Positions 1 through 64,000 of a stretch of 64,000 nucleotides of DNA are shown here, in pieces. This DNA comes from Pararhizobium qamdonense. Lineage in GTDB: Bacteria > Pseudomonadota > Alphaproteobacteria > Rhizobiales > Rhizobiaceae. The notes beneath the pieces are model-generated. The model did no database searches. It worked only from the letters and a program-made list of their open reading frames with translations, and had not been told where the DNA came from. Positions within the stretch are counted from its first letter, which is position 1; every line of letters starts with the position of its first letter. The translations under genes were made by a program, and so were the position numbers. The DNA lies in contig NZ_CP119566.1 of assembly GCF_029277445.1 (NCBI RefSeq), positions 1,209,001 to 1,273,000 on the forward strand, in the 5' to 3' direction.

Positions 1-1
1 T

Positions 2-580
2 GCCGCCGCCTGTGCCGTGCGTTTGAACGTGCCGCATCATATCATCGATATCCGCGCGATCGGCGCGCATCTGACGGGGTCGGCGCTCACCGATGATATC
101 GCCGTTCCCGACGGCCATTATGCCGAGGACACCATGAAGGCGACGGTTGTGCCCAACCGCAACGCCATCATGCTGGCGATCGCCTTCGGGGTTGCCGCCG
201 CGCAGAAGGCGGATGCGGTGGCAACCGCCGTGCATGGCGGCGATCATTTCATCTATCCCGATTGCCGCCCCGGTTTCATCGATGCGTTCCAGGCCATGCA
301 GAACCACGCGACGCAGGGTTATGCCGACGTCACCCTGCATGCGCCTTATGTAAACGGTTCGAAGGCCGATATCGTCACGGATGGTGCGAGGCACGGCACA
401 CCGTTTGAAGAGACCTGGTCCTGCTACAAGGGCGGGATGCGGCATTGCGGGCGATGCGGAACCTGCGTCGAGCGGCGCGAGGCCTTTCACCTGGCAGCCA
501 TTGCCGATCCGACCGACTATGAGGATGCGGATTTCTGGCTCTCGGCCACCGGCGGCTTTGCCGCTACGGAGGTGAAGTGA
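2..580 (+). CDS. queC: 7-cyano-7-deazaguanine synthase (5'-truncated by window edge)
   Basis: QueC makes preQ0 from 7-carboxy-7-deazaguanine with ATP and ammonia, in the queuosine precursor pathway. The reading frame is open to the first base, so the N-terminus, including the ATP-binding SGGxDS loop (about 45 residues by family length), lies outside the window. Visible are the family block YPDCRPGFIDA and the zinc-binding cysteine cluster near the C-terminus (CYKGG..HCGRCGTC). The stop TGA overlaps the queD ATG by one base, and queE follows with another overlap, so the three genes form one operon. Confidence 0.95.
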   Translation, partial: AAACAVRLNVPHHIIDIRAIGAHLTGSALTDDIAVPDGHYAEDTMKATVVPNRNAIMLAIAFGVAAAQKADAVATAVHGGDHFIYPDCRPGFIDAFQAMQNHATQGYADVTLHAPYVNGSKADIVTDGARHGTPFEETWSCYKGGMRHCGRCGTCVERREAFHLAAIADPTDYEDADFWLSATGGFAATEVK

Positions 581-936
581 TGTTCCGTATCAGCAAGGAA
601 TTCCATTTCTCCGCCTCGCATCAGCTCACCAGCCTGCCTGCAGACCATCAATGCGCGCGGCTGCATGGGCATAATTATATCGTCGTGGTGGAGCTTGCAG
701 CCGAAGAGTTGAACAAACACGGCTTCGTGCGCGACTATCACGAACTTTCGCCGCTTAAGCGCTATATCGACGAAACCTTCGATCACCGGCATCTCAATGA
801 TGTGTTGGGCCATGACCGGGTGACGGCGGAATGCCTGGCGCGTCATTTCTATGACTGGTGCAAGTCGCATCTGCCGGAAACGGCCTCGGTGAAAGTCAGT
901 GAGACGCCCAAGACCTGGGCGGAATACCGGCCGTGA
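580..936 (+). CDS. queD: 6-carboxy-5,6,7,8-tetrahydropterin synthase
   Basis: QueD converts dihydroneopterin triphosphate to 6-carboxytetrahydropterin, the first dedicated step towards preQ0. The 118-residue protein is normal length. It shows the zinc histidines H14 (SASH), H29 and H31 (LHGHNY) and the catalytic Cys25. ATG 580 is chosen over GTG 577 because a strong GGAGGTGAAG Shine-Dalgarno lies just upstream and the TGATG arrangement gives a one-base overlap with queC. It is translationally coupled to queE downstream. Confidence 0.95.
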
Positions 937-1673
937 CGGGGACCTCAGGAACCGGCACCATTCGTGTTTCGGAGATGTTCGGCCCGACAATCCAGGGCGA
1001 GGGCGTCCTGATCGGCCTGCCGACCGTTTTCGTGCGCACGGGCGGCTGTGATTACCGCTGCCCGTGGTGCGATAGCCTGCATGCCGTCGACAGCCGTTAT
1101 CGTGACGATTGGACGCCGATGACGCCGCAGGCGGTGTGGGAGGAGGTGAAGCGGCTGTCAGGCGGCGTGCCGCTCACCGTCTCGTTGTCGGGTGGCAATC
1201 CGGCGATCCAGCCGTTGGGGGAGCTGATCCGCCTCGGGCACCGGGATGGCTACCGCTTCGCGCTGGAAACCCAAGGGTCCGTCTCGAAGGACTGGTTTGC
1301 CGATCTCGACGTTCTGGTGCTCAGCCCCAAGCCGCCATCCAGCGGCATGGCGACGGACTGGGCACAGCTGGCAAACTGTCTTGAGGCTGCCGGTGCGCGG
1401 CCGCAAACGGTGCTGAAGATCGTCGTCTTCGACGCGGCCGACTATGCCTATGCCCGTGACGTGGCGGCGCGCCACCCGCATTTGCCGGTCTATCTGCAGC
1501 CGGGCAACCACATGCCGCCAGACCGCGGCGAGGTCGATGCCGGCATTGACATGGACGGGATTGCAGACCGCATGCGCTGGCTGGTCGAAACAGTGACGCA
1601 GGATCGCTGGTTTACCGCCCGTGTGCTTCCCCAGCTGCATGTGCTCCTGTGGGGCAACAGGCGCGGGGTTTAG
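933..1673 (+). CDS. queE: 7-carboxy-7-deazaguanine synthase (radical SAM)
   Basis: QueE is the radical-SAM ring-contraction enzyme turning carboxytetrahydropterin into 7-carboxy-7-deazaguanine. The 246-residue protein has the cluster motif C39-x3-C43-x2-C46 (CDYRCPWC) right after the conserved [11 protein letters not shown] start. It begins with GTG overlapping the queD stop by four bases. Its TAG stop overlaps the TAA stop of convergent hemH by three to four bases, so no room remains for an intergenic terminator. Confidence 0.95.
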
Positions 1674-2704
1674 GCCCAGCCCATCAATTCCCGGCGCACC
1701 ACATGTTCGAGCACGGTCATGCCGCCCTCGCTGTCGTTCAGGCAGGGAATGTGGGTGAATTTTTCGCCGCCGGCATGGTGGAAGGTTTCAGCCGCTTCCA
1801 CGGCGATTTCTTCCAGGGTCTCGAGACAATCGGATACGAAGCCGGGATTGATGACGGCAATGCGCTTGACGCCGTCCTGGCCGAGCTTTTCCACCGTCTT
1901 ATCGGTGTAGGGCTGCAGCCATTCCTCCGGCCCGAAGCGGGACTGGAAGGTGACCTGCAGTTTCTCCTTGGACCAGCCAAGCTTTTCGCGCACCAGCCGC
2001 GCGGTCTTGTAGCACTGGCAATGGTAGGGATCGCCCTTCATGAAATAGGATTTCGGGATGCCGTGGAAGGAGGTCAGCACCACCTCCGGCTCCCAGTCGA
2101 GCGTGGCAAGATGCTGGGTGATCGAATTGGCCAGTGCCTCGATATAGACCGGGTCGTCATGATAGGGCGCAACGGTGCGCAGCGCCGGCTGCCAGCGCAT
2201 CTTCAACAGCGCCTTGAAGGCCTCGTCGTTGACGGTTGCGGTCGTTGCGGCCGCATATTGCGGATAGAGCGGGAAGACGAGGATCTTTTCGCAGCCGTCC
2301 TTCTGCAGTTCGTCCATCTTCGAGCGGATCGACGGCTGGCCGTAGCGCATGGCCCAATCGACGCGGACATTGGGCAGGCCTGCAAAGGACCGGGCCATGA
2401 TCTCGGCCTGGTTGCGGGTATAGGTGCGCAGGTAGCTCTCGTTCAGATCCTTGTTCCAGATCGTCTCGTAGGCCTTGCCGACCTTGGCGGGCCGGGTGTT
2501 GAGCACGATGCCGAACAGGATCGGATACCAGAAGAACGGCGACCACTCGATCACCCGCCGGTCCATCAGGAATTCCTTGAGATACCGGCGCATCGACACC
2601 TTGTCGGTGCCATCCGGCGTGCCGAGATTGACCAGCAGCACACCCACCTTGCCGAACTTGACGGGGGGATGGTTCGGAACGGTCGTCTGAATGGCGGCGG
2701 TCAT
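1670..2704 (-). CDS. hemH: ferrochelatase
   Basis: HemH inserts ferrous iron into protoporphyrin IX, the last step of haem synthesis, at the inner membrane. The opening [13 protein letters not shown] and the later TSFHGIP (active-site His) and [15 protein letters not shown] blocks are diagnostic. ATG 2704 is preferred over the ATG at 2764: AGGA sits 8 bases upstream and the length (344 aa) matches rhizobial HemH, whereas the longer form adds an Arg-rich extension. The gene converges on and overlaps the end of queE. Confidence 0.95.
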
Positions 2705-2772
2705 GGCATATCCTGCATTGTCGGGGCGGCGTCTCTTATACGGTAAGCGGCGTCTGCGGTTCATGCCGTTCT

Positions 2773-2808
2773 TAAAAAGAAAAACCGGCCCGGGGAACCC
2801 CGGACCGG
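2773..2808 (-). terminator. Rho-independent terminator of the 5'-nucleotidase gene
   Basis: An 11-bp stem (2785-2795 with 2798-2808, one mismatch) is followed on the minus strand by TTTTTCTTTTT. It lies about 30 bases after the nucleotidase stop and separates that gene from hemH. Confidence 0.85.
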
Positions 2809-2839
2809 CCGATTGGCAAGAGACATATTGTCTTACCTA

Positions 2840-4726
2840 TCACCTGGCGGGGATCGTCAGCTCCTTGCCGATTTCCAGATGCCGTGGGGCCGGGTTGCCG
2901 TTGGCGCTGGCAATGGTCTTCCACAATTCGCCGTTGCCGTAGACGGCCTTGGCCAGATCCCAGAGCGTATCGCCCCTGACGATGACGTGCTTGGTTTCGG
3001 TGGCCGCTGGGGTTGCCGGCTTGGTTTCCGGTGTCGCGGTTTCCGCTGTTGCAGGCTTTGCATCGGTAGTCACGGCCGGGTCGGTGCTGGTCTGCGTCGA
3101 AGGCTCGGCCGGGGTTGCTGCAGCGATTTCGGTGATGCGGCCGTCGGTCGTCGGCTTGTAGGGATTGTTGGCCGTCAGGTAGTCGGCAAGAACCGTCTCG
3201 AGCCCTGGACCGTAGTCATAGGCATTTTCCCCCTTGGTCTTGAAGACGCTGTAACCATCGCCGCCATTGCGCATGAAATTGTTGGTGACGACATTGTAGG
3301 TCTTGCCCGCATCAAGCGGCACATAGGCTTCGCCTTCCTTGACCTCGACGACGGAGAGACGGCTGCCGACGGGGCGGGATTTGTCGAAGGAGAACTTCAT
3401 GCCGGCCACCTGCGGGAAGCGGCCGCCGAATTGTTCGATCTGGCTCAGGCCGTTTTCCAGTGCGGCGCTGATGTCGGCGCCCTTGATCTGCAAGGTGGCA
3501 ACCGTGTTCTGGAACGGCAGGACGGCGATGGCTTCGCCCATCGAGACATCACCGGCATCGATGGAGGCACGCAAGCCGCCACCATTGGTGATGGCGATGG
3601 TCACGCCCTGACCCTTGACGCGGTCGAGCATGGCATCGGCCACCAGGTCGCCCATTTCGCATTCCTTGGTGCGGCAGGAATCGCGGCTGCCGTCGATCGC
3701 AGCGTCCGTCTTGCCAATGATCTTGGCCTTTAGCTCGTCGATCGGCTTTGCCATTTCCTTGACGCGGGCCACGACGGCCTCGTCGGGCTTGAATTTGGAA
3801 TCGATCAGGATCGGATCGCCCTTGGCGGACTTGACGACACCATTATCATCGAAGGTGACGACGAGGTCGCCGAGATATTTGCTGTAGGAGCCGGCCTGCA
3901 CGACCGGCACCTTGTAGCCACCGGGATTGTCGGCCAGCGACGGATACGGACCTTCGGCCTTTGCGTCGGTGTTGGACAGGAGGCTGTGCGAATGGCCGCC
4001 GACGACCACGTCGATATCGGGGATTTTCGCAATCACCGCAAGCTCGCGCGGATAGCCGATATGGGTGAGCGCGATGATCTTGTTGACGCCCTGTTTCTTC
4101 AGGTCCTGCACGGCGGCGGAGATCGTATCGACGTCGATGCCGATCAGAATATTTTCGCCCGGCGAGGAGATTTCGGTCGTGTCATTGGTGACCGCGCCGA
4201 CAATGCCGATCTTCTGGCCGCCGACATCGAGCACCACGGAAGGCTTGATGCGATCAACCAGCTTGGACTTGTAGCCGGCCAGGACATTGGAAGAGATGAC
4301 CGGGAAGGTGACCTTGTCGAGGAACGTGGCGAGACCATCTTCACCATCGTCGAATTCGTGGTTGCCGACGGTCAAGGCGTCGAATTTCATCAGGTTGAGG
4401 AATTCCGCTTCTGCCGCGCCCTTGTAGGTGGTGTAGAACAGCGAGCCCTGGAAATTGTCGCCGCCGTTGAGCAGCAGCACGTTCTTGCCAGTCAATTCCT
4501 GGCGCTTCTGGTCAATGGCCGTCTTCAGGCGGGCGACGCCGCCGAAGCATTCATTCTTGCCCTCTTCCTCGGCCGAGCAGGTGGAATCGTATTTGTTGAT
4601 CGACTCGATGCGCGAATGGAAATCGTTGATATGCAGGATGTTCAATTCATAATCGGCGAAGGCGGCCCCGGATGAAAGTGCAAGGATGGAGGCTGTCAGC
4701 AGCCCGGTTCGCAATTGTCTGATCAA
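2840..4726 (-). CDS. periplasmic bifunctional 5'-nucleotidase/metallophosphatase with C-terminal LysM
   Basis: This is a UshA/NadN-like secreted phosphatase that would dephosphorylate extracellular nucleotides. It has a signal peptide (about residues 1-24, ending AFA), then the metallophosphoesterase motifs ILHINDFHSR, NGGDNFQGS, VGNHEFDDG and GGHSHS, then the 5'-nucleotidase substrate domain (TNGGGLRASID). An Ala/Thr/Pro-rich linker and a LysM module (VIVRGDTLWDLAKAVYG...) end the protein, which suggests peptidoglycan binding. The start chosen is TTG 4726 with AGGAGA 8 bases upstream. The longer GTG 4807 start would place 27 extra residues before the signal peptide and has no ribosome site. 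Length 628 aa. Confidence 0.9.
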   Translation of the reverse strand: MIRQLRTGLLTASILALSSGAAFADYELNILHINDFHSRIESINKYDSTCSAEEEGKNECFGGVARLKTAIDQKRQELTGKNVLLLNGGDNFQGSLFYTTYKGAAEAEFLNLMKFDALTVGNHEFDDGEDGLATFLDKVTFPVISSNVLAGYKSKLVDRIKPSVVLDVGGQKIGIVGAVTNDTTEISSPGENILIGIDVDTISAAVQDLKKQGVNKIIALTHIGYPRELAVIAKIPDIDVVVGGHSHSLLSNTDAKAEGPYPSLADNPGGYKVPVVQAGSYSKYLGDLVVTFDDNGVVKSAKGDPILIDSKFKPDEAVVARVKEMAKPIDELKAKIIGKTDAAIDGSRDSCRTKECEMGDLVADAMLDRVKGQGVTIAITNGGGLRASIDAGDVSMGEAIAVLPFQNTVATLQIKGADISAALENGLSQIEQFGGRFPQVAGMKFSFDKSRPVGSRLSVVEVKEGEAYVPLDAGKTYNVVTNNFMRNGGDGYSVFKTKGENAYDYGPGLETVLADYLTANNPYKPTTDGRITEIAAATPAEPSTQTSTDPAVTTDAKPATAETATPETKPATPAATETKHVIVRGDTLWDLAKAVYGNGELWKTIASANGNPAPRHLEIGKELTIPAR

Positions 4727-4898
4727 GGGAATGTCTCCTGTTCTGGCGTTTGTGGTCGGTATCGTAGAGGACGGCTGTGACAGTTGGGTCGGAGCGGATG
4801 GTTTCACTTGGCCTTGGTGACTTCAAGCCCTAAATCGCCTTATCCCTTTGTTGCATTGCAGCAAGGTTAAAATCGAAGGTTGCCAAAGGATGACAGGT

Positions 4899-4938
4899 AA
4901 AAAGAAAAACCCTCCGGGCGTGTGGCCCGAAGGGTTTT
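4899..4938 (-). terminator. Rho-independent terminator after omp10
   Basis: A 10-bp stem (4910-4919 with 4925-4934, one mismatch) with a GTGTG loop runs into TTTTTCTTTTT on the minus strand, about 30 bases beyond the omp10 stop. Confidence 0.85.
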
Positions 4939-4967
4939 GATAATCGACATCGCAAAAACGCGTTAGC

Positions 4968-5336
4968 TCAGGCCTTGCGCGATAGCGAGAACTGCGCGCC
5001 GGAATCGGTGGTGCAGTTGAGCTGCGAGGTCGTCACCATGGCGCAATTGACCTTGGACTGGGTCTTTCGCAGCACCGAATACATGTTGATCTCAACCAGT
5101 TGTGGCGACAGATTGGTATAGGTGCCGGATGCGATTTCCTGGTTCGTGTCGGTCGTGCGCGTGCTGAAGGTTCCGCCTGCAAAGGTGGAGACGACCCCGT
5201 TGGGATCAACCCAGGCGCCCTGGACGCCAACGGGCGCCATCTGGCGGCTTTGCGGCAGTTCCCGCACTTCGCGCGTCCCCTGGCAGGAGGCCAGAGCTAC
5301 GGCGGACAGAACTGTCAGGATGGCGATCGGCTTCAT
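4968..5336 (-). CDS. omp10: Omp10-like outer membrane lipoprotein
   Basis: A small lipoprotein of 122 residues. The signal peptide MKPIAILTVLSAVALASC ends in a lipobox (LASC), so the mature N-terminal Cys is lipidated. The body resembles Brucella Omp10 (GAWVDPNGVVSTFAGGTF, LSPQLVEINM, KVNCAMV..QLNCT), with two further Cys that could form a disulphide. Function is unknown beyond being a surface lipoprotein. ATG 5336 is preferred because GGGAGA lies just upstream and the lipobox distance is right. It is a monocistronic gene with its own terminator. Confidence 0.85.
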   Translation of the reverse strand: MKPIAILTVLSAVALASCQGTREVRELPQSRQMAPVGVQGAWVDPNGVVSTFAGGTFSTRTTDTNQEIASGTYTNLSPQLVEINMYSVLRKTQSKVNCAMVTTSQLNCTTDSGAQFSLSRKA

Positions 5337-5452
5337 AAGGGTCTCCCGGAGGCTGCGCGGTAAGCTGTCTATCGATTGAAAAAACCATGCCGTGATCAGG
5401 AGTTGAATGCAAGAGTGCGGCATGAGCACGGCAGGTATTATTCGGTCCATAA

Positions 5453-5482
5453 CGAAAACGCCCGGAGATCGTTCCCCGGGCG
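5453..5482 (-). terminator. Rho-independent terminator after homospermidine synthase
   Basis: The stem 5459-5465/5476-5482 (CGCCCGG/CCGGGCG) is followed by TTTTCG on the minus strand, 27 bases past the hss stop. Confidence 0.75.
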
Positions 5483-5509
5483 TTCAATATTCAAGCCTTA
5501 TCAGTCAGT

Positions 5510-6961
5510 TCAGCGAACGAGAATGTTCTTGAACTGCCAGGGATCCTTGGTGTCGAGATCTTCCGGGAACAGGCCCGGACGGCCGTCGAGCGGGGTCCAG
5601 TCGGTATAATGGCCTTCAACCGGGCCGAGATACGGTGTCTGCACTTCGAGGCAACGCTTGTAGTCGATCTCGTCGGCTTCGACGATACCGGCATTCGGGT
5701 TTTCCAGCGCCCAGACCATACCCGAGAGAACGGCCGAGGTTACCTGCAGGCCGGTCGCGTTCTGATACGGCGCGATGCGGCGGGTTTCTTCCAGCGACAG
5801 GCGCGAACCGAACCAGTAGGCGTTCTTGTCGTGGCCATAGAGCAGCACGCCGAGTTCGTCGATGCCATCGACCAGCTCATGCTCGTCGAGAACGTGGTGG
5901 ACCGGCTGGGCGTTGCCGCCATTGCCGAACATTTCATGCAGCGACAGGACGGCGTCATTGGCCGGATGATAGGCGTAATGGCAGGTCGGGCGGAACGTCA
6001 CGTCGCCGTCCTTGTCCTTCACCGTGAAATAGTCGGCGATCGAAATCGACTCGTTGTGGGTGACGAGGAAGCCATATTGCGGGCCGGGCGTCGGGCACCA
6101 GGTGCGGACGCGGGTGTTGGCGCCCGGCTGTTCCAGATAGATGGCCGCCTGGCAGCCCTTCTTGTGCTTCTTGGCGTTCTTCGGCATCCAGTTTTCGTGC
6201 GTGCCCCAGCCGAGTTCGGCAGGCTGCAGGCCTTCGGAAATGAAGCCTTCGACCGACCAGGTGTTCCAGAAGACGTTGAGCGGCTTAGGGTTCTTGGTCA
6301 GCTGCGTATCGCGCTCGGCAATATGAATGCCCTTGACGCCGGTCTTCTTCATCAGCTTGGCCCAGCCTTCGCGGTCATGCTGGTCGGGCTCGTCGAACTT
6401 GATGTCGAGATCGTTGGCAAGGTTCACCAGAGCCTGCTTGACGAACCAGGAGACCATGCCTGGGTTGGCGCCGCAGGTGGATACGGCTGTCGCGCCGCCT
6501 GGGTTCTTGGCCTTTTCCTTGCGCAGGGTTTCGCGCAGCGCATAGTTGGTGCGCTCGGAGTTCTTCATGTTCTTGTCGAAATAGAAGCCCAGCCAAGGCT
6601 CGATAACCGTGTCGATATAGAGCACGTCGAGCTTGCGGCAGAGTTTCATCAGATCGACCGAGCCGGTATCGACCGACAGATTGACGCAGAAGCCCTGGCC
6701 GCCGCCTTCGGTGAGAAGCGGCTTCAAGAGGTCCTTGTAGTTGTCCTTGGTGACATATTCCTTGATGTGGCGGACGCCATGCTTGGCAAGGATTTCCATG
6801 TCGCCTGCGTCTTCGCGCGGGTCGATGACAACCATCCGGCTCTTGTCGAACTTAAAGTGGCGCTCGATCAGGGGCAGGGTGCCGCGGCCGATGGAGCCAA
6901 AGCCGATCATGACGATCGGGCCGGTGATTTCGCCGTGAATCGGGTAGGTTGTTTCTGCCAT
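5510..6961 (-). CDS. hss: homospermidine synthase
   Basis: NAD-dependent enzyme that makes sym-homospermidine from putrescine, the main polyamine of many rhizobia. The 483-residue protein starts with a Rossmann fold (VMIGFGSIGRGTLPLIERH) and contains the typical blocks FCVNLSVDTGS, STCGANPGMVSWF and LLYGHDKNAYWFGSRL. ATG 6961 has AGGAGA 8 bases upstream, while the ATG at 7024 has no good ribosome site. It stands alone, with its own terminator. Confidence 0.93.
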   Translation of the reverse strand: MAETTYPIHGEITGPIVMIGFGSIGRGTLPLIERHFKFDKSRMVVIDPREDAGDMEILAKHGVRHIKEYVTKDNYKDLLKPLLTEGGGQGFCVNLSVDTGSVDLMKLCRKLDVLYIDTVIEPWLGFYFDKNMKNSERTNYALRETLRKEKAKNPGGATAVSTCGANPGMVSWFVKQALVNLANDLDIKFDEPDQHDREGWAKLMKKTGVKGIHIAERDTQLTKNPKPLNVFWNTWSVEGFISEGLQPAELGWGTHENWMPKNAKKHKKGCQAAIYLEQPGANTRVRTWCPTPGPQYGFLVTHNESISIADYFTVKDKDGDVTFRPTCHYAYHPANDAVLSLHEMFGNGGNAQPVHHVLDEHELVDGIDELGVLLYGHDKNAYWFGSRLSLEETRRIAPYQNATGLQVTSAVLSGMVWALENPNAGIVEADEIDYKRCLEVQTPYLGPVEGHYTDWTPLDGRPGLFPEDLDTKDPWQFKNILVR

Positions 6962-7136
6962 TTCGTTTTGTCTCCTGCGGACGGGTTCGTCTGGTGTGAA
7001 CGGCATATAATGCCTGTCTTTCACTTGAAAGGCCCTAGAGCATAGATTTCTGTCACAATAAAGGGTGACACGGCAACTCGGCCGGTTTGTAGCATGCGGC
7101 CGATGACAGGTTTGTGGATGGCGGGAGAGGCGGTTC

Positions 7137-7784
7137 TCAATCCGTCTTCGTGATTTGCTGAGACCAGTGCTTCACAGTTCCGGCCATCGTCTTCAGGTGG
7201 TCGGCGGCCGAGAAGCCGGAGATCGTCTTGCGCGGTTTCAGGTCGTGATCGCCGTCTTCCAGCCAGAGAATGCGGATGTTGCCGGAGAGTGCGTAGCTTG
7301 CAACTTCCTCGCGCGTTCCGAATTCGTCGCGGGTTCCCTGGCAGATGAGCGTGGGCGTTTTCAGCTCCGCCAGATGCTGCGTGCGCAGGCTTTCAGGCTT
7401 GCCCGGCGGATGAAAGGGATAGCCGAGGCAGAGCAGGCCGGCGATCTCTCCCCGCGACAAAAGGTCATCGGCCACCATGCTGGCAACGCGGCCGCCCATC
7501 GACTTGCCGCCGATGATCAAAGGTCCGGTTGCACCGAGTGCGGCAATGGCTGCCAGATATTCGGGGATCAGCTTTTCTGCTTTTGGCGGCGGTTTGCGTG
7601 CGCCGGAAGCGCGGCGGGCGGCCATGTAGCCGAACTCGAAGCGGACGACGCGAAATCCTTCGGTGACAAGGGCCCCCGTGGCTGCATTCATCGACGCGGA
7701 ATCCATCGGGGCACCGGCGCCATGGGCGAGAAGGATTGTTATCGCCGCGTTGGCCGCGCCGTCGATGAGAAAGTTCTGTTCCAT
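7137..7784 (-). CDS. alpha/beta hydrolase of the KANL3/Tex30-like family
   Basis: A 215-residue predicted hydrolase with the early ITILLAHGAGAPMDS block, the nucleophile elbow GGKSMGGR (Ser in G-K-S-M-G), a late acidic residue (GTRDEFG) and the catalytic His (DGDHDLKP). This matches the KANL3/Tex30 alpha/beta-hydrolase-like family, whose substrate is unknown. It lies about 80 bases downstream of maiA on the same strand and could be read through from the homogentisate operon, but nothing in the sequence ties it to that pathway. Confidence 0.8.
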   Translation of the reverse strand: MEQNFLIDGAANAAITILLAHGAGAPMDSASMNAATGALVTEGFRVVRFEFGYMAARRASGARKPPPKAEKLIPEYLAAIAALGATGPLIIGGKSMGGRVASMVADDLLSRGEIAGLLCLGYPFHPPGKPESLRTQHLAELKTPTLICQGTRDEFGTREEVASYALSGNIRILWLEDGDHDLKPRKTISGFSAADHLKTMAGTVKHWSQQITKTD

Positions 7785-7865
7785 GGCGAAGCCTGCGTCT
7801 GATTGCCGGGATGGCCGTTATGCCAAGAACAGCTTCCGACGGAAAGCAGCCTGACCGGCATTTTC

Positions 7866-8507
7866 CTATTTGGGCGCGGCCTGATCCGGATGGGCCGCGG
7901 CAAAGGCGGGCAGTGCGGCACATCGCTCGGCAATGGCCACCGTGCGTGCGCAGTCCGTCAGATCGACATTCCAGCGCCGGGCATTGTAGAGCTGCGGCAC
8001 GAGGCAGAGATCGGCCATGCCCGGCCTGTCACCATGACAGAAGGTGCCGGTTGCCGGGTGATCGAGCAGGCGTTCGAAGGCGGTGAGACCTTCGCCGATG
8101 AACTTGCGCATCCAGGCCGCGCGTGCCGCCTCCGGATCGCTCGCCTGCTGCATGACATGGGCGACGATGCCGAGATTGCAGGTGGGATGGATGTCCATGG
8201 CAATGACATAGGAGAGGGCGCGGACGCGGTGGCGGCCCAGCGGATCGGCGGGCAGGAAGGGCGTGTCCGGCCGCGTTTCCGCCAGATATTCGATGATGGC
8301 AAGCGACTGCGTCAGCATATGGCCATCGATCTCAACAGCTGGAACCAGACCCTGCGGATTGCGGGCGAGATGCTCCGGCTGCTTGTGCTGCCCGCTCAAC
8401 AAATCGACGGGCACGGAGCTGTAGGGAATATCCAGCATGTTGAGCGCAATCCGCACCCGGTAGCTGGCGGAAGAGCGCCAGTAGTCGAAGAGAACCGGAG
8501 AGGTCAT
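7866..8507 (-). CDS. maiA: maleylacetoacetate isomerase (zeta-class GST)
   Basis: Glutathione-dependent isomerase converting maleylacetoacetate to fumarylacetoacetate in tyrosine catabolism. The 213-residue protein has the zeta-class signature SSASYRVRIALN (active-site Ser/Cys region), then NPQGLVPAVEIDG and LTQSLAIIEYL. ATG 8507 overlaps the fahA stop by one base (TGATG), so it is translationally coupled as the last homogentisate gene of hmgA-fahA-maiA. Confidence 0.93.
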   Translation of the reverse strand: MTSPVLFDYWRSSASYRVRIALNMLDIPYSSVPVDLLSGQHKQPEHLARNPQGLVPAVEIDGHMLTQSLAIIEYLAETRPDTPFLPADPLGRHRVRALSYVIAMDIHPTCNLGIVAHVMQQASDPEAARAAWMRKFIGEGLTAFERLLDHPATGTFCHGDRPGMADLCLVPQLYNARRWNVDLTDCARTVAIAERCAALPAFAAAHPDQAAPK

Positions 8508-9535
8508 CAGGATTGCCTCGCGCCGGGTTGATATTTCGCCACCGTCTGCTCGATCGCGCCAAAGATCGAATGCCCGGTCTTGTCCTTCATTTCGATCCGC
8601 ACGGTGTCGCCGAAATGCAGGAACGGCGTGGTGGGCGCGCCTGCCTCGATGGTTTCGATGGTGCGGATTTCGGCGATGCAGGAATAGCCAGCGCCACCTT
8701 GCGATACAGGTTTGCCCGGCCCGCCGTCGAGCTTGTTGGAAACGGTGCCCGAGCCGATGATGGTTCCGGCGCAAAGCGGCCGGGTTTTGGCCGCATGGGC
8801 AACCAGTTCACCAAAATCGAAGGTCATGTCGATACCGGCATTGGCGCGGCCGAAGGGGTTTCCGTTGAGATCGACGAGAAGCGGCAGATGCAGCTTGCCG
8901 GCATCCCAGGCGTCGCCCAGGTCTTCCGGCGTGACCGCAACAGGTGAAAAGGCAGAGGAGGGCTTGGACTGGAAGAAGCCGAAACCCTTGGCGAGTTCAG
9001 CCGGGATGAGGCCGCGCAGGGAGACATCGTTGACCAGCATGATCAGGCGGATAGCAGCCCTGGCAGCCTCGGGTGTTGCGCCCATCAGCACGTCATCGGT
9101 GATGACGGCTATCTCTGCCTCCATGTCGATCCCATAGGCCTCGTCCGCCATCACGATCGGATCGCGGGGGGCAAGAAACGCGTCGGAGCCGCCCTGATAC
9201 ATCAAGGGCTCGGTCCAGAAGGAGGCGGGCATTTCGGCGTTGCGGGCCTTGCGCACCAGTTCGACGTGATTGACATAGGCCGACCCATCCGCCCACTGAT
9301 AGGCCCGCGGCAGGGGAGAGGCGGCTTCGTGTTCATGGAAGCGCTGCGAAGGCTGAGTGCCGGTTTCCAGACCGTCCGCGACCTCGCCAAGGCGCGGGCC
9401 GGCATGGGCCCAGTCGTCCAGAGCCGCCTGTAGTGTGCGGGCGATATGGCCGACTTCGGAACAACGGGTCAGATCCCGGGACACGACGACCAGGCGGCCA
9501 TCGCGGGTGGAGTCCTTGAGTGTGGCAAGCTTCAT
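8507..9535 (-). CDS. fahA: fumarylacetoacetate hydrolase family protein
   Basis: Cleaves fumarylacetoacetate to fumarate and acetoacetate, the final step of homogentisate degradation. The 342-residue protein has metal-ligand motifs of the FAH fold (ID-MEAEIAVITDD, LVNDVSLR) and the C-terminal GTIIGSGTVSNK block. Its position between hmgA and maiA fixes the pathway role. The 180-bp gap back to hmgA is occupied by a RIME-like palindromic repeat, so transcription from the hmgA promoter must cross that element or fahA has its own promoter. Confidence 0.92.
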   Translation of the reverse strand: MKLATLKDSTRDGRLVVVSRDLTRCSEVGHIARTLQAALDDWAHAGPRLGEVADGLETGTQPSQRFHEHEAASPLPRAYQWADGSAYVNHVELVRKARNAEMPASFWTEPLMYQGGSDAFLAPRDPIVMADEAYGIDMEAEIAVITDDVLMGATPEAARAAIRLIMLVNDVSLRGLIPAELAKGFGFFQSKPSSAFSPVAVTPEDLGDAWDAGKLHLPLLVDLNGNPFGRANAGIDMTFDFGELVAHAAKTRPLCAGTIIGSGTVSNKLDGGPGKPVSQGGAGYSCIAEIRTIETIEAGAPTTPFLHFGDTVRIEMKDKTGHSIFGAIEQTVAKYQPGARQS

Positions 9536-9589
9536 GTTGGTTCCCGTTCTTTATCTATGCGCCGCCTTGCCCCTCACGATTTAATTGCG

Positions 9590-9710
9590 GCCTTGCCCCT
9601 AGCCCTCTCCCCGCAGACGGGGAGAGGGGACGATGGAGCTTGCCGCTTCTCCCTTCTCCCGGCCTGCGGGGAGAAGGTGCCCGACAGGGCGGATGAGGGG
9701 CCTTTGTCGT
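9590..9710. repeat. RIME-like palindromic repeat element between hmgA and fahA
   Basis: Two successive palindromes are visible: CCTCTCCCCG/CGGGGAGAGG (9604-9613 with 9618-9627) and CCTTCTCCC/GGGAGAAGG (9652-9660 with 9669-9677), ending in GGGCGGATGAGGGGCC. This arrangement resembles the RIME (Rhizobium-specific intergenic mosaic) elements. A related element lies inside pabC at 15287-15427. Confidence 0.8.
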
Positions 9711-9716
9711 TGGGCT

Positions 9717-11072
9717 TCACCGGATCCCCGGCGTGCCGTCGAATTTCCGCTCCAAGCCGTCCCAGCATTCGAGATAATCGTCCTGCAGCGTTTCCAGTTC
9801 GGCGGCATAGCGGGTGAGTTGCTGCGGGTAGCGCGTCTCGAACATGAAGGCCATGGTATGGTCGAGCTTCACGGGCTTCAGTTCGCTGTTGGAGGCTTTC
9901 TCGAAGCCGGGTGCGTCCGGTCCGTGTGGCAGCATCATATTGTGCAGGCTCATACCGCCGGGCACGAAACCCTCTTCCTTGGCGTCATATTGGCCATGGA
10001 TCAGACCCATGAATTCGCTCATGATATTGCGGTGGTACCAGGGCGGGCGAAACGTGTGTTCGGCCACCAGCCAGCGCGGCGGAAAGATGACGAAATCGAC
10101 ATTGGCGGTGCCGGCCTCCTCCGTCGGTGCCGTCAGCACCGTGAAGATCGACGGGTCGGGATGATCGAACAGGATCGCGCCGACCGGCGAAAACGTCCGC
10201 AGATCATATTTGAAGGGTGCGTAATTGCCGTGCCAGGCGATGACATCGAGCGGCGAATGGCCGATCTCGGTAACGTAGAACTTCCCGCACCATTTCACAT
10301 GCACCCGGCAGGGCGTTTCCTTGTCCTCGTAGGCGGCCACCGGCGTCTTGAAATCGCGCGGATTGGCAAGGCAGTTGGCGCCGATCGGGCCGCGATCCGG
10401 CAGGGTGAATTTAGCGCCGTAATTCTCGCAGATATATCCCCGCCAGACTGAGCCTTCGCCAAGCCGCGAGACCTTGAACATCATGCCGCGCGGGACGAGG
10501 CAGATCTCCGACGGTCCGACATCCATGATCCCCATTTCGGTGAAGACGCGGATGGCGCCGAGCTGCGGCACGATCAAAAGTTCGCCATCGGCATCGAAGA
10601 AATAATCGTCGATCATGTCATCGTTGAAGATATAGGCATGGGCGGCCATGCCGACCTGGGTCATGACGTCGCCGGCGGCGGTCATGGTGCGGATGCCGGA
10701 AAGGAAATTGAGGCTTTCCGCCGGTTCCGGGATCGGGCTCCAGCGCAATTGTCCAAGTGGCAGGGAGTGATCGTCGAGACAGGGCGCCGATTTCCAGAAC
10801 GGGTAGCTGGCATTGGAGAAACGGCGCGTGTGGCGTACGCTCGGCCGGATGCGGTAGAGCCAGGAGCGCTCGTTTGTGCCGCGCGGCGCGGTGAAGGGGG
10901 AACCAGACAGCTGTTCGGCATATAGGCCGTAATTGCATTTCTGCGGGCTGTTCTGGCCTTGGGGCAGGGCGCCGGGAAGAGATTCCGTTTCGAAGTCATT
11001 GCCGAAGCCGGGCATATATTGCGGGCTGTTGACCATCGCATCGGCAGCATCAGTCCGGGTTTTTTCCAGCAT
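9717..11072 (-). CDS. hmgA: homogentisate 1,2-dioxygenase
   Basis: Iron-dependent ring-cleaving dioxygenase that turns homogentisate into maleylacetoacetate. The 451-residue protein is family length and shows [19 protein letters not shown] at the N-terminus, plus the metal-site region with [22 protein letters not shown] and [15 protein letters not shown] 11072 is preceded by a strong GGAGGAGG. The gene diverges from a MarR-type regulator and the two starts flank a GTTAC/GTAAC operator at 11098-11126. Confidence 0.95.
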
Positions 11073-11097
11073 CGCTTGATCCTCCTCCGTGAATATG

Positions 11098-11126
11098 GTT
11101 ACAAATGTAACTGTCAATTTTGTAAC
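11098..11126. promoter_or_regulatory. candidate MarR operator between hmgA and its regulator
   Basis: GTTACAAATGTAAC (11098-11111) is an inverted repeat with 5-bp arms around 4 bases. A third half-site, TTTGTAAC, follows at 11119-11126, so GTAAC recurs every 15 bases. It sits midway between the divergent starts of hmgA (11072) and the MarR gene (11140), where an autoregulating repressor would bind. Confidence 0.7.
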
Positions 11127-11139
11127 TATCAAGGAAGCC

Positions 11140-11625
11140 ATGAAGGAACCGATGAACCCCGAGAATGTCTTCGCCGATTTCGATCTCGAGCAGTTCCTGC
11201 CGTTCCGCCTCAATCGTGCGGCGGAGTTCGTCGCTTTGCGCTTTGCTGCGGCTTACAAGGCCGAATACGGGCTGACGCGGCCCGAATGGCGCACATTGGC
11301 AGCGTTGGGGGCGGCGCTTGGAAGCTCCGGCCGGATGACGGCGACGGAGGTCGGGGCCCATTCCACCATGCACAAGACGAAGGTCAGCCGCGCCGTGTTT
11401 GCGCTGGAAGAACGCCGCTGGCTGAAGCGGACGCAGGACGAGGACGATCGCCGCGCCGAGCATCTGGAACTGACGCCCGCCGGCATCAGGGCCTACCGGG
11501 ACCTGACGCGGCTGGCGCGTGATTATTCGGCCGAACTCTCACATCTGTTGGGGCAGGATGGTTTGCAGGCCCTGTCCTCCGGGCTCACCGCCGTTGAAAA
11601 AGCCATGCCGAAGAAACCGCGTTAG
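11140..11625 (+). CDS. MarR-family regulator, probable homogentisate operon repressor
   Basis: A 161-residue winged-helix regulator. The DNA-binding region reads [12 protein letters not shown] ... [32 protein letters not shown]...[16 protein letters not shown], typical of MarR proteins. ATG 11140 (AAGGA upstream) is preferred over the in-frame start at 11089, which would run the coding region back through the operator. ATG 11152 is also possible. Divergence from hmgA supports a role in controlling homogentisate catabolism, with an aromatic pathway intermediate as likely ligand. The stop overlaps the convergent Lrp-type gene by four bases. Confidence 0.88.
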
Positions 11626-12101
11626 GATTTTGCGCGCTGGCGCACCGGAAGCCCCTCGAAATCCTTCAGCGTTGCCAGCACAATCGACGTTTTCACATGC
11701 TGCACGCTGTCATGCGGCAACAGCACGTCGTTGACGAAATGGGCAAGGCCGGCAAGATCGGGTGTCACGACCTTGAGGTGATAATCCATCTCGCCGGTCA
11801 GCGCATAACATTCCAGCACCTCCGGCAGATCGGCGATCAGGGCTGCAAAACGCTTGGCATTGTCGCGGTTATGGGTGGCCAGCGTCACGGCAATGACGAT
11901 CAGCAGGTCCAGCCCCAGCCGACCGCGGTCCAGCATGGCCCGGTAGGTCTGGATGAACCCTTCGGCCTCCAGCCGCGCCCGCCGCCGCGAGCATTGCGAG
12001 GGCGATAAGGCGATCCTTTCGGAGAGTTCGTTGTTGGTCAGCCGGCCATCACTCTGCAATTGCGAAAGGATCTTCAGGTCATATCCGTCGAGCTGTCCCA
12101 T
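11622..12101 (-). CDS. Lrp/AsnC-family transcriptional regulator
   Basis: A 159-residue regulator with the N-terminal helix-turn-helix (LDGYDLKILSQLQSDGR, LSERIALSPSQCSRRRARLE) and the C-terminal RAM/AsnC ligand domain. ATG 12101 with GAGGA upstream gives the usual MxQLDxxDxKIL start. An extended frame to 12197 would add an unrelated hydrophobic lead. It diverges from hpd, so it probably controls that gene and itself in response to an aromatic amino acid. A GCATGA-A-TCATGC palindrome lies in the shared region. Confidence 0.9.
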   Translation of the reverse strand: MGQLDGYDLKILSQLQSDGRLTNNELSERIALSPSQCSRRRARLEAEGFIQTYRAMLDRGRLGLDLLIVIAVTLATHNRDNAKRFAALIADLPEVLECYALTGEMDYHLKVVTPDLAGLAHFVNDVLLPHDSVQHVKTSIVLATLKDFEGLPVRQRAKS

Positions 12102-12125
12102 CTGTGCGCAAATCCTCAATATTTC

Positions 12126-12138
12126 GCATGAATCATGC
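12126..12138. promoter_or_regulatory. candidate Lrp-type operator in the hpd/lrp intergenic region
   Basis: GCATGA-A-TCATGC is a perfect 6-bp-arm palindrome 25 bases from the Lrp-type gene start and 92 from hpd. The region also holds related AT-rich GCAT/ATGC half-sites. Confidence 0.5.
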
Positions 12139-12229
12139 ATAGATTTCGCCTTAATGCGCAAGAATGCAAGCACAATGCACGGAATCTCCGTCATCATGGC
12201 CCAAATTCTGACATTCAGAGGAGAGAACG

Positions 12230-13345
12230 ATGGGCCCCTTCCCGCATGATACGCCGCCGACCGGCATTACTGTTGACAACCCGGCCGGTACCGATGGTTT
12301 CGAGTTTGTCGAATTCGCCCATCCGGAGCCCGAAAAGCTGCGCGAGCTTTTCACCCGCATGGGCTATTCCTGCGTTGCCAAGCATCGCAGCAAGGATATT
12401 AGCGTCTGGCGCCAGGGCGATATCAACTACATCCTGAATGCCGAGCCCGGCAGCCATGCCATGCGTTTCGTGGAGGATCACGGTCCTTGCGCGCCATCCA
12501 TGGCCTGGCGTGTTTCGGATGCGAAACATGCGTTCGATCATGCCGTTTCCAAAGGTGCCATGCCCTATACCGGCAAGGACAAGGCGCTCGACGTTCCCGC
12601 TATCGTCGGCATTGGCGGTTCGCTGCTCTATTTCATCGACACTTACGGCAGCAAGGGTTCGCCCTATGAGGCGGAATTCGAGTGGCTGGGCGCGCGCGAT
12701 CCGAAGCCTGAGGGCGTCGGCTTTTATTATCTCGATCACCTCACCCATAATGTCTATCGCGGCAACATGGATACGTGGTGGGATTTCTACCGCGAACTGT
12801 TCGGCTTCAAGCAGATCCATTTCTTCAATATAGACGGGCGCATCACGGGTCTCACAAGCCGGGCGATCACCTCCGCCTGCGGCAAGATCCGCATCCCGCT
12901 GAACGAGTCCAAGGACGATACGAGCCAGATCGAGGAATACCTACGCAAATACAAGGGCGAGGGCATCCAGCATATCGCCGTTGGCACTGATGGCATCTAC
13001 GAGGCGACCGACAGGCTGGCCGCCAATGACCTGAAGTTCATGCCGGGACCGCCGGAAACCTATTACGACCTGTCGCATGACCGGGTAAATGGGCATGACG
13101 AGCCTATCGAGAAGATGAAGAAGCACGGTATCCTGATCGACGGCGAGGGCGTGGTGGATGGCGGCATGACCCGCATCCTGCTGCAAATCTTCTCAAAGAC
13201 CGTGATCGGGCCGATCTTCTTCGAATTCATCCAGCGCAAGGGTGATGAAGGTTTTGGCGAAGGCAATTTTCGCGCTCTGTTCGAATCGATCGAGGCCGAC
13301 CAGATTCGCCGAGGCGTTTTGAAACCGGCCGCCGCCGCCGAGTAA
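12230..13345 (+). CDS. hpd: 4-hydroxyphenylpyruvate dioxygenase
   Basis: Non-haem iron oxygenase producing homogentisate from 4-hydroxyphenylpyruvate, so it feeds hmgA-fahA-maiA next door. The 371-residue protein carries the three iron ligands H170 (LDHLTHN), H248 (GIQHIAV) and E332 (FFEFIQRKG), the same spacing as characterised bacterial enzymes. GAGGAGAG precedes the ATG. A strong terminator follows, so it is monocistronic. Divergent transcription from an Lrp-type gene suggests amino-acid-responsive control. Confidence 0.96.
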   Translation: MGPFPHDTPPTGITVDNPAGTDGFEFVEFAHPEPEKLRELFTRMGYSCVAKHRSKDISVWRQGDINYILNAEPGSHAMRFVEDHGPCAPSMAWRVSDAKHAFDHAVSKGAMPYTGKDKALDVPAIVGIGGSLLYFIDTYGSKGSPYEAEFEWLGARDPKPEGVGFYYLDHLTHNVYRGNMDTWWDFYRELFGFKQIHFFNIDGRITGLTSRAITSACGKIRIPLNESKDDTSQIEEYLRKYKGEGIQHIAVGTDGIYEATDRLAANDLKFMPGPPETYYDLSHDRVNGHDEPIEKMKKHGILIDGEGVVDGGMTRILLQIFSKTVIGPIFFEFIQRKGDEGFGEGNFRALFESIEADQIRRGVLKPAAAAE

Positions 13346-13376
13346 TCCCTGGCGTCAATCGCCACCTCTGTAGAAG

Positions 13377-13407
13377 CCCCGCCAGGTGCAAACCGGCGGG
13401 GTTTTTT
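13377..13407 (+). terminator. Rho-independent terminator of hpd
   Basis: The stem CCCCGCC (13377-13383) pairs with GGCGGGG (13395-13401) and is followed by six T. Confidence 0.85.
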
Positions 13408-13613
13408 GTGTTTGCGGGCCGGGTTTTCGCGTGGCCTGACACCCCGTCCTGTTGTCACAGTATTCTGATGTTTATGTTCCATTTTGAGACGCGGGCATAT
13501 ATTTCATTGAGCATAACAATCTCCGGCTGCGGGGAATTCGTACAATCGGCATTATTCTGGCGTGCTGACCGCTATGGCTGGTATCATGGATGTGGTGATA
13601 CGGAATCAATGCG

Positions 13614-14522
13614 ATGGATGACTTACAGGCGAGACTGGCGTCCTTGCGGGATGAGACTGCGGTTTTCATCGCGCTTTACGATCAGCGGGATCGCCTGCGC
13701 TACGCGAACCGGGCTTTTCGCGCAGCTTTCGCGCTCGATGAGGCGGAGACGCCGCTCTGGGCGGATTTGATGCGGCGGAATCATGCGCTTGGCCGGGGCA
13801 CCGTCATCAGCGTGCCGGATTTCGAAGCCTGGGTCGTCTCGGCGCAGTCGCGGCGCGGCAAGATGCCGTTTCGCGCATTCGAGACCGATCTGGTCGATGG
13901 CCGCTGGCTCTGGATGACCGAAAGCGTCGATCGCAGCGGCTGGATGCTGTGCATCGCCAATGACATCACCCATCTGCGCGCCGACGAAAGGACATTACGG
14001 CAGGATCGCGATTTTGCGCTGAAGGCATCGCAGACCGACGAACTCACCGGCATCTCCAACCGCCGTTACATGATGGCGCAACTGGAGGCGATGATCCGCA
14101 GCCAGCCAGCGGGCGGTCCCGTCAGCGGCTGCATTTCCATTCTCGATATCGACTTCTTCAAGGGCATCAACGATCTCTATGGCCACCAGACAGGCGACGA
14201 GATCCTGCTCGACTTTGCCCGCCGGGTCCACCCGGTCGTGCGGCGCCATGATTGTTTCGGCCGCATCGGCGGCGAGGAGTTCATGCTGATCTTTCCGCAG
14301 ACAACGCTTGCCGAGGGGGAGTGGATCATCGACCAGGTGCTGGAAACGGTGCGCACGGCACGTCCGCTTTTGTCGGCCCCGCTGTTTTCCTATACCTGCT
14401 CGGCCGGCATTGCCGCCCTGCGGCCGGGCGAGACCGCAAAGGAAATCTATTCGCGCGCCGATGCCGCCCTTTACGATGCCAAGCATTCCGGCCGCGACCG
14501 CATGGCGGTTGGCGCCCGCTGA
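13614..14522 (+). CDS. PAS-GGDEF diguanylate cyclase
   Basis: Predicted cytoplasmic enzyme making cyclic di-GMP. The N-terminal ~130 residues form a PAS-like sensor (VFIALYDQRDRLRYANRAFRAAF). A GGDEF domain follows from about residue 145 (TDELTGISNRR, LDIDFFKGINDLYGHQTGD), with active-site GGEEF. The inhibitory I-site RRHD sits exactly five residues before GGEEF, so product feedback is likely. No membrane segment or EAL domain is present. The ribosome site is weak. The gene stands alone between hpd and the convergent folate genes. Confidence 0.9.
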   Translation: MDDLQARLASLRDETAVFIALYDQRDRLRYANRAFRAAFALDEAETPLWADLMRRNHALGRGTVISVPDFEAWVVSAQSRRGKMPFRAFETDLVDGRWLWMTESVDRSGWMLCIANDITHLRADERTLRQDRDFALKASQTDELTGISNRRYMMAQLEAMIRSQPAGGPVSGCISILDIDFFKGINDLYGHQTGDEILLDFARRVHPVVRRHDCFGRIGGEEFMLIFPQTTLAEGEWIIDQVLETVRTARPLLSAPLFSYTCSAGIAALRPGETAKEIYSRADAALYDAKHSGRDRMAVGAR

Positions 14523-14525
14523 TCT

Positions 14526-14810
14526 CTACTCTGTCAGTCCTTCAAGGCCATCAGCCGTCCGGGTTACTGTGACCTCGGTGATCTCGGTATCTGCGACGCC
14601 ATGGATGGTAAACGGGTCCGCCGCCACGATCGCCTCGATTTCGGCCCGTGTGCCGCGTGCGAAGATCACCCCGCCGGTGCGCGGGTTCTTGCGTCCGGAT
14701 GCGAGGAAAATGCCTCTGTCATAGCCGTCTTTCACCCAGTCCATATGGGGTTCGATATGGCGGTCGACTTCGGACAATCGGGCTGTATAGGTCAGTGATA
14801 GGATGAACAT
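14526..14810 (-). CDS. YciI-like protein
   Basis: A 94-residue protein of the YciI/ferredoxin-like fold family (MFILSLTYT...HIEPHMDWVKDGYDRGIFLASGRK), with the conserved H-x-D-type pair (EPHMDWV) proposed as active site. The biochemical role is uncertain. It starts two bases after the pabC stop on the same strand, so it is probably the third gene of pabB-pabC-yciI. Confidence 0.85.
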   Translation of the reverse strand: MFILSLTYTARLSEVDRHIEPHMDWVKDGYDRGIFLASGRKNPRTGGVIFARGTRAEIEAIVAADPFTIHGVADTEITEVTVTRTADGLEGLTE

Positions 14811-14812
14811 GA

Positions 14813-15598
14813 TCAGTCCTTCATCAGGAGTTTGGCGCGGATCAGCCCGCGCAGCGAATTGCCCATATAGAGTGTGCCGGTCTTCAGATCGGCCAGGGTC
14901 AGGCGCTGGACGCGGGCGCGACGGGCGCAGATCAGCTCGGTGCGCAGCACGCCCGCCAAAAGGCCGCAGGCGACCGGCGGTGTTTTGAGCATCCCCGAGC
15001 CGTCATCGAGAAAGATCGAGGTGATCGTGCCCTCGCAGGGTTCGCCCGTCTCATTGAGCAACAGCACCTCATCGGCATCGGCCGCCGGATATTCGGCGCG
15101 CGCTGCCTCGTAAATTTCGCGCCTTGTGGTCTTGTGGCGCAAAAGCCTGTTGTTGGAATCGAGCCGGGCTGCGGCGATCGCGACGCGCCAGATTGTATCG
15201 GGCGGCAGCGGCGCGAACGGCGCGGTGGTGATGGCGATTTCGCCGGCGGGGCTGAGGGTCAGGCGGACGCGAAGGGGCCCCGGCAGTTGTTCTCTCTTCT
15301 CCCCTGCGGGGAGAAGGTGGCCCGAAGGGCCGGATGAGGGGGGGCGGCTGGTGCTGAATGTGCCGGACGGCCCCCTCATCGCCTCGCTTTGCTCGGCACT
15401 TCTCCCCGCTGGGGAGAAGAGGGAGCGCGCGGGATGTATGTCCCCCAGCACCTCCGACAGCTTTTCCGCAGCCCGATCCGCGCCTAAAAATCCCAGCCGT
15501 CCCGCCGAACGTGTCAGCCGGGCCAGATGCAGCCGCAGGCGGACGATGCCTTTTTCAGGCTCCCATCGCATCGTTTCGATCAGCGAGAAATCGCTCAT
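14813..15598 (-). CDS. pabC: aminotransferase class IV / 4-amino-4-deoxychorismate lyase, carrying an in-frame repeat insertion
   Basis: A PLP enzyme that would release pyruvate from aminodeoxychorismate to give p-aminobenzoate for folate. Conserved features are the PLP Lys region (LLRHKTTRREIYEAA), NETGEPCEGTITSIF and GLLAGVLR. The ATG overlaps the pabB stop by four bases. The protein is 261 aa, about 45-50 longer than relatives as I recall them. The excess, residues ~58-104, is encoded by a palindromic repeat (15287-15427) and reads as Ser/Gly/Pro-rich sequence (SPAGRSAEQSEAMRG, GHLLPAGEKRE). The frame stays open, so the product may be functional. Confidence 0.85.
   Translation of the reverse strand: MSDFSLIETMRWEPEKGIVRLRLHLARLTRSAGRLGFLGADRAAEKLSEVLGDIHPARSLFSPAGRSAEQSEAMRGPSGTFSTSRPPSSGPSGHLLPAGEKREQLPGPLRVRLTLSPAGEIAITTAPFAPLPPDTIWRVAIAAARLDSNNRLLRHKTTRREIYEAARAEYPAADADEVLLLNETGEPCEGTITSIFLDDGSGMLKTPPVACGLLAGVLRTELICARRARVQRLTLADLKTGTLYMGNSLRGLIRAKLLMKD
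15287..15427. repeat. RIME-like palindromic element inside the pabC coding region
   Basis: The segment has two inverted arms. The left arm contains CTTCTCCCC-TGC-GGGGAGAAG and GGCCCGAAGGGCC followed by GGATGAGGGGG. The right arm has CCCCCTCATC and CTTCTCCCCGC/GGGGAGAAG (15399-15419). It resembles the element at 9590-9710 and is a multiple of three within the open frame, so it is translated without a stop. Confidence 0.8.
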
Positions 15599-16752
15599 CG
15601 GTCGATCCAGGTATCGCCGACGGCGAAGCGGGCTTTGAGCAGGCATTCCTCATATTCGGCTTCGGCGGTGGAATCAAAAACGATGCCGCCGCCGACATTG
15701 AAGATGGCTTCGCCTTCCGGAAAGAGTGACAGCGTGCGGATGGCGACGTTGAAGCGCATTGTCCCGTCAGGCGCGATGAAGCCGATCGAGCCGCAATAGG
15801 CATCGCGCGGCCCGTCTTCGAGATCATGAAGAATGTCCATCGCCCGCATTTTGGGCGCGCCGGTGACGGAACCGCAGGGGAACAGCGCTTCGAAAATCTG
15901 GGTGATGCCGATATCGGGCAGCAATTTTGCCCGCACATGGCTGACCATCTGGTGCACGGTCGGATAGGTTTCGATATCGAAGAGTTTGGGCACATCGAGC
16001 GTGCCAACCTCCGTGATGCGGGAAATGTCGTTGCGCAGCAGATCGACGATCATGCGGTTTTCGGCCTGGGATTTCGGATCCTCCCGCATTTCGCGGATCA
16101 GGTCCTGGTCTTCCGCAGGCGTTGCGCCGCGCCGGGCCGTGCCTTTCATTGGGTGCGTTTCGATCCAGCCGTCCTGATCCACCCGGAAAAACAGTTCGGG
16201 CGAGCGCGACAGAAGGGTGGGACCGCCAAGCGAGACCAGCGCGCCATATTTCACTGGTTGCCGCTCGATCAGCGACCAGAAGGCAGCCAGCGGATCGCCG
16301 TTCCAGCGGGCGTTGACCTGCATGGTCAGGTTCGCCTGGTAACAATCGCCCTGCCGCAGATGCTGGTGCAGCCGGTCGAAACGCTGCTTATAGGTCTCAA
16401 AATTCCAGCTTGCGCGGGGCTCGGTGATAAAAGGCTCGTTCTCGATGCGGCGCTGGGGCTCTGCCAGTGCGTGGCCGTCGGCCGGGCCATCGAACACGCC
16501 GAACGCCATCAGCGGCGTGCGGCGGTTTTCCTGCGCGAAGGGGGTAAGCTTTTCTTCAAAGAGGTGACCCGCTTCATAGCTCATGAAACCGGCCAGCCAT
16601 TTGCCTTGCCCGTGGGCGGCTTCCATGTCCTTCAGGCCGGACCAGAACTGCGCCTTCGTGTGGGCGGTGATGATGCGCAACGGCTCGGCAAAGACGGTCG
16701 TCCTGTCTTCGCTGTCGTCCCGGAACAGGACATAGGGGCCGGTGTCGATCAT
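15595..16752 (-). CDS. pabB: aminodeoxychorismate synthase component I
   Basis: Chorismate-utilising enzyme that makes 4-amino-4-deoxychorismate for folate synthesis. The 385-residue protein carries the chorismate-binding blocks GDCYQANLTMQ, PELFFRV, THPMKGTARRG, NRMIVDLLRNDISRI and FPCGSVTGAPK..AMDILHDLE. ATG 16752 is chosen because upstream codons run straight into a dispersed repeat (16775-16912) and have no family similarity. It is coupled to pabC by an ATGA overlap. Confidence 0.93.
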   Translation of the reverse strand: MIDTGPYVLFRDDSEDRTTVFAEPLRIITAHTKAQFWSGLKDMEAAHGQGKWLAGFMSYEAGHLFEEKLTPFAQENRRTPLMAFGVFDGPADGHALAEPQRRIENEPFITEPRASWNFETYKQRFDRLHQHLRQGDCYQANLTMQVNARWNGDPLAAFWSLIERQPVKYGALVSLGGPTLLSRSPELFFRVDQDGWIETHPMKGTARRGATPAEDQDLIREMREDPKSQAENRMIVDLLRNDISRITEVGTLDVPKLFDIETYPTVHQMVSHVRAKLLPDIGITQIFEALFPCGSVTGAPKMRAMDILHDLEDGPRDAYCGSIGFIAPDGTMRFNVAIRTLSLFPEGEAIFNVGGGIVFDSTAEAEYEECLLKARFAVGDTWIDR

Positions 16753-16774
16753 GCGGCTCACGCTTGTGTCCGCG

Positions 16775-16912
16775 TGGATCCTCGGGTCGAGCCCGAGGAT
16801 GACAGAGAATGGGGGAGACGGCGGACATGGGTTTGCCGGCCGCAGAGTGGACGTGACTTTGCAGCCAGCCGAGCCCACGGATCGTCATCCCCGGGCTTGA
16901 CCCGGGGATCCA
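16775..16912. repeat. pair of inverted 29-bp GGATC..CCCGGGTC..GATGAC repeats
   Basis: Positions 16775-16803 and 16884-16912 are inverted near-identical copies (TGGATCC-TCGGGTCGAGCCCGA-GGATGAC type), each itself palindromic around GGGTCnAGCCC. The unit is a familiar dispersed repeat of alphaproteobacterial genomes. It fills the gap between the M3 peptidase gene and pabB. Confidence 0.75.
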
Positions 16913-16959
16913 TACGGGCATCCGCAAAGCTCGCTGTCATCGTCCGTTCCTGCTCAAGT

Positions 16960-18822
16960 CTATGCCTGTCTATCAAGCACTTCCAACTCGTCGATCAGTC
17001 CTTCCAGCATCGACAGGCCCTGTGCCCAGAACGACGGATCGGTGGCGTCGAGGCCAAAGGGTGCGAGAAGCTCGGAGTGATGCTTGGTGCCACCCGCCTT
17101 CAGGAGCTCGAAATATTTCTGCTGAAAGCCGGTTTCGGCCTTTTGATAGACGGCGTAGAGCGAGTTGACCAGGCAATCGCCGAAGGCATAGGCATAGACG
17201 TAGAAGGGCGAATGGATGAAGTGGGGGATATAGGCCCAGTAGGTCTCGTAGCCCTCGGAAATCCGGATGGCCGGACCGAGGCTTTCTTCCTGAACCGACA
17301 GCCACAACTGGCCGATATCGTCGGCAGTTAGCTCGCCATTCTTTCGGGCGGTGTGCACCTTGCGCTCGAATTCGTAAAAGGCGATCTGGCGCACGACCGT
17401 GTTGATCATGTCCTCGACCTTCTGGGCAAGCATGGCCTTGCGTTCACGCTTGTCCTTCGTCTTGTCGAGCAGGGCCCGGAAAGTCAGCATTTCGCCGAAG
17501 ACGGAGGCGGTTTCAGCCAGGGTCAGCGGCGTCGAGGCCATCAGCGCACCCTGGCCGCCGGCCAGAACCTGATGCACGCCATGGCCGAGCTCATGGGCGA
17601 GCGTCATCACGTCGCGCGGCTTGCCCATATAATTAACCAGCACGTAAGGATGCGCGGACGGCACCGTCGGATGTGCAAAGGCGCCCGGCGCCTTGCCGGG
17701 ACGCACCGGCGCATCGATCCAGCCGCCATCGAAAAAGCGCCGGGCGATATCGGCCATTTCCGGCTGGAAGCCCGCATAGGCGGATAGAACCGTTTCCTTG
17801 GCTTCGCTCCATGGGATCAGCGTCGCCGGCGTTTCCGGCAGCGGCGCGTTGCGGTCCCAGAATTCCATCTGTTCCATGCCGAGCCACTTGGCCTTCATCG
17901 CATAATAGCGGTGCGACAGCCGCGGATAGGCATCCTTCACGGCTGCAGCCAGCGCATCGACCACGTCGCGTTCGACACGGTTGGCCAGGTGGCGGCTGTC
18001 GGCGATATCGGTAAAGCCGCGCCAGCGATCGGAGATGTCCTTGTCTTTGGCGAGCGTGTTGGTGATCAGCGTGAAGGTGCGGATATTGTCCTTGAAGGTC
18101 TTGGCCAGTGCAGCTGCCGCCTTCTTGCGGATCTCCGGATCGGCTTCCTGCAGCATGCTCAGCGTCACTTCGAGCGGCAGCGTCTCCCCATCGACCTTAA
18201 AGGTCAGCGCCGCCATGGTTTCATCGAACAGCCGGTTGAAGGCGCTGGCGCCGGTCATCGATTTTTCGAGGAAGAGCTGCTCGATCTTGTCATCCAGCTG
18301 GTAGGGCTTGTCCATGCGCAGATCAACGAGCCACGGCTTGTAATGGGCTGCAAGCGTGTCGGTTTCGAGCGCTCTGTCGATGACGGCGTCGTCGATGCGG
18401 TTGAGTTCCAGCGCAAAGAACAGGAGATGGCTCGCCATATCCGTGAGCTTCGCCTGGGCATCGCCATAGAGCTTGCCGTTGGCCGGATTGGACGTGTCGG
18501 AAAAATAGGTGAGGCCGGCGAAGGAGCCGATCTTGCCCATCAGATCTTCGAGCACTTCATATTCGCGCACCGCCGCGCCGATGCCCGCGTCTCCTTTAAG
18601 CGCTGCTGCATCCGACAGCTTGCCCTTCCATTTGGCCTCGAAGGCCTTGGCGAGCGTGTCCGCCTTTTCCAGGTCGCCGAGATATTCCGCAGAGCTTGCC
18701 GAGGGGTAGAGATCCTCCAGTTTCCAGGTGGGCAGATCGCCCAATTCCACCGCATTCGCGCCACCGGACGAGGCGGAAAGGGCGATGCGTGACGATGTCT
18801 GGAAGGCAGAGAAATGAGGCAT
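16960..18822 (-). CDS. pepF: M3 family oligoendopeptidase F
   Basis: Cytoplasmic zinc metallopeptidase degrading short oligopeptides. The 620-residue protein matches PepF-type length. It carries the zinc motif HELGH (around residue 410, in MTLAHELGHGVHQ) and the third ligand region in LAETASVFGEML. The C-terminal SEGYETYWAYIPHF..PFYVYAYAFG block is also typical. It has no signal peptide. It is followed by the inverted repeat pair and then pabB on the same strand. Confidence 0.93.
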   Translation of the reverse strand: MPHFSAFQTSSRIALSASSGGANAVELGDLPTWKLEDLYPSASSAEYLGDLEKADTLAKAFEAKWKGKLSDAAALKGDAGIGAAVREYEVLEDLMGKIGSFAGLTYFSDTSNPANGKLYGDAQAKLTDMASHLLFFALELNRIDDAVIDRALETDTLAAHYKPWLVDLRMDKPYQLDDKIEQLFLEKSMTGASAFNRLFDETMAALTFKVDGETLPLEVTLSMLQEADPEIRKKAAAALAKTFKDNIRTFTLITNTLAKDKDISDRWRGFTDIADSRHLANRVERDVVDALAAAVKDAYPRLSHRYYAMKAKWLGMEQMEFWDRNAPLPETPATLIPWSEAKETVLSAYAGFQPEMADIARRFFDGGWIDAPVRPGKAPGAFAHPTVPSAHPYVLVNYMGKPRDVMTLAHELGHGVHQVLAGGQGALMASTPLTLAETASVFGEMLTFRALLDKTKDKRERKAMLAQKVEDMINTVVRQIAFYEFERKVHTARKNGELTADDIGQLWLSVQEESLGPAIRISEGYETYWAYIPHFIHSPFYVYAYAFGDCLVNSLYAVYQKAETGFQQKYFELLKAGGTKHHSELLAPFGLDATDPSFWAQGLSMLEGLIDELEVLDRQA

Positions 18823-19026
18823 GGGCGGTCACTCTATTTGTCGATGCCGGCCCGGTTTCGGGCGGCGAAGCAGAGGTCGGATATGGGTCCATGACCTAAC
18901 GTCGGCAATGGATAAAATGCAAGCATTTCTCAAAAGAGGATTTTCAGGCCTTTCTGACAGGAATGTTTCTCACGATACGGCACATGACGTGGCGATCGGG
19001 TTCTACGCGGAAAGCAGGAGGCCTTC

Positions 19027-20577
19027 ATGACATCCCAAATTCTCGTCATCGATGACGATCCGGTCCAGCGCCGGCTGCTGACGAACATGATCGAGCGGCT
19101 CGGTCACATCGCCCATCTCGCCGATAACGGACGCAGCGGTCTGGAATTGCTGGAGCGCAAGCGCGGGCTGATCAGCGTTATCCTTCTCGATCTGATGATG
19201 CCTGAAATGAACGGCCATGGTTTTCTCGAGGCCATCGCCGAGCGCGGCATCGATACGCCCGTGATCGTGCAGACAGGGCAGGGTGGCATCGAGACGGTGG
19301 TTCTCGCCATGCAGGCCGGCGCCTTCGATTTCGTGGTCAAGCCGGTCTCGCCCGAGCGGCTTTCCGTTGCCATTACCAATGCCTTGAAGATGGATCATCG
19401 CGAGGGCAAGAGTGGGCGCGCGCCAAAACGGTCACGCAGCGGCACCGTCGGGTTCGACGATATCGTCTCGGCAAGTCCTGCAATGATCCGGGTGCTCGAC
19501 CTGGCGCGCCGCGCGGCGCAGTCCAATATTCCGATCGTCCTCGAAGGCGAATCCGGCGTCGGCAAGGAAATGGTCGCCCGGGCCATCCAGCATGCCAGCG
19601 AGCGCGCCAGCAAACCGTTTATCACGGTCAATTGTGGGGCCATCCCGCACAATCTGGTGGAGAGCATTCTCTTTGGCCATGAAAAGGGTGCCTTTACCGG
19701 CGCCACTGAAAAACATTCCGGCAAATTTGCCGATGCCGATGGCGGCACGCTGTTCCTGGATGAGATCGGCGACCTGCCGCTTGAAGTTCAGGTGAAGCTG
19801 CTGCGCGCCGTGCAGCAGGGCGAGATCGAAACGATCGGCGCCCGCCATCCGCAAAAGGTCAATGTCCGGCTAATCTCGGCCACCAATAAGGACCTCATCA
19901 ATGAAGTCCGGGAGGGCCGCTTCCGCGAGGATCTCTATTACCGGCTGAACGTGTTTCCGATCGCCATGCCGGCGCTGCGCAAGCGCAAGGAGGATATTCC
20001 GGTTCTCGTTCGCACTTTCGTCGAGCGTTTCGCGCTGGAGCAGCGGCTCGCATCGCCGCTTTCGGTTTCCAGCGGCGCAATGGCGCTTCTGACGGCCTAT
20101 GACTGGCCGGGCAATATCCGCCAGCTGGAAAATGCCATCTTCCGGGCGGTCGTTCTGGCAGAGGGGAGCGAACTGACGGTCAAGGATTTCCCGCAGATCG
20201 CCACACAGATCCCCGGCTATGTCGTTGCCGAAAAGTCGGGCTTCACCTGGGAGGAGACGGGGCCTGCCAAGGGCGCGGTTGCGGACGCCAATTATCTGCC
20301 GCCGGTCTATCCGCATTTCAGCGCTGCCGAGAAGGCCGATCCGCGCAGTGCTGCGCCGGATCAGCACTCTGAAAACGCGATTGCCAGCGTCGATGACGGC
20401 GGCAATGTGCGAAAGCTCGCCGATGTGGAAGAGGAACTGATTCGGTTTGCGCTGAAATTCTACCGGGGTCAGATGAGCCAGGTGGCGCGCAAGCTTGGCA
20501 TCGGGCGCTCGACATTGTACCGTAAACTCAAGGATTACGGCATCAACCCGGACGATCCGTTCAGCGAGGCCGCGTAA
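19027..20577 (+). CDS. sigma-54-dependent response regulator, NtrC family (orphan)
   Basis: A 516-residue regulator in three parts: receiver domain (phospho-acceptor D55 in VILLDLMMPEMNG), AAA+ domain (~145-375, Walker A GESGVGKE, sigma-54 contact loop GAFTGA, FLDEIGDLPL, WPGNIRQLENA), and a Fis-type helix-turn-helix at the C-terminus (MSQVARKLGIGRSTLYRKLKDYG). The intact GAFTGA loop indicates true sigma-54 activation. AGGAGG precedes the ATG. No histidine kinase is adjacent. The next gene encodes a DUF882 cell-wall protein. Confidence 0.93.
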   Translation: MTSQILVIDDDPVQRRLLTNMIERLGHIAHLADNGRSGLELLERKRGLISVILLDLMMPEMNGHGFLEAIAERGIDTPVIVQTGQGGIETVVLAMQAGAFDFVVKPVSPERLSVAITNALKMDHREGKSGRAPKRSRSGTVGFDDIVSASPAMIRVLDLARRAAQSNIPIVLEGESGVGKEMVARAIQHASERASKPFITVNCGAIPHNLVESILFGHEKGAFTGATEKHSGKFADADGGTLFLDEIGDLPLEVQVKLLRAVQQGEIETIGARHPQKVNVRLISATNKDLINEVREGRFREDLYYRLNVFPIAMPALRKRKEDIPVLVRTFVERFALEQRLASPLSVSSGAMALLTAYDWPGNIRQLENAIFRAVVLAEGSELTVKDFPQIATQIPGYVVAEKSGFTWEETGPAKGAVADANYLPPVYPHFSAAEKADPRSAAPDQHSENAIASVDDGGNVRKLADVEEELIRFALKFYRGQMSQVARKLGIGRSTLYRKLKDYGINPDDPFSEAA

Positions 20578-20638
20578 AACGAGGGATAACAATCCCTAAC
20601 GTTCCGTCGCATTTGGATGTTGTCGTTTAGACCTTGTT

Positions 20639-20653
20639 AGTGAACCATTCACT
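20639..20653. promoter_or_regulatory. palindrome upstream of the DUF882 gene
   Basis: AGTGAA-CCA-TTCACT forms a perfect 6-bp inverted repeat, followed by the AT-rich TATATTATAAGG. It lies about 100 bases upstream of the DUF882 gene and after the regulator stop. It may be an operator over a promoter, but no binding protein is identified. Confidence 0.4.
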
Positions 20654-20761
20654 ATATTATAAGGATAAGCGATGACTGTGGCATATTTGCCATGCTGTCA
20701 CCGCAATTGACAGTCATCTGATCAGCCACGGGACGTATTGTCCTTCGGACGGGGATTGAGT

Positions 20762-22672
20762 TTGCAAAATTTGTTCGGATTCAAGAAGCCTAACGGCTCC
20801 GTGATAGCCCGCTTTTGCGCCGCGGTTGCCCGTAAGGTGCCGCGTGTTCTCGCATCGCTTCTGATCACAGCGTCCATGGTCACGCCTGGCTTTGCGCCGC
20901 CTGTCGAGGCAGCAGGCCAGACGCGCACGCTCAAGCTTTATTTCATCCACACCCAGGAAAAAGCGTCGATCACCTTCAAGCGCAATGGCCGATACGATGC
21001 CAAGGGCCTGCAGGAGATCAACCGCTTCCTGCGCGACTGGCGCCGCAATGAGCCGACGAAGATGGATCCCCATCTTCTCGACCTCGTCTGGGAAGTCTAC
21101 CAGAAGAGCGGATCGCGCGATTATATCCACGTCGTCTCCGCCTACCGTTCGCCGGCCACCAACGGCATGCTGCGGTCGCGCTCCAAGGGCGTTGCCAAGA
21201 AAAGCCAGCATATGCTCGGCAAGGCGATGGATTTCTACCTGCCCGACGTCAAGTTGAAGACCCTTCGCGAAATCGGCATGAAGTTCCAGGTCGGCGGCGT
21301 CGGCTTTTATCCAACATCCGGCTCGCCGTTCGTGCATATGGATGTCGGCGGCGTTCGCGCCTGGCCGCGCATGACCCGCAACGAACTCGTCCGGCTGTTC
21401 CCGGACGGCAAGACATTGCACGTGCCGGCCGACGGCAAGCCGTTGCCGGGCTATGAACTGGCCGTTGCGGACTACAAGCGCCGTGTGGGTGCCAGCGCGT
21501 TCGAAGTGGCCGGTGGCGGAACCAAGGGTGCGGGCGACAAGGACACCACCAAGCGCAAGGGCACTCTGTTTGCCATGCTCTTCGGCGCCGGCGGCGACGA
21601 GGATGAAGAACCCAATGCAATCGCCAGCGCTGCTGATGCGGAAGGCTCTGACGAGCAGCCCGCTGCAAAGGCTAAGGTTACGCAGGTTGCTGCCGCAGAA
21701 CAGCCCCTGCCTGGCGTTGATAATTCCGTTGCCGCCGCCGCCGAGCAGCAGCAGAAGATTGCAGCTCCCGTTCCCGGCGTAAGGCCAGCCTTTAGGGATG
21801 CCGATGCCGGCATTCAGACGGCGCTGGTTGCGCCCGCCAAGGAAACCGCGCAGGAGGCCTGGGCTGCCGCCCTGCCGGCGCCGGCCGAGACGCCCCAAAG
21901 CGAATATGCCGACCTGACCACCTACAAGATTCCGGTGCCGCAGATGCTGGGCAAACGTGGATCGAACGGCGACGCCGGAACCGACACGCTGATGGCGTCG
22001 ACCGATCCGAATGCGGCGGTTCTGCCTGAAGATGTCGCAGCGCTCGGTTTTGTCCCGGTTCCCGGGTCGCGTCCTGCGGGCGAAGAAGCGCTGATGGCCG
22101 TAGCCGACGCCAATGTTGCCGTTCCCTCCTTTGCCGAACGGGTACAGCCGCAGGCCGTTGCCCTGGCGCAAAAGCCCGTGGAAGCCGTAGCCGAGGCGCA
22201 GACGCGGGTTGCCCAGACACCGGTTGCCCAAACACCGGTTGTTCAGACACGGGTTGCCTTGGCGACGCCGACGCAGAAGGAACAGCCGGTCGAGATGGCC
22301 GCGTTCGTGCCGCAACCGTCTGCTGCCGCGCGCGGCGCCGTGTTTGACAATGCATTCGACCCCAATGCCGAAGCGCCAGCCAAGGGCAAGCGCCCGAAGA
22401 AGCAGGAAGCCGACGCTGCGACCCGCTCTTCCGTGCGCACCGAGCCGAAGCTAACCCAGCAGATCATTTCCTCCTGGGCGCTGAGCAATGGCCGCATGGC
22501 GACGCTTTCCAAGCCGGTCAAGGCACCGCGCTTTGTCAGCAAGTCGTTGCGCGCGTCCCCGACGACGGTCTATTCGGCTGGCTTCTCGAACGAAGCCGTG
22601 ACGGCTGACACGGCCCGTTTTAGCGGCTCCGCCGTCAACTTCCTGGAAGTGAAGAAGTTCAGCACCAACTGA
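20762..22672 (+). CDS. DUF882 (YcbK/peptidase M15-like) envelope protein with long low-complexity tail
   Basis: The N-terminus has a twin-lysine start, an Arg-rich stretch and a hydrophobic segment (VLASLLITASMVTPGFAPPVEA), so it is exported. The DUF882 domain follows (~residues 50-200) with the M15-type metal motifs SAYRSPATN, SQHMLGKAMDFYLPD and FVHMDVGG, suggesting peptidoglycan carboxypeptidase-like activity. The remaining ~400 residues are Ala/Pro/Val/Glu-rich, with a 15-bp tandem repeat at 22207-22258. TTG 20762 has GGGGA six bases upstream. An alternative TTG at 20738 would add eight residues. A terminator follows. Confidence 0.85.
   Translation: MQNLFGFKKPNGSVIARFCAAVARKVPRVLASLLITASMVTPGFAPPVEAAGQTRTLKLYFIHTQEKASITFKRNGRYDAKGLQEINRFLRDWRRNEPTKMDPHLLDLVWEVYQKSGSRDYIHVVSAYRSPATNGMLRSRSKGVAKKSQHMLGKAMDFYLPDVKLKTLREIGMKFQVGGVGFYPTSGSPFVHMDVGGVRAWPRMTRNELVRLFPDGKTLHVPADGKPLPGYELAVADYKRRVGASAFEVAGGGTKGAGDKDTTKRKGTLFAMLFGAGGDEDEEPNAIASAADAEGSDEQPAAKAKVTQVAAAEQPLPGVDNSVAAAAEQQQKIAAPVPGVRPAFRDADAGIQTALVAPAKETAQEAWAAALPAPAETPQSEYADLTTYKIPVPQMLGKRGSNGDAGTDTLMASTDPNAAVLPEDVAALGFVPVPGSRPAGEEALMAVADANVAVPSFAERVQPQAVALAQKPVEAVAEAQTRVAQTPVAQTPVVQTRVALATPTQKEQPVEMAAFVPQPSAAARGAVFDNAFDPNAEAPAKGKRPKKQEADAATRSSVRTEPKLTQQIISSWALSNGRMATLSKPVKAPRFVSKSLRASPTTVYSAGFSNEAVTADTARFSGSAVNFLEVKKFSTN
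22207..22258 (+). repeat. 15-bp tandem repeat within the DUF882 gene tail
   Basis: Units GGTTGCCCAGACACC, GGTTGCCCAAACACC and GGTTGTTCAGACACG plus a partial fourth encode V-A-Q-T-P-like pentapeptides in the Pro-rich tail. Confidence 0.75.
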
Positions 22673-22694
22673 GATGGTGGTTGAAAACAGAGCG

Positions 22695-22721
22695 AGCCCG
22701 CTGGCGATGGCGGGCTTTTTT
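22695..22721 (+). terminator. Rho-independent terminator of the DUF882 gene
   Basis: AGCCCGC (22695-22701) pairs with GCGGGCT (22710-22716), followed by TTTTT. Confidence 0.85.
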
Positions 22722-22962
22722 GTATTCTGATCGCACAGTATCGACGTGCCGCATCACGCAAATGTGCGACTGCGGTGCGGATTGCCGGCTGTTTCCCTGA
22801 CCTTGAGGCGTGGCAAAAGCGCTTTCGCCTTCCTATATTCCCGTCATCTCTTTCGTTTGCCCGCGCGTTTATCGCTCGCTGTTGTTTCTGTGTTGCGTGC
22901 TACGCATGCGCCGGAAGGCTGGAAAGAGATGATCCCGTTTGAAGCGGATAAGGAGTATGCGA

Positions 22963-23409
22963 ATGCCGAACTATAGCAAGACCCCGGAAGCGATTGCGAA
23001 ATTGACTGCGGAGCAGTACCGCGTCACGCAGGAAAACGGCACGGAACGGCCTGGTACGGGGCAATATAACGACAACAAGAAGCCGGGCGTCTATGTCGAT
23101 ATCGTTTCGGGAGAGCCGCTGTTTGCGTCCTCCGACAAGTACGAATCCGGCTGCGGCTGGCCGAGCTTTACCAAGCCGATCGAGCCGGCCCATGTTGCCG
23201 AGTTACACGATGCATCGCATGGCATGACCAGGATTGAGGTTCGATCGGCCCATGGCGACAGTCATCTCGGCCACGTCTTCAACGACGGCCCGCGCGATCG
23301 CGGTGGTTTGCGCTATTGCATCAACTCGGCTTCGCTGCGTTTTGTCCCGCGCGACAAGATGGAAGCGGAAGGTTATGGTGATTATCTCGCACAGGTGGAG
23401 GATATCTGA
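22963..23409 (+). CDS. msrB: peptide-methionine (R)-S-oxide reductase
   Basis: Repairs the R-epimer of methionine sulphoxide in proteins. The 148-residue protein has [17 protein letters not shown] and the catalytic Cys in [12 protein letters not shown]. The two CxxC zinc pairs found in many MsrB are absent (GEPLFASS and AHGDSHLGH instead), so this is a zinc-free form. ATG 22963 with AGGAG eight bases upstream is preferred over an in-frame start at 22939. It overlaps msrA by one base (TGATG). Confidence 0.94.
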
Positions 23410-23930
23410 TGACGACCGAACACGCAGTATTGGCCGGTGGCTGCTTCTGGGGCATGCAGGACCTCATCCGCCGTTATGACGGCGTCCTGTCGACGCGGGT
23501 CGGTTATACCGGCGGCGACGTCGAAAATGCGACCTATCGCAACCATGGCAACCATGCCGAGGCGATCGAAATTGCCTTCGATCCCGCAAAGATCAGCTAT
23601 CGCGAGCTCCTGGAATTCTTCTTCCAGATCCATGATCCGTCGACAGCCAACCGCCAGGGCAATGACAGAGGCCCAAGCTACCGCTCGGCCATCTACTATA
23701 CCAGCGACGCGCAAAAACAGGTTGCCCTGGAAACCATCGCCGATGTCGATGCCTCCGGGCTCTGGCCGGGAAAGGTGGTGACGGAAGTCGAACCCGCGAG
23801 CGCTTTCTGGGAAGCCGAGCCTGAGCATCAGGATTATCTGGAGCGGATTCCCAACGGCTATACCTGCCATTTCATCCGCCCGGGCTGGAAGCTGCCGCGC
23901 CGCGGCAAGGGCAGTGAAGCGGCTGCCTGA
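23409..23930 (+). CDS. msrA: peptide-methionine (S)-S-oxide reductase
   Basis: Reduces S-methionine sulphoxide. The 173-residue protein carries the catalytic Cys12 in GGCFWG, then [36 protein letters not shown] and the YRSAIYYT block. It is coupled to msrB, so both stereoisomers are repaired from one operon, and a terminator follows directly. Confidence 0.95.
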
Positions 23931-23953
23931 GGCAGGTCGCATGTCTTGAATTG

Positions 23954-23984
23954 AAAAAGGCCGGTCGCGTGACCGGCCTTTTTT
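23954..23984 (+). terminator. Rho-independent terminator of msrBA
   Basis: A 10-bp perfect stem AAGGCCGGTC/GACCGGCCTT (23957-23966, 23971-23980) is followed by four T. Confidence 0.88.
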
Positions 23985-24040
23985 GATGGCGAACAGATAC
24001 CGGTCAATTGCTCGCCCGGCCTCATCCGTCATGCAGGGCG

Positions 24041-24304
24041 TTATTCTGCGTCCGGGGCTTCGATCATGCCGAGGGCTGCGAGATAGGTGTCGAGGATGGC
24101 TTCCTGTTCCATGCGCTCGTCCTTGTCCTGCTTGCGGATCGCGATGACCTTTTTCAGGATCTTCGTGTCGAAGCCGGTGCCCTTTGCTTCGCCATACACA
24201 TCCTTGATGTCGTCGGCGATGGTCTTCTTTTCTTCTTCCAGCCGCTCAATGCGCTCGATGAACGAACGAAGCTGGTCGCGTGCGACGCCGTGGGCATCCG
24301 ACAT
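24041..24304 (-). CDS. gapR: GapR-like DNA-binding protein (DUF2312)
   Basis: An 87-residue, highly charged coiled-coil protein ([29 protein letters not shown], then [15 protein letters not shown]). It matches the DUF2312 family, whose Caulobacter member GapR binds overtwisted AT-rich DNA and aids chromosome replication and cell-cycle progression. ATG 24304 has AGGAGA upstream. Monocistronic, convergent with msrBA. Confidence 0.92.
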
Positions 24305-24442
24305 GGTGTTCTCCTTGTTGGGGGATATCAATGAGGGTGGGACTGAATTTGTGAGGGTGTGACCTGCCGCGAAGTGCGGTCGAGGTCAAGTGACATTGCG
24401 CAACATCGCGCTGATTTTCGGACGGGCCACGCGTACCAGGCG

Positions 24443-24748
24443 TTACTCCTTGGGCTTGCTAGCCTCAAAGGCGGCCTTCTGTTCGCCGGTCGCTTCCGTC
24501 TGGTTCAGCGCCCGCCACGCCTCGTAAGGCATGCCATAGACGATCTCGCGGGAGGCTTCCTTGTCCATATCGACGCCTGCGGCATTGGCGGCGTCGCGGT
24601 ACCAGTTGGACAGGCAGTTGCGGCAAAAGCCGGCGAGGTTCATCAGGTCGATATTCTGCACGTCGCCGCGTTCGCGCAGGTGTGACACCAGGCGGCGGAA
24701 AGCGGCGGCTTCGAATTCAAGCTGTTGTTGCGGTGTCAGGTCGCTCAT
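24443..24748 (-). CDS. DUF1244 family protein
   Basis: A 101-residue conserved alphaproteobacterial/gammaproteobacterial protein of unknown function. The body (FRRLVSHLRERGDVQNIDLMNLAGFCRNCLSNWYRDAA) includes the family's Cys pair FCRNC, compatible with metal or redox chemistry. ATG 24748 lies 20 bases after the N-formylglutamate amidohydrolase stop, so the two are probably co-transcribed. Confidence 0.85.
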   Translation of the reverse strand: MSDLTPQQQLEFEAAAFRRLVSHLRERGDVQNIDLMNLAGFCRNCLSNWYRDAANAAGVDMDKEASREIVYGMPYEAWRALNQTEATGEQKAAFEASKPKE

Positions 24749-24767
24749 GGTCAGTCTCTTTCCACTG

Positions 24768-25562
24768 TCAGAACGCATAGGGTCCGGTCCGCGACGGATA
24801 GCGCCTGATTTCGTGCAATTCGGGGCGGGCATTCAAATTTGCAAGGATCGGTCCGAGCCGGGCATCCCATTCGGCAACGCCGCTATCGTCACCGATCAGG
24901 TCCTGGCGCACTTCGATCAGAGCGTGGGCAAGCCCGGTTTCCATGCAATGGCGAAACATCGTATCGCCGCGCAGCGCGCCGTCATAGGGCTCGTTGTCGC
25001 CGACAAGGATATCGCCGGAAACCTCCAGCGCCTCGATCAGCGGCGTGACCGCGCGCGGGTCGCTGTCCCAGAGAACGGCTGTATGCCATGGGCGGGGCAC
25101 GCCCTTCCAGGCCGGTGTATAGGAATGAAGCGAGATCACCAGCGGCGCCTTGCCGCTGGCTGCGCCGACATCGGCGATGGTTTGCGAGACGGCGCGATGA
25201 TAGGGGCGGTGGAACCGGTTGAGGCGGTTTTCCCATTCCTGCGGTGTGATCGGGTGGTTTCCGGGAATGATGGCGCCATCGGAAATCTTCATGATCAGCG
25301 TCGGATCGTCTTCGCCCCGGTTCGGATCAATCAGCAGCCTTGAAAAACAGCTGAGCACGGCGGGAACGCCAAGCCGCATGGCGAGCCTGCGCACCAGCGG
25401 CTCGACGCCGATATCATAGGCGATGTGACGGGCAAAGGCATTTTCAGGAAGACCGAGCCCGCCATATTCTGCGGGCAGGCGGTTGGTCGCATGATCGGCG
25501 AGCAGAACCAGCCCGGCTTGATTGTTTCCTTGAATGACCTCGAAAGACGATGTTTCCGGCAT
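24768..25562 (-). CDS. N-formylglutamate amidohydrolase family protein
   Basis: A 264-residue hydrolase of the FGase (HutG-like) family. Typical blocks are LLADHATNRLPAEYGGLGLP (metal His), SRLLIDPNRGEDDP, HRPYHRAV, LVISLHSYTPAW and LAHALIEVRQDLI. It may hydrolyse N-formylglutamate from histidine breakdown or another N-acylated amino acid. No hut genes are nearby, so the substrate is open. DUF1244 follows in the same operon. Confidence 0.87.
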   Translation of the reverse strand: MPETSSFEVIQGNNQAGLVLLADHATNRLPAEYGGLGLPENAFARHIAYDIGVEPLVRRLAMRLGVPAVLSCFSRLLIDPNRGEDDPTLIMKISDGAIIPGNHPITPQEWENRLNRFHRPYHRAVSQTIADVGAASGKAPLVISLHSYTPAWKGVPRPWHTAVLWDSDPRAVTPLIEALEVSGDILVGDNEPYDGALRGDTMFRHCMETGLAHALIEVRQDLIGDDSGVAEWDARLGPILANLNARPELHEIRRYPSRTGPYAF

Positions 25563-25745
25563 ACAGTATCAACTCGTTTCACTCTTGACGGAATTTGATG
25601 GCATGCCGTGGCAGCAATCGCAAGGTAATGGCTATTTTACGATCTTTCCGACAATAAAAACCCGAATGTAATCGATTAGACCCGCGTTGACATTCGGGCC
25701 CCACCGTCGCAAGAAAGTCCCTCGACAAATCGCAACGGAGACCCA

Positions 25746-26231
25746 TTGGAAACCGTGTCCAGATATCCTTTCTCCAGGCTGAATCTGCGGAGCTGGTCTT
25801 TAAGCGCTGTTCTCCTCTTCGTTCTGACCGCGTTTTCGCCGGCCCTGATCGCAAGTGAAGCGCACGCCGAATTCCGCGTCTGCAATGGTACCCAGAATCT
25901 GGTCGGCGTGGCCATCGGCTATCGCGCCAAGGAGGGCTGGATCACCGAAGGGTGGTGGCAGGTTCCGGCGACGACATGCGCGACCCTGATCGAGGGCGAA
26001 CTCCAATCACGATATTATTACCTCTATGCTGAAGATGCGGCGCGCGGTGGACGCTGGACCGGTGACGTCAATATGTGCGTCGCCGAAAACGAGTTCAAGG
26101 TGACCGGCGTGCAGGACTGTTTCGCACGCGGTTTTCAGCGGATGGGCTTCAAGGAATACGACACGGGGCGTCAGGGAAGCTGGATGGTTCAGTTGTCCGA
26201 CACCCCAGGGACTCAAGAAAGCCACAACTGA
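25746..26231 (+). CDS. DUF1036 family exported protein
   Basis: A 161-residue protein with an N-terminal signal/anchor (WSLSAVLLFVLTAFSPALIASEAHA) then the DUF1036 domain (FRVCNGTQNLVGVAIGYRAKEGW, EGWWQVPATTCATLI, CFARGF), with conserved Cys that could pair. Function unknown. The start is TTG 25746, five bases after GGAG. The stop overlaps the pyruvate kinase ATG by one base, an arrangement I recall from other rhizobia. Confidence 0.82.
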   Translation: METVSRYPFSRLNLRSWSLSAVLLFVLTAFSPALIASEAHAEFRVCNGTQNLVGVAIGYRAKEGWITEGWWQVPATTCATLIEGELQSRYYYLYAEDAARGGRWTGDVNMCVAENEFKVTGVQDCFARGFQRMGFKEYDTGRQGSWMVQLSDTPGTQESHN

Positions 26232-27670
26232 TGAAGCGGAATAGAAAAGTCAAAATCCTCGCAACGCTCGGACCGGCATCGGGCGAAGAAGAGATGATCC
26301 AGAAGCTGCACGAGGCGGGGGCTGATCTTTTCCGGATCAACATGAGCCATGCCAGCCACGACATGATGCGCACCCTGATCAAGCGCATCCGCAATGTCGA
26401 GGCGCGCTGCGGCCGCCCGATCGGCATTCTCGCCGACCTTCAGGGCCCGAAGCTGCGCGTCGGCAAATTCGCCGCCGGCAAGGTCGATCTGGTTCCCGGC
26501 CAGACCTTCACCCTCGACAACAACGACGAGCCGGGCGATGCGACGCGCGTCTTCCTTCCGCACCCGGAAATCCTTGAATCGGTCAAGGCCGGTCACCGCC
26601 TGCTGATCGACGACGGCAAGCTGCATCTGCGCGCCGATACGTCCGATGGCAAGAGCATCGTCTGCACGGTGATCGCCGGCACCAAGATTTCTGACCGCAA
26701 GGGCGTGAGCCTTCCCGATACGCTGCTGAGCGTCGGTGCCTTGACCGAAAAGGACCGTGCCGATCTCGATGCGGTTCTCGAAACGGAAGATGTCGATTGG
26801 GTTGCGCTGTCGTTCATTCAGCGTCCGGAAGACCTATCCGAAGTGCGCAAGATTTCGCGCGGCCGTGTCGGCCTGATGTCGAAGATCGAAAAGCCGCAGG
26901 CGATTGAGCGTATCGACGAGATCATCGAGCTTTCCGATGCGCTGATGGTTGCCCGTGGCGACCTGGGCGTGGAAATGCCGCTCGAGGCCGTTCCCGGCCT
27001 GCAGAAGCAGTTGATCCGCGCCTCCCGCCGCGCCGGCAAGCCGGTCGTGGTCGCCACGCAGATGCTGGAATCGATGATTTCGGCACCGGTACCGACCCGC
27101 GCCGAAGTGTCCGACGTTGCGACCGCCGTGTTCGAAGGTGCTGACGCGATCATGCTGTCAGCCGAATCCGCTTCGGGTGACTATCCGGTGGAAGCGGTTG
27201 CGACGATGGCGTCGATTGCCAGCAAGATCGAAACCGATCCGCATTATCCCGGCATCATTTACGCGCAGCGCACGCCGCCTGAGGCTACCGGTGCCGACGC
27301 GATTTCGCTGGCTGCCCACCAGATCGCCGAGACGCTCAAGCTTTCGGCCATCGTCTGTTACACGTCGTCGGGCACCACGGGCCTGCGCACCGCGCGCGAG
27401 CGTCCGCAGGTTCCGATCCTGGCGCTTTCCCCGGTCATCCAGACGGCCCGCCGTCTGTCCGTCGTCTGGGGCCTGCATTGCGTGGTCACCTCCGATGCGA
27501 CCGATCTCGACGACATGGTCAACCGCGCTTGCCGCATCGTTGCTTCCGAGGGCTTCGGCAAGCCCGGCGACCGGGTCATCATTTCGGCCGGCGTACCGCT
27601 GGGAACACCGGGCGCCACCAACATGCTGCGGATCGCCTATATCGGCTCGGATGGCCTGAGCGGCGTCTGA
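26231..27670 (+). CDS. pyk: pyruvate kinase
   Basis: Converts phosphoenolpyruvate and ADP to pyruvate and ATP. The 479-residue protein is normal length, with KILATLGPAS, FRINMSHAS, LADLQGPKLRVG, the signature VGLMSKIEKPQAIERIDEI (catalytic Lys), MVARGDLGVEMP and VATQMLESMI. ATG 26231 overlaps the DUF1036 stop. Open codons further upstream back to 26075 overlap DUF1036 and are not used. A terminator follows. Confidence 0.96.
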   Translation: MKRNRKVKILATLGPASGEEEMIQKLHEAGADLFRINMSHASHDMMRTLIKRIRNVEARCGRPIGILADLQGPKLRVGKFAAGKVDLVPGQTFTLDNNDEPGDATRVFLPHPEILESVKAGHRLLIDDGKLHLRADTSDGKSIVCTVIAGTKISDRKGVSLPDTLLSVGALTEKDRADLDAVLETEDVDWVALSFIQRPEDLSEVRKISRGRVGLMSKIEKPQAIERIDEIIELSDALMVARGDLGVEMPLEAVPGLQKQLIRASRRAGKPVVVATQMLESMISAPVPTRAEVSDVATAVFEGADAIMLSAESASGDYPVEAVATMASIASKIETDPHYPGIIYAQRTPPEATGADAISLAAHQIAETLKLSAIVCYTSSGTTGLRTARERPQVPILALSPVIQTARRLSVVWGLHCVVTSDATDLDDMVNRACRIVASEGFGKPGDRVIISAGVPLGTPGATNMLRIAYIGSDGLSGV

Positions 27671-27690
27671 CGTTTGTCCCGTATTCATGA

Positions 27691-27722
27691 AAAAACCGCC
27701 GGGCGATCCGGCGGTTTTTTGT
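27691..27722 (+). terminator. Rho-independent terminator of pyk
   Basis: AAACCGCCGG pairs with CCGGCGGTTT (27693-27702, 27708-27717) with a run of T. Confidence 0.88.
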
Positions 27723-27738
27723 TTTGCGGCCTATCCGG

Positions 27739-28458
27739 TCAGATGGTGATGCTGATGGGGATCGCGGCCGTGACCCCGGCGGGAGAGCCGCTGCCGAGCG
27801 CGCTGTTCAGGCCCTGGATTGCCTTGTTCAGGCTTTCGCCGGATGTCTGGGCGTCCGTGATGGCATTCTGGTCGGCATTCTTTTGCGCGCGCAGACGGCG
27901 CAAGGCCTCTTCGAGCAGCGCCTTGATCTCCTGCGCCACGGCCTTGAATTCCTCAAGCGTCCTGCGGTCATCGGCGGAGACAGTCTTTTTATCGGTGCCG
28001 TCCGCCATCATGTCCTGATAGGCCTTCTGGGCAAAAGACGTTTTTTCTTCGCCGCTGCCGGCCGGATCGGCTGTTTGCGCATCGGTCTGCCCGGCAAGCG
28101 TTGTTTGCGCCTCTGTGGAGCCGGACGCTGCTGCACCGGTGTTTGATCCGGCGTTCACGGCCGCGGCAAAATCCTTGGCTGCCGCGCCCAGTTCGCGGGC
28201 CAGGTGGCCAGCCTGCCGGGCCAGCACTTCCGGATCGAAATTCCAGCGGCGCAGATAGTCCAGCCGGGTCTTGGCATCCTCAAGTCTTTGTTTCGCGCGT
28301 GCCTTGATGCTGTCTGCATCCGCTTCGGCGGTGGTTTTCAAGAGGTCGAGCGCGCGGTCCCGCAGGCTTTGTGGATCGCTTGCCACCCCACCCGGCGCGG
28401 TTCCCGCCGCTGTCGTGGTGCGGAAGGGATAGGTGCTGGCAATGCTGCCTACTTGCAT
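27739..28458 (-). CDS. hypothetical coiled-coil protein
   Basis: A 239-residue protein I do not recognise. It is helical and charged in two blocks (SLRDRALDLLKTTAEADADSI.., and ADDRRTLEEFKAVAQEIKALLEEALRRLRAQ) separated by an Ala/Gly/Thr/Ser-rich linker. It has no signal peptide, membrane segment or Cys. ATG 28458 is preferred because GGAGG lies eight bases upstream. It may be a small structural or export-associated protein. It faces the pyk terminator. Confidence 0.7.
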   Translation of the reverse strand: MQVGSIASTYPFRTTTAAGTAPGGVASDPQSLRDRALDLLKTTAEADADSIKARAKQRLEDAKTRLDYLRRWNFDPEVLARQAGHLARELGAAAKDFAAAVNAGSNTGAAASGSTEAQTTLAGQTDAQTADPAGSGEEKTSFAQKAYQDMMADGTDKKTVSADDRRTLEEFKAVAQEIKALLEEALRRLRAQKNADQNAITDAQTSGESLNKAIQGLNSALGSGSPAGVTAAIPISITI

Positions 28459-28533
28459 GAATGGCCTCCGGATTGAGGCCGCAAAGTGCAATCGCCAGCT
28501 TGCATGGGGCTGGCGGAAAGTTGTTTCAATTAC

Positions 28534-29556
28534 CTAGTCGACGACGGTGATACGGGCCTGCGCCTTGGCCGCCAGCGCATCGAGGTCACGCTTCTTGCCC
28601 GCCAGCGATTCGATTGCTGAAATTGCCAGGTCGGTGACGATGTAATCCGGCTTGTGGCCGAGATTGTGAATACGCAGCAAGGTCGATCCCTTGATGGCCT
28701 CGTGCAGTTGGCGCGAGTGGATCTCCGGCAGGACGACGCGGTCGGCATCGCCGGTGATGATCACGGTCGGGGTCTTGATTTCCTTATAGCGCGGCGCGAC
28801 CAGCTTCACGTATTCCAGCAGATTGGCGATATCGATGGCGTTGTTGCGAAAGGCGGCCGGCCTGATCGCCAGATAGGCGGCGGTGTCTTCGATATAGCTG
28901 TCCGGGCGAGGATTGGGCGCAAACACGTATTTGGTTGCCTTGTCGATCGAGACAAGGCCGATCGGCGGCGCCACCAGAGTGGCAAACAGCCAGCCGAGCA
29001 CCGGCGTTTTGGTGATGCCGTAATACCATTCGATGCCGCCCGGCCAGGGATGCGTGGCGGGGGATAAAAACAGGAGGCCTGCCACCATGTCCTTGTGGTT
29101 CAATGCGAAGGTGGCCGCGATGGCGCCGCCGAAGGAATGGCTGATGATGATGGCTTTCTTGATGCCGCGCTTTTTCATCAGGGCGGCGATCGCATCGGCC
29201 TGACCGTCGGGATAGGCATTTTGCGGGCCGCCACGATCGGAAAAGCCTAATCCGGGACGGTCGAGGAAGAGCATGTCGGCGCGGCCTTCGAGCTTGCTCC
29301 TGAAGGCGACCATCGGGTCGCGCAGGTTGGCGCTTGCGCCATGGATGAAGACCAGGGTGGGAAGATCGGCGTTCTTCGGGCGGGGCACGTAGACGCTGTT
29401 CATCTTGTAGCCGCCGACATCGATCCGCTCGCCGCTATTGGGATTGTCGCGCTCGAAGGCTGATGCCTGGTAGGCGCTGAAACCAAACCCTGTGACGAGG
29501 ACGGCGAGAAACAGGGATGCAAAGACCAGCATGACTTTCCTGAAAACAAACTTCAT
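28534..29556 (-). CDS. membrane-anchored alpha/beta hydrolase
   Basis: A 340-residue protein with an N-terminal membrane anchor or signal (VMLVFASLFLAVLVTGFGFSAY) and an alpha/beta-hydrolase domain: oxyanion HGASANLRD, LDRPGLGFSDRGG, nucleophile Ser in IISHSFGGA, Asp in ITGDADRVV and His in NLGHKPDY. The active site would face the periplasm. Substrate unknown. ATG 29556 is preferred to the preceding TTG. Confidence 0.85.
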   Translation of the reverse strand: MKFVFRKVMLVFASLFLAVLVTGFGFSAYQASAFERDNPNSGERIDVGGYKMNSVYVPRPKNADLPTLVFIHGASANLRDPMVAFRSKLEGRADMLFLDRPGLGFSDRGGPQNAYPDGQADAIAALMKKRGIKKAIIISHSFGGAIAATFALNHKDMVAGLLFLSPATHPWPGGIEWYYGITKTPVLGWLFATLVAPPIGLVSIDKATKYVFAPNPRPDSYIEDTAAYLAIRPAAFRNNAIDIANLLEYVKLVAPRYKEIKTPTVIITGDADRVVLPEIHSRQLHEAIKGSTLLRIHNLGHKPDYIVTDLAISAIESLAGKKRDLDALAAKAQARITVVD

Positions 29557-29651
29557 CAATCACTCTTCTTCGCGCAGGCAGATCGGCCGGATGGCTCGGT
29601 TATCGTCCGATACGAAGATGAGGGCGCTGCGGTTTCGCGCGACCGGCAGAA

Positions 29652-30257
29652 TTATGTGCGGTTGCCGGCAAGTTTTTCTTCAAGCGTGCCAAGCTGTTCC
29701 TGCGCCTTGCGGTCGGCGGGATAGATATCGAGGAACTGTTCCCAGGCGCGCAGCGCCAGTTCATCCTGTCCGGATGATGTGAGGATGGCGGCCATGCCGG
29801 CAAGCGCGCCGAAATGGCGAGGCTCGATCGCCAGCACGCGGTTGATGTCGGACATGGACTTGCGGTAGTTGCCCATCTGGTAATGCAGCGTTGCCCGCTG
29901 GTTCCAGCCTTCGACATAGCTTGGCGACAGGGCGATGACCTGGTCGAGAATATCGAGCGCTGCGGCCTGCTTGTTTGTTTCGACGGCCTTGGCAGCCCAC
30001 TGCATCAGGAGGTTGGTGGTGGCGCTGCCGGAATCCTGCCACTCCACACGGATCCGGTTGGAAATCTCGCGTGCCTTGTCCTGATCGCGTTCCCGCTTCA
30101 GTTCGGTAAAGAGTGTGTCGATTCGCTGCTTGGGCGTCGTCAATTCAGACGTTACCGAGGCCTGAGCCGCGTCAGCGGCGAGGGCGGGCAGGGTGCCGGC
30201 GGCAGATGCGGCCAGCAAGCCAGCGAGAATCAAAGATGAAGACATGAGTTTAACCAT
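29652..30257 (-). CDS. exported TPR-repeat protein
   Basis: A 201-residue protein with a signal peptide (LILAGLLAASAAGTLPALAADA) and three to four TPR-like helical pairs (ALDILDQVIALSPSYVEGWNQRATLHYQMGNYRKSMSD, LALRAWEQFLDIYPADRKAQ). Probably a periplasmic scaffold. Start at ATG 30257, or at ATG 30245 four residues later. Convergence or operon with the neighbouring hydrolase (95-bp gap, same strand) is possible. Confidence 0.82.
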   Translation of the reverse strand: MVKLMSSSLILAGLLAASAAGTLPALAADAAQASVTSELTTPKQRIDTLFTELKRERDQDKAREISNRIRVEWQDSGSATTNLLMQWAAKAVETNKQAAALDILDQVIALSPSYVEGWNQRATLHYQMGNYRKSMSDINRVLAIEPRHFGALAGMAAILTSSGQDELALRAWEQFLDIYPADRKAQEQLGTLEEKLAGNRT

Positions 30258-30420
30258 GGCAGATAAGGTAGCCTGCCATGGCCGAAGATCAAATCAAATT
30301 TGAGACATCAAACCGATGAACCGCTTGGGGAGCCTGCTGTGTTGCAAGCAAGCGTCCGCGAGCGCACTCGATCCATGCGTTGCCGTTCCGAAAGCACAGA
30401 CTTCCGGCGCGCACGATGGA

Positions 30421-30546
30421 TCAGCCCTGACGGGCCTTGAAGCGCGGGTTCAGCTTGTTGATGATGTAGACGCGACCCTTGCGGCGAACCAGACGGTTTT
30501 CGCGGTGACGGGCCTTCAGCGACTTAAGCGAATTTTTGATCTTCAT
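30421..30546 (-). CDS. rpmJ: 50S ribosomal protein L36 (zinc-free form)
   Basis: A 41-residue basic protein ([18 protein letters not shown]... ending FKARQG) that completes the large ribosomal subunit. It contains no Cys, so the CxxC..C..H zinc site of many L36 proteins is missing. This is the usual alphaproteobacterial form. It stands alone, outside any ribosomal operon. Confidence 0.95.
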
Positions 30547-30593
30547 TTTTCTGATCCGCAGTTTCGGCGAATTGAATTCGCCGGTCTTTAACA

Positions 30594-30633
30594 ATCAAAA
30601 GCGCGCTTGCAGACCGTTAAGGCCGAGCGCGCT
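30594..30633 (-). terminator. probable terminator of the purEK operon
   Basis: AGCGCGCT (30600-30607) pairs with AGCGCGCT (30626-30633). On the minus strand it ends in TTTTG, about 100 bases after the purK stop and before rpmJ. Confidence 0.55.
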
Positions 30634-30729
30634 CTTAGGGTGGCAGGCAAATAACCCGGCATCGTAAACGTGTCAACCGCAGAGAGCCTGTTTTCGCAGC
30701 GTTTGTTGGCTTTTCTGTGGGTTAAACCC

Positions 30730-31779
30730 TCAGGCAAGCCAGGTGACATGCCCCATTTTGCGCCCCGGCCGCGCTTCCGTCTTGCCATAGAGGTGAACCA
30801 GCGTGTTGGGCTTTGCAAGCCATTCCGGCAGGTCGCCGATATCGTCGCCGATCAGGTTCTGCATCACGCAATCGGAATGGCGGGCACCGTCCGACAGGGC
30901 CAGTCCAGTGACGGCGCGGATATGCTGCTCGAACTGCGAGACCACGCAGGCCGCCTCCGTCCAGTGGCCGGAATTGTGAACGCGCGGAGCGATCTCGTTG
31001 GCGATCAGCGTGCCGTCCGCAAGCACGAAAAACTCGACGCCGATGACGCCGACATAACCAAGCGCCGTCAGCACCGCCGTGGCGGCCAGACGGGCCGCCT
31101 CGGCCGTTGCGTCATTGATCGTGGCCGGCACGGTCGAGGTGTGGAGAATGCCCTGGCGGTGGATGTTTTCGGCCGGGTCGTAGCAGGCGATGGTGCCATC
31201 GGTGCCGCGCGCGGCGATGATGGAGATTTCGCGTTCGAACGGCACGAAGCTTTCGAGAATGGCGGGAACGCCGCCAAGGGCAAGGAATGCACCGGCGGGG
31301 TCGTCAGCTGCGCTGCGAAACACGCGCTGGCCCTTGCCGTCATAGCCGAGGCGGCGGGTTTTCAGAACACCTTGGCCCGAGAAGTCGGCGAGTGCCCGTT
31401 CCAGATCGTCCTGGCTGCCGATCGGGTGGAAGCGTGCGGTCTCGATGCCGCAGCCGTTGAGAAACTGCTTTTCGCTCACGCGGTCCTGCGAGACCTCAAG
31501 CGCCCGTGGCGGCGGATAGACGGGGAGGGTTAGCGACAGATGCTCGGCGGCATCGACAGGAACGTTTTCGAATTCGTAGGTGACGACGTCACATTCGCCG
31601 GCAAGCCGTTCCAGCGCGGTTGTGTCATCATAGGCGGCGACGATCTGGCTATTGGCAACCTGCGCTGCCGGACAGTCGATCTGCGGCTCCAGAATGATGG
31701 TGCGGAAATTCAGCCGGGCTGCCGCCATGGCCAGCATGCGGCCGAGCTGGCCGCCGCCGATGATGCCGATCGTTCTCAT
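30730..31779 (-). CDS. purK: 5-(carboxyamino)imidazole ribonucleotide synthase
   Basis: ATP-grasp enzyme that carboxylates AIR to N5-CAIR in purine synthesis. The 349-residue protein starts [17 protein letters not shown] and has the ATP-grasp blocks [32 protein letters not shown] and [14 protein letters not shown]. It overlaps purE by four bases (ATGA), so synthesis of the two consecutive enzymes is coupled. Confidence 0.96.
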
Positions 31780-32276
31780 GCCTGGTCCACGGGATATTCG
31801 GCGACCGCCGCACTTTGCTGTTCGCGCCAGTCGTCCAGCCGGTCGGCAAGGTCTGGGTCACTCAGCGCCAGAACGGCGGCAGCAAGAAGGGCGGCATTGA
31901 TGGCGCCGGCGCGGCCGATCGCCAATGTGCCGACGGGAATGCCGGCCGGCATCTGGACGATGGAGAGGAGGCTGTCCTGACCGGAAAGGGCCTTGGACTG
32001 CACGGGAACGCCGAATACTGGAAGGGCCGTCATCGCAGCCGTCATGCCGGGCAGATGGGCCGCACCGCCTGCACCAGCAATGATCACCTTGAAACCCTCG
32101 TCGCGCGCGCCCCTTGCAAAATTGATCAGCCTATCGACCGTGCGATGTGCCGAAACGATACGGGCGTCATAGGCGATATCGAGGGCGTCGAGCGTGTCGG
32201 CGGCATTCTTCATGGTTTCCCAGTCGGACTGGCTGCCCATGATGATGGCGACGGGCGGGGTTGCTGCTTTCGTCAC
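31776..32276 (-). CDS. purE: N5-carboxyaminoimidazole ribonucleotide mutase
   Basis: Moves the carboxylate of N5-CAIR to give CAIR. The 166-residue protein shows the nucleotide/active-site blocks [19 protein letters not shown] and [12 protein letters not shown]. It starts with GTG at 32276. The first gene of purE-purK. Confidence 0.96.
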
Positions 32277-32355
32277 GTTGTTCGTTCCGCTTGGTTCAAG
32301 GCCGAAGGTCCGGCCGGAGCGTTCTCAGCATGCCCTTATCCGGACACGCACGGGT

Positions 32356-32559
32356 TCAGGCGATGATATCGGGAATGATCATGTCTTCGATCTTGGTGAT
32401 CTTGTCCTTGATGACCAGTTTCTTCTTCTTCATCCGCTGGATGCGCAGGGCATCGCAGCCCGTCTGGATCATGGCGTTGATCGCAACATCATAGTCTTCA
32501 TGTTCCTGCCTCAGCCGCGCTACGCTCAGTCTGAGTTCGGCCTGATCCTGATCTGGCAT
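32356..32559 (-). CDS. DUF465 (YdcH-like) small protein, copy 1
   Basis: A 67-residue charged helical hairpin (ELRLSVARLRQEHEDYDVAINAM ... IQRMKKKKLVIKDKITKIEDM) of the DUF465 family, function unknown. ATG 32559 is chosen by family length. An upstream ATG at 32595 would add 12 unrelated residues. It diverges from a second DUF465 gene about 180 bp away. Confidence 0.85.
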   Translation of the reverse strand: MPDQDQAELRLSVARLRQEHEDYDVAINAMIQTGCDALRIQRMKKKKLVIKDKITKIEDMIIPDIIA

Positions 32560-32736
32560 GCAATGTTCCCCATAAATCGAGCGTCGCTCTAGCACAGAAT
32601 TGTTGGTAACGGGAAGTTATCCTTCGCCATGAATTCGCCTTCGACAAATGAAAAATAGCATGGCACACTATCTCGGTTAATACGTGGAAACCCGGCATTT
32701 ACCGATCGGGTGCAAGCAAAAGGAAGGGACTGCCAC

Positions 32737-32910
32737 ATGACAATTGAGGCTCATCTTGCAACGCTTGAGAAAAAACATGGTGTTTTGGAGCAGGAGCTCC
32801 ACTCGGCCCTGACCCAGCCGTCTGTCCAGGATCAGCACATTGCTGACATTAAGCGCCGCAAGCTGCGCTTGAAGGACGAAATCGAGAAGATTCGCTCTTC
32901 AACTCACTGA
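32737..32910 (+). CDS. DUF465 (YdcH-like) small protein, copy 2
   Basis: A 57-residue protein (TIEAHLATLEKKHGVLEQELHSAL ... IADIKRRKLRLKDEIEKI) of the same family as the divergent gene at 32356-32559. AAGGAAGG lies about ten bases before ATG 32737. The shared helical-hairpin plan suggests paralogues, though the sequences differ strongly. Confidence 0.85.
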   Translation: MTIEAHLATLEKKHGVLEQELHSALTQPSVQDQHIADIKRRKLRLKDEIEKIRSSTH

Positions 32911-33115
32911 TAAGCTAAGACAATCTCATTCATCGGGAGACTTTTGTTCCAGCGCATCTATTGATCACCGGAAAGCCAAAGCGAATTTTGAAGGCCGGGT
33001 TCAAGGCGTTGTCGATAAGCGGAGTTGGCTGGTGCGGACATGACGTTCGCCAAAACTCCGCAGGTTTTAGTCTCCCGATGTCTGGCCCTCTGAACGTCCC
33101 TGGGCCCCAAATCCT

Positions 33116-33376
33116 TCACGACCAGAACTGATCCAGCCAGAGATTGACCCGGTCAAAGCCCGGCTTGTTGATCGCGTAAATCCGTTTCGTGCCACTGGCG
33201 GAGACGGAGACCAGATTTGAATCCAGCAAGGCTTTCAGATGCTGCGATACGGCAGGACGGCTGATTGGCAATCCCTCGGCGAGTTCATTGACCGTGCGCG
33301 GCGCACGCCGCAATTCCTCCAGCAGATACCGCCGGTTCGGGTCAGAGATCGCATCGAAAGGATCAGCGTTGGACAT
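33116..33376 (-). CDS. ArsR-family transcriptional regulator
   Basis: An 86-residue winged-helix regulator (FDAISDPNRRYLLEELRRAPRTVNELAEGLPISRPAVSQHLKAL). It has no ELCVCDL-type metal-binding Cys motif, so it is probably not a metal sensor. The neighbouring TauE/SafE gene upstream on the same strand (131-bp gap) is its likely operon partner or target. Confidence 0.88.
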   Translation of the reverse strand: MSNADPFDAISDPNRRYLLEELRRAPRTVNELAEGLPISRPAVSQHLKALLDSNLVSVSASGTKRIYAINKPGFDRVNLWLDQFWS

Positions 33377-33507
33377 GGGCGAAAGCTAGGAGAATTCGCA
33401 GCGTCCGGCAAGCGGAATTGTGCAGTGCAGTATGGAATTTTACATCATTTATGCAATTTTAGCGCGCATTTTTGATCATTTTTGAGAGGTGCGTCGGCGC
33501 CGGATAA

Positions 33508-34287
33508 TCATGATCCTGCAGCCAGCGCGATAATGCCGTCATAGACAAGCTTCGACCCGGCCAGGAACGCCATCGTATACATGAACGGATAAAACACCTG
33601 CGGCTGCATGCGCCGGACCACCCAGGCTCCGGCCAGGGTTGCCAGCATTGCCAGCGGAAACAGCGTCAGGGATGTGGTCAGATTGCTGAGATCGAGCTGT
33701 CCGAGCGCGAAATAGGGAATGAGCTTGACGGCGTTGAGGATGGCGAAGAACCGCACGATCGTGCCGGTATATTCGCGCGGCGGCAGTTTTAGGGGCAATG
33801 TGTAGATCTGGAAGGGCGGGCCGCCGGCATGGGCAACGAAGCTGCCGTACCCGGCAAGGCCGCCGAAGAATGTTGCCTGAACCGGCCGTTGCGGCTTGGC
33901 GGGTGTGACGACGCCCTGGCGCGCACGCCAGAGATTATAGACGTAGCGCAGCACGAAGAGAACGGTGATCGCGCCGATGATCAATCTCAGCGCATCGCGC
34001 GGGACATAGGCCGCCGTGGCCCAGCCGATGGCAATGCCGATGAGGGCGCCGGGCAACAGGATCTTCAGCGTCGTCATGTCGCCATGCTTTCGCCATGTCC
34101 AGAGCGCCACCAGATCCATGGCGATCAGGATCGGCAAAAGCAGGGCTGCCGCCTGAACCGGCGAGACCGCGAGCGATAGAAGCGGCACGCCCATCAGAGA
34201 CAGCGCTTCGCCCATGCCGCCTTTGGCAAAGCCGACGAGCAGGACCGCCGGAATAGCGATGGCATAGAATTCAAAATCGGGAAGCAT
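33508..34287 (-). CDS. TauE/SafE (TSUP) family membrane permease
   Basis: A 259-residue integral membrane protein with about eight hydrophobic segments and the family start AVLLVGFAKGGMGEALSLMGVPLLSLAVSPVQAAALLLP. TSUP permeases export or import sulphite, sulphoacetate and related organosulphur anions. The substrate here is not evident. An ArsR-type gene follows on the same strand. Confidence 0.87.
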   Translation of the reverse strand: MLPDFEFYAIAIPAVLLVGFAKGGMGEALSLMGVPLLSLAVSPVQAAALLLPILIAMDLVALWTWRKHGDMTTLKILLPGALIGIAIGWATAAYVPRDALRLIIGAITVLFVLRYVYNLWRARQGVVTPAKPQRPVQATFFGGLAGYGSFVAHAGGPPFQIYTLPLKLPPREYTGTIVRFFAILNAVKLIPYFALGQLDLSNLTTSLTLFPLAMLATLAGAWVVRRMQPQVFYPFMYTMAFLAGSKLVYDGIIALAAGS

Positions 34288-34390
34288 GGGTATCGGTTGA
34301 TCCTTTTGCCGCTAGGGTCTATCGCTTTTGCAGATCGAAATCGAGTAGGTGTGATGCGCGGCCGCGCATTTCACCGGAACAAGAGACATT

Positions 34391-35044
34391 ATGAGCAATA
34401 CAGACAATCGCTGCCGCCTGGTCCTGATCGTGCCGGATATCGCCGATGTGGACAGCCGCGCGAAAATTCTCAGCGGCGCTTTGCGTGGCGGCGATGTGGC
34501 CTCGGTGATCGTGCCGCAATACGGGCTGGACGATCACACCTTCCAGAAACATGCCGAAATCCTGGTGCCGCTGATCCAGGACGCGGGGGCTGCGGCCCTG
34601 GTTGCGGGCGATACGCGGGTTGCGGGCCGGGCCAAGGCCGATGGCCTGCATGTAACCGGCAACGCGGCCGACCTTTCGGAAGCGATGGAAAAATTTTCCC
34701 CCAAGCTGATCGTCGGCGGCGGCAATGCCACCGATCGTCATCATGCTCTGGAGATGGGTGAGATCCGCCCGGATTATGTGTTTTTCGGCAAGGTCGATGG
34801 CGATATCAAGCCGGAAGCGCATCCGAAGAACGTGGCGCTGGCCGAGTGGTGGGCGTCGATGATCGAAATTCCCTGCATCGTCATGGGCGGTACCGATCCG
34901 GAATCGGTGCTGACCGTTGCCGAGAGCGGAGCCGAGTTCGTCGCTTTGCGTCTTGCGGTGTTTGCGGAGCCGGAACAGGCGCCTGCGATCGTTGCGAGCG
35001 TCAATGCGCTTCTGGACGAAAAAGCGCCACGGTTTGAAGCTTAA
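34391..35044 (+). CDS. thiamine phosphate synthase-like protein
   Basis: A 217-residue TIM-barrel protein of the ThiE/TenI superfamily (CRLVLIVPDI, AAALVAGDTRVAGRAKADGLHV, PDYVFFGKVDG, MGGTDPESVLTVAESGAEFVALRLAVF). The gatekeeping residues differ from classical ThiE (no GQEDL/K-x-H set seen), so it may have another role. It is directly followed, after nine bases, by the exported Sel1-repeat protein. Confidence 0.8.
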   Translation: MSNTDNRCRLVLIVPDIADVDSRAKILSGALRGGDVASVIVPQYGLDDHTFQKHAEILVPLIQDAGAAALVAGDTRVAGRAKADGLHVTGNAADLSEAMEKFSPKLIVGGGNATDRHHALEMGEIRPDYVFFGKVDGDIKPEAHPKNVALAEWWASMIEIPCIVMGGTDPESVLTVAESGAEFVALRLAVFAEPEQAPAIVASVNALLDEKAPRFEA

Positions 35045-35053
35045 GACATTTAC

Positions 35054-36334
35054 ATGTTGATCCGTCCTTTCCCATCGCTGCGCCGCATTCATCTCCTTTT
35101 CCTAGGGGCGGCGTTTCTGGCTGCGCCATCCGGCCTTCGTGCCGACGATGCGCTGCCGGGTGTCAGCGATGCTGCACCGGGCGTCAGCGATGCTGCACCG
35201 GGCGTCAGCGATGCTGCACCGGGCGTCAGCGATGCTGCACCGGGTGTCAACGGTGGCGCACCGGCTGTCGTCCAGGACGATGAGGGCGTGGTGGAGAAGC
35301 GCGGCCGCATCACGCCGTTCAACGGAGCGGCACTTCCGGAGGGCGAAATTCCGGCCTTCCAGTCTCCCGAAGCGGCAAAGAAGGCCGATGACGAGGCGAA
35401 AAAGGCCGATGCCAACAAGCTGGAGCCCTCGACCGGCGTCAATGTTCTGGAGCGGATGGGTGCCGAACTGCCGGCCTTGCCGCAGGAAAAGCCGTTTGCA
35501 GGCAAGGCTGACGATGCCTATGGGGCGTTTCAGCGCGGCTATTATCTGACGGCGATGGAACTGGCCTTGCCGCGTGCCCAGCTTGGGGATGCGGCAGCGC
35601 AGACGCTGGTTGCGGAAATCTTCTCGCAGGGGCTCGGGGTCGCCCGCAACAGAAAAGATGCGGCGTTCTGGTATGGCCAGGCCGCCAATTCCGGTGATCC
35701 TGCGGCGATGTTCAAATATGCGCTTCTCCTGATGGAAGGCCGCGATGTCGCGCGCGACAAGAAAAGGTCGGAAGAGCTGATGAAGAAGGCTGCCGATCTC
35801 GGCAATTCTTCGGCGCAGTTCAATTACGGCCAATTGCTGGTCGCCGACATGCCGGGCGAAAAGGGCCTGAAGGCTGCACTTCCCTATTATGAGAAGTCGG
35901 CAGAGCAGGGGATTGCGGATGCGCAATATGCCCTGTCGCAGATCTATCTGAATGTCGATGGCATTGATGACAGCAAGCGGGCGAAGGCGCGCGACTGGCT
36001 GCTGAGAGCCGCAACAGCAGGTTATGATACTGCCCAACTCGATCTTGCCATCTGGATGGTCGATGGCATTGGCGGCGAGCGCAATCTGGAAGAAGGCTTC
36101 AAGTGGATGTCACGGGCTGCCGCCGGCGGCAATGTCGTGGCGCAGAACAAGCTGTCGCATCTCTATATCAATGCGATCGGCACGCGGCCCGATCCGATCG
36201 AGGCTGCGAAATGGTATATCCTGTCGCGCCGGGCCGGGCTGAAGGACCCGTCGCTTGAGGATTTCTATCTGGGTATTACGGATGAAGAGCAGAAAGCGGC
36301 GATCAGCGCTGCCAACAAATACCGCTCTTCGTAA
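35054..36334 (+). CDS. exported Sel1-repeat protein with N-terminal 7-residue tandem repeats
   Basis: A 426-residue protein with a signal peptide (LLFLGAAFLAAPSGLRA), then about six heptapeptide repeats (GVSDAAP) encoded by 21-bp DNA repeats, a charged linker rich in KKADDE, and five or so Sel1/SLR units (AQTLVAEIFSQGLGVARNRKDAAFWYGQAA, MFKYALLLMEGRD.., AQYALSQIYLN..). Sel1 proteins act as scaffolds, in rhizobia often for exopolysaccharide or envelope regulation. The role here is open. Confidence 0.85.
   Translation: MLIRPFPSLRRIHLLFLGAAFLAAPSGLRADDALPGVSDAAPGVSDAAPGVSDAAPGVSDAAPGVNGGAPAVVQDDEGVVEKRGRITPFNGAALPEGEIPAFQSPEAAKKADDEAKKADANKLEPSTGVNVLERMGAELPALPQEKPFAGKADDAYGAFQRGYYLTAMELALPRAQLGDAAAQTLVAEIFSQGLGVARNRKDAAFWYGQAANSGDPAAMFKYALLLMEGRDVARDKKRSEELMKKAADLGNSSAQFNYGQLLVADMPGEKGLKAALPYYEKSAEQGIADAQYALSQIYLNVDGIDDSKRAKARDWLLRAATAGYDTAQLDLAIWMVDGIGGERNLEEGFKWMSRAAAGGNVVAQNKLSHLYINAIGTRPDPIEAAKWYILSRRAGLKDPSLEDFYLGITDEEQKAAISAANKYRSS
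35147..35272 (+). repeat. 21-bp tandem repeat, six units, in the Sel1 protein gene
   Basis: Consecutive units of the type GATGCTGCACCGGGCGTCAGC. Units at 35168, 35189 and 35210 are identical, and flanking units differ by a few bases. Each encodes D-A-A-P-G-V-S. Confidence 0.93.
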
Positions 36335-36440
36335 GCAGAGTTTCTGCGGCAAGACTTGAACTTTCGGGGGTTTTGTGGTCTTGAAGCGCCGGATTGGCTG
36401 GCCGTAGGGGCGGCTCTCGGTTCTTTAGGGAATGCTCCCC

Positions 36441-37004
36441 ATGAAAATCAACGGCAACGAAATTCGCCCCGGCAGCGTGGTCGAGCACAATGGCGGTCTA
36501 TGGGCTGCCGTGAAGTGCAATACCGTCAAGCCCGGCAAGGGTGGGGCTTTCAATCAGGTTGAACTGAAGAACCTGATCGATGGCACCAAGCTCAACGAGC
36601 GTTTTCGCTCGTCGGAAACCGTTGAACGGGTCAGCCTGGAACTGAAAGACTTCCAGTTTCTCTATGAACAGGGCGATGCGCTGGTATTCATGGACAATGA
36701 GAGCTATGAACAGCTGGAATTGCAGAAGGATTTCGTCGGCGATCGCGCCACCTTCCTGCAGGACGGCATGATGGTGACGGTCAAGCTCTACGACGAGAAG
36801 CCGATCGGCATCTCGCTGCCGGACCAGGTGGTTCTGACGATCGCGGAAGCGGATCCGGTGGTGAAGGGGCAGACGGCTGCGTCCTCCTACAAGCCGGCGA
36901 TCATGGAAAATGGCGTTCGCGTCATGGTTCCGCCGTTCGTCGAGACTGGAGAGCGCATTCTGGTCGATACCAATGAAATTACCTATCTCCGCCGCGCGGA
37001 CTGA
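36441..37004 (+). CDS. efp: elongation factor P
   Basis: Relieves ribosome stalling at polyproline motifs. The 187-residue protein has the KOW-like N-domain with the tip Lys in VKPGKGGAF (the residue that can be beta-lysylated) and the C-terminal [30 protein letters not shown] 36441 gives the standard [11 protein letters not shown] start and is preferred to ATG 36432. A terminator-like hairpin separates it from suhB. Confidence 0.95.
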
Positions 37005-37029
37005 TCCGCAGCGGCATATCTGAATTTCT

Positions 37030-37060
37030 CCGGCCGTTCCTGCGGCCGGTTTTCTGTTTC
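37030..37060 (+). terminator. Rho-independent terminator between efp and suhB
   Basis: CCGGCCG (37030-37036) pairs with CGGCCGG (37043-37049), followed by TTTTCTGTTTC. suhB starts 15 bases further on, so its transcription depends on readthrough or its own promoter. Confidence 0.7.
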
Positions 37061-37074
37061 GAAGGAAAGCCAAA

Positions 37075-37875
37075 ATGGCACGCTCAGCTCTTCTCAATGT
37101 CATGGTTCAGGCCGCATTCAAGGCCGGCAAGTCCCTGGCGCGCGATTTCGGCGAAGTGCAGAACCTGCAGGTTTCGCTGAAGGGACCGGGCGACTATGTT
37201 TCGCAGGCCGACCGCAAGGCGGAAAAGGTGCTGCGCGAGGAGCTTTTGAAGGCCCGCCCGACCTATGGCTTCCTCGGCGAGGAAAGTGAAGAGATCGCCG
37301 GCACCGATGGTGCGCATCGCTGGATCGTCGATCCCCTCGATGGCACGACCAATTTCCTGCACGGCATTCCGCATTTTGCCATTTCGGTGGCGCTTGAGCG
37401 TCAGGGCGAAGTCGTTGCTGCCGTCATTCTCAATCCGGCGACCGATGAGCTCTATACGGCCGAGCGTGGCGGTGGAGCCTTCCTCAACGACCGCCGTCTG
37501 CGCGTCGCTGCCCGCAAGAATCTGTCCGATGCCGTCATTGGCACCGGAACACCGCATTTGGGCGTTGCCAATCATGGCACCTATCTGGTCGAACTGCGCC
37601 ATGTGATGGGCGAAGTCGCCGGTGTCCGCCGTATGGGCGCGGCGTCGCTTGATCTCGCCTATGTCGCTGCCGGCCGGTTTGATGGTTTCTGGGAACGCGG
37701 CCTGATGCCGTGGGATCTGGCAGCCGGTATTCTTCTCATTCGCGAAGCCGGCGGCTGGGTTGCCGATATTGACGGCGGCAACAAGCCGATGGACGATGGT
37801 TCGATTGTTGCGGGCAACGAATATATCCGCAAGGCGCTGCATGATGTGCTGCATCGCCCCATTCCGGGCAAGTAA
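37075..37875 (+). CDS. suhB: inositol monophosphatase family protein
   Basis: Mg-dependent phosphatase acting on inositol 1-phosphate and related sugar phosphates. In some bacteria it also helps rRNA transcription. The 266-residue protein shows FLGEESEE, the metal motif WIVDPLDGTTNFLHG, and the C-terminal MPWDLAAGILLIREAGG. AAGGAAAG precedes the ATG. Confidence 0.93.
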   Translation: MARSALLNVMVQAAFKAGKSLARDFGEVQNLQVSLKGPGDYVSQADRKAEKVLREELLKARPTYGFLGEESEEIAGTDGAHRWIVDPLDGTTNFLHGIPHFAISVALERQGEVVAAVILNPATDELYTAERGGGAFLNDRRLRVAARKNLSDAVIGTGTPHLGVANHGTYLVELRHVMGEVAGVRRMGAASLDLAYVAAGRFDGFWERGLMPWDLAAGILLIREAGGWVADIDGGNKPMDDGSIVAGNEYIRKALHDVLHRPIPGK

Positions 37876-38033
37876 GCCCACGGCGGTCTGAACGGGCGGC
37901 TGTTTCATCCTGTTGAAGTTGCCCGTTGTTTCCCCTTCAATTTGGCGCAAAGTTCCTCTAGTCTCCGCCCAGCGTCGCCCTACCTGTTTGGCAGGCACGG
38001 CCGCAGCACTGGCAAACCGGAGAGTAGAACCCC

Positions 38034-39134
38034 ATGGCGAAATTGGAACTGTCGGGATGGGATGCCGGCGGAGGTTTGAACGAGGGGTATAATCCCAACA
38101 AGCTGTCGAGCCCGATGGTCTTTTTCTGGACCATGGTGATTTTCCTGATTATCGTCGGCTTCGTGGCTGCCATCCTGTTTCGCCAGGCACAGGCGGCATT
38201 TCTGAGCAATCCGGGCCTGAACGGGCTGATTTTCGGCGTTCTGCTGATTGGCGTCCTCCTGGTTTTCAACCATGTGTTCAGCCTGCGGCCGGAAGTCCGC
38301 TGGTTCAATTCCTTCCGCGCTGCCGGCAGCGCCGAGAAGGTCGGGCGCGATCCGGTGCTGCTGGCGCCGATGCGGGCGCTGATCGGCCAGCGTCATTCCA
38401 TGTCGATCTCGACGACGGCGCTGCGGTCCATTCTTGATTCGATTGCCACCCGTCTCGACGAATCACGCGACACCTCGCGATACCTGATCGGCCTTCTGGT
38501 CTTCCTCGGTCTGCTTGGCACGTTCTGGGGCCTTCTTGGCACGATCGGCTCGATCAATACCGTCATCCAGTCGCTGGATGCCGGAACGGGAAGCACCGAG
38601 GATGTCCTTGCCGCTTTGAAGACCGGCCTGTCCGCACCTCTAACGGGCATGGGTACGGCGTTTTCCACATCACTGTTCGGTCTCTCGGGTTCGCTGATCC
38701 TCGGTTTCCTCGACCTTCAGGCCGGACGCGCGCAGAACCGTTTCTACACCGAGCTTGAAAACTGGCTGTCATCGGTGACCGATGTCAGTTCCGACCAGAT
38801 TGCGGTCACCGGCAAGCCTGGAGCGGCCGCGCCCGAGGAATTGCGTCAGCTAACGGAACAGCTGGCCCGGCTCAACCAGGACGGCGGCATGAACCAGCGC
38901 ACGACGGCTGCGATGGCAAGCCTTGCAGAAGGCATTCAGGGCCTGGTGAAAAACATGCGCGGCGAGCAGCAGATGCTGCGCGACTGGATCGAGGCCCAAC
39001 AGGAAGAGGCAAAGTCGATGCGCAAGACGCTCGACAAGCTTTCGGCACGGATCGGCCAGGACAAGGCCCCGACACATCCGGACAAAACGCCGGCACGGCT
39101 TGCCCGCGTCGAAGACACCGGAGGGAATGACTGA
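38034..39134 (+). CDS. MotA/TolQ/ExbB-like proton-channel subunit (non-flagellar)
   Basis: A 366-residue protein with two N-terminal membrane helices, a cytoplasmic segment, then the family core helices (YLIGLLVFLGLLGTFWGLLGTIGSI and PLTGMGTAFSTSLFGLSGSLILGF). A C-terminal ~110-residue cytoplasmic tail with helical LRQLTEQLARL and coiled-coil-like stretches follows. It is paired by a one-base overlap with a MotB/OmpA-like gene, so both likely form an ion-driven complex in the cell envelope. No flagellar, ton or tol genes are near. Function unknown. Confidence 0.82.
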   Translation: MAKLELSGWDAGGGLNEGYNPNKLSSPMVFFWTMVIFLIIVGFVAAILFRQAQAAFLSNPGLNGLIFGVLLIGVLLVFNHVFSLRPEVRWFNSFRAAGSAEKVGRDPVLLAPMRALIGQRHSMSISTTALRSILDSIATRLDESRDTSRYLIGLLVFLGLLGTFWGLLGTIGSINTVIQSLDAGTGSTEDVLAALKTGLSAPLTGMGTAFSTSLFGLSGSLILGFLDLQAGRAQNRFYTELENWLSSVTDVSSDQIAVTGKPGAAAPEELRQLTEQLARLNQDGGMNQRTTAAMASLAEGIQGLVKNMRGEQQMLRDWIEAQQEEAKSMRKTLDKLSARIGQDKAPTHPDKTPARLARVEDTGGND

Positions 39135-40165
39135 TGGCACTGGCGCGCAAGGGCCGCAGCCAGAGGACGGTCGATTACTGGCCGGGCTTTGTCGATGCCC
39201 TGTCGACATTGCTGCTCTCGATCATGTTCCTGCTCTGCGTCTTCGTGCTCGGGCAGTTTCTGCTCAGCCGCGAAATCAGCGGCAAGGATGATGTGCTCAA
39301 CCGGCTGAACAGCCAGATCAACGAACTGACCCAGCTTCTGGCTCTCGAAACAGGCGGAAAGCAGGATCTTGAGGATTCGCTGGCCAATATGCAGGCTTCG
39401 CTTGCGACCTCCGAAGGCGAGCGCTCGCGGCTGCAGGCGCTGCTGGAGCAGGGGGCGGGTAGCTCCGATAGCGCCAACCAGCAGATCGGCGACCTCACGG
39501 GCAAGCTTGATGCGGAAAGGCAGGTCAGCACGCGGGCCATGAGCCAGATCGATCTGCTCAACCAGCAGATCGCCGCATTGCGCAGCCAGATCGCCGCCAT
39601 CGAGGGCGCGCTTCAGGCGTCCGAGGCCAAGGACAACGCATCGCAGACGAAAATTGCCGATCTCGGCCGCCGCCTGAACGTGGCCCTGGCGCAGCGCGTG
39701 CAGGAACTCAACCGCTATCGCTCCGACTTTTTCGGCCGCCTGCGCGAAATCCTCTCCGACCGCGAGAATATCCGCATTGTCGGCGACCGTTTCGTGTTCC
39801 AGTCGGAAGTGCTGTTTCCGTCCGGCGGCAATGAGCTGAACCCGGCGGGGCAGGAGGAGATGGACAAGCTCGCTTCGGCGGTGCTTGATCTGGCCAAGGA
39901 AATTCCCTCCGAGATCAACTGGGTGCTGCGCGTCGATGGCCATACCGACAATGTGCCGCTCTCGGGCACGGGCCGCTATGTCGATAACTGGGAGCTTTCG
40001 TCGGCCCGCGCCACGTCGGTGGTGAAATTCCTGATTTCCAGGGGCGTTCCGGCCAACCGTCTGGTGGCCGCCGGCTTTGGCGAGTTCCAGCCGATTGCCG
40101 AGGGCGATACGCCGGAGGCGCGCTCGCAGAACCGCCGCATCGAGCTGAAGCTCACCGAGAAATAA
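39134..40165 (+). CDS. OmpA/MotB-domain protein, partner of the MotA-like subunit
   Basis: A 343-residue protein with one N-terminal membrane helix containing an Asp at its start (FVDALSTLLLSIMFLLCVF), the place where MotB/ExbD carry their proton-binding Asp. Next is a long periplasmic coiled coil (~60-190), then a C-terminal OmpA-like peptidoglycan-binding domain (FQSEVLFPSGGNELNPAG, LRVDGHTDNVP, LSSARATSVVKFLISRGV, NRRIELKL). It is translationally coupled to the MotA-like gene. Confidence 0.85.
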   Translation: MALARKGRSQRTVDYWPGFVDALSTLLLSIMFLLCVFVLGQFLLSREISGKDDVLNRLNSQINELTQLLALETGGKQDLEDSLANMQASLATSEGERSRLQALLEQGAGSSDSANQQIGDLTGKLDAERQVSTRAMSQIDLLNQQIAALRSQIAAIEGALQASEAKDNASQTKIADLGRRLNVALAQRVQELNRYRSDFFGRLREILSDRENIRIVGDRFVFQSEVLFPSGGNELNPAGQEEMDKLASAVLDLAKEIPSEINWVLRVDGHTDNVPLSGTGRYVDNWELSSARATSVVKFLISRGVPANRLVAAGFGEFQPIAEGDTPEARSQNRRIELKLTEK

Positions 40166-40263
40166 CGGGCGCCGCCGCCCTTGCGATTTTCCAGTCCTGC
40201 CGCCGTTGCTCTGACGTTTACGTGTGCGTAATATCTGCGCAGGTGGAATTGCGGAGGATGCCG

Positions 40264-41907
40264 ATGGATTGTGATGTTCTGGTGATCGGCGCGGGGCTTG
40301 CGGGTCTGGTAACAGCCGTCGAAGCGGCCGATCGCGGCCTGCGGGTGATCGTGCTTGACCAGGAAGGCGAGCAAAATCTTGGGGGCCAAGCCTTCTGGTC
40401 GCTTGGCGGTCTTCTGTTTATCGACAGCCCAGAACAACGGCGCATGCGCATCCGCGACACGCTTGATCTCGCCCGCCAGGACTGGATGGGTTCTGCGCAG
40501 TTCGATCGCCCCGAGGATTTCTGGCCGCGCCGCTGGGCGGAAGCCTATCTCGATTTTGCCGCGGGCGAAAAACGCGCCTGGCTGCACAGCCAGGGCATGC
40601 GCTGGTTTCCGGTGGTTGGCTGGGCGGAACGTGGCGGCGGCCTGGCCGACGGTCACGGAAATTCCGTGCCGCGCTTTCATGTGACATGGGGGACAGGGCC
40701 GGGTGTGCTGGCGCCGTTTATCGCCCGGGCGCGGGCGCTCGAGGCAAGGGGCCGCATCCGCTTCCGGTTCCGCCATCAGGTCGATGAATTGATCATGACC
40801 AATGGCGCAGTAACCGGCGCGCGCGGCTCGGTTCTTAAAAATGACGGCGTGCCGCGCGGTCAGCGCAGTTCGCGCGAGGTGGTCGATGAGTTCTGGTTTG
40901 AGGCCGGCGCGGTCGTCGTTTCCTCCGGCGGTATCGGCGGCAATCACGATATGGTGCGCCGCCAATGGCCGGCCGATCGTCTGGGACCACCGCCGAAGTT
41001 CATGGTCAGCGGCGTGCCTGATTATGTCGATGGGCGCATGATCGAGATCGCAGAGTATGCGCGCGGCTCGGTGATCAACAAGGACCGCATGTGGCATTAT
41101 ACCGAAGGGTTGAGGAATTTCGATCCGGTCTGGACCAACCATGGTATCCGCATCCTGCCGGGGCCATCCTCGTTCTGGTGCGATGCCGACGGCAACCGCT
41201 TTGCGGCACCGGCCATGCCGGGCTTCGATACGCTTGGCACGTTGAAGGCAATCCGCAAAAGCGGGGCAGACTATAGCTGGTTCATCCTCACCAAGGCGAT
41301 CATCAAGAAGGAATTCGCGCTGTCCGGCTCCGAACAGAACCCGGACCTGACCAACAAGGATATTCCGCTGCTGCTGAAGCGGCTGGGCAAAAATCCGCCC
41401 GGTCCGGTGCAGGCGTTCATGGACAAGGGCGAGGATTTCATCGTGCGCGACCGGCTGGAGGATCTGGTCGAGGCGATGAATGCCTTGAGCGGTGAGGGAC
41501 GCCTGTCGCTGGACCACCTGCGCGGGCAGATCGAGGCGCGCGACCGGGAGATCGGCAATGCCTTTTCCAAGGACGCGCAGGTGACCGCCATCCGCGGTGC
41601 GCGCCATTATCTTGGCGACCGGCTGATGCGGACGGCCAAGCCGCACCGGCTGCTCGATCCGAAGGCCGGGCCGCTGATTGCGGTCAGGCTGAATATTCTG
41701 ACGCGCAAGACGCTGGGCGGACTGCAGACCGATTTGAACGGCCGGGTGCTGGAATTGTCGGGAGCGCCGGTGTCGGGGCTTTATGCGGCCGGCGAAGTCG
41801 CCGGTTTCGGCGGTGGCGGCATGCATGGTTACAACGCGCTGGAAGGTACGTTTCTGGGGGGATGCCTGTTTTCAGGACGGGTTGCCGGGCGCAGCGCCGG
41901 CGCGTGA
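40264..41907 (+). CDS. FAD-dependent dehydrogenase (fumarate reductase/KstD-like flavoprotein)
   Basis: A 547-residue flavoprotein with the N-terminal dinucleotide motif VLVIGAGLAGLVTAVEAADRG and C-terminal FAD contacts (GLYAAGEVAGFGGGGMHGYNALEGTFLGGCLFSGR). It resembles the FAD_binding_2 superfamily that includes 3-ketosteroid dehydrogenases and fumarate reductases. The substrate is unassigned. ATG 40264 is chosen because GGAGG lies six bases before it, whereas it abuts ATG 40258. It converges with a Bug-type binding protein gene. Confidence 0.83.
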   Translation: MDCDVLVIGAGLAGLVTAVEAADRGLRVIVLDQEGEQNLGGQAFWSLGGLLFIDSPEQRRMRIRDTLDLARQDWMGSAQFDRPEDFWPRRWAEAYLDFAAGEKRAWLHSQGMRWFPVVGWAERGGGLADGHGNSVPRFHVTWGTGPGVLAPFIARARALEARGRIRFRFRHQVDELIMTNGAVTGARGSVLKNDGVPRGQRSSREVVDEFWFEAGAVVVSSGGIGGNHDMVRRQWPADRLGPPPKFMVSGVPDYVDGRMIEIAEYARGSVINKDRMWHYTEGLRNFDPVWTNHGIRILPGPSSFWCDADGNRFAAPAMPGFDTLGTLKAIRKSGADYSWFILTKAIIKKEFALSGSEQNPDLTNKDIPLLLKRLGKNPPGPVQAFMDKGEDFIVRDRLEDLVEAMNALSGEGRLSLDHLRGQIEARDREIGNAFSKDAQVTAIRGARHYLGDRLMRTAKPHRLLDPKAGPLIAVRLNILTRKTLGGLQTDLNGRVLELSGAPVSGLYAAGEVAGFGGGGMHGYNALEGTFLGGCLFSGRVAGRSAGA

Positions 41908-41914
41908 ACAGAGA

Positions 41915-41943
41915 GAAAATGCTCCCCGGATTGACCGGGGAGC
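41915..41943 (-). terminator. Rho-independent terminator of the Bug-type gene
   Basis: GCTCCCCGG (41921-41929) pairs with CCGGGGAGC (41935-41943). On the minus strand ATTTTCTC follows. Confidence 0.72.
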
Positions 41944-41952
41944 TGTCGATGA

Positions 41953-42942
41953 TCAATCGAGCTGGACGTTGGCGTCCTTGACGATCGGGCCCCATTTGGC
42001 CAGTTCCGCCGTCACATGGGTGGCGAGTTCCTCCGGCGTCGAGGCGACGATGGTGGCGCTGAATTCCTTCATTCGCTCGGCAACAGCCGGGTCGGCGAGC
42101 GCCTTCTTGGCCGCAGCATTGAGGCGGTCAACAACCTCTTTCGGCGTGCCTGCCGGGGCAAAGAGCGCGTTCCAGGTATAGGTCTCATAGCCAGGAATGG
42201 TTTCCGCGATGGTCGGCACATCCGGGAAGGATGCCGCGCGCTCCTTGGTGGTCACGCCCAGCGCCCGCAAGGTTCCGGACTTGATATGGCCGGAGGATGA
42301 GGGAAGGTTGTCGAACATAATCGGCACCTGATTGCCGATGACATCGTTCAGCGCCGGGCCGGATCCCTTGTAGGGCACATGCTGCATGCTGACGCCGGCC
42401 AGCTTCTTGAAGAGTTCGCCGGAAAGATGCAGCGGCGTGCCGTTGCCGGAGGATGCGTAGGAATATTGATCCGGCGCCGCCTTCAGCAGGGCCACCAGTT
42501 CCGCAACATTCTTTGCCGGTAGTTCCGGGTTGACGACGAGCACGTTAGGGACCAGCACCAGCAGCGAAACCGGGGAGAAATCCTTTTCCGGATCATAGGG
42601 CTTGGTCTTCAGGATCAAAGGGTTGAGTGCGTGCGTCGCAACTGTCCCCATCAGGATGGTGTAGCCATCCGGATCTGCCCGTGCGACACGGTCGGCGCCG
42701 AGATTTCCACCGGCACCGGCGATGTTTTCCACGACGATCTGCTGGCCAAGATCGTCCGACATCTTCTGGCCGATGATACGGGAGACGACGTCGGTCGAGC
42801 CACCGGCCGCAAACGGCACCACGAGGGTGATCGTGCGGTCGGGGAATTCCTGCGCCTGGGCTGCCGTGCCCAGCGCAAGCGCCGATGCCGCCACCATCGC
42901 AAGAGCCAGTGCAGTGCGCCGTTTCAACAGTGATAATGCCAT
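41953..42942 (-). CDS. Bug/TctC-family periplasmic substrate-binding protein
   Basis: A 329-residue protein with a signal peptide (ALALAMVAASALALGTAAQA) and the Bug-family features FPDRTITLVVPFAAGGSTDVVSR, NIAGAGGNLGADRVARA and VPYKGSGPALND. Such proteins bind carboxylates or other small acids for tripartite tricarboxylate transporters. No TctA/TctB permease genes are adjacent, a common situation for this family. Confidence 0.88.
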   Translation of the reverse strand: MALSLLKRRTALALAMVAASALALGTAAQAQEFPDRTITLVVPFAAGGSTDVVSRIIGQKMSDDLGQQIVVENIAGAGGNLGADRVARADPDGYTILMGTVATHALNPLILKTKPYDPEKDFSPVSLLVLVPNVLVVNPELPAKNVAELVALLKAAPDQYSYASSGNGTPLHLSGELFKKLAGVSMQHVPYKGSGPALNDVIGNQVPIMFDNLPSSSGHIKSGTLRALGVTTKERAASFPDVPTIAETIPGYETYTWNALFAPAGTPKEVVDRLNAAAKKALADPAVAERMKEFSATIVASTPEELATHVTAELAKWGPIVKDANVQLD

Positions 42943-43059
42943 TCAAATCTCCTCCCAAGGGGCGTTGGTTGTCCAAACGGCTCACGCCGTTTCTGCCTCC
43001 AACCATAACGCGATGCACCAGAAGAGCAACCCTGAGTAAAAGATTAACCGTTAAGCGCG

Positions 43060-44865
43060 TTAGCCGAGCGTCACGATCTTGCCTGCCTCTGGAGCGTCAT
43101 AGTCGAACTGCAGCCGGGCGAGTTTGGCATAAAGTCCGCCCTGACGCACGAGGGAAGCGTGCGTGCCTTCCTCGACGATCCGGCCCTGATCCATGACCAG
43201 GATGCGGTCGGCCTTAAGCACGGTCGCGAGACGGTGCGCGATGACCAGCGTGGTGCGCTCGCGCATCAGGCCATCCAGCGCCTTCTGCACCAGCGTTTCG
43301 CTCTCTGCGTCGAGCGCGGAGGTCGCTTCATCGAGGAGCAGGACAGGTGCGTCCTTGAGGATGGCGCGGGCAATGGCGATGCGTTGCCGCTGGCCGCCGG
43401 ACAGGGTGATGCCGCGTTCGCCGACCTCTGTGTCATAGCCATGATCGAGCCTGGCAATGAATTCATCGGCCTGGGCGGCAATGGCGGCTGCCTTGACCAT
43501 TTCGCGGGACGCCGATGGCAGGCCGAAGGCGATATTGTCATGGATGGAGGCGGCAAAGATTGTCACGTCCTGCGGGACGATAGCGATGCGGCGGCGCAGC
43601 ATGTTCGGATCGACAGCGCGGATATCGGCGCCATCGACGCTGATTGCGCCCTTGACCGGATCATAGAAGCGCAAAAGCAGCGAAAAGACCGTGCTCTTGC
43701 CGGCACCCGAGGGGCCGACGATCGCAACGGTTTCGCCCGGCTTGACGGCAAAGCTCAGGCCCTTGACGCTCTTGTAGCCCGGCCGCGACGGATAGGCGAA
43801 ATGCACGTCCTCGAAGGCCACAGCCCCTTCAGCCGGTTCCGGCATGGGAAGCGGATGGGCAGGCGCGGTGATCTCGGGCTGTTCTGCCAGGAGTTCGCTC
43901 AGGCGCTCGGCGGCACCGGCTGCCTGGGACAGTTCGCCCCAGACTTCCGAGAGCGCACCGAGGCTGCCTGCGGCAAAGACCGAATAGAGCAGGAACTGGC
44001 CGAGCGTGCCCGCCGAAAGCGTGCCCGACAGCACGTCCTGTGCGCCGAACCACAGGACGGCCACGACGCTGCCGAAGATCATGGTGATGGCAAAGGCTGT
44101 GAGGATCGAGCGGGCCTTGATGGCGGCGCGGGCGGCCTCATAGGCGCTTTCGACAGCGCGGCCATACCGCGCTTGCGCTGCGGCTTCGCCATTGAAGGCC
44201 TGGACCGTGCGGGCCGACGAAATCGCCTCGCCGGCATAGGCCGAGGCGGCGGCCAGCGTATCCTGCGCCTCACGCGACCGGCGGCGCACCGAGCGGCCGA
44301 ACCCGACCAGCGGGAAGACGATCACCGGAATGGCTGCGATCACAAGGCTAGACAGTTTGGGGCTGGTATAGACCATCATGCCGATGGCCCCGAGACACAG
44401 GATGATGTTGCGCAGCGCCACGGACGCCGTTGCGCCAACGGCGGACTTGATCTGCGTCGTATCGGCCGTCAACCGCGAGACGATCTCGCCGGACTGGTTG
44501 ACGTCGAAGAAGGAGGGCGAAAGCCGGGTAATATGGTCGAACACATCGCGGCGCAGATCCGAGACGATCCGCTCGCCGAGCGTGATGACGAAATAGTAGC
44601 GGGCCGCACTGGCAAGCGCCAGAATGACCGCCAGGATCATCAGCATCGAGAAGTAGGTATTGATGAAGCCGGAATCGGAATTGGAGAAGCCGTGGTCAAT
44701 CATCCGGCGCACCGCCATCGGCAGCGTCAGCGTTGTCACGGCGGCGGCGACCAGCGAAATGCCGGCGCCGATGACGAGATTGCGATAGCGCTGGATATAG
44801 GGCAGCAGCTTGACCAGCGGGCGGACGGACTTTCGTCCCGCCGGTTGAACGACCTCATTCGACAC
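43060..44865 (-). CDS. ABC exporter (fused membrane and ATPase domains)
   Basis: A 601-residue half-transporter with a six-helix membrane domain (~20-320) and an ATPase domain (~350-590): Walker A GPSGAGKST, signature LSGGQRQRIA, Walker B VLLLDEATSALD. It resembles MsbA/multidrug-type exporters of lipids or drugs. Substrate not evident. It diverges from rpmE over ~215 bp. Confidence 0.9.
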   Translation of the reverse strand: MSNEVVQPAGRKSVRPLVKLLPYIQRYRNLVIGAGISLVAAAVTTLTLPMAVRRMIDHGFSNSDSGFINTYFSMLMILAVILALASAARYYFVITLGERIVSDLRRDVFDHITRLSPSFFDVNQSGEIVSRLTADTTQIKSAVGATASVALRNIILCLGAIGMMVYTSPKLSSLVIAAIPVIVFPLVGFGRSVRRRSREAQDTLAAASAYAGEAISSARTVQAFNGEAAAQARYGRAVESAYEAARAAIKARSILTAFAITMIFGSVVAVLWFGAQDVLSGTLSAGTLGQFLLYSVFAAGSLGALSEVWGELSQAAGAAERLSELLAEQPEITAPAHPLPMPEPAEGAVAFEDVHFAYPSRPGYKSVKGLSFAVKPGETVAIVGPSGAGKSTVFSLLLRFYDPVKGAISVDGADIRAVDPNMLRRRIAIVPQDVTIFAASIHDNIAFGLPSASREMVKAAAIAAQADEFIARLDHGYDTEVGERGITLSGGQRQRIAIARAILKDAPVLLLDEATSALDAESETLVQKALDGLMRERTTLVIAHRLATVLKADRILVMDQGRIVEEGTHASLVRQGGLYAKLARLQFDYDAPEAGKIVTLG

Positions 44866-45082
44866 ATGACCTCCAATACCGGAAGAAGCTGCAAAACTCG
44901 CACGAGTCTGCTCCGGCGGTACTTGTTATCCTCATGACCATCATGTATAGGCACGGCATCAAATTGGGAAGCCGTGGTTCCTCTCGTGGTCTGCGGCTTC
45001 ATTTACGTGTTCGGTCCCCATGCCGCAATGGCCCGCAAAGGGCTTGCGACAATTGGACCCTGGAACTTGCAGGAAGATTGTT

Positions 45083-45304
45083 ATGAAGGCTGATATCCAT
45101 CCCGCTTACCACATGATCAAAGTCGTCATGACAGACGGCACGTCCTACGAAACCCGCTCGACCTGGGGTTCGGAAGGCCAGACCATGAACCTCGAAATCG
45201 ACCCGAAGTCGCATCCGGCATGGACCGGCGGCAACCAGCAGATGCTGGACCGCGGCGGCCGCGTTTCCAAGTTCAAGAAGCGCTTCGAAGGCCTCGGCCT
45301 CTAA
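45083..45304 (+). CDS. rpmE: 50S ribosomal protein L31 (zinc-free form)
   Basis: A 73-residue ribosomal protein ([19 protein letters not shown]... [17 protein letters not shown]). It has no Cys, so it is the form without the zinc ribbon. ATG 45083 has AGGAAG upstream and gives the conserved start. A terminator follows. Confidence 0.95.
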
Positions 45305-45334
45305 GACTTTCCTGCTGGAAGACGATCTCGAGAG

Positions 45335-45358
45335 AGCCCGGTTTGTCCGGGCTTTTTT
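45335..45358 (+). terminator. Rho-independent terminator of rpmE
   Basis: AGCCCGG (45335-45341) pairs with CCGGGCT (45347-45353), then a T run. Confidence 0.88.
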
Positions 45359-45386
45359 GCGTTGTGGATTTCGAGGTCTTTCGCGC

Positions 45387-46373
45387 TTACTGCGCCTTAC
45401 CGAACGTCTCCTTGTAAGCGGCGGGTGTCGTGGACAGGTGCTTGCGGAAGTGATGGCGCAATGTCGCAGTCGTTCCAAAGCCGGCAATCTCGGCCACTGT
45501 CTCGATCGATGCTTGCGAAGTCTCCAGCAGGTCACGGGCGCGCGACAGGCGCTCGGCGAGCAGCCACCGCGCCGGCGTCAGGCCTGTGGCGGCTTCAAAG
45601 CGCCGCAGAAAGGTGCGCCTGCTCATGCCGGCCCGCATGGCCAGGGCTTCGAGCGCGTGGTCGCCGCCCAGATGCGCACGCATATGATCCAGCAGGGGTC
45701 CGAGCCGGCTGCTCTCATGGGGCTTTGGAACTGCCTGCGCGATGAACTGGGCCTGTCCGCCGTCGCGGTGGGGCGGCACGACAAGCCGGCGCGCGACCGT
45801 GTTGGCGGCTGCCGTGCCGAAGTCGCGGCGTATCAGATGCAGGCAGAGATCAAGACCAGCGGCACTGCCTGCTGACGTCAGGACGTTGCCTTCATCGACA
45901 TACAGCACATCGGGTGTGACCAGAATTTCCGGATATCGCTGCCTCAAGATTTCCGTGTAACGCCAATGCGTCGTTGCCCGTTTTCCGGAGAGAAGCCCCG
46001 CAGCGGCGAGAACGAATACGCCTGAGCATATTGAAAGAATCCGGGCGCCGCGATCGTGTGCTTTATTCAGCGCGTCGCACAGAGCAGCGGGCACCGCCGT
46101 TTCGACGCCCCGCCAACCCGGCACGATGATCGTATCGGCTTGTGATAGAAGTTCCAGCCCGCCATCGACCATAAACCGGACGCCGCCTGTCGCGCGCATT
46201 TCGCCGTCGTCGATCCCGGCAACGGCAAAGCGGTACCAGTCTGGGCCCATCTCCGGCCGCGAAAGGCCGAAAACCTCGACTGCAACGCCGAACTCGAACG
46301 TGCACAGGCCATCATAGGCGATGGCGACAACGAGGGGATTGCGGGTGGACGAAGCCTGAAGCGTATTTGGCAT
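45387..46373 (-). CDS. ftrA: FtrA/GlxA-like AraC-family regulator with DJ-1/PfpI domain
   Basis: A 328-residue regulator. The N-terminal ~190 residues form a DJ-1/PfpI amidase-like domain (FEFGVAVEVFGL, IIVPGWRG, ILSICSGVFVLAAAGLL with the nucleophile-position Cys), and the C-terminal ~100 residues two AraC helix-turn-helices (LEALAMRAGMSRRTFLRRFEAATG, IETVAEIAGFGTTATLRHHFRK). ATG 46373 gives the family start; an ATG at 46403 would add ten residues. It diverges from a rhodanese gene, its likely target. Confidence 0.88.
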   Translation of the reverse strand: MPNTLQASSTRNPLVVAIAYDGLCTFEFGVAVEVFGLSRPEMGPDWYRFAVAGIDDGEMRATGGVRFMVDGGLELLSQADTIIVPGWRGVETAVPAALCDALNKAHDRGARILSICSGVFVLAAAGLLSGKRATTHWRYTEILRQRYPEILVTPDVLYVDEGNVLTSAGSAAGLDLCLHLIRRDFGTAAANTVARRLVVPPHRDGGQAQFIAQAVPKPHESSRLGPLLDHMRAHLGGDHALEALAMRAGMSRRTFLRRFEAATGLTPARWLLAERLSRARDLLETSQASIETVAEIAGFGTTATLRHHFRKHLSTTPAAYKETFGKAQ

Positions 46374-46460
46374 GATATTGATTATATATGGCGATAATGC
46401 CATCTGCAACTGTGTGCGGATGTGGTCTAGGAATTCCACGTCATCACAATGGAGGCCGAA

Positions 46461-46886
46461 ATGAGTTATGTCACTGACTATCCCGCCGCATCGTCCGATG
46501 CCGTTATTGATCATTTCTTGAAGCGTCTTTCGGTGGAGACCGATTGCGCCGATGTCGCATCTGCTCTGGCCTCTGGCGATGAGGACTTTGTTCTTCTGCA
46601 CGTCGTCGGTTCGCCTGATGCTTACGCACGCCGCCATGTTCCGGGCGCGCTTCACCTGCCGCACCGCGAAATGACGCATGAGCGCATGGCGGAATGGCCT
46701 GAAGATGCGCTGTTCGTTGCCTATTGTGCCGGCCCGCATTGCAACGGGGCGGACCAGGCTGCGCTAAAGCTCGCGCGGCTTGGACGGCCGGTGAAGATCA
46801 TGATCGGCGGCATCACCGGATGGGCTGATGAAGGGTTACCCTTTGCTGCTGGTTCCGAGCCGGGCGTCTTTCGCAAGGCGGCGTGA
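46461..46886 (+). CDS. rhodanese-like sulphurtransferase
   Basis: A 141-residue single-domain rhodanese (FVLLHVVGSPDAYARRHVPGALHLPHREM) with the active-site Cys in AYCAGPHCNGA. ATG 46461 is seven bases after GGAGG; an ATG at 46449 would include that site. It is divergent from the FtrA-like regulator and ends where a GFA gene fragment begins. Confidence 0.88.
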   Translation: MSYVTDYPAASSDAVIDHFLKRLSVETDCADVASALASGDEDFVLLHVVGSPDAYARRHVPGALHLPHREMTHERMAEWPEDALFVAYCAGPHCNGADQAALKLARLGRPVKIMIGGITGWADEGLPFAAGSEPGVFRKAA

Positions 46887-47133
46887 GTGCCAGCCGGTCA
46901 GGGAGGTCGCAGGCGATAGCGGCGGCATCAAGCGGCATGCCTTTTGCCCAACCTGCGGCGCGCCGGTTTATCTGACCTTTGCGGCCATGCCTGATCTTTT
47001 CACGATTCATGCCACCAGCCTCGACGATCCCAGCCGGCATGAACCGCAAGCGGTGACTTACCATAAGAGCGGTTGTGCCTGGGATCATCTCGATCCGGAT
47101 CTGCCAAAATTCGACAGAATGCCGCCAGCATAG
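46882..47133 (+). pseudogene. C-terminal remnant of a glutathione-dependent formaldehyde-activating (GFA) protein
   Basis: An open frame encodes only the second half of a GFA/DUF636 domain: IKRHAFCPTCGAPVYLTF (second zinc CxxC), then ATSLDDPSRHEPQAV and a DLPKFDRMP ending typical of the family. The expected N-terminal half with CHCGxCR and the first CxxC is missing; the frame upstream overlaps the rhodanese gene out of frame. No convincing start or ribosome site is seen. Likely a truncated relic joined to the end of the rhodanese gene. Confidence 0.72.
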
Positions 47134-47230
47134 GATAACGCGCCAGAAGCTTTCATGGCGGCTTCCCTCGCGCTTCAGCCGCCGCTAAGGTTCCAACCGG
47201 CGTCACAGAGTTGACGGGGGTGGGATAAGC

Positions 47231-47875
47231 ATGAAGATCATGATTGCGGAGTTCGCTGCGGCGGCCTTCGTTCTGTTTGCCCGTGCGATCACTGCGGTTC
47301 GGGCCATCTGGCCGGAGCACGGATTGCCGTCGCGGCCTTGCGTCTATTTTGCCAATCACTCCAGCCATGGCGATTTTGTGCTGGTCTGGGCGGTTTTGCC
47401 GCCGCGCTTGCGAAAACAGGCAAGACCGGTGGCTGGCGCCGAATATTGGCTGAAATCGAAGGTCAGCACCTTCATCGGCCGCGATGTCTTTAACGCCGTG
47501 CTGATCGAGCGCGAGCGGGAGAAGCGGACGCAAGACCCGATTGCCCTGATGACCACGGCGATCGATGACGGTTCGTCGCTGATCCTCTTTCCGGAGGGCA
47601 CGCGCAACCAGACAGATGCGCGGCTCTTGCCGTTCAAGAGCGGCCTTTTTCATCTGATCTCGGCACGTCCGGATGTCGACCTGGTGCCGGTCTGGATCAA
47701 CAATCTCAACCGGGTCATGCCCAAGGGCGAGATCGTGCCGATACCGCTGATCTGCACCGTCACGTTCGGCGACGCGCTGCGCATCGCGCCCAATGAGGGC
47801 AAGGATGCCTTTCTCGAGCGCATGCAGGCGGCCCTTCTGGCCCTGGCTCCAAAACCATTGGGAAGCGGCGAATGA
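47231..47875 (+). CDS. PlsC-like 1-acylglycerol-3-phosphate acyltransferase
   Basis: A 214-residue membrane-associated acyltransferase with the catalytic motif NHSSHGD (H-x4-D), the glycerophosphate motif FPEGTRNQTD and a downstream PVWINNL block. It would make phosphatidic acid or an analogue. The ATGA overlap with the next gene begins a four-gene overlapping operon of lipid enzymes. As a second-copy-type protein (no essential-gene context), the acceptor may not be ordinary lysophosphatidic acid. Confidence 0.85.
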   Translation: MKIMIAEFAAAAFVLFARAITAVRAIWPEHGLPSRPCVYFANHSSHGDFVLVWAVLPPRLRKQARPVAGAEYWLKSKVSTFIGRDVFNAVLIEREREKRTQDPIALMTTAIDDGSSLILFPEGTRNQTDARLLPFKSGLFHLISARPDVDLVPVWINNLNRVMPKGEIVPIPLICTVTFGDALRIAPNEGKDAFLERMQAALLALAPKPLGSGE

Positions 47876-48822
47876 ACACGGCAAGCTCCGACCTTCTCAC
47901 CCTCGTTTTCGGCATTTTCGGCGTGCTGATCTTTGCGTCCGCTATCGGTTATGTCCTGCAGCGGCGCTTTGCCGCCACCGGGCCGAATGACGCGGTCGAA
48001 AACCTCAACGCCCGCATCAAGGCCTGGTGGGTGATGGTCATTCTGATCGGCATTGCCTTCATCGCAGGCCGGGCCGGCGTCCTCATTCTCTTTGCCTTCT
48101 GCTCTTTTGCCGCCTTGCGGGAATTCGTCACGCTGATCAACACAAGGCGCGCCGATCACTGGGCGCTGGCGTCTGCTTTCTTCATCGTGCTGCCGATCCA
48201 GTATTACCTGCTCTGGGCGGAGGAATACGGCATCTTCGCCATCTTCATTCCGGTCTATGCCTTCCTGCTGATGCCGATCATTTCGGTGCTGCGGGGCGAT
48301 ACCGAGCGGTTCCTGATCCGCATCGCCGAAGTGCAATGGGCGTTGATGATCTGCGTTTTCTGCGCCTCGCATGTGCCGGCGCTGCTGACCTTGACCATCC
48401 CCGGTTATGAGGGGCGCAATGTGCTTCTGATCGCCTTTCTGGTGATCGTCGTGCAGTTGAGCGATGTGCTGCAATATGTCTGGGGAAAGCTGTTCGGCCG
48501 CACCAAGATCGCCCCGAACCTGTCGCCGTCAAAGACCGTCGAGGGTTTTGTGGGCGGCGTCATCAGCGCCACGCTGATCGGCGCCTCGCTCTGGTGGATC
48601 ACACCGTTTACGCCATTCCAGGCGGGGGTGCTTGCCTTCATCATCACCATCATGGGCTTTTTCGGCGGGCTGGTCCTGTCGGCGGTCAAGCGCGATCGCG
48701 GCGTGAAAGACTGGGGCAATCTGATCGAGGGCCATGGCGGGCTGATCGACCGGCTGGACTCCGTCGTCTTTTCCGCGCCGATCTTTTTTCACATCGTGCG
48801 CTACTGGTGGTCGCTGTCGTGA
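47872..48822 (+). CDS. CdsA-like phosphatidate cytidylyltransferase
   Basis: A 316-residue polytopic membrane protein (about eight helices) with the family blocks SPSKTVEGFVGGV and the C-terminal signature KRDRGVKDWGNLIEGHGGLIDRLDSVVFSAP. It would activate phosphatidic acid to CDP-diacylglycerol for the CDP-alcohol transferase two genes downstream. It overlaps plsC-like (ATGA) and the next gene (GTGA). Confidence 0.87.
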   Translation: MNTASSDLLTLVFGIFGVLIFASAIGYVLQRRFAATGPNDAVENLNARIKAWWVMVILIGIAFIAGRAGVLILFAFCSFAALREFVTLINTRRADHWALASAFFIVLPIQYYLLWAEEYGIFAIFIPVYAFLLMPIISVLRGDTERFLIRIAEVQWALMICVFCASHVPALLTLTIPGYEGRNVLLIAFLVIVVQLSDVLQYVWGKLFGRTKIAPNLSPSKTVEGFVGGVISATLIGASLWWITPFTPFQAGVLAFIITIMGFFGGLVLSAVKRDRGVKDWGNLIEGHGGLIDRLDSVVFSAPIFFHIVRYWWSLS

Positions 48823-49220
48823 GGGCAACGCTCAAGCGATGGGCAGGCAGCGGCACGGTGCATGTGCTGTTCGCCTTCCTGGCGATGGGCGGTTGGGCAA
48901 TGTTTGCCAATCGCGCCCATGCCATGCCGCAGCCGCTCTATTCGGGGCTTCTGCAGGGCGCGCTGTCGGCTTGCCTGACGCTGTTTTTGAAGTCCGTGAT
49001 CGACGCGCTGTCCAGACGGTTTACCGGCGCGGCGGGATTGTGGGCGCCGCCGCTGATCGCATGCCTTGGGTCTGCAAGCCTGCTGACTGTCCTGCATGCG
49101 CTGATCGGCACGCCTGAAATTGCCAGCACCATCGCCGTGCCGCTTCTGGTCTCTACCAGCTACGCATCGATCTATAATTATTCACTGTCGAGACGAAAAG
49201 GGAGCGATCATGACGGATAA
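48819..49220 (+). CDS. small integral membrane protein of the lipid operon (hypothetical)
   Basis: A 133-residue protein with about four hydrophobic helices (VHVLFAFLAMGGWAMFAN, LYSGLLQGALSACLTLF, LWAPPLIACLGSASLLTVL, TIAVPLLVSTSYASIYNY). I recognise no domain. GTG 48819 overlaps the cdsA-like stop by four bases (GTGA). It also overlaps the next gene by 11 bases, so it is clearly part of the operon. It may be a scaffold or flippase-like partner; this is a guess. Confidence 0.75.
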   Translation: MRATLKRWAGSGTVHVLFAFLAMGGWAMFANRAHAMPQPLYSGLLQGALSACLTLFLKSVIDALSRRFTGAAGLWAPPLIACLGSASLLTVLHALIGTPEIASTIAVPLLVSTSYASIYNYSLSRRKGSDHDG

Positions 49221-49854
49221 AGGCGACCGGCGGCCGCTGGCAAGCCGCAATACCCGATGGGCCGGCGCCATCGCACGGTGGCTGGCGGCACGCGCGATCA
49301 CGCCCAACCAAATCTCGCAGGCGAGTATGGTGGCGGCGGCGCTTGCCGGAGGTGCATTCGTGCTGGCGGGGCAAAGTACGGGAGGCTCCCGTATCCTCTT
49401 CCTCATCCTGGCGATCCTGTTTTGCCAACTCCGGCTGCTTTGCAACCTGTTCGATGGCATGGTCGCGGTGGAAGGCGGCAAGGGGGCGCCGGATGGGCCG
49501 TTCTGGAACGAGTTCCCGGACCGCGTTGCCGATCTCCTGATCTTTGCCGGCGCCGGCTATGGCATCGGCATGCCGGGTCTTGGCTGGGCAGCGGGGGGCT
49601 TTGCAGTTCTTACCGCCTATGTGCGCGAACTCGGCCGTGCCACGGGACAGCCAAGTGACTTTTCAGGCCCGATGGCCAAGCAGCATCGCATGGCCACCAT
49701 CACGGCGGCTGCGGCTCTTTCGGTTCTGGAGCCGCTCTGGGGCGGGCACAATGAGGTGCTGATGGCGGCGCTCTGGATCGTGGCGATCGGCGCAGCACTC
49801 ACGGCCCTCCGCCGCAGCCGCACATTGATCCGCCGTTTGAAAGGGACTGTCTAA
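49210..49854 (+). CDS. CDP-alcohol phosphatidyltransferase family protein with variant motif
   Basis: A 214-residue membrane enzyme of the PgsA/PssA superfamily. The catalytic signature D-x2-DG-x2-AR-x8-G-x3-D-x3-D reads here N-x2-DG-x2-AV-x8-G-x3-N-x3-D (NLFDGMVAVEGG...GPFWNEFPD): the first and third Asp are Asn and the Arg is Val. Spacing is intact. E. coli YnbA-like proteins have, as I recall, a similar pattern. The head-group alcohol is unknown. ATG 49210 follows AAAAGGGAG. Confidence 0.84.
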   Translation: MTDKGDRRPLASRNTRWAGAIARWLAARAITPNQISQASMVAAALAGGAFVLAGQSTGGSRILFLILAILFCQLRLLCNLFDGMVAVEGGKGAPDGPFWNEFPDRVADLLIFAGAGYGIGMPGLGWAAGGFAVLTAYVRELGRATGQPSDFSGPMAKQHRMATITAAAALSVLEPLWGGHNEVLMAALWIVAIGAALTALRRSRTLIRRLKGTV

Positions 49855-49883
49855 CCCAATATCGATCGCAACGATCGGCAGAC

Positions 49884-49912
49884 ACAAAAAACCCGGCGCA
49901 TCGGCCGGGTTT
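49884..49912 (-). terminator. Rho-independent terminator of rcdA
   Basis: ACCCGGC (49891-49897) pairs with GCCGGGT (49904-49910). On the minus strand TTTTTTG follows. On the plus strand only TTT follows, so it also may weakly end the lipid operon. Confidence 0.78.
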
Positions 49913-49941
49913 GACGTTCTGGATGCGTTGGCACTCGTGGA

Positions 49942-50460
49942 TCAGTTGGTGCCGAAAGCCGTCTGCAGCAGGTTAAGCTGGGCCTTGACGCCGTTCTGGT
50001 TGTCGGGAAGAAAGTTCTGGGCTTCCGCCGGGCGGTAGATTTCGCGGTCGAGCAGGGCGACGCGGTTCTGCAGGCGCAGCGAGCGGTCGATCAGATCGCG
50101 GAAACCTTCCGGCAGGTCGTTCCAGCCCGGCGCGGTGCGATCGACGTTGAAGCTGTCGAGGCGAACCTTGTTCTTTTCCGAGAGAACCTGTTCGCGGTTC
50201 ATCTCGCCATTGTTGACGGCGCGCTGCAGCAACAGCCAGGATGCCATCTGCATCAGGCGGGTGGTGAGGCGCATCGATTCTGCCGCGTACAGGACCGATG
50301 CCATGCGTGGCAGAACCTTGGATGCGCTACGGCCGGGGCCGTCGAGATAGCTTGCCGTTTCTTCAACCAGGCCCATGCCTTCTGCGTAGAGCACCTTGAA
50401 CTGCGCCGAAGACGCAGCGTGCCCCGCGAAGCTCACAGTATTCAATCCCCGTTCGGACAT
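49942..50460 (-). CDS. rcdA: DUF1465 / RcdA-like cell-cycle protease adaptor
   Basis: A 172-residue helical protein of the DUF1465 family, whose Caulobacter member RcdA helps deliver CtrA to ClpXP. Visible blocks are FKVLYAEGMGLVEETASYLDGPGR, SVLYAAESMRLTTRLMQMASWLLLQRA and the LRLQNRVALLDREIYRP helix. The tail is disordered and Asn/Gln-rich. A perfect CtrA box (TTAA-N7-TTAA) lies 124 bp upstream, fitting feedback between CtrA and its destruction. Confidence 0.82.
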   Translation of the reverse strand: MSERGLNTVSFAGHAASSAQFKVLYAEGMGLVEETASYLDGPGRSASKVLPRMASVLYAAESMRLTTRLMQMASWLLLQRAVNNGEMNREQVLSEKNKVRLDSFNVDRTAPGWNDLPEGFRDLIDRSLRLQNRVALLDREIYRPAEAQNFLPDNQNGVKAQLNLLQTAFGTN

Positions 50461-50583
50461 GGTTTGATTCCCTGGTTAAACGCATCGACTTGTTCAGGTA
50501 ACGGACGGGTTAACAAAAAGTTTCCATCCATCCATTTGATAGTTTGAACATGATCCCATAGCGCATTCCGCGCAAGCCTATTC

Positions 50584-50598
50584 TTAAGAAAGGGTTAA
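50584..50598. promoter_or_regulatory. CtrA-binding box upstream of rcdA
   Basis: TTAA-GAAAGGG-TTAA is a perfect match to the TTAA-N7-TTAA consensus of the cell-cycle regulator CtrA. It lies 124 bp upstream of the rcdA start and is the only such perfect box seen in a plausible promoter position in the window. Confidence 0.7.
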
Positions 50599-50627
50599 TC
50601 TCCACAATTCTCTGCTAATTGTGGAAA

Positions 50628-50660
50628 AAAAGACAAAAAAAGAGCCGCAAAAGCGGCTCT
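50628..50660 (-). terminator. Rho-independent terminator of the MFS-DUF1192 operon
   Basis: AGAGCCGC (50641-50648) pairs with GCGGCTCT (50653-50660). On the minus strand a long TTTTTTTGTCTTTTTT follows. It lies 180 bp after the DUF1192 stop. Confidence 0.85.
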
Positions 50661-50840
50661 CAAGGTAAAACAGGGAGAAAAATCAGACCATTCGCCGAGG
50701 GTGAAATGTCTGAGTCCAGAGCGATCCGGATATCCCAGTAATACCTCATAATGCTTAATGAACTCTTTCAACGGACGGAATCAGGGCAAAATACGGCCGT
50801 GTTTTGAGGCCCGTCCGTTCTTTCCCAAAATGGAAAACTA

Positions 50841-51029
50841 TTAACGGAAGAAGTTTTCGGCCGCCGATTTGCTGGCAGACTTTCTGTCCCGCTCGGCTTC
50901 CAGCCGCGCGATCTCCTGTTGCAGCAGGCCGATGCGTTGCGAAAGCTCATCGGCCGAAATCAATGTCAGGTCCGCGCCGATTTCGTGGGCCGGTTGTTTC
51001 TTTGGGCGGTCGTCGTCAAACAGGCTCAT
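50841..51029 (-). CDS. DUF1192 family small protein
   Basis: A 62-residue protein (MSLFDDDRPKKQPAHEIGADL, then the helical LSADELSQRIGLLQQEIARLEAER) of the DUF1192 family, function unknown. It overlaps the MFS transporter gene by four bases (ATGA), so it is the second gene of that operon. Confidence 0.88.
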   Translation of the reverse strand: MSLFDDDRPKKQPAHEIGADLTLISADELSQRIGLLQQEIARLEAERDRKSASKSAAENFFR

Positions 51030-52306
51030 TGGGTCTTCCTTTCCGGCTCCTGGCCATCCAGTTCTTCCTCGAAGGGGGCGGCCCGCGGCGAAAGCTGCAG
51101 GCTCTCCGGCGTCGTCAACGTGCCGGGATTGATCGTCGAATAGGCATCACGTTCGGACGCCGGCACGGCGGCGCGCATGCGGCTGCGGAAGATCGCGTAA
51201 GCGGTGATCAGCACATGGGCGCAGGCCGTGATCATGAACAGACCGTAGGGGCCGGTCACAGTCATGATCGGGCCGCCGATGGTCGGGCCGATGATCGTGC
51301 CAATGCCGTAGAGCAAAAGCAGTCCGCCGGAAATCTTGACGAAATCCTCCGGCGTCGCAAAGTCGTTGGCATGCGAAACGGCGATCGGATAGAGCGCATT
51401 GGCTGTTGCGCCGTAGATGCCGACAAGGGTGATCAGCATGATCACATGGGTCGGCTCGATCAGGAAGATCAGCATGCCGGCGACGGCGGCGACGGCTGCG
51501 AGCGCCGCCAGAACATAGCGGCGGTCGATCATGTCCGAAAGCCGGCCGGCCGGGAACTGCATGACCGCGCCGGCAAAGATCGTCGTACTCATCATCAGCG
51601 CGACATTGCTGTCGGTCAGTCCCACCTGGCGGCCAAAGACGGCGCCGAGCGTGCCATAGGCGCCGTTGGCGATGCCCACGAGCAGGATGCCGAGGAAGGA
51701 GATCGGCGAATTGCGGTAGAGGCCGCGCAGGTCGAGGCTCACCTGTTTCAGCGGCTGCGGCGAGGCAGCGGTTGACAGCAATGTCGGCAGCATGGCCAGG
51801 CAATAGACGATGCCGCAGATCATGAAGAATGTCGTCGTGCCGGTATCGCCAAACGGGATCATCAGCTGGCCACCGACGACGCCCATCAGAGTGATGGCAA
51901 TATAGAGCGAGAAGATCGCGCCACGGCTTTCATTGGTGGCGCGCTCGTTCAGCCAGCTTTCGATGATCATCGATGTGCCCGCCGTGGAAAAGCCGGTGAA
52001 GGCGCGCAGCACCACCCACCAGATCGGATCCACCAGCAGGCCGGTCAGAAGAGCGATGATGGCGAGAAGGGCTGCAAAGCCGCTGAAGGCACGCACATGG
52101 CCGGCGCGCTTGACGATCGTCGGGGCAAGCAGGCAGCCGAGAACGAAGCCGCTGGCCCAGGAGGTGCCGAGCAGGCCGAGCAACGTCGTCGAATAGCCTT
52201 CGGTCGTGCCGCGCACCGGCAGAAGCAGACTGTGCAGGCCGTTTCCAAGGAAGAGAAACAGCGTTCCAAGCAGGAGTGCGGCGACAGGAAGAAGGTTTTT
52301 TCGCAT
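51026..52306 (-). CDS. MFS transporter (12 membrane helices)
   Basis: A 426-residue major-facilitator permease. It opens LLLGTLFLFLGNGLHSLLLPVRGTTEGYS, resembling the YcaD/UMF1-like sugar or drug exporters. It has the inter-domain and GxxxD/R motifs (GRLSDMIDRRYVL) and a 50-residue hydrophilic tail. Substrate unknown. DUF1192 is coupled downstream. Confidence 0.87.
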   Translation of the reverse strand: MRKNLLPVAALLLGTLFLFLGNGLHSLLLPVRGTTEGYSTTLLGLLGTSWASGFVLGCLLAPTIVKRAGHVRAFSGFAALLAIIALLTGLLVDPIWWVVLRAFTGFSTAGTSMIIESWLNERATNESRGAIFSLYIAITLMGVVGGQLMIPFGDTGTTTFFMICGIVYCLAMLPTLLSTAASPQPLKQVSLDLRGLYRNSPISFLGILLVGIANGAYGTLGAVFGRQVGLTDSNVALMMSTTIFAGAVMQFPAGRLSDMIDRRYVLAALAAVAAVAGMLIFLIEPTHVIMLITLVGIYGATANALYPIAVSHANDFATPEDFVKISGGLLLLYGIGTIIGPTIGGPIMTVTGPYGLFMITACAHVLITAYAIFRSRMRAAVPASERDAYSTINPGTLTTPESLQLSPRAAPFEEELDGQEPERKTQ

Positions 52307-52485
52307 TTGAAATCCGCTGGTTCCGGGCTGCGGCTAAGGGTAGGGCGATGCCGCCACAATTGCCAGCCGGAATTTTTCATTGAGTGAGACCGCAAAAGAC
52401 GCTCTAACCCAGATCGCGCGCAAAAGTGACGCGGGTGTGACGGGCCGTAAACGTGCCTAAGCTCTTTTCAACAAATGAGAAAACA

Positions 52486-52641
52486 ATGTCGAAAGCGTTA
52501 ACGGTTCTTCTGCTTTTGGCGATGCTCATCCAGGTGTTGAAGCCACTCAACCTGCCTGGCCTGCGCCAGCGCCGTGATTTCTGGAAGATCGCCGTGTTTG
52601 CAATCGCGGTGATGATGATCACGGTGCTGATCCGGCCCTGA
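52486..52641 (+). CDS. small two-helix membrane protein (hypothetical)
   Basis: A 51-residue protein with two hydrophobic helices (ALTVLLLLAMLIQVL and IAVFAIAVMMITVLI) joined by a basic loop (RQRRDFWK). No recognised family. The ribosome site before ATG 52486 is weak, and a GTG at 52453 is the alternative. Composition supports a real gene; the confidence is moderate because it is short. Confidence 0.55.
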   Translation: MSKALTVLLLLAMLIQVLKPLNLPGLRQRRDFWKIAVFAIAVMMITVLIRP

Positions 52642-52766
52642 AAAACTTTGCGCCAAACCCGCCGCCATCAGTCTTGCCGTTTTAAAATAGTGCATTAAAT
52701 CCCGTTCCTTGTGGAAATAATTGATAATTTGAACTGCGTTGCAGTTGCCGTGAAAGGGCTTGGGCC

Positions 52767-54281
52767 ATGAGCCTCGGACTGAATGAAACTCGAAATGATA
52801 AAGACGAATTCGAGTTTCTGGGAGATGGGGGCGAGATGGGTGGCCTCATCCGCGCGCTGGACTGGGGTGCAACGCCGCTTGGTCCGGCTGCCGAATGGCC
52901 CGGCTGTCTGAAGACGGCAACGTCGCTTCTGTTGCAGTCGCCCGTACCGATCGTCATGCTCTGGGGGCAGGAAGGCGTGATGATCTATAATGACGCCTAT
53001 TCCATCTTTGCCGGCGGCCGCCATCCGCAACTGCTCGGCTCGAATGTCCGCGAGGGCTGGGCAGAGGTCGCCGATTTCAACGATAATGTCATGAAGGTCG
53101 GCCTGGCCGGTGGCACGCTTGCCTATCGCGATCAGGAACTGACGCTGCATCGCAAGGGCGTTCCGGAGCAGGTCTGGATGGACCTGGATTATTCGCCGGT
53201 TCTCGACGAACACGGCCGCCCGGCCGGTGTCATCGCCATTGTGGTCGAGACCACCGAACGCGTGCTGGCCGACCGGCGCAATGCCGCCGAACATGAGCGG
53301 CTGCAGCAATTGTTCGAGCAGGCGCCCTCCTTCATGGCCATGCTGCAAGGGTCCGAACACCGGTTCGAACTGGTCAATCCCGAATACCGGCGGCTGATCG
53401 GCAATCGTGAAGTGCTTGGAAAGGCCGTCGATGACGCTCTGCCGGAAATCATGGGCCAGGGTTTTATAGAATTGCTGGACACGGTGTTTGAGACAGGTCA
53501 GGCGATAAGCCGATTTTCCGAAAGGGTCTTTCTGCAAAGGTCAGGCGAAGCGGTCGAGGAGCGATATCTCGACTTCGTCTACCAGCCCATCAAGGATGAC
53601 GATGGCAAGGTGACAAACATCTTCGTCCAGGGATCGGATGTGACGCAGCGGGTGCGGGCGGAAAATCATCAGAAATTGCTGGTCAACGAGCTCAATCACC
53701 GGGTGAAGAACACGCTGGCATCCGTGCAGTCGATCGTCATGCAGACCCTGCGCGGAACGCATACGATGGAAGAGGCCAGCAGTGCGATCAGTGCCCGCAT
53801 CCTGGCATTGTCTGCCGCGCATAATATTCTCACGGACGAGAACTGGGACGGTGCGGACCTTTTGGTAATGGTGACCTCATCGATCGAAGCGTTCGAAGGC
53901 CCGGCACGGGATCGCTTCCAGATTAACGGCCCGCATGTCCGGCTTGGACCGAGAGCAGCGCTGTCGATCGCGCTTGCGCTGCACGAACTGGCGACGAACG
54001 CCTTCAAATATGGCTCGCTTTCGACCGACACAGGAATTGTCGCGATCGACTGGTCGGTGAGCAGAGGGCACGGCGACGGTGCGTTCACGCTCACCTGGCG
54101 CGAGATCGGCGGACCGTCTGCGCCGGTATCGGACCGCAAGGGGTTCGGCTCGCGCCTGATCCTGCGGGTGCTGCCGATGGAGCTTGGGGGCGCGGCGCGC
54201 ATCGATTATGGCGCCGAAGGGTTGATCTTCACGCTGGACACCACACTGAAATCCATCGAGGAGAATGCTGCGGGTGGCTAG
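52767..54281 (+). CDS. PAS-containing HWE-family sensor histidine kinase
   Basis: A 504-residue soluble kinase. Two PAS domains (roughly 25-165 and 175-300) precede an HWE kinase core. It has the phospho-acceptor His in VNELNHRVKNTLASVQSIV, LALHELATNAFKYGSLS (N box) and the W-R-E of LTWREIGGP. No membrane segment, so it senses an intracellular cue. It overlaps the following response regulator gene by about 8-17 bases. Confidence 0.9.
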   Translation: MSLGLNETRNDKDEFEFLGDGGEMGGLIRALDWGATPLGPAAEWPGCLKTATSLLLQSPVPIVMLWGQEGVMIYNDAYSIFAGGRHPQLLGSNVREGWAEVADFNDNVMKVGLAGGTLAYRDQELTLHRKGVPEQVWMDLDYSPVLDEHGRPAGVIAIVVETTERVLADRRNAAEHERLQQLFEQAPSFMAMLQGSEHRFELVNPEYRRLIGNREVLGKAVDDALPEIMGQGFIELLDTVFETGQAISRFSERVFLQRSGEAVEERYLDFVYQPIKDDDGKVTNIFVQGSDVTQRVRAENHQKLLVNELNHRVKNTLASVQSIVMQTLRGTHTMEEASSAISARILALSAAHNILTDENWDGADLLVMVTSSIEAFEGPARDRFQINGPHVRLGPRAALSIALALHELATNAFKYGSLSTDTGIVAIDWSVSRGHGDGAFTLTWREIGGPSAPVSDRKGFGSRLILRVLPMELGGAARIDYGAEGLIFTLDTTLKSIEENAAGG

Positions 54282-54642
54282 CCAGGCGAAAAAACGCGTT
54301 CTCCTGGTCGAGGATGAAGCCCTCGTCGCCATGCTTGTGGAAGATTACCTGACGGAACTCGGGTTTGATGTGGTCGGCCCTGCCATGCGGCTGGAGCCGG
54401 GGCTGCAGATGGCACAGACGGCGGATATCGATTTTGCGGTTCTTGATATCAATCTCGCCGGAAAGCACTCCTTCCCGATCGCCGAAATCCTGCGCCAGCG
54501 CGGAATAGCATTCCTCTTTGCCAGCGGCTATGGCGCGGCCGGGCTTGCGGAAGGGTTCGAAAAGGTCCGGGTGCTGCAAAAGCCCTTCGATCGCAGCGAT
54601 CTCGAAAAGGCGATGCAGCAAGCCGCACCGCAGGCGCTCTGA
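54274..54642 (+). CDS. single-domain response regulator, partner of the HWE kinase
   Basis: A receiver-only protein (VLLVEDEALVAMLVEDYLTELGF, phospho-acceptor Asp in FAVLDINLAG, LFASGYG and LQKPFD) of about 122 residues. It is the likely acceptor of the upstream HWE kinase, relaying phosphate elsewhere as no output domain is present. The start chosen is GTG 54274 with GGAG ~9 bases upstream; ATG 54265 sits too close to that site. Confidence 0.87.
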   Translation: MASQAKKRVLLVEDEALVAMLVEDYLTELGFDVVGPAMRLEPGLQMAQTADIDFAVLDINLAGKHSFPIAEILRQRGIAFLFASGYGAAGLAEGFEKVRVLQKPFDRSDLEKAMQQAAPQAL

Positions 54643-54668
54643 CACCGCTTGGAATTTTGCGCGATGCT

Positions 54669-55589
54669 CTACAGGAGAATGGTTCCTGTCATGACGGCGG
54701 CACATTGTCCGGCAATCCGTATGCTGCGCACCTGACCCTCCGATTTTTCCGCCGTCACGCCGATCACGCTACAGCGTCCCATCTCGACGCCCTGTTCGAT
54801 GGTGATTTCGATATGGGCGCCGCTCTCCGGCAGCAGCGAAGTCAGTAATGCACCGAGCGCACCGGAGGCGCTACCGGTTGCCGGGTCTTCTATGACATTG
54901 TCAAGCGGCGCGAACATCCGGGCGCGCAGAGCCCACGGATTATCCGGCTGGCGCACATAGATGAACAGGGCAAACTGATCATCGTCCGGCGCGTACCGCC
55001 TTCCGGCCTCGGCGAAAGCCGCCGTGTTCGGGCAGGCCTTGCCGAGCGTGCCGAGATCGGCCAGTTCGGCAACTGCGAAAGGAAGGCCGACGGAGGCGAT
55101 CATGGGGGCGTGGGTGGTCAGCACTATCTGCTTAGCCTCGATCGAGGCACAGCGCGCAATGGTTTCCACATCGATCTGCGGTCCGAGCGACAGTGGCTCC
55201 GGAGCAGAGATGGCCGCGCCAATCACCTGACCATGTGCGTCCCGCTTCAATTCAGCCTCGACGATGCCCGCTTTTTCCTCGAACCGGAGCACGTCGCCTG
55301 CAGCCTTGCCGAATATTTCGCGCTGGCGGCCGAGGACAAACGCAGTGCCGACATTGGGATGACCGGCAAACGGGATCTCCATCGTCGGCGTGAAGATGCG
55401 CACCTGCGCCGTGTTCACGGGATCCTGCGGCGGCAGAACGAAGGTGACCTCGGAATAGCGGAATTCGGCGGCGATATCCTGCATCTGCGCGCTTGTCAGC
55501 CCGCGTGCATCGGGGATGACGGCCAGCTGATTGCCGGAAAACCGCTCGCTGGTGAAGACATCGACGGTGACATAGGCAACGCTGTTCAT
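54669..55589 (-). CDS. PhzF-family isomerase/epimerase-like protein
   Basis: A 306-residue protein of the PhzF (diaminopimelate-epimerase-fold) family. Motifs: VDVFTSERFSGNQLAVI, FRYSEVTF (catalytic-position Glu), FTPTMEIPFAGHPNVGTA and VIEDPATGSASGALGALL. Most members, including this one, have unknown substrates. It is not next to phenazine genes. It faces convergently away from the kinase/regulator pair. Confidence 0.88.
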   Translation of the reverse strand: MNSVAYVTVDVFTSERFSGNQLAVIPDARGLTSAQMQDIAAEFRYSEVTFVLPPQDPVNTAQVRIFTPTMEIPFAGHPNVGTAFVLGRQREIFGKAAGDVLRFEEKAGIVEAELKRDAHGQVIGAAISAPEPLSLGPQIDVETIARCASIEAKQIVLTTHAPMIASVGLPFAVAELADLGTLGKACPNTAAFAEAGRRYAPDDDQFALFIYVRQPDNPWALRARMFAPLDNVIEDPATGSASGALGALLTSLLPESGAHIEITIEQGVEMGRCSVIGVTAEKSEGQVRSIRIAGQCAAVMTGTILL

Positions 55590-55703
55590 GATGATTTCCC
55601 TTCGAAAGGCTGATCCGTTTGTCAGGGATAGCGTGCGTCGAGGGCCAAGCGAACAGAGTTCTTGTCACCCTGACAATCGAAGGACGGTGATGCCGTGGCG
55701 CAA

Positions 55704-55738
55704 TGAAAAAAGCCCGGCCTGCTTGCGCGGGCCGGGCT
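55704..55738 (-). terminator. Rho-independent terminator of fba
   Basis: AGCCCGGCC (55711-55719) pairs with GGCCGGGCT (55730-55738). On the minus strand TTTTTTC follows. Confidence 0.87.
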
Positions 55739-55763
55739 TGCTCCCCTCCGTAACGTTCTGAGG

Positions 55764-56789
55764 TTACGCGGCTTTTTCGAGTTCTTTCTTCCAGCCACCC
55801 TTCGCGGCAAGGCTGCACATTTCGGCGCGGTGGCCAAAGGCGCGCTGGCCGGCGGCGACATTTTCCGGCTTGCCGCCCCAGGCATTGAGCGCCTCAGTCT
55901 GCAGCGCCCGGCCATAGGAGAAGGTCAGGCCCCAGGGCAGGTCGTATCCGGCGTTCATGGCGGAGAGATGCGCCGTTGCCTCTTCGGTGGACTGGCCGCC
56001 GGAGAGGAAGGCGATGCCCGGAACGGCCGACGGCACGGTGCGCTTCAGGACCCGGACCGTGCGCTCGGCAACTTCGGCGACGGAAGCATTGCGCGCCTTC
56101 TTGCCGTCGATGACCATGCTCGGCTTCAGGATTATGCCCTCAAGGCTGACGCGGGCGTCGTTCAGTTCCTCGAACACGATGCGCAGCGTCTCTTCGGTGA
56201 CCTCCTGCGAGCGTTCGATCGAGTGGGTGCCCGGTGCGCCGTCCATCAGCACTTCCGGCTCGACGATCGGTACGATGCCGGCTTCCTGGCAAAGGGCGGC
56301 GTAGCGGGCGAGCGCCTGTGCATTGGCCTTGATGGCGCCAAAGCTTGGCAGCACGTCGGAGACTGAGATCACGCCGCGCCATTTGGCAAAGCGCGCACCG
56401 GCGTCATAATAGGACTTCAAGCGGGCACCCAGGCCATCAAGGCCTTCGGTGATCGTCTCGCCCGGAAATTTTGCCATCGGCTTGGCACCGGTATCGACTT
56501 TGATGCCGGGTACGGCACCGGCTGCGCGGATGATATCGACGAGCGGCGTGCCGTCGGCTGCCTTTTGAAACAGGGTTTCCTCATAGAGGATGACGCCGGA
56601 AATATAGGCCTTCATCGCGTCGTCGGCGCGAAACAGCATCTCGCGGTAGTCGCGGCGCGACGTTTCGGTCGAGGTCAGGCTGATCGTCTCGAAGCGCTTG
56701 CCGATCGTTGCCGTGGATTCGTCGGCTGCCAGCAGACCCTTGCCGGTGGCGACCATGGCTGCTGCAATATCTTCCAGTCTTTCGCTCAT
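55764..56789 (-). CDS. fba: class I fructose-bisphosphate aldolase
   Basis: Interconverts fructose 1,6-bisphosphate with the triose phosphates. The 341-residue protein has the class I layout: KGLLAADESTATIGKRF, then the Schiff-base Lys in IILKPSMV and FLSGGQSTEEAT. ATG 56789 has AGGAGA upstream and gives the normal start; codons up to 56984 belong to the promoter region. Its promoter region carries an 11-bp inverted repeat (56867-56893). It is the last gene of the tkt-gap-pgk-fba cluster but has its own upstream region. Confidence 0.95.
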   Translation of the reverse strand: MSERLEDIAAAMVATGKGLLAADESTATIGKRFETISLTSTETSRRDYREMLFRADDAMKAYISGVILYEETLFQKAADGTPLVDIIRAAGAVPGIKVDTGAKPMAKFPGETITEGLDGLGARLKSYYDAGARFAKWRGVISVSDVLPSFGAIKANAQALARYAALCQEAGIVPIVEPEVLMDGAPGTHSIERSQEVTEETLRIVFEELNDARVSLEGIILKPSMVIDGKKARNASVAEVAERTVRVLKRTVPSAVPGIAFLSGGQSTEEATAHLSAMNAGYDLPWGLTFSYGRALQTEALNAWGGKPENVAAGQRAFGHRAEMCSLAAKGGWKKELEKAA

Positions 56790-56866
56790 ATGCGTTCTCC
56801 TGATTATCCTGATGGATCGCGGATAGCAGAAGAATACGGCAAGGAAAACGGAAGTTAAATTGTTTA

Positions 56867-56893
56867 AAACGATTAAAATAAATTTAATCGTTT
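56867..56893. promoter_or_regulatory. inverted repeat upstream of fba, LacI-type operator candidate
   Basis: AAACGATTAAA (56867-56877) and TTTAATCGTTT (56883-56893) form a perfect 11-bp inverted repeat around 5 bases. The half-site with a central CG resembles the sites of LacI-family central-carbon regulators of rhizobia (PckR/CceR type). A similar AATCGATT core is seen at 62121-62133 upstream of tkt. Confidence 0.55.
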
Positions 56894-56946
56894 GAAAGAT
56901 TGGGATTATTTTTGCAGTGCATCCAAATTCGCGTGCGTTGCAACGA

Positions 56947-56973
56947 AAAAACCCCCAGCGTGCAGCCGGGGGC
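56947..56973 (-). terminator. Rho-independent terminator of pgk
   Basis: ACCCCCAGC/GCCGGGGGC-type stem (56951-56959 with 56964-56972) and a minus-strand T run, 36 bases after the pgk stop. Confidence 0.75.
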
Positions 56974-57008
56974 TTGATCGACATTTGGCGTGCGGTGAGC
57001 GCTTGCGC

Positions 57009-58208
57009 CTACTTCTGCTGGTGCAGGATATCGACGCCCGGAAGGGGCTTGCCTTCCATCCATTCGAGGAACGCGCCGCCGGCGGTCGAGACATAGGTCA
57101 GGTCATCGGCCACACCGGCATGGTTCATTGCCGACACCGTATCGCCGCCACCGGCAACGGAAACGAGCGCGCCGCTCTTGGTGCGGGACGCCGCGTGTTT
57201 GGCAACGGCAACGGTGGCCTTGTCGAAGGGGGCGATCTCAAACGCGCCGAGCGGGCCGTTCCAGACCAGCGTTTCGGCCTTGCTCACCCATTCGTTGACG
57301 GCGGCGATCGATTTCGGGCCAACATCGAGCACCATGGCATCGGCCGGGATTGCTTCGATATCAACCACTTCGTTGTCGGCGCCCGCCTTGAACTCGCGGG
57401 CAACGACGCCGTCCACCGGCAGAACGATGGCGCAGCCGGCCGTCGCCGCTTCGATCATGATCTGCTTGGCGGTATCGGCGAGATCGTGCTCGCACAGCGA
57501 CTTGCCGACATTGGTGCCGCGGGCGGCGATGAACGTATTGGCCATGCCGCCGCCGATGACGAGGGCATCGACCTTTTTCACCAAGTTCATCAGCAGGTCG
57601 ATCTTGGTGGAAACCTTGGCGCCGCCAACGATGGCAACGACCGGGCGCTTCGGATTGCCGAGGCCCTTTTCCAGCGCTTCCAGTTCGGCCTGCATGGTGC
57701 GGCCGGCATAGGCGGGCAGCAGCCGGGCCAGACCCTCGGTCGAGGAATGGGCACGGTGAGCGGCGGAAAACGCATCATTGACATAGATGTCGCCATTGGC
57801 GGCCAGCGCCTTGGTGAAGTCGGCGTCGTTCTTTTCCTCGGCCTTGTGGAAGCGGGTGTTTTCAAGAAGCAGGACGTCGCCGTCGTTCATGCCGGCAATG
57901 GCCGATGAAGCCTTCTCGCCGATGCTATCGGCAGCGAAATGGACGCGCTGGTCGAGGATGTCTTCGACGGCAGGCGCGATCAGCGACAGCGACATGTCGG
58001 AGACCGGCTCGCCCTTTGGGCGGCCGAAATGGGCGAGAAGGATGACCTTGGCGCCTTTTTCGGAGAGTTCGCGGATGGTCGGGATGATGCGTTCGATGCG
58101 GGTCGCATCGGTGACCTGGCCGTCCTTGACCGGAACATTGAGATCGACGCGCACAAGCACGCGCTTTCCGGCGATATCGGTGAGGTCGTCGAGGGTCTTG
58201 AAAGTCAT
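57009..58208 (-). CDS. pgk: phosphoglycerate kinase
   Basis: ATP-forming glycolytic enzyme converting 1,3-bisphosphoglycerate to 3-phosphoglycerate. The 399-residue protein has the start [39 protein letters not shown] and the C-terminal [21 protein letters not shown] with nucleotide contacts. A ribosome site GGAGACCCTCC precedes the ATG. It follows a DUF1089-like gene (58222-58797) in the same direction. Confidence 0.96.
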
Positions 58209-58221
58209 GGAGGGTCTCCGG

Positions 58222-58797
58222 TCAAAGTCTTATGAAAAGGGTGGGATAATCCATCACCAGCCCGTCTTCGTCCACCGGCAGTTCGGCGGTGAAGGAACGG
58301 TCCTCGGCCTCGTATCGATACAGGCGGCCGTCTTCGAGGCATGTATAGTTCTGGCCATCGGGAAAGGGCTCGAACGTATCGAAGGGCACAAAGAGCATGG
58401 TGAGTTTGGCGGTGCCGTCCTCCGGCTTCAGGCCAAGGCGGCGGATGGGCAAAGTATTGGTAAAGGGCGTTCCGGCCAGATCGATATCGATACATCCGTC
58501 AAAGGCTGGGAGAGGGGTGCCGGTGCCATCGCGCCAGTGTCCCTTGCCGTCGGATGTCATGGCGAGCTGCCGGCCATCGGTCGTCTCGATGCTGAAGGAC
58601 ATCACGGTCCAGGCCGCATCGCAGTCGATCGTGTAGCGGACGCCATAGGGGCGGCCGCCACGTTCGCCGATCAGGACGCTGGAGGCGCGGATACCTGCCT
58701 CAAGAGGCCCGATCGTCAGATGTTCGAGCCCTTCCCCTTCGAGCGGACGCCAGCGTACCGTCTTGAGGGAAGGGTGCCGAAACATGGAAGTCTCCAT
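58222..58797 (-). CDS. putative glycolipid-binding protein (DUF1089)
   Basis: A 191-residue protein resembling the DUF1089/putative glycolipid-binding family ([50 protein letters not shown], and the [22 protein letters not shown] block). No signal peptide, so cytosolic. Function unproven. The gene sits between gap and pgk in an otherwise glycolytic cluster, 13 bases before pgk. Confidence 0.8.
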
Positions 58798-58814
58798 CTC
58801 TGCGCGGCAGTTTT

Positions 58815-58860
58815 ACCCGGCCTTTGCCAAGCATGGCTGACCATGCAGGCACGGCCGGGT
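58815..58860. other. long nested hairpin between gap and DUF1089 gene
   Basis: ACCCGGCC (58815-58822) pairs with GGCCGGGT (58853-58860), enclosing a second stem GCATGG/CCATGC and a TGCC/GGCA step. It has no T tract on either strand, so it is not an ordinary terminator. It may stabilise or attenuate the mRNA. Confidence 0.55.
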
Positions 58861-58868
58861 ACGCCACT

Positions 58869-59879
58869 TTAGATCAGCTTTGCCATTGCAACGGCCGTGT
58901 CGGCCATGCGGTTGGAGAAGCCCCATTCATTGTCGTACCAGGACAGGATGCGGACGAACTTGCCTTCCAGAACCTTGGTCTGGTCGTTGGCGAAGATCGA
59001 GGAATGGCTGTCATGGTTGAAGTCGCGCGACACCAGCGGCTCGTCGGTATAGCCGAGAATGCCCTTCAGCGCGCCGTCGGAGGCTGCCTTGATCGCACCG
59101 TTGATTTCGGCAACCGTCGTGTCGCGCTTGGCGACGAACTTGAAGTCGACGACGGAAACGTTCGGGGTCGGAACGCGGATCGAGGTGCCGTCGAGCTTGC
59201 CCTTGAGGTGCGGCAGTACGAGGCCAACGGCCTTGGCAGCGCCGGTCGAGGTCGGGATCATCGACAAAGCGGCAGCGCGGGCGCGGTACAGGTCTTTGTG
59301 CATCGTGTCGAGCGTCGGCTGGTCGCCGGTGTAGGAATGGATCGTGGTCATGAAGCCATGATCGATGCCGACGACGTCGTCCAGGGTCTTGACGACCGGA
59401 ACCAGGCAGTTGGTCGTGCAGGATGCGTTGGAGATGACCAGGTGTTCCTTGGTCAGCTCGGTGTGGTTGACGCCGAAGACGACGGTGAGGTCGGCACCAT
59501 CAGCAGGCGCCGAAACGATGACGCGCTTGGCACCGGCCTGCAGGTGCAGGGCAGCCTTGTCGCGCGACGTGAAGATGCCGGTGCATTCCAGGGCGATATC
59601 AACGCCCATGGCGGCATGCGGCAGGGTTGCCGGATCCTTGATCGCGGTGACCTTGATCGGCTTGCCGCCAGCAACGATGATCGTGTCGCCTTCGACCTGA
59701 ACCGTGGCCGGGAACTTGCCGTGGATCGAATCGTAGCGCAGCAGATGGGCATTGGTCTCGACAGGGCCGAGATCGTTGATGGCAACGACTTCAATGTCGG
59801 TGCGGCCGGATTCGACGATGGCGCGAAGGACGTTGCGGCCGATGCGGCCAAAGCCGTTGATGGCAACTTTTACAGTCAT
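58869..59879 (-). CDS. gap: type I glyceraldehyde-3-phosphate dehydrogenase
   Basis: NAD-dependent enzyme making 1,3-bisphosphoglycerate. The 336-residue protein shows [13 protein letters not shown], catalytic Cys154 in SNASCTTNC and the C-terminal [13 protein letters not shown]. Same strand as tkt upstream (75-bp gap with a hairpin terminator) and pgk downstream. Confidence 0.96.
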
Positions 59880-59914
59880 TTCAGGTCTCTCCCTGTCTTA
59901 AGGTGTCGATGTGG

Positions 59915-59943
59915 AAAACGGAGCGCGTTGGGAACGCGCTCCG
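59915..59943 (-). terminator. hairpin terminator between tkt and gap
   Basis: An 11-bp perfect stem CGGAGCGCGTT/AACGCGCTCCG (59919-59929, 59933-59943) with minus-strand TTTTCC. It lies just after the tkt stop; gap starts 36 bases on and may be transcribed by readthrough. Confidence 0.68.
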
Positions 59944-59953
59944 AAGGGGAAAA

Positions 59954-61936
59954 TCAGGCCAGCTTCTTTTCGGCCGCCGCAACGATGGCGTCCGATGTGA
60001 TGCCGAAATGCTTGAACAGGTCCTTGGCCGGGCCGGAAGCGCCGAACGAGTGCATGCCGACGAAATCGCCATCATTGCCGATGAAGTAGTCCCAGCCTTG
60101 GCGGACTGCGGCTTCTGCGGCGATCTTGACCGGCGCATCGCCGATGACGGCCTTGCGGTAATCGTCCGGCTGTTCCTGGAACAGTTCGAAGCAGGGAACC
60201 GAAACGACGCGGGTCGCAATGCCCTTGCCGTTCAGTTCGCCAGCCGCCTTGACGGCCAGTTCGACTTCCGAGCCGGAGGCAAAGATCGAGACCTTGGCAT
60301 TGTCGGCGGCGATCAGCTCATAGGCACCCTTGGCCGAGAGGTTTTCGGCCGAGTATGTGAGGCGCGACGGCGCGAGATTCTGGCGGGTCAGCGCCAGGCC
60401 GGACGGACGGTGCTGTTCCTTCAGCGCCTGCTGCCAGCATTCGGCTGTTTCGACAGCGTCTGCCGGGCGGAACATCAGGAGATTGGGGATAGCACGCAAA
60501 GCTGCCATGTGCTCGACCGGCTCATGCGTCGGGCCATCTTCGCCGACGCCGATGGAATCATGCGTCAGAACGTGGATGACGCGGATGCCCATAAGAGCAG
60601 CCAGGCGGATCGACGGACGGCAATAGTCCGAGAAGATCATGAAGCCGCCGGAATAGGGGATCAACCCGCCGTGCAGCGAAATCCCGTTCATGGCGGCAGC
60701 CATGCCGTGTTCGCGGATGCCCCAATGCATGTAACGTCCGGAGAAATCGGTCGGGGTGATCGACTTCATCTGGCTGGTCTTGGTGTTGTTGGACGGCGTC
60801 AGGTCGGCCGAGCCGCCGAGCATTTCCGGCACGATGCCGTTGATGACTTCGAGCGCATCTTCGGATGCCTTGCGGGTGGCAACCGTCGGCGGAGCGTCGG
60901 CCAGCTTCTTCTTGTAGCTGTCGATGGCGGCATCGAGATCGCCCGGAAGGGTTCCGGCAAAGCGGCGGGTGAACTCGGACTTCTTCGTCGCTTCGGTCGC
61001 GGCCAGGCGGCCGTCCCACGCCTTGTGTGCGTCAGCCGAGCGGCCACCGGCGGTGCGCCAGGCGTCGAGAACGTCTGCCGGAACGGTGAAGGCTTCGGAT
61101 TCCCAGTTCAGGGCCTTGCGGGTGGCTGCAATTTCCTCGGCACCCAGCGGCGAGCCATGGACCTTGTGGGTGCCTTGCTTGTTGGGAGCGCCGAAACCGA
61201 TCACCGTTTTGCAGGCGATGAAGGTCGGGCGGTCGGACTTGTGGGCTTCCTCGATCGCGGCGGCGATCTGGTCGGGGTCATGGCCATCAACGCGGATCGT
61301 GTTCCAGTGCACGGCCTGGAAGCGGGCGATCTGGTCGGTCGAGTCCGACAGGGAGACGGCGCCATCGATGGTGATGTTGTTGTCGTCCCAGAACAGCACC
61401 AGCTTGCTCAGCTTGAGGTGGCCGGCGAGCGCGATGGCTTCGTGGCTAATGCCTTCCATCAGGCAGCCGTCGCCGCACAGAACATAGGTGTGGTGGTTCT
61501 GCAGGTCGCTGCCGAACTCCTCTTCCAGCTTGCGCTCGGCGATCGCCATGCCGACGGCATTGGCAATGCCCTGGCCGAGCGGACCGGTGGTGGTTTCGAT
61601 GCCCGAGGCATGACCGAATTCCGGATGGCCGGCGGTCTTGGAGCCGAGCTGGCGGAACTGCTTGATGTCCTCGATGGTCATGTCTTCGTAGCCCGTCAAA
61701 TAGAGCAGCGAGTAGAGCAGCATCGAGCCATGGCCGGCCGACAGGACGAAACGATCGCGGTCTGCCCAGAGCGGCGCCTTCGGATCGAATTTCAGGTAAC
61801 GGGAGAATAGCACCGTTGCCACGTCGGCAGCGCCCATGGGCAGGCCGGGATGGCCGGAATTGGCCTTTTCGACGGCATCCATGGAGAGGAATCGGATTGC
61901 ATTTGCCATCCGGTCGTGATTTTCGCGAGAGATCAT
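59954..61936 (-). CDS. tkt: transketolase
   Basis: Thiamine-diphosphate enzyme of the pentose phosphate pathway. The 660-residue protein has [19 protein letters not shown], the ThDP motif [13 protein letters not shown]...[12 protein letters not shown] and the phosphate site [13 protein letters not shown]. It heads the tkt-gap-pgk-fba cluster that links pentose phosphate and lower glycolysis. Start at 61936, or in-frame ATG 61909. Confidence 0.95.
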
Positions 61937-62008
61937 TGTCTGTTCCGCTTGAGTTCGGTGGACAGGGGACGGTCTCTATCCTCCAAAGACCGTATGAGAA
62001 GCGGGTGA

Positions 62009-62036
62009 CACATAGCACCTGCTTCGACGGAGTCAA
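62009..62036 (-). promoter_or_regulatory. sigma-70-like promoter of tkt
   Basis: On the minus strand TTGACT (-35, 62036-62031) and TATGTG (-10, 62014-62009) are separated by 16 bases, about 75-100 bp upstream of the tkt start. Confidence 0.55.
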
Positions 62037-62120
62037 CAAATACGGGCTTTTTGGCCGGGCTTGAAGGCTCTTTTTGCGCGTGTTTCCCGTTCGCTCCCCA
62101 CAAACGGGGTTCACCGATAC

Positions 62121-62133
62121 TAATCGATTTAAA
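62121..62133. promoter_or_regulatory. AATCGATT-core site upstream of tkt
   Basis: TAATCGATTTAAA shares the AATCG half-site of the palindrome at fba (56867-56893). It lies 185 bp upstream of the tkt start and about 85 bp above its -35. Weak on its own; its interest comes from the shared motif. Confidence 0.35.
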
Positions 62134-62276
62134 ATTCGTGATCCACAGGTTACGCAGTCCTTGCAAGCCGTTGGCGTTGTAGAGACTTGCCGAATGGGTT
62201 TATTAGTGTGATTGGCTTGAAATACAGGCTTCGGGGCGGCGATTCGACGCGGCCTGGTGCGTATCAGGAAAGCGTG

Positions 62277-62549
62277 ATGGCGGCAGGAAAGACAGTCAAG
62301 GCGGCGATCGACGAGCTGCGCAGCGCAGTGAGCAGCCTCGAGAATGCCATTGATGGACGGTTCGACCGGGAGCGCGACCTTGGCGAGATTGAAGGCGAAG
62401 TGCGGCGTGTCAACACCGACCGCTCACGGCTCGCCCAGGAACTCGACCAATCGCAATTCCGGGCAAACCGGCTTGAGGAAGTCAACCGCGAAGTCTCGCG
62501 CCGTCTGGTGACGGCCATGGAAACGATAAGGGCAGTGCTGGACCGCTAA
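62277..62549 (+). CDS. DUF4164 family coiled-coil protein
   Basis: A 90-residue helical protein (TVKAAIDELRSAVSSLENAIDGRFDRERDLGEIEGEVRRV..LDQSQFRANRLEEVNREVSRRLVTAME). It matches DUF4164, found next to zapA in rhizobia as I recall. It may be a division-associated coiled coil. ATG 62277 has AGGAAAG upstream; an upstream extension to 62187 has no ribosome site. Confidence 0.82.
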   Translation: MAAGKTVKAAIDELRSAVSSLENAIDGRFDRERDLGEIEGEVRRVNTDRSRLAQELDQSQFRANRLEEVNREVSRRLVTAMETIRAVLDR

Positions 62550-62579
62550 GGCGTGGTCCGCCTGCGGGTCAGGTGACGT

Positions 62580-62957
62580 ATGGCGCAAGTAACGGTGATG
62601 ATCGACGGCAAGGCCTATCGCATGGCATGCGAGGAGGGCCAGGAAGATCATCTGACCGAACTGGCCACCCGCTTCGATCAATATGTCAGCCACCTGAAGA
62701 CCCAGTTCGGCGAGATCGGCGATCTGCGCCTGACCGTGATGGCCGGCATCATGGTGATGGATGAACTCAGCGAAGTGAACCGCAAGCTGAAAAATATCCA
62801 GGCAGAGACCGACGCGCTGAAACAGGGCCGCGTCGCCACGCTCTCGGACCAGCAGAAGAACGAGGATGTGCTCGCCACGGCGCTTGCCGAAGTCACAACC
62901 CAGATCCACGAGATCGCCGCCAAGCTCAGCGGCAAGACGACGCCTGCGCCGCACTGA
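62580..62957 (+). CDS. zapA: cell division protein ZapA
   Basis: A 125-residue Z-ring-associated protein that bundles FtsZ filaments (VTVMIDGKAYRMACEEGQEDHLTELATRFDQYVSHL and the coiled-coil second half). Follows DUF4164 by 30 bases. A 6S RNA-like sequence lies directly downstream. Confidence 0.92.
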   Translation: MAQVTVMIDGKAYRMACEEGQEDHLTELATRFDQYVSHLKTQFGEIGDLRLTVMAGIMVMDELSEVNRKLKNIQAETDALKQGRVATLSDQQKNEDVLATALAEVTTQIHEIAAKLSGKTTPAPH

Positions 62958-63012
62958 ATTTCAACAAGTTCAGCACGTGCCACTGGCGCGAGCCTCCAAT
63001 GCACTCTATATT

Positions 63013-63150
63013 GACCTTGCGGTCTGCGCCTCCCGACAGGACACCACAATCCCTGGGGCCATACTCGATCCAAAGGGAGCTGTCCCTGACCTGGCCCGTG
63101 GGCTAGGTCACATGGCGCCCACCTACGTTTGTAGGCACCCAGGATCGTAA
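63013..63150 (+). ncRNA. ssrS: 6S RNA (ends approximate)
   Basis: The segment folds like 6S RNA, the sigma-70 holoenzyme regulator. AGGACA and TCCCT pair with AGGGA and TGTCC across an asymmetric central bubble (5' strand CCACAA, 3' strand GC). A downstream hairpin GACCTGGCCC/GGGCTAGGTC follows, and TGCGCC pairs with GGCGC to close. A TATATT -10 box lies at 63007-63012. Position directly after zapA matches the 6S locus of other rhizobia. Ends are inferred from the fold. Confidence 0.72.
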
Positions 63151-63198
63151 AAAGTCCATCGGTCGTGTGGATCGCACCTTATCTTCTTCTCAGAAATT

Positions 63199-64000
63199 TT
63201 ATCCCTGCGCTGCCGGCCGGAAGGCCTCGCGGATGGCGTTGGACATGCTTTCGACGATCCGTTTGTTGCCGCGCGGCCTGGTCTTCATCACGACGTTTGA
63301 AAAGTCGATGACATCGTAGCCGTCGGCGGCTGTCAGTTCGCGGCAGCCGGCGGGGATGCTGGAGCGGGTGAGGGGGGCGATGGATAGGCCCGAGGTGACG
63401 GCGGCGATCAGGCCGCTGCTGGTGCGGCTGATATAGGCGACGCGGCTTTCGATGCCGCGTTTTGTCAGGCTGCGAAGCGCCAGTTCATCGCACCATCCGT
63501 TTTTCAGATAGGTATAGGTGGCGATCGGCAGAGGTTGGCGCATATGCGCGCCATGCTGGTCGCAGGTCACCCAGACAGTTGGATCGACCATCAGCACCTC
63601 ATTGCGCGTCGGGCCGCCCGGCTCGAAGACCACAGCGATATCGATCTCACCGGCATCGAGCGCTGCAAGGTTGGACATCGAGACGCCCTGCTGCACGGTC
63701 ACCTCGACGCCCGGATGAACGGCGGCGAAGGCGCCCAGCGCTTTCGGCAAGGTCGAGTTGATATATTCCTCCGAAATGCCGATCCTGACGGAGCCATCGA
63801 GTGCCGGAAGCCGGATCGAAGCGGCCGTGTCGTCCAGCATCGTGACGATACGCCGGGCATTGTCCAGCAGCCTGATGCCGTGGCCGGTCATGTTGACGCC
63901 GCGCGATCCGCGCTCGAACAGGCTTTCGCCCAAAATATCCTCGAGCTTCTTGATCTGCATGCTGACAGCGGATTGCGTCCGGCCGACCTTCTCCCCCGCT
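63199..64000 (-). CDS. LysR-family transcriptional regulator (5'-truncated by window edge)
   Basis: The frame is open to the window end, so the first part of the DNA-binding helix-turn-helix is missing; visible is its end (GRTQSAVSMQIKKLEDILGESLFERGSRG) and the substrate domain (VRIGISEEYINSTLPKALGAF, VVFEPGGPTRNEVLMVDPTVWV, and IAAVTSGLSIAPLTRSSIP). The stop is at 63199. Target genes are outside the window. Confidence 0.92.
   Translation of the reverse strand, partial: AGEKVGRTQSAVSMQIKKLEDILGESLFERGSRGVNMTGHGIRLLDNARRIVTMLDDTAASIRLPALDGSVRIGISEEYINSTLPKALGAFAAVHPGVEVTVQQGVSMSNLAALDAGEIDIAVVFEPGGPTRNEVLMVDPTVWVTCDQHGAHMRQPLPIATYTYLKNGWCDELALRSLTKRGIESRVAYISRTSSGLIAAVTSGLSIAPLTRSSIPAGCRELTAADGYDVIDFSNVVMKTRPRGNKRIVESMSNAIREAFRPAAQG

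Follow-up and report, generated by a model that had tools for sequence, protein, structure and literature searches.

The window analysed here, a 64,000-nucleotide stretch of the Pararhizobium qamdonense genome, contains a pabC gene whose reading frame runs through a palindromic repeat. How does such an element come to lie within the gene for an enzyme, and what becomes of the protein that carries it? The gene occupies positions 14813..15598 of the minus strand (261 amino acids, start chosen as MSDFSLIE..., stop included), inside a longer open frame at 14813..15646 (-) whose translation was taken from the start at 15598. It overlaps by four bases the end of the upstream pabB frame (15595..16878, minus strand), an open reading frame whose related database frame, P0121, carries PF00425. 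The class IV PLP fold, the conservation of the invariant residues and the adjoining pabB gene are those of a PabC protein. The fold is also compatible with branched-chain aminotransferases, and the product is referred to here as a putative lyase.

A dispersed palindrome in the pabC reading frame

Compared with "empty" orthologs of 209 amino acids, the window PabC contains 52 additional residues (~56-107), encoded by positions 15278..15433 of the minus strand with ends uncertain by a few codons. Within this segment lies a 135-bp palindromic element, designated family A (15290..15424, minus strand; residues 59-103), composed of two mirrored units with a CTTCTCCCC-N3-GGGGAGAAG hairpin at each end. 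Inverted-repeat analysis placed the first unit, in coding order, at 15399..15419 (CTTCTCCCCGCTGGGGAGAAG on the plus strand) and the second at 15296..15316 (CTTCTCCCCTGCGGGGAGAAG on the plus strand); the arms, 15291-15316 and 15399-15424, are 92% complementary. A preliminary sequence-only reading of the window had claimed about 47 extra residues (~58-104), matching 15287-15427. The extra segment is real, but alignment with relatives gives it the greater length and the borders reported above. That reading's central observation, namely that a RIME-like palindromic repeat lies in frame within pabC and that the domain sequence is intact on both sides, is confirmed, and its interpretation of the insert is partly supported. 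Its suggestion that the element is of the same kind as a palindrome that it places between hmgA and fahA proved incorrect: the latter, at 9603-9677, belongs to another family, with an 18-nt hairpin core (CTCCCCGCAGACGGGGAG) and a mirrored copy. Two further repeats, at ~16771-16917 upstream of pabB, resemble the common alphaproteobacterial GTCATCC...GGATGAC type, which we take to be akin to CGTC REPs. The accessible text of PMC3733652 describes the CGTC REPs as an alphaproteobacterial group for which no dedicated transposase is apparent.

Family A is a multicopy and mostly intergenic repeat of rhizobia, as judged from searches of the organism's own genome, of the genus and of PLSDB. At least 41 further places in the genome match most of the 141-bp segment with 78-88% identity, a lower bound since 40 of 108 candidates were scored. 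Matches were found in 230 of 72,556 PLSDB records, the leading genera being Rhizobium (134), Sinorhizobium (38), Azospirillum (28) and Shinella (19). Among the 30 matches listed, all but one have no annotated gene underneath in the PLSDB gene table, which is itself incomplete. When empty and filled sites were compared for the target-site duplication of a MITE, no clean duplication was seen, empty sites differing by extra bases at both ends. An Rfam microRNA match to the element was rejected, its score of 29.7 bits (gathering threshold 137) being caused by the hairpin.

An open frame is by itself unsurprising for family A because 21 of 26 anchored genomic copies (29 examined) are open in the frame used by pabC. 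The length of these copies is divisible by three in 9 of 26 cases, and both properties are combined in 7 of 26. Among the family A places in the own genome (30 of 42 loci examined), ten spanning frames were scanned for Pfam domains. Seven had none; in the other three the element lies on the N-terminal side of the domain and perhaps precedes the true start, and none was counted as coding. Thus a single in-frame case is unremarkable; what is remarkable is the pattern among relatives.

Occupancy of the pabC site and its history

The site was defined as the interval after ...LSEVLG and before PLRVRLT and was scored in 26 genomes of the genus. Six of them carry family A (G000, G009, G022, G024, G005 and G018), eight have a palindrome unrelated to it, family B (TTACCCCCCTCTG...CAGAGGGGGGTAA; G006, G017, G008, G007, G004, G016, G012 with two copies, and G025 with a remnant), and twelve carry neither. 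Hence, contrary to the sequence-only reading, the extra residues are not missing from relatives, 14 of the 26 genomes having an insert of one of the two families. Related species do share the same residues, which that reading had named as grounds for refuting it, but shared descent of an old dispersed-repeat insertion explains the resemblance. The insert is read through in frame in 12 of the 14 filled genes. The exceptions are G018, in which the contig breaks inside the family A element and splits the gene, and G016 (L050), in which there is no stop but ~20 residues past the insert are out of frame. The pabC gene of G014 (L049), whose site is empty, is also frameshifted. Given the low completeness of the assemblies (87% for G016, 78% for G014), the G014 frameshift and the partial loss of frame in G016 may, and are likely to, reflect sequence errors. 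The frames extracted from G007, G024 and G005 have no internal stop, though a TAG had been flagged in them at the first pass. In G012 (L051), two B-type elements lie in tandem in the same loop of a 301-residue protein, with the frame kept.

A slip in the window sequence restoring a shorter frame is unlikely since the insert is present also in G009, another genome of the species (92% protein identity), and database protein P0001, 97% identical to the window PabC, represents nine member sequences. A broken or mis-sequenced insert-bearing copy does exist in P0121, a close database frame in which pabB and pabC are fused and the pabC part stops just past the insert. A protein search (best 120 of 2,763 matches) returned further insert-bearing and empty PabC forms in addition to P0121; in-frame shrinkage is seen in P0010, P0041 and P0045 (beside P0044). 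P0045 resembles P0044 minus the palindrome, as left by an in-frame deletion that spared a few flanking residues. In a wider set (80 of 219 named loci), nine matches were longer, and all nine were genus genomes already counted. The other loci, from Rhizobium, Ensifer/Sinorhizobium, Neorhizobium, Agrobacterium, Ciceribacter, Brucella and others, were short, among them L091, which is the cut G018 contig. The idea of a family-wide loop is half true: the site is a loop, but one that is short in the loci examined outside the genus.

When family A was searched for in the DNA of the 26 genomes (with up to 33 candidates scored in each), the top non-self matches to the window element were the copies in pabC: G009 (94%, 217 bits), G022 (91%, 197 bits) and G005 (87%, 170 bits). 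The best match outside pabC scored 168 bits, so that the lead of G005 is narrow. Because the pabC copies are the best-scoring matches, family A in this gene probably derives from one old insertion in G000, G009 and G022, and less surely in G005. The A, B and empty labels require 7 changes on an rpoB tree (25 genomes, G014 left out; shuffled mean 11.5, none of 200 shuffles as low) and 8 on a tree of pabB and the pabC core (24 genomes, G014 and G018 left out; shuffled mean 10.8, 4 of 200 as low). This is the clustering predicted by inheritance. One of the changes could be traced further. G007, which carries family B, is sister to G005 and then to G024, both carrying family A (bootstrap 98-100). 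G007 (L037) and G005 (L045/L057) are 93-100% identical along the locus save for four 100-bp windows of 76, 53, 52 and 82%, spanning ~400 bp that comprise part of pabC and the insert; the first divergent window of G007 is closer to G025 and G017 (84 and 85%). The drop in identity fits a short recombination tract in which A was exchanged for B. The possibility that A landed in the scar of a B element found no support: in 20 of 24 comparisons the alignment of upstream spacers to B did not exceed that of shuffled sequences (mononucleotide shuffles, p<0.05; downstream scores, inflated by shared coding sequence, were left unused).

A second gene, ribD, repeats the pabC pattern at the sequence level, with two palindrome kinds at one place. 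The ribD query matched DNA in 293 of 297 genomes of the family, and the 30 best loci were examined; as the insert-bearing query favours filled loci, the counts that follow are no frequency. Seven loci have palindromes at one place, 22 have none there and one (L268) was unreadable across the site. The palindrome is of the B type in L262-L265, from two genera, and of the 18-nt-core type in L269 and L270, from a third; in L272 it is out of frame with two stops, leaving six of the seven in frame. At the peptide level, B is found also in RibD and in the glycyl-tRNA synthetase beta subunit, and A occurs N-terminally in CcmH and DUF559 proteins and close to the end of an SsuD-like protein. The B-like peptides of glycyl-tRNA synthetase beta proteins P0154, P0156 and P0161 are at three different positions.

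That a single place holds two families in pabC and two kinds of palindrome in ribD, together with the 7-8 changes needed on the trees, could be taken to mean that the site is simply a preferred target at which every species acquired its element independently. This appears unlikely in view of the clustering of the labels on the rpoB tree and of the fact that the family A copies in pabC are mutual best matches, if narrowly so for G005. Moreover, one of the changes fits a recombination tract, and two insertions at least, not one per species, are required. Two or more insertions combined with recombination and deletion explain the pabC pattern.

The insert-bearing protein

An AlphaFold2 model of the window PabC (83-row alignment) has a mean pLDDT of 79, with values below 50 at residues 64-100 and 210-212. 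The long low-confidence stretch sits between helix 40-54 and strand 109-115; the extra segment is thus predicted to be disordered and to separate a helix from a strand of an otherwise normal class IV PLP fold. In Foldseek, the model matched first the chains of the Mesorhizobium structure 3qqm (TMq 0.71-0.72), followed by putative aminodeoxychorismate lyases and branched-chain aminotransferases.

The insert evolves more loosely than the rest of the gene. In eight chosen species pairs, which are not independent, dN/dS was 0.47-1.67 for the insert and 0.12-0.29 for the core, the insert exceeding the core in all eight; the closest pairs have few synonymous changes. The highest value comes from the G000/G009 pair, in which 11.5 nonsynonymous and 2.5 synonymous changes yield 1.67. 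Given so few changes, this excess could be read as selection. Together with the persistence of the insert in several species and the upkeep of its frame, it would suit an extra loop that has been co-opted, and is kept as protein, for regulation, partner binding or stability. We find co-option quite improbable: relatives have unrelated A or B sequences, or nothing, at the site, the remaining seven pairs give 0.47-0.85, far looser than the core, and the insert is disordered by prediction. The opposite extreme, a pabC gene on its way to becoming a pseudogene, its open frame a matter of luck, might draw on the ease with which family A copies are open in this frame, on the broken frame of P0121 and on the three other PF01063 genes in the genome. 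With a core under constraint in every pair, the invariant residues kept and nearly all filled genes (12 of 14) in frame, this reading is very improbable. We read the contrast between a constrained core and an insert that drifts with its frame kept as the mark of a tolerated spacer, and we infer that insert-bearing PabC is made and active and that the enzyme tolerates the insert without benefiting from it.

The account that best explains these data, and that we regard as highly probable, is that of an old family A insertion translated as a tolerated spacer at a recurrent landing place, the spreading being ascribed, as a proposal, to DUF559 proteins. A family A element, RIME/REP-like with its two mirrored hairpin units, would have inserted long ago in the PabC loop between helix 40-54 and strand 109-115. 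Being open in this frame and divisible by three in length, it would be translated as a disordered, Ser/Gly/Pro-rich spacer, which the enzyme would tolerate. The loop would be a repeated landing place, occupied in other species by the unrelated family B; alleles would be swapped by short-tract recombination, and inserts would shrink or disappear through in-frame deletion. Each palindrome family may be spread by a DUF559 (Vsr-like) endonuclease, much as RAYTs are thought to spread REPs.

The in-frame palindrome in pabC is a variant of a phenomenon known from Rickettsia and from REPs. Rickettsia palindromic elements (RPE) are described, in the accessible parts of PMC10969869 and PMC3733652, as ~100-150 bp long and as translated parts of the protein genes into which they have inserted in frame. 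The comparison with them made in the sequence-only reading is apt, as the pabC element is a dispersed palindrome in a protein gene with its frame kept. Unlike RPE, it comes from a free-living rhizobial genus and from a different sequence family, whose copies are mostly intergenic, and it shares its place in pabC with an unrelated family. RIME, the Rhizobium-specific intergenic mosaic elements listed as annotated repeats in the available text of PMC2573895 and PMC2245857, are likewise dispersed palindromic elements of rhizobia; the likeness is one of description, and the window copy differs in being inside a gene. With REPs and REPINs, family A shares the mirrored hairpin units and the many copies. 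According to PMC3733652, genes harbour some of the REPs, several species have REP palindromes in frame, and different REPs are present at approximately one recB site in Xanthomonas. In the literature searched, which covered few subscription papers, we found no mention of two unrelated families at one pabC position, of the same in ribD or of a link to DUF559.

DUF559 genes beside CTCCC/GGGAG palindromes

A RAYT-type mover was rejected as no PF01797 domain (HUH tyrosine transposase) was found in the organism's own genome by a search that matched 5 of 14 control genomes. DUF559 (PF04480) drew attention because family A is fused to many DUF559 genes. The domain is a PD-(D/E)XK, Vsr-like domain, present in Caulobacter VsrA, according to the accessible part of PMC12907096. 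Papers naming DUF559 in the literature searched were not about palindromes, as judged from titles and the opening lines of abstracts.

DUF559 loci were chosen as best family matches, irrespective of palindromes (L200-L203 from the own genome, up to L232 from the genus and L233-L261 from the order, where 72 of 150 genomes have the family), and were scored for a CTCCC...GGGAG core hairpin with arms of at least 6 within 320 bp of the gene. Such hairpins adjoin 30 of 31 untruncated genus loci (33 in the set), the sole miss, L204, being a weak DUF559 match in a frame of 1857 aa, as well as 24 of 25 untruncated order loci (29 in the set); they flank the gene on both sides in 8 genus and 15 order loci. 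Control placements had a hairpin in 0 of 200 cases at rpoB loci, 47 of 873 in 80 pabC regions, pabC inserts included, and 3 of 112 in distant parts of the DUF559 loci themselves, all these controls being unmatched for intergenic sequence, the usual setting of such palindromes. In the own genome, 255 occurrences of the motif CTCCCC-N2..8-GGGGAG were counted over 6.24 Mb, and one of its reversed control; the motif is far too rare for chance to place it beside almost all members of a gene class.

The window element itself is found beside DUF559 genes at ten genus loci, with 88-100% identity over 48-59 bp (L200, L206, L213-L216, L218, L219, L221 and L231); the own-genome locus, L200, matches at 88% over 59 bp, and the other nine at 89-100% except L206 at 88%. 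Shorter or weaker A-like matches (80-91%) at L228, L239, L241, L243, L245, L246, L252, L254 and L257 imply that, outside the genus, A is not restricted to one DUF559 subfamily. Family B adjoins 13 loci with 71-96% identity (L205, L207-L212, L217, L220, L223, L242, L251 and L258). On a tree of 48 DUF559 domains (from 55 loci; seven were dropped when the motif filter found no frame), all 13 B-associated domains form one clade (support 94/93). The A label requires 5 changes (shuffled mean 13.0), and A and B together require 6 (shuffled mean 22.6, none of 200 shuffles as low), in a test that relatedness inflates. From these sequences, A and B, both of which have landed in pabC, mostly accompany different DUF559 subfamilies.

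The neighbourhood gives about an even chance that a DUF559 endonuclease spreads each palindrome family. It seems conceivable, only somewhat less than evenly so, that mobility is not involved, the palindromes regulating or terminating the DUF559 genes, or both gathering in variable regions. The palindromes are indeed often just upstream of DUF559 genes at stereotyped distances, and the controls do not reproduce the intergenic sequence in which they mainly lie. But subfamilies carry their own palindrome family, itself dispersed in the genome, far parts of the same loci are nearly free of palindromes, and the 255 motifs fill at most a small share of the intergenic gaps. On the mobility reading, DUF559 proteins would be dedicated mobility enzymes of a CTCCC/GGGAG superfamily, one subfamily per family, whose repeats insert repeatedly in frame into permissive loops of PabC and RibD; the odds of this we hold to be balanced. 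Such a partnership would, with equal odds for and against, be REP-RAYT-like but built on an unrelated nuclease, in an order of Alphaproteobacteria. In both systems a nuclease gene adjoins the palindromes; here the neighbour is a DUF559 gene and not one for a HUH transposase.

In free-living rhizobia, the pabC locus is a case of palindromic repeats that appear to have become part of a protein, and it provides a natural experiment, in which the same PabC loop of close relatives contains A, B or nothing. Should the link with DUF559 prove causal, it would identify the spreader of one superfamily of alphaproteobacterial palindromes. A widespread nuclease family would also gain a role, alongside the one in mismatch repair that PMC12907096 reports as proposed for VsrA.
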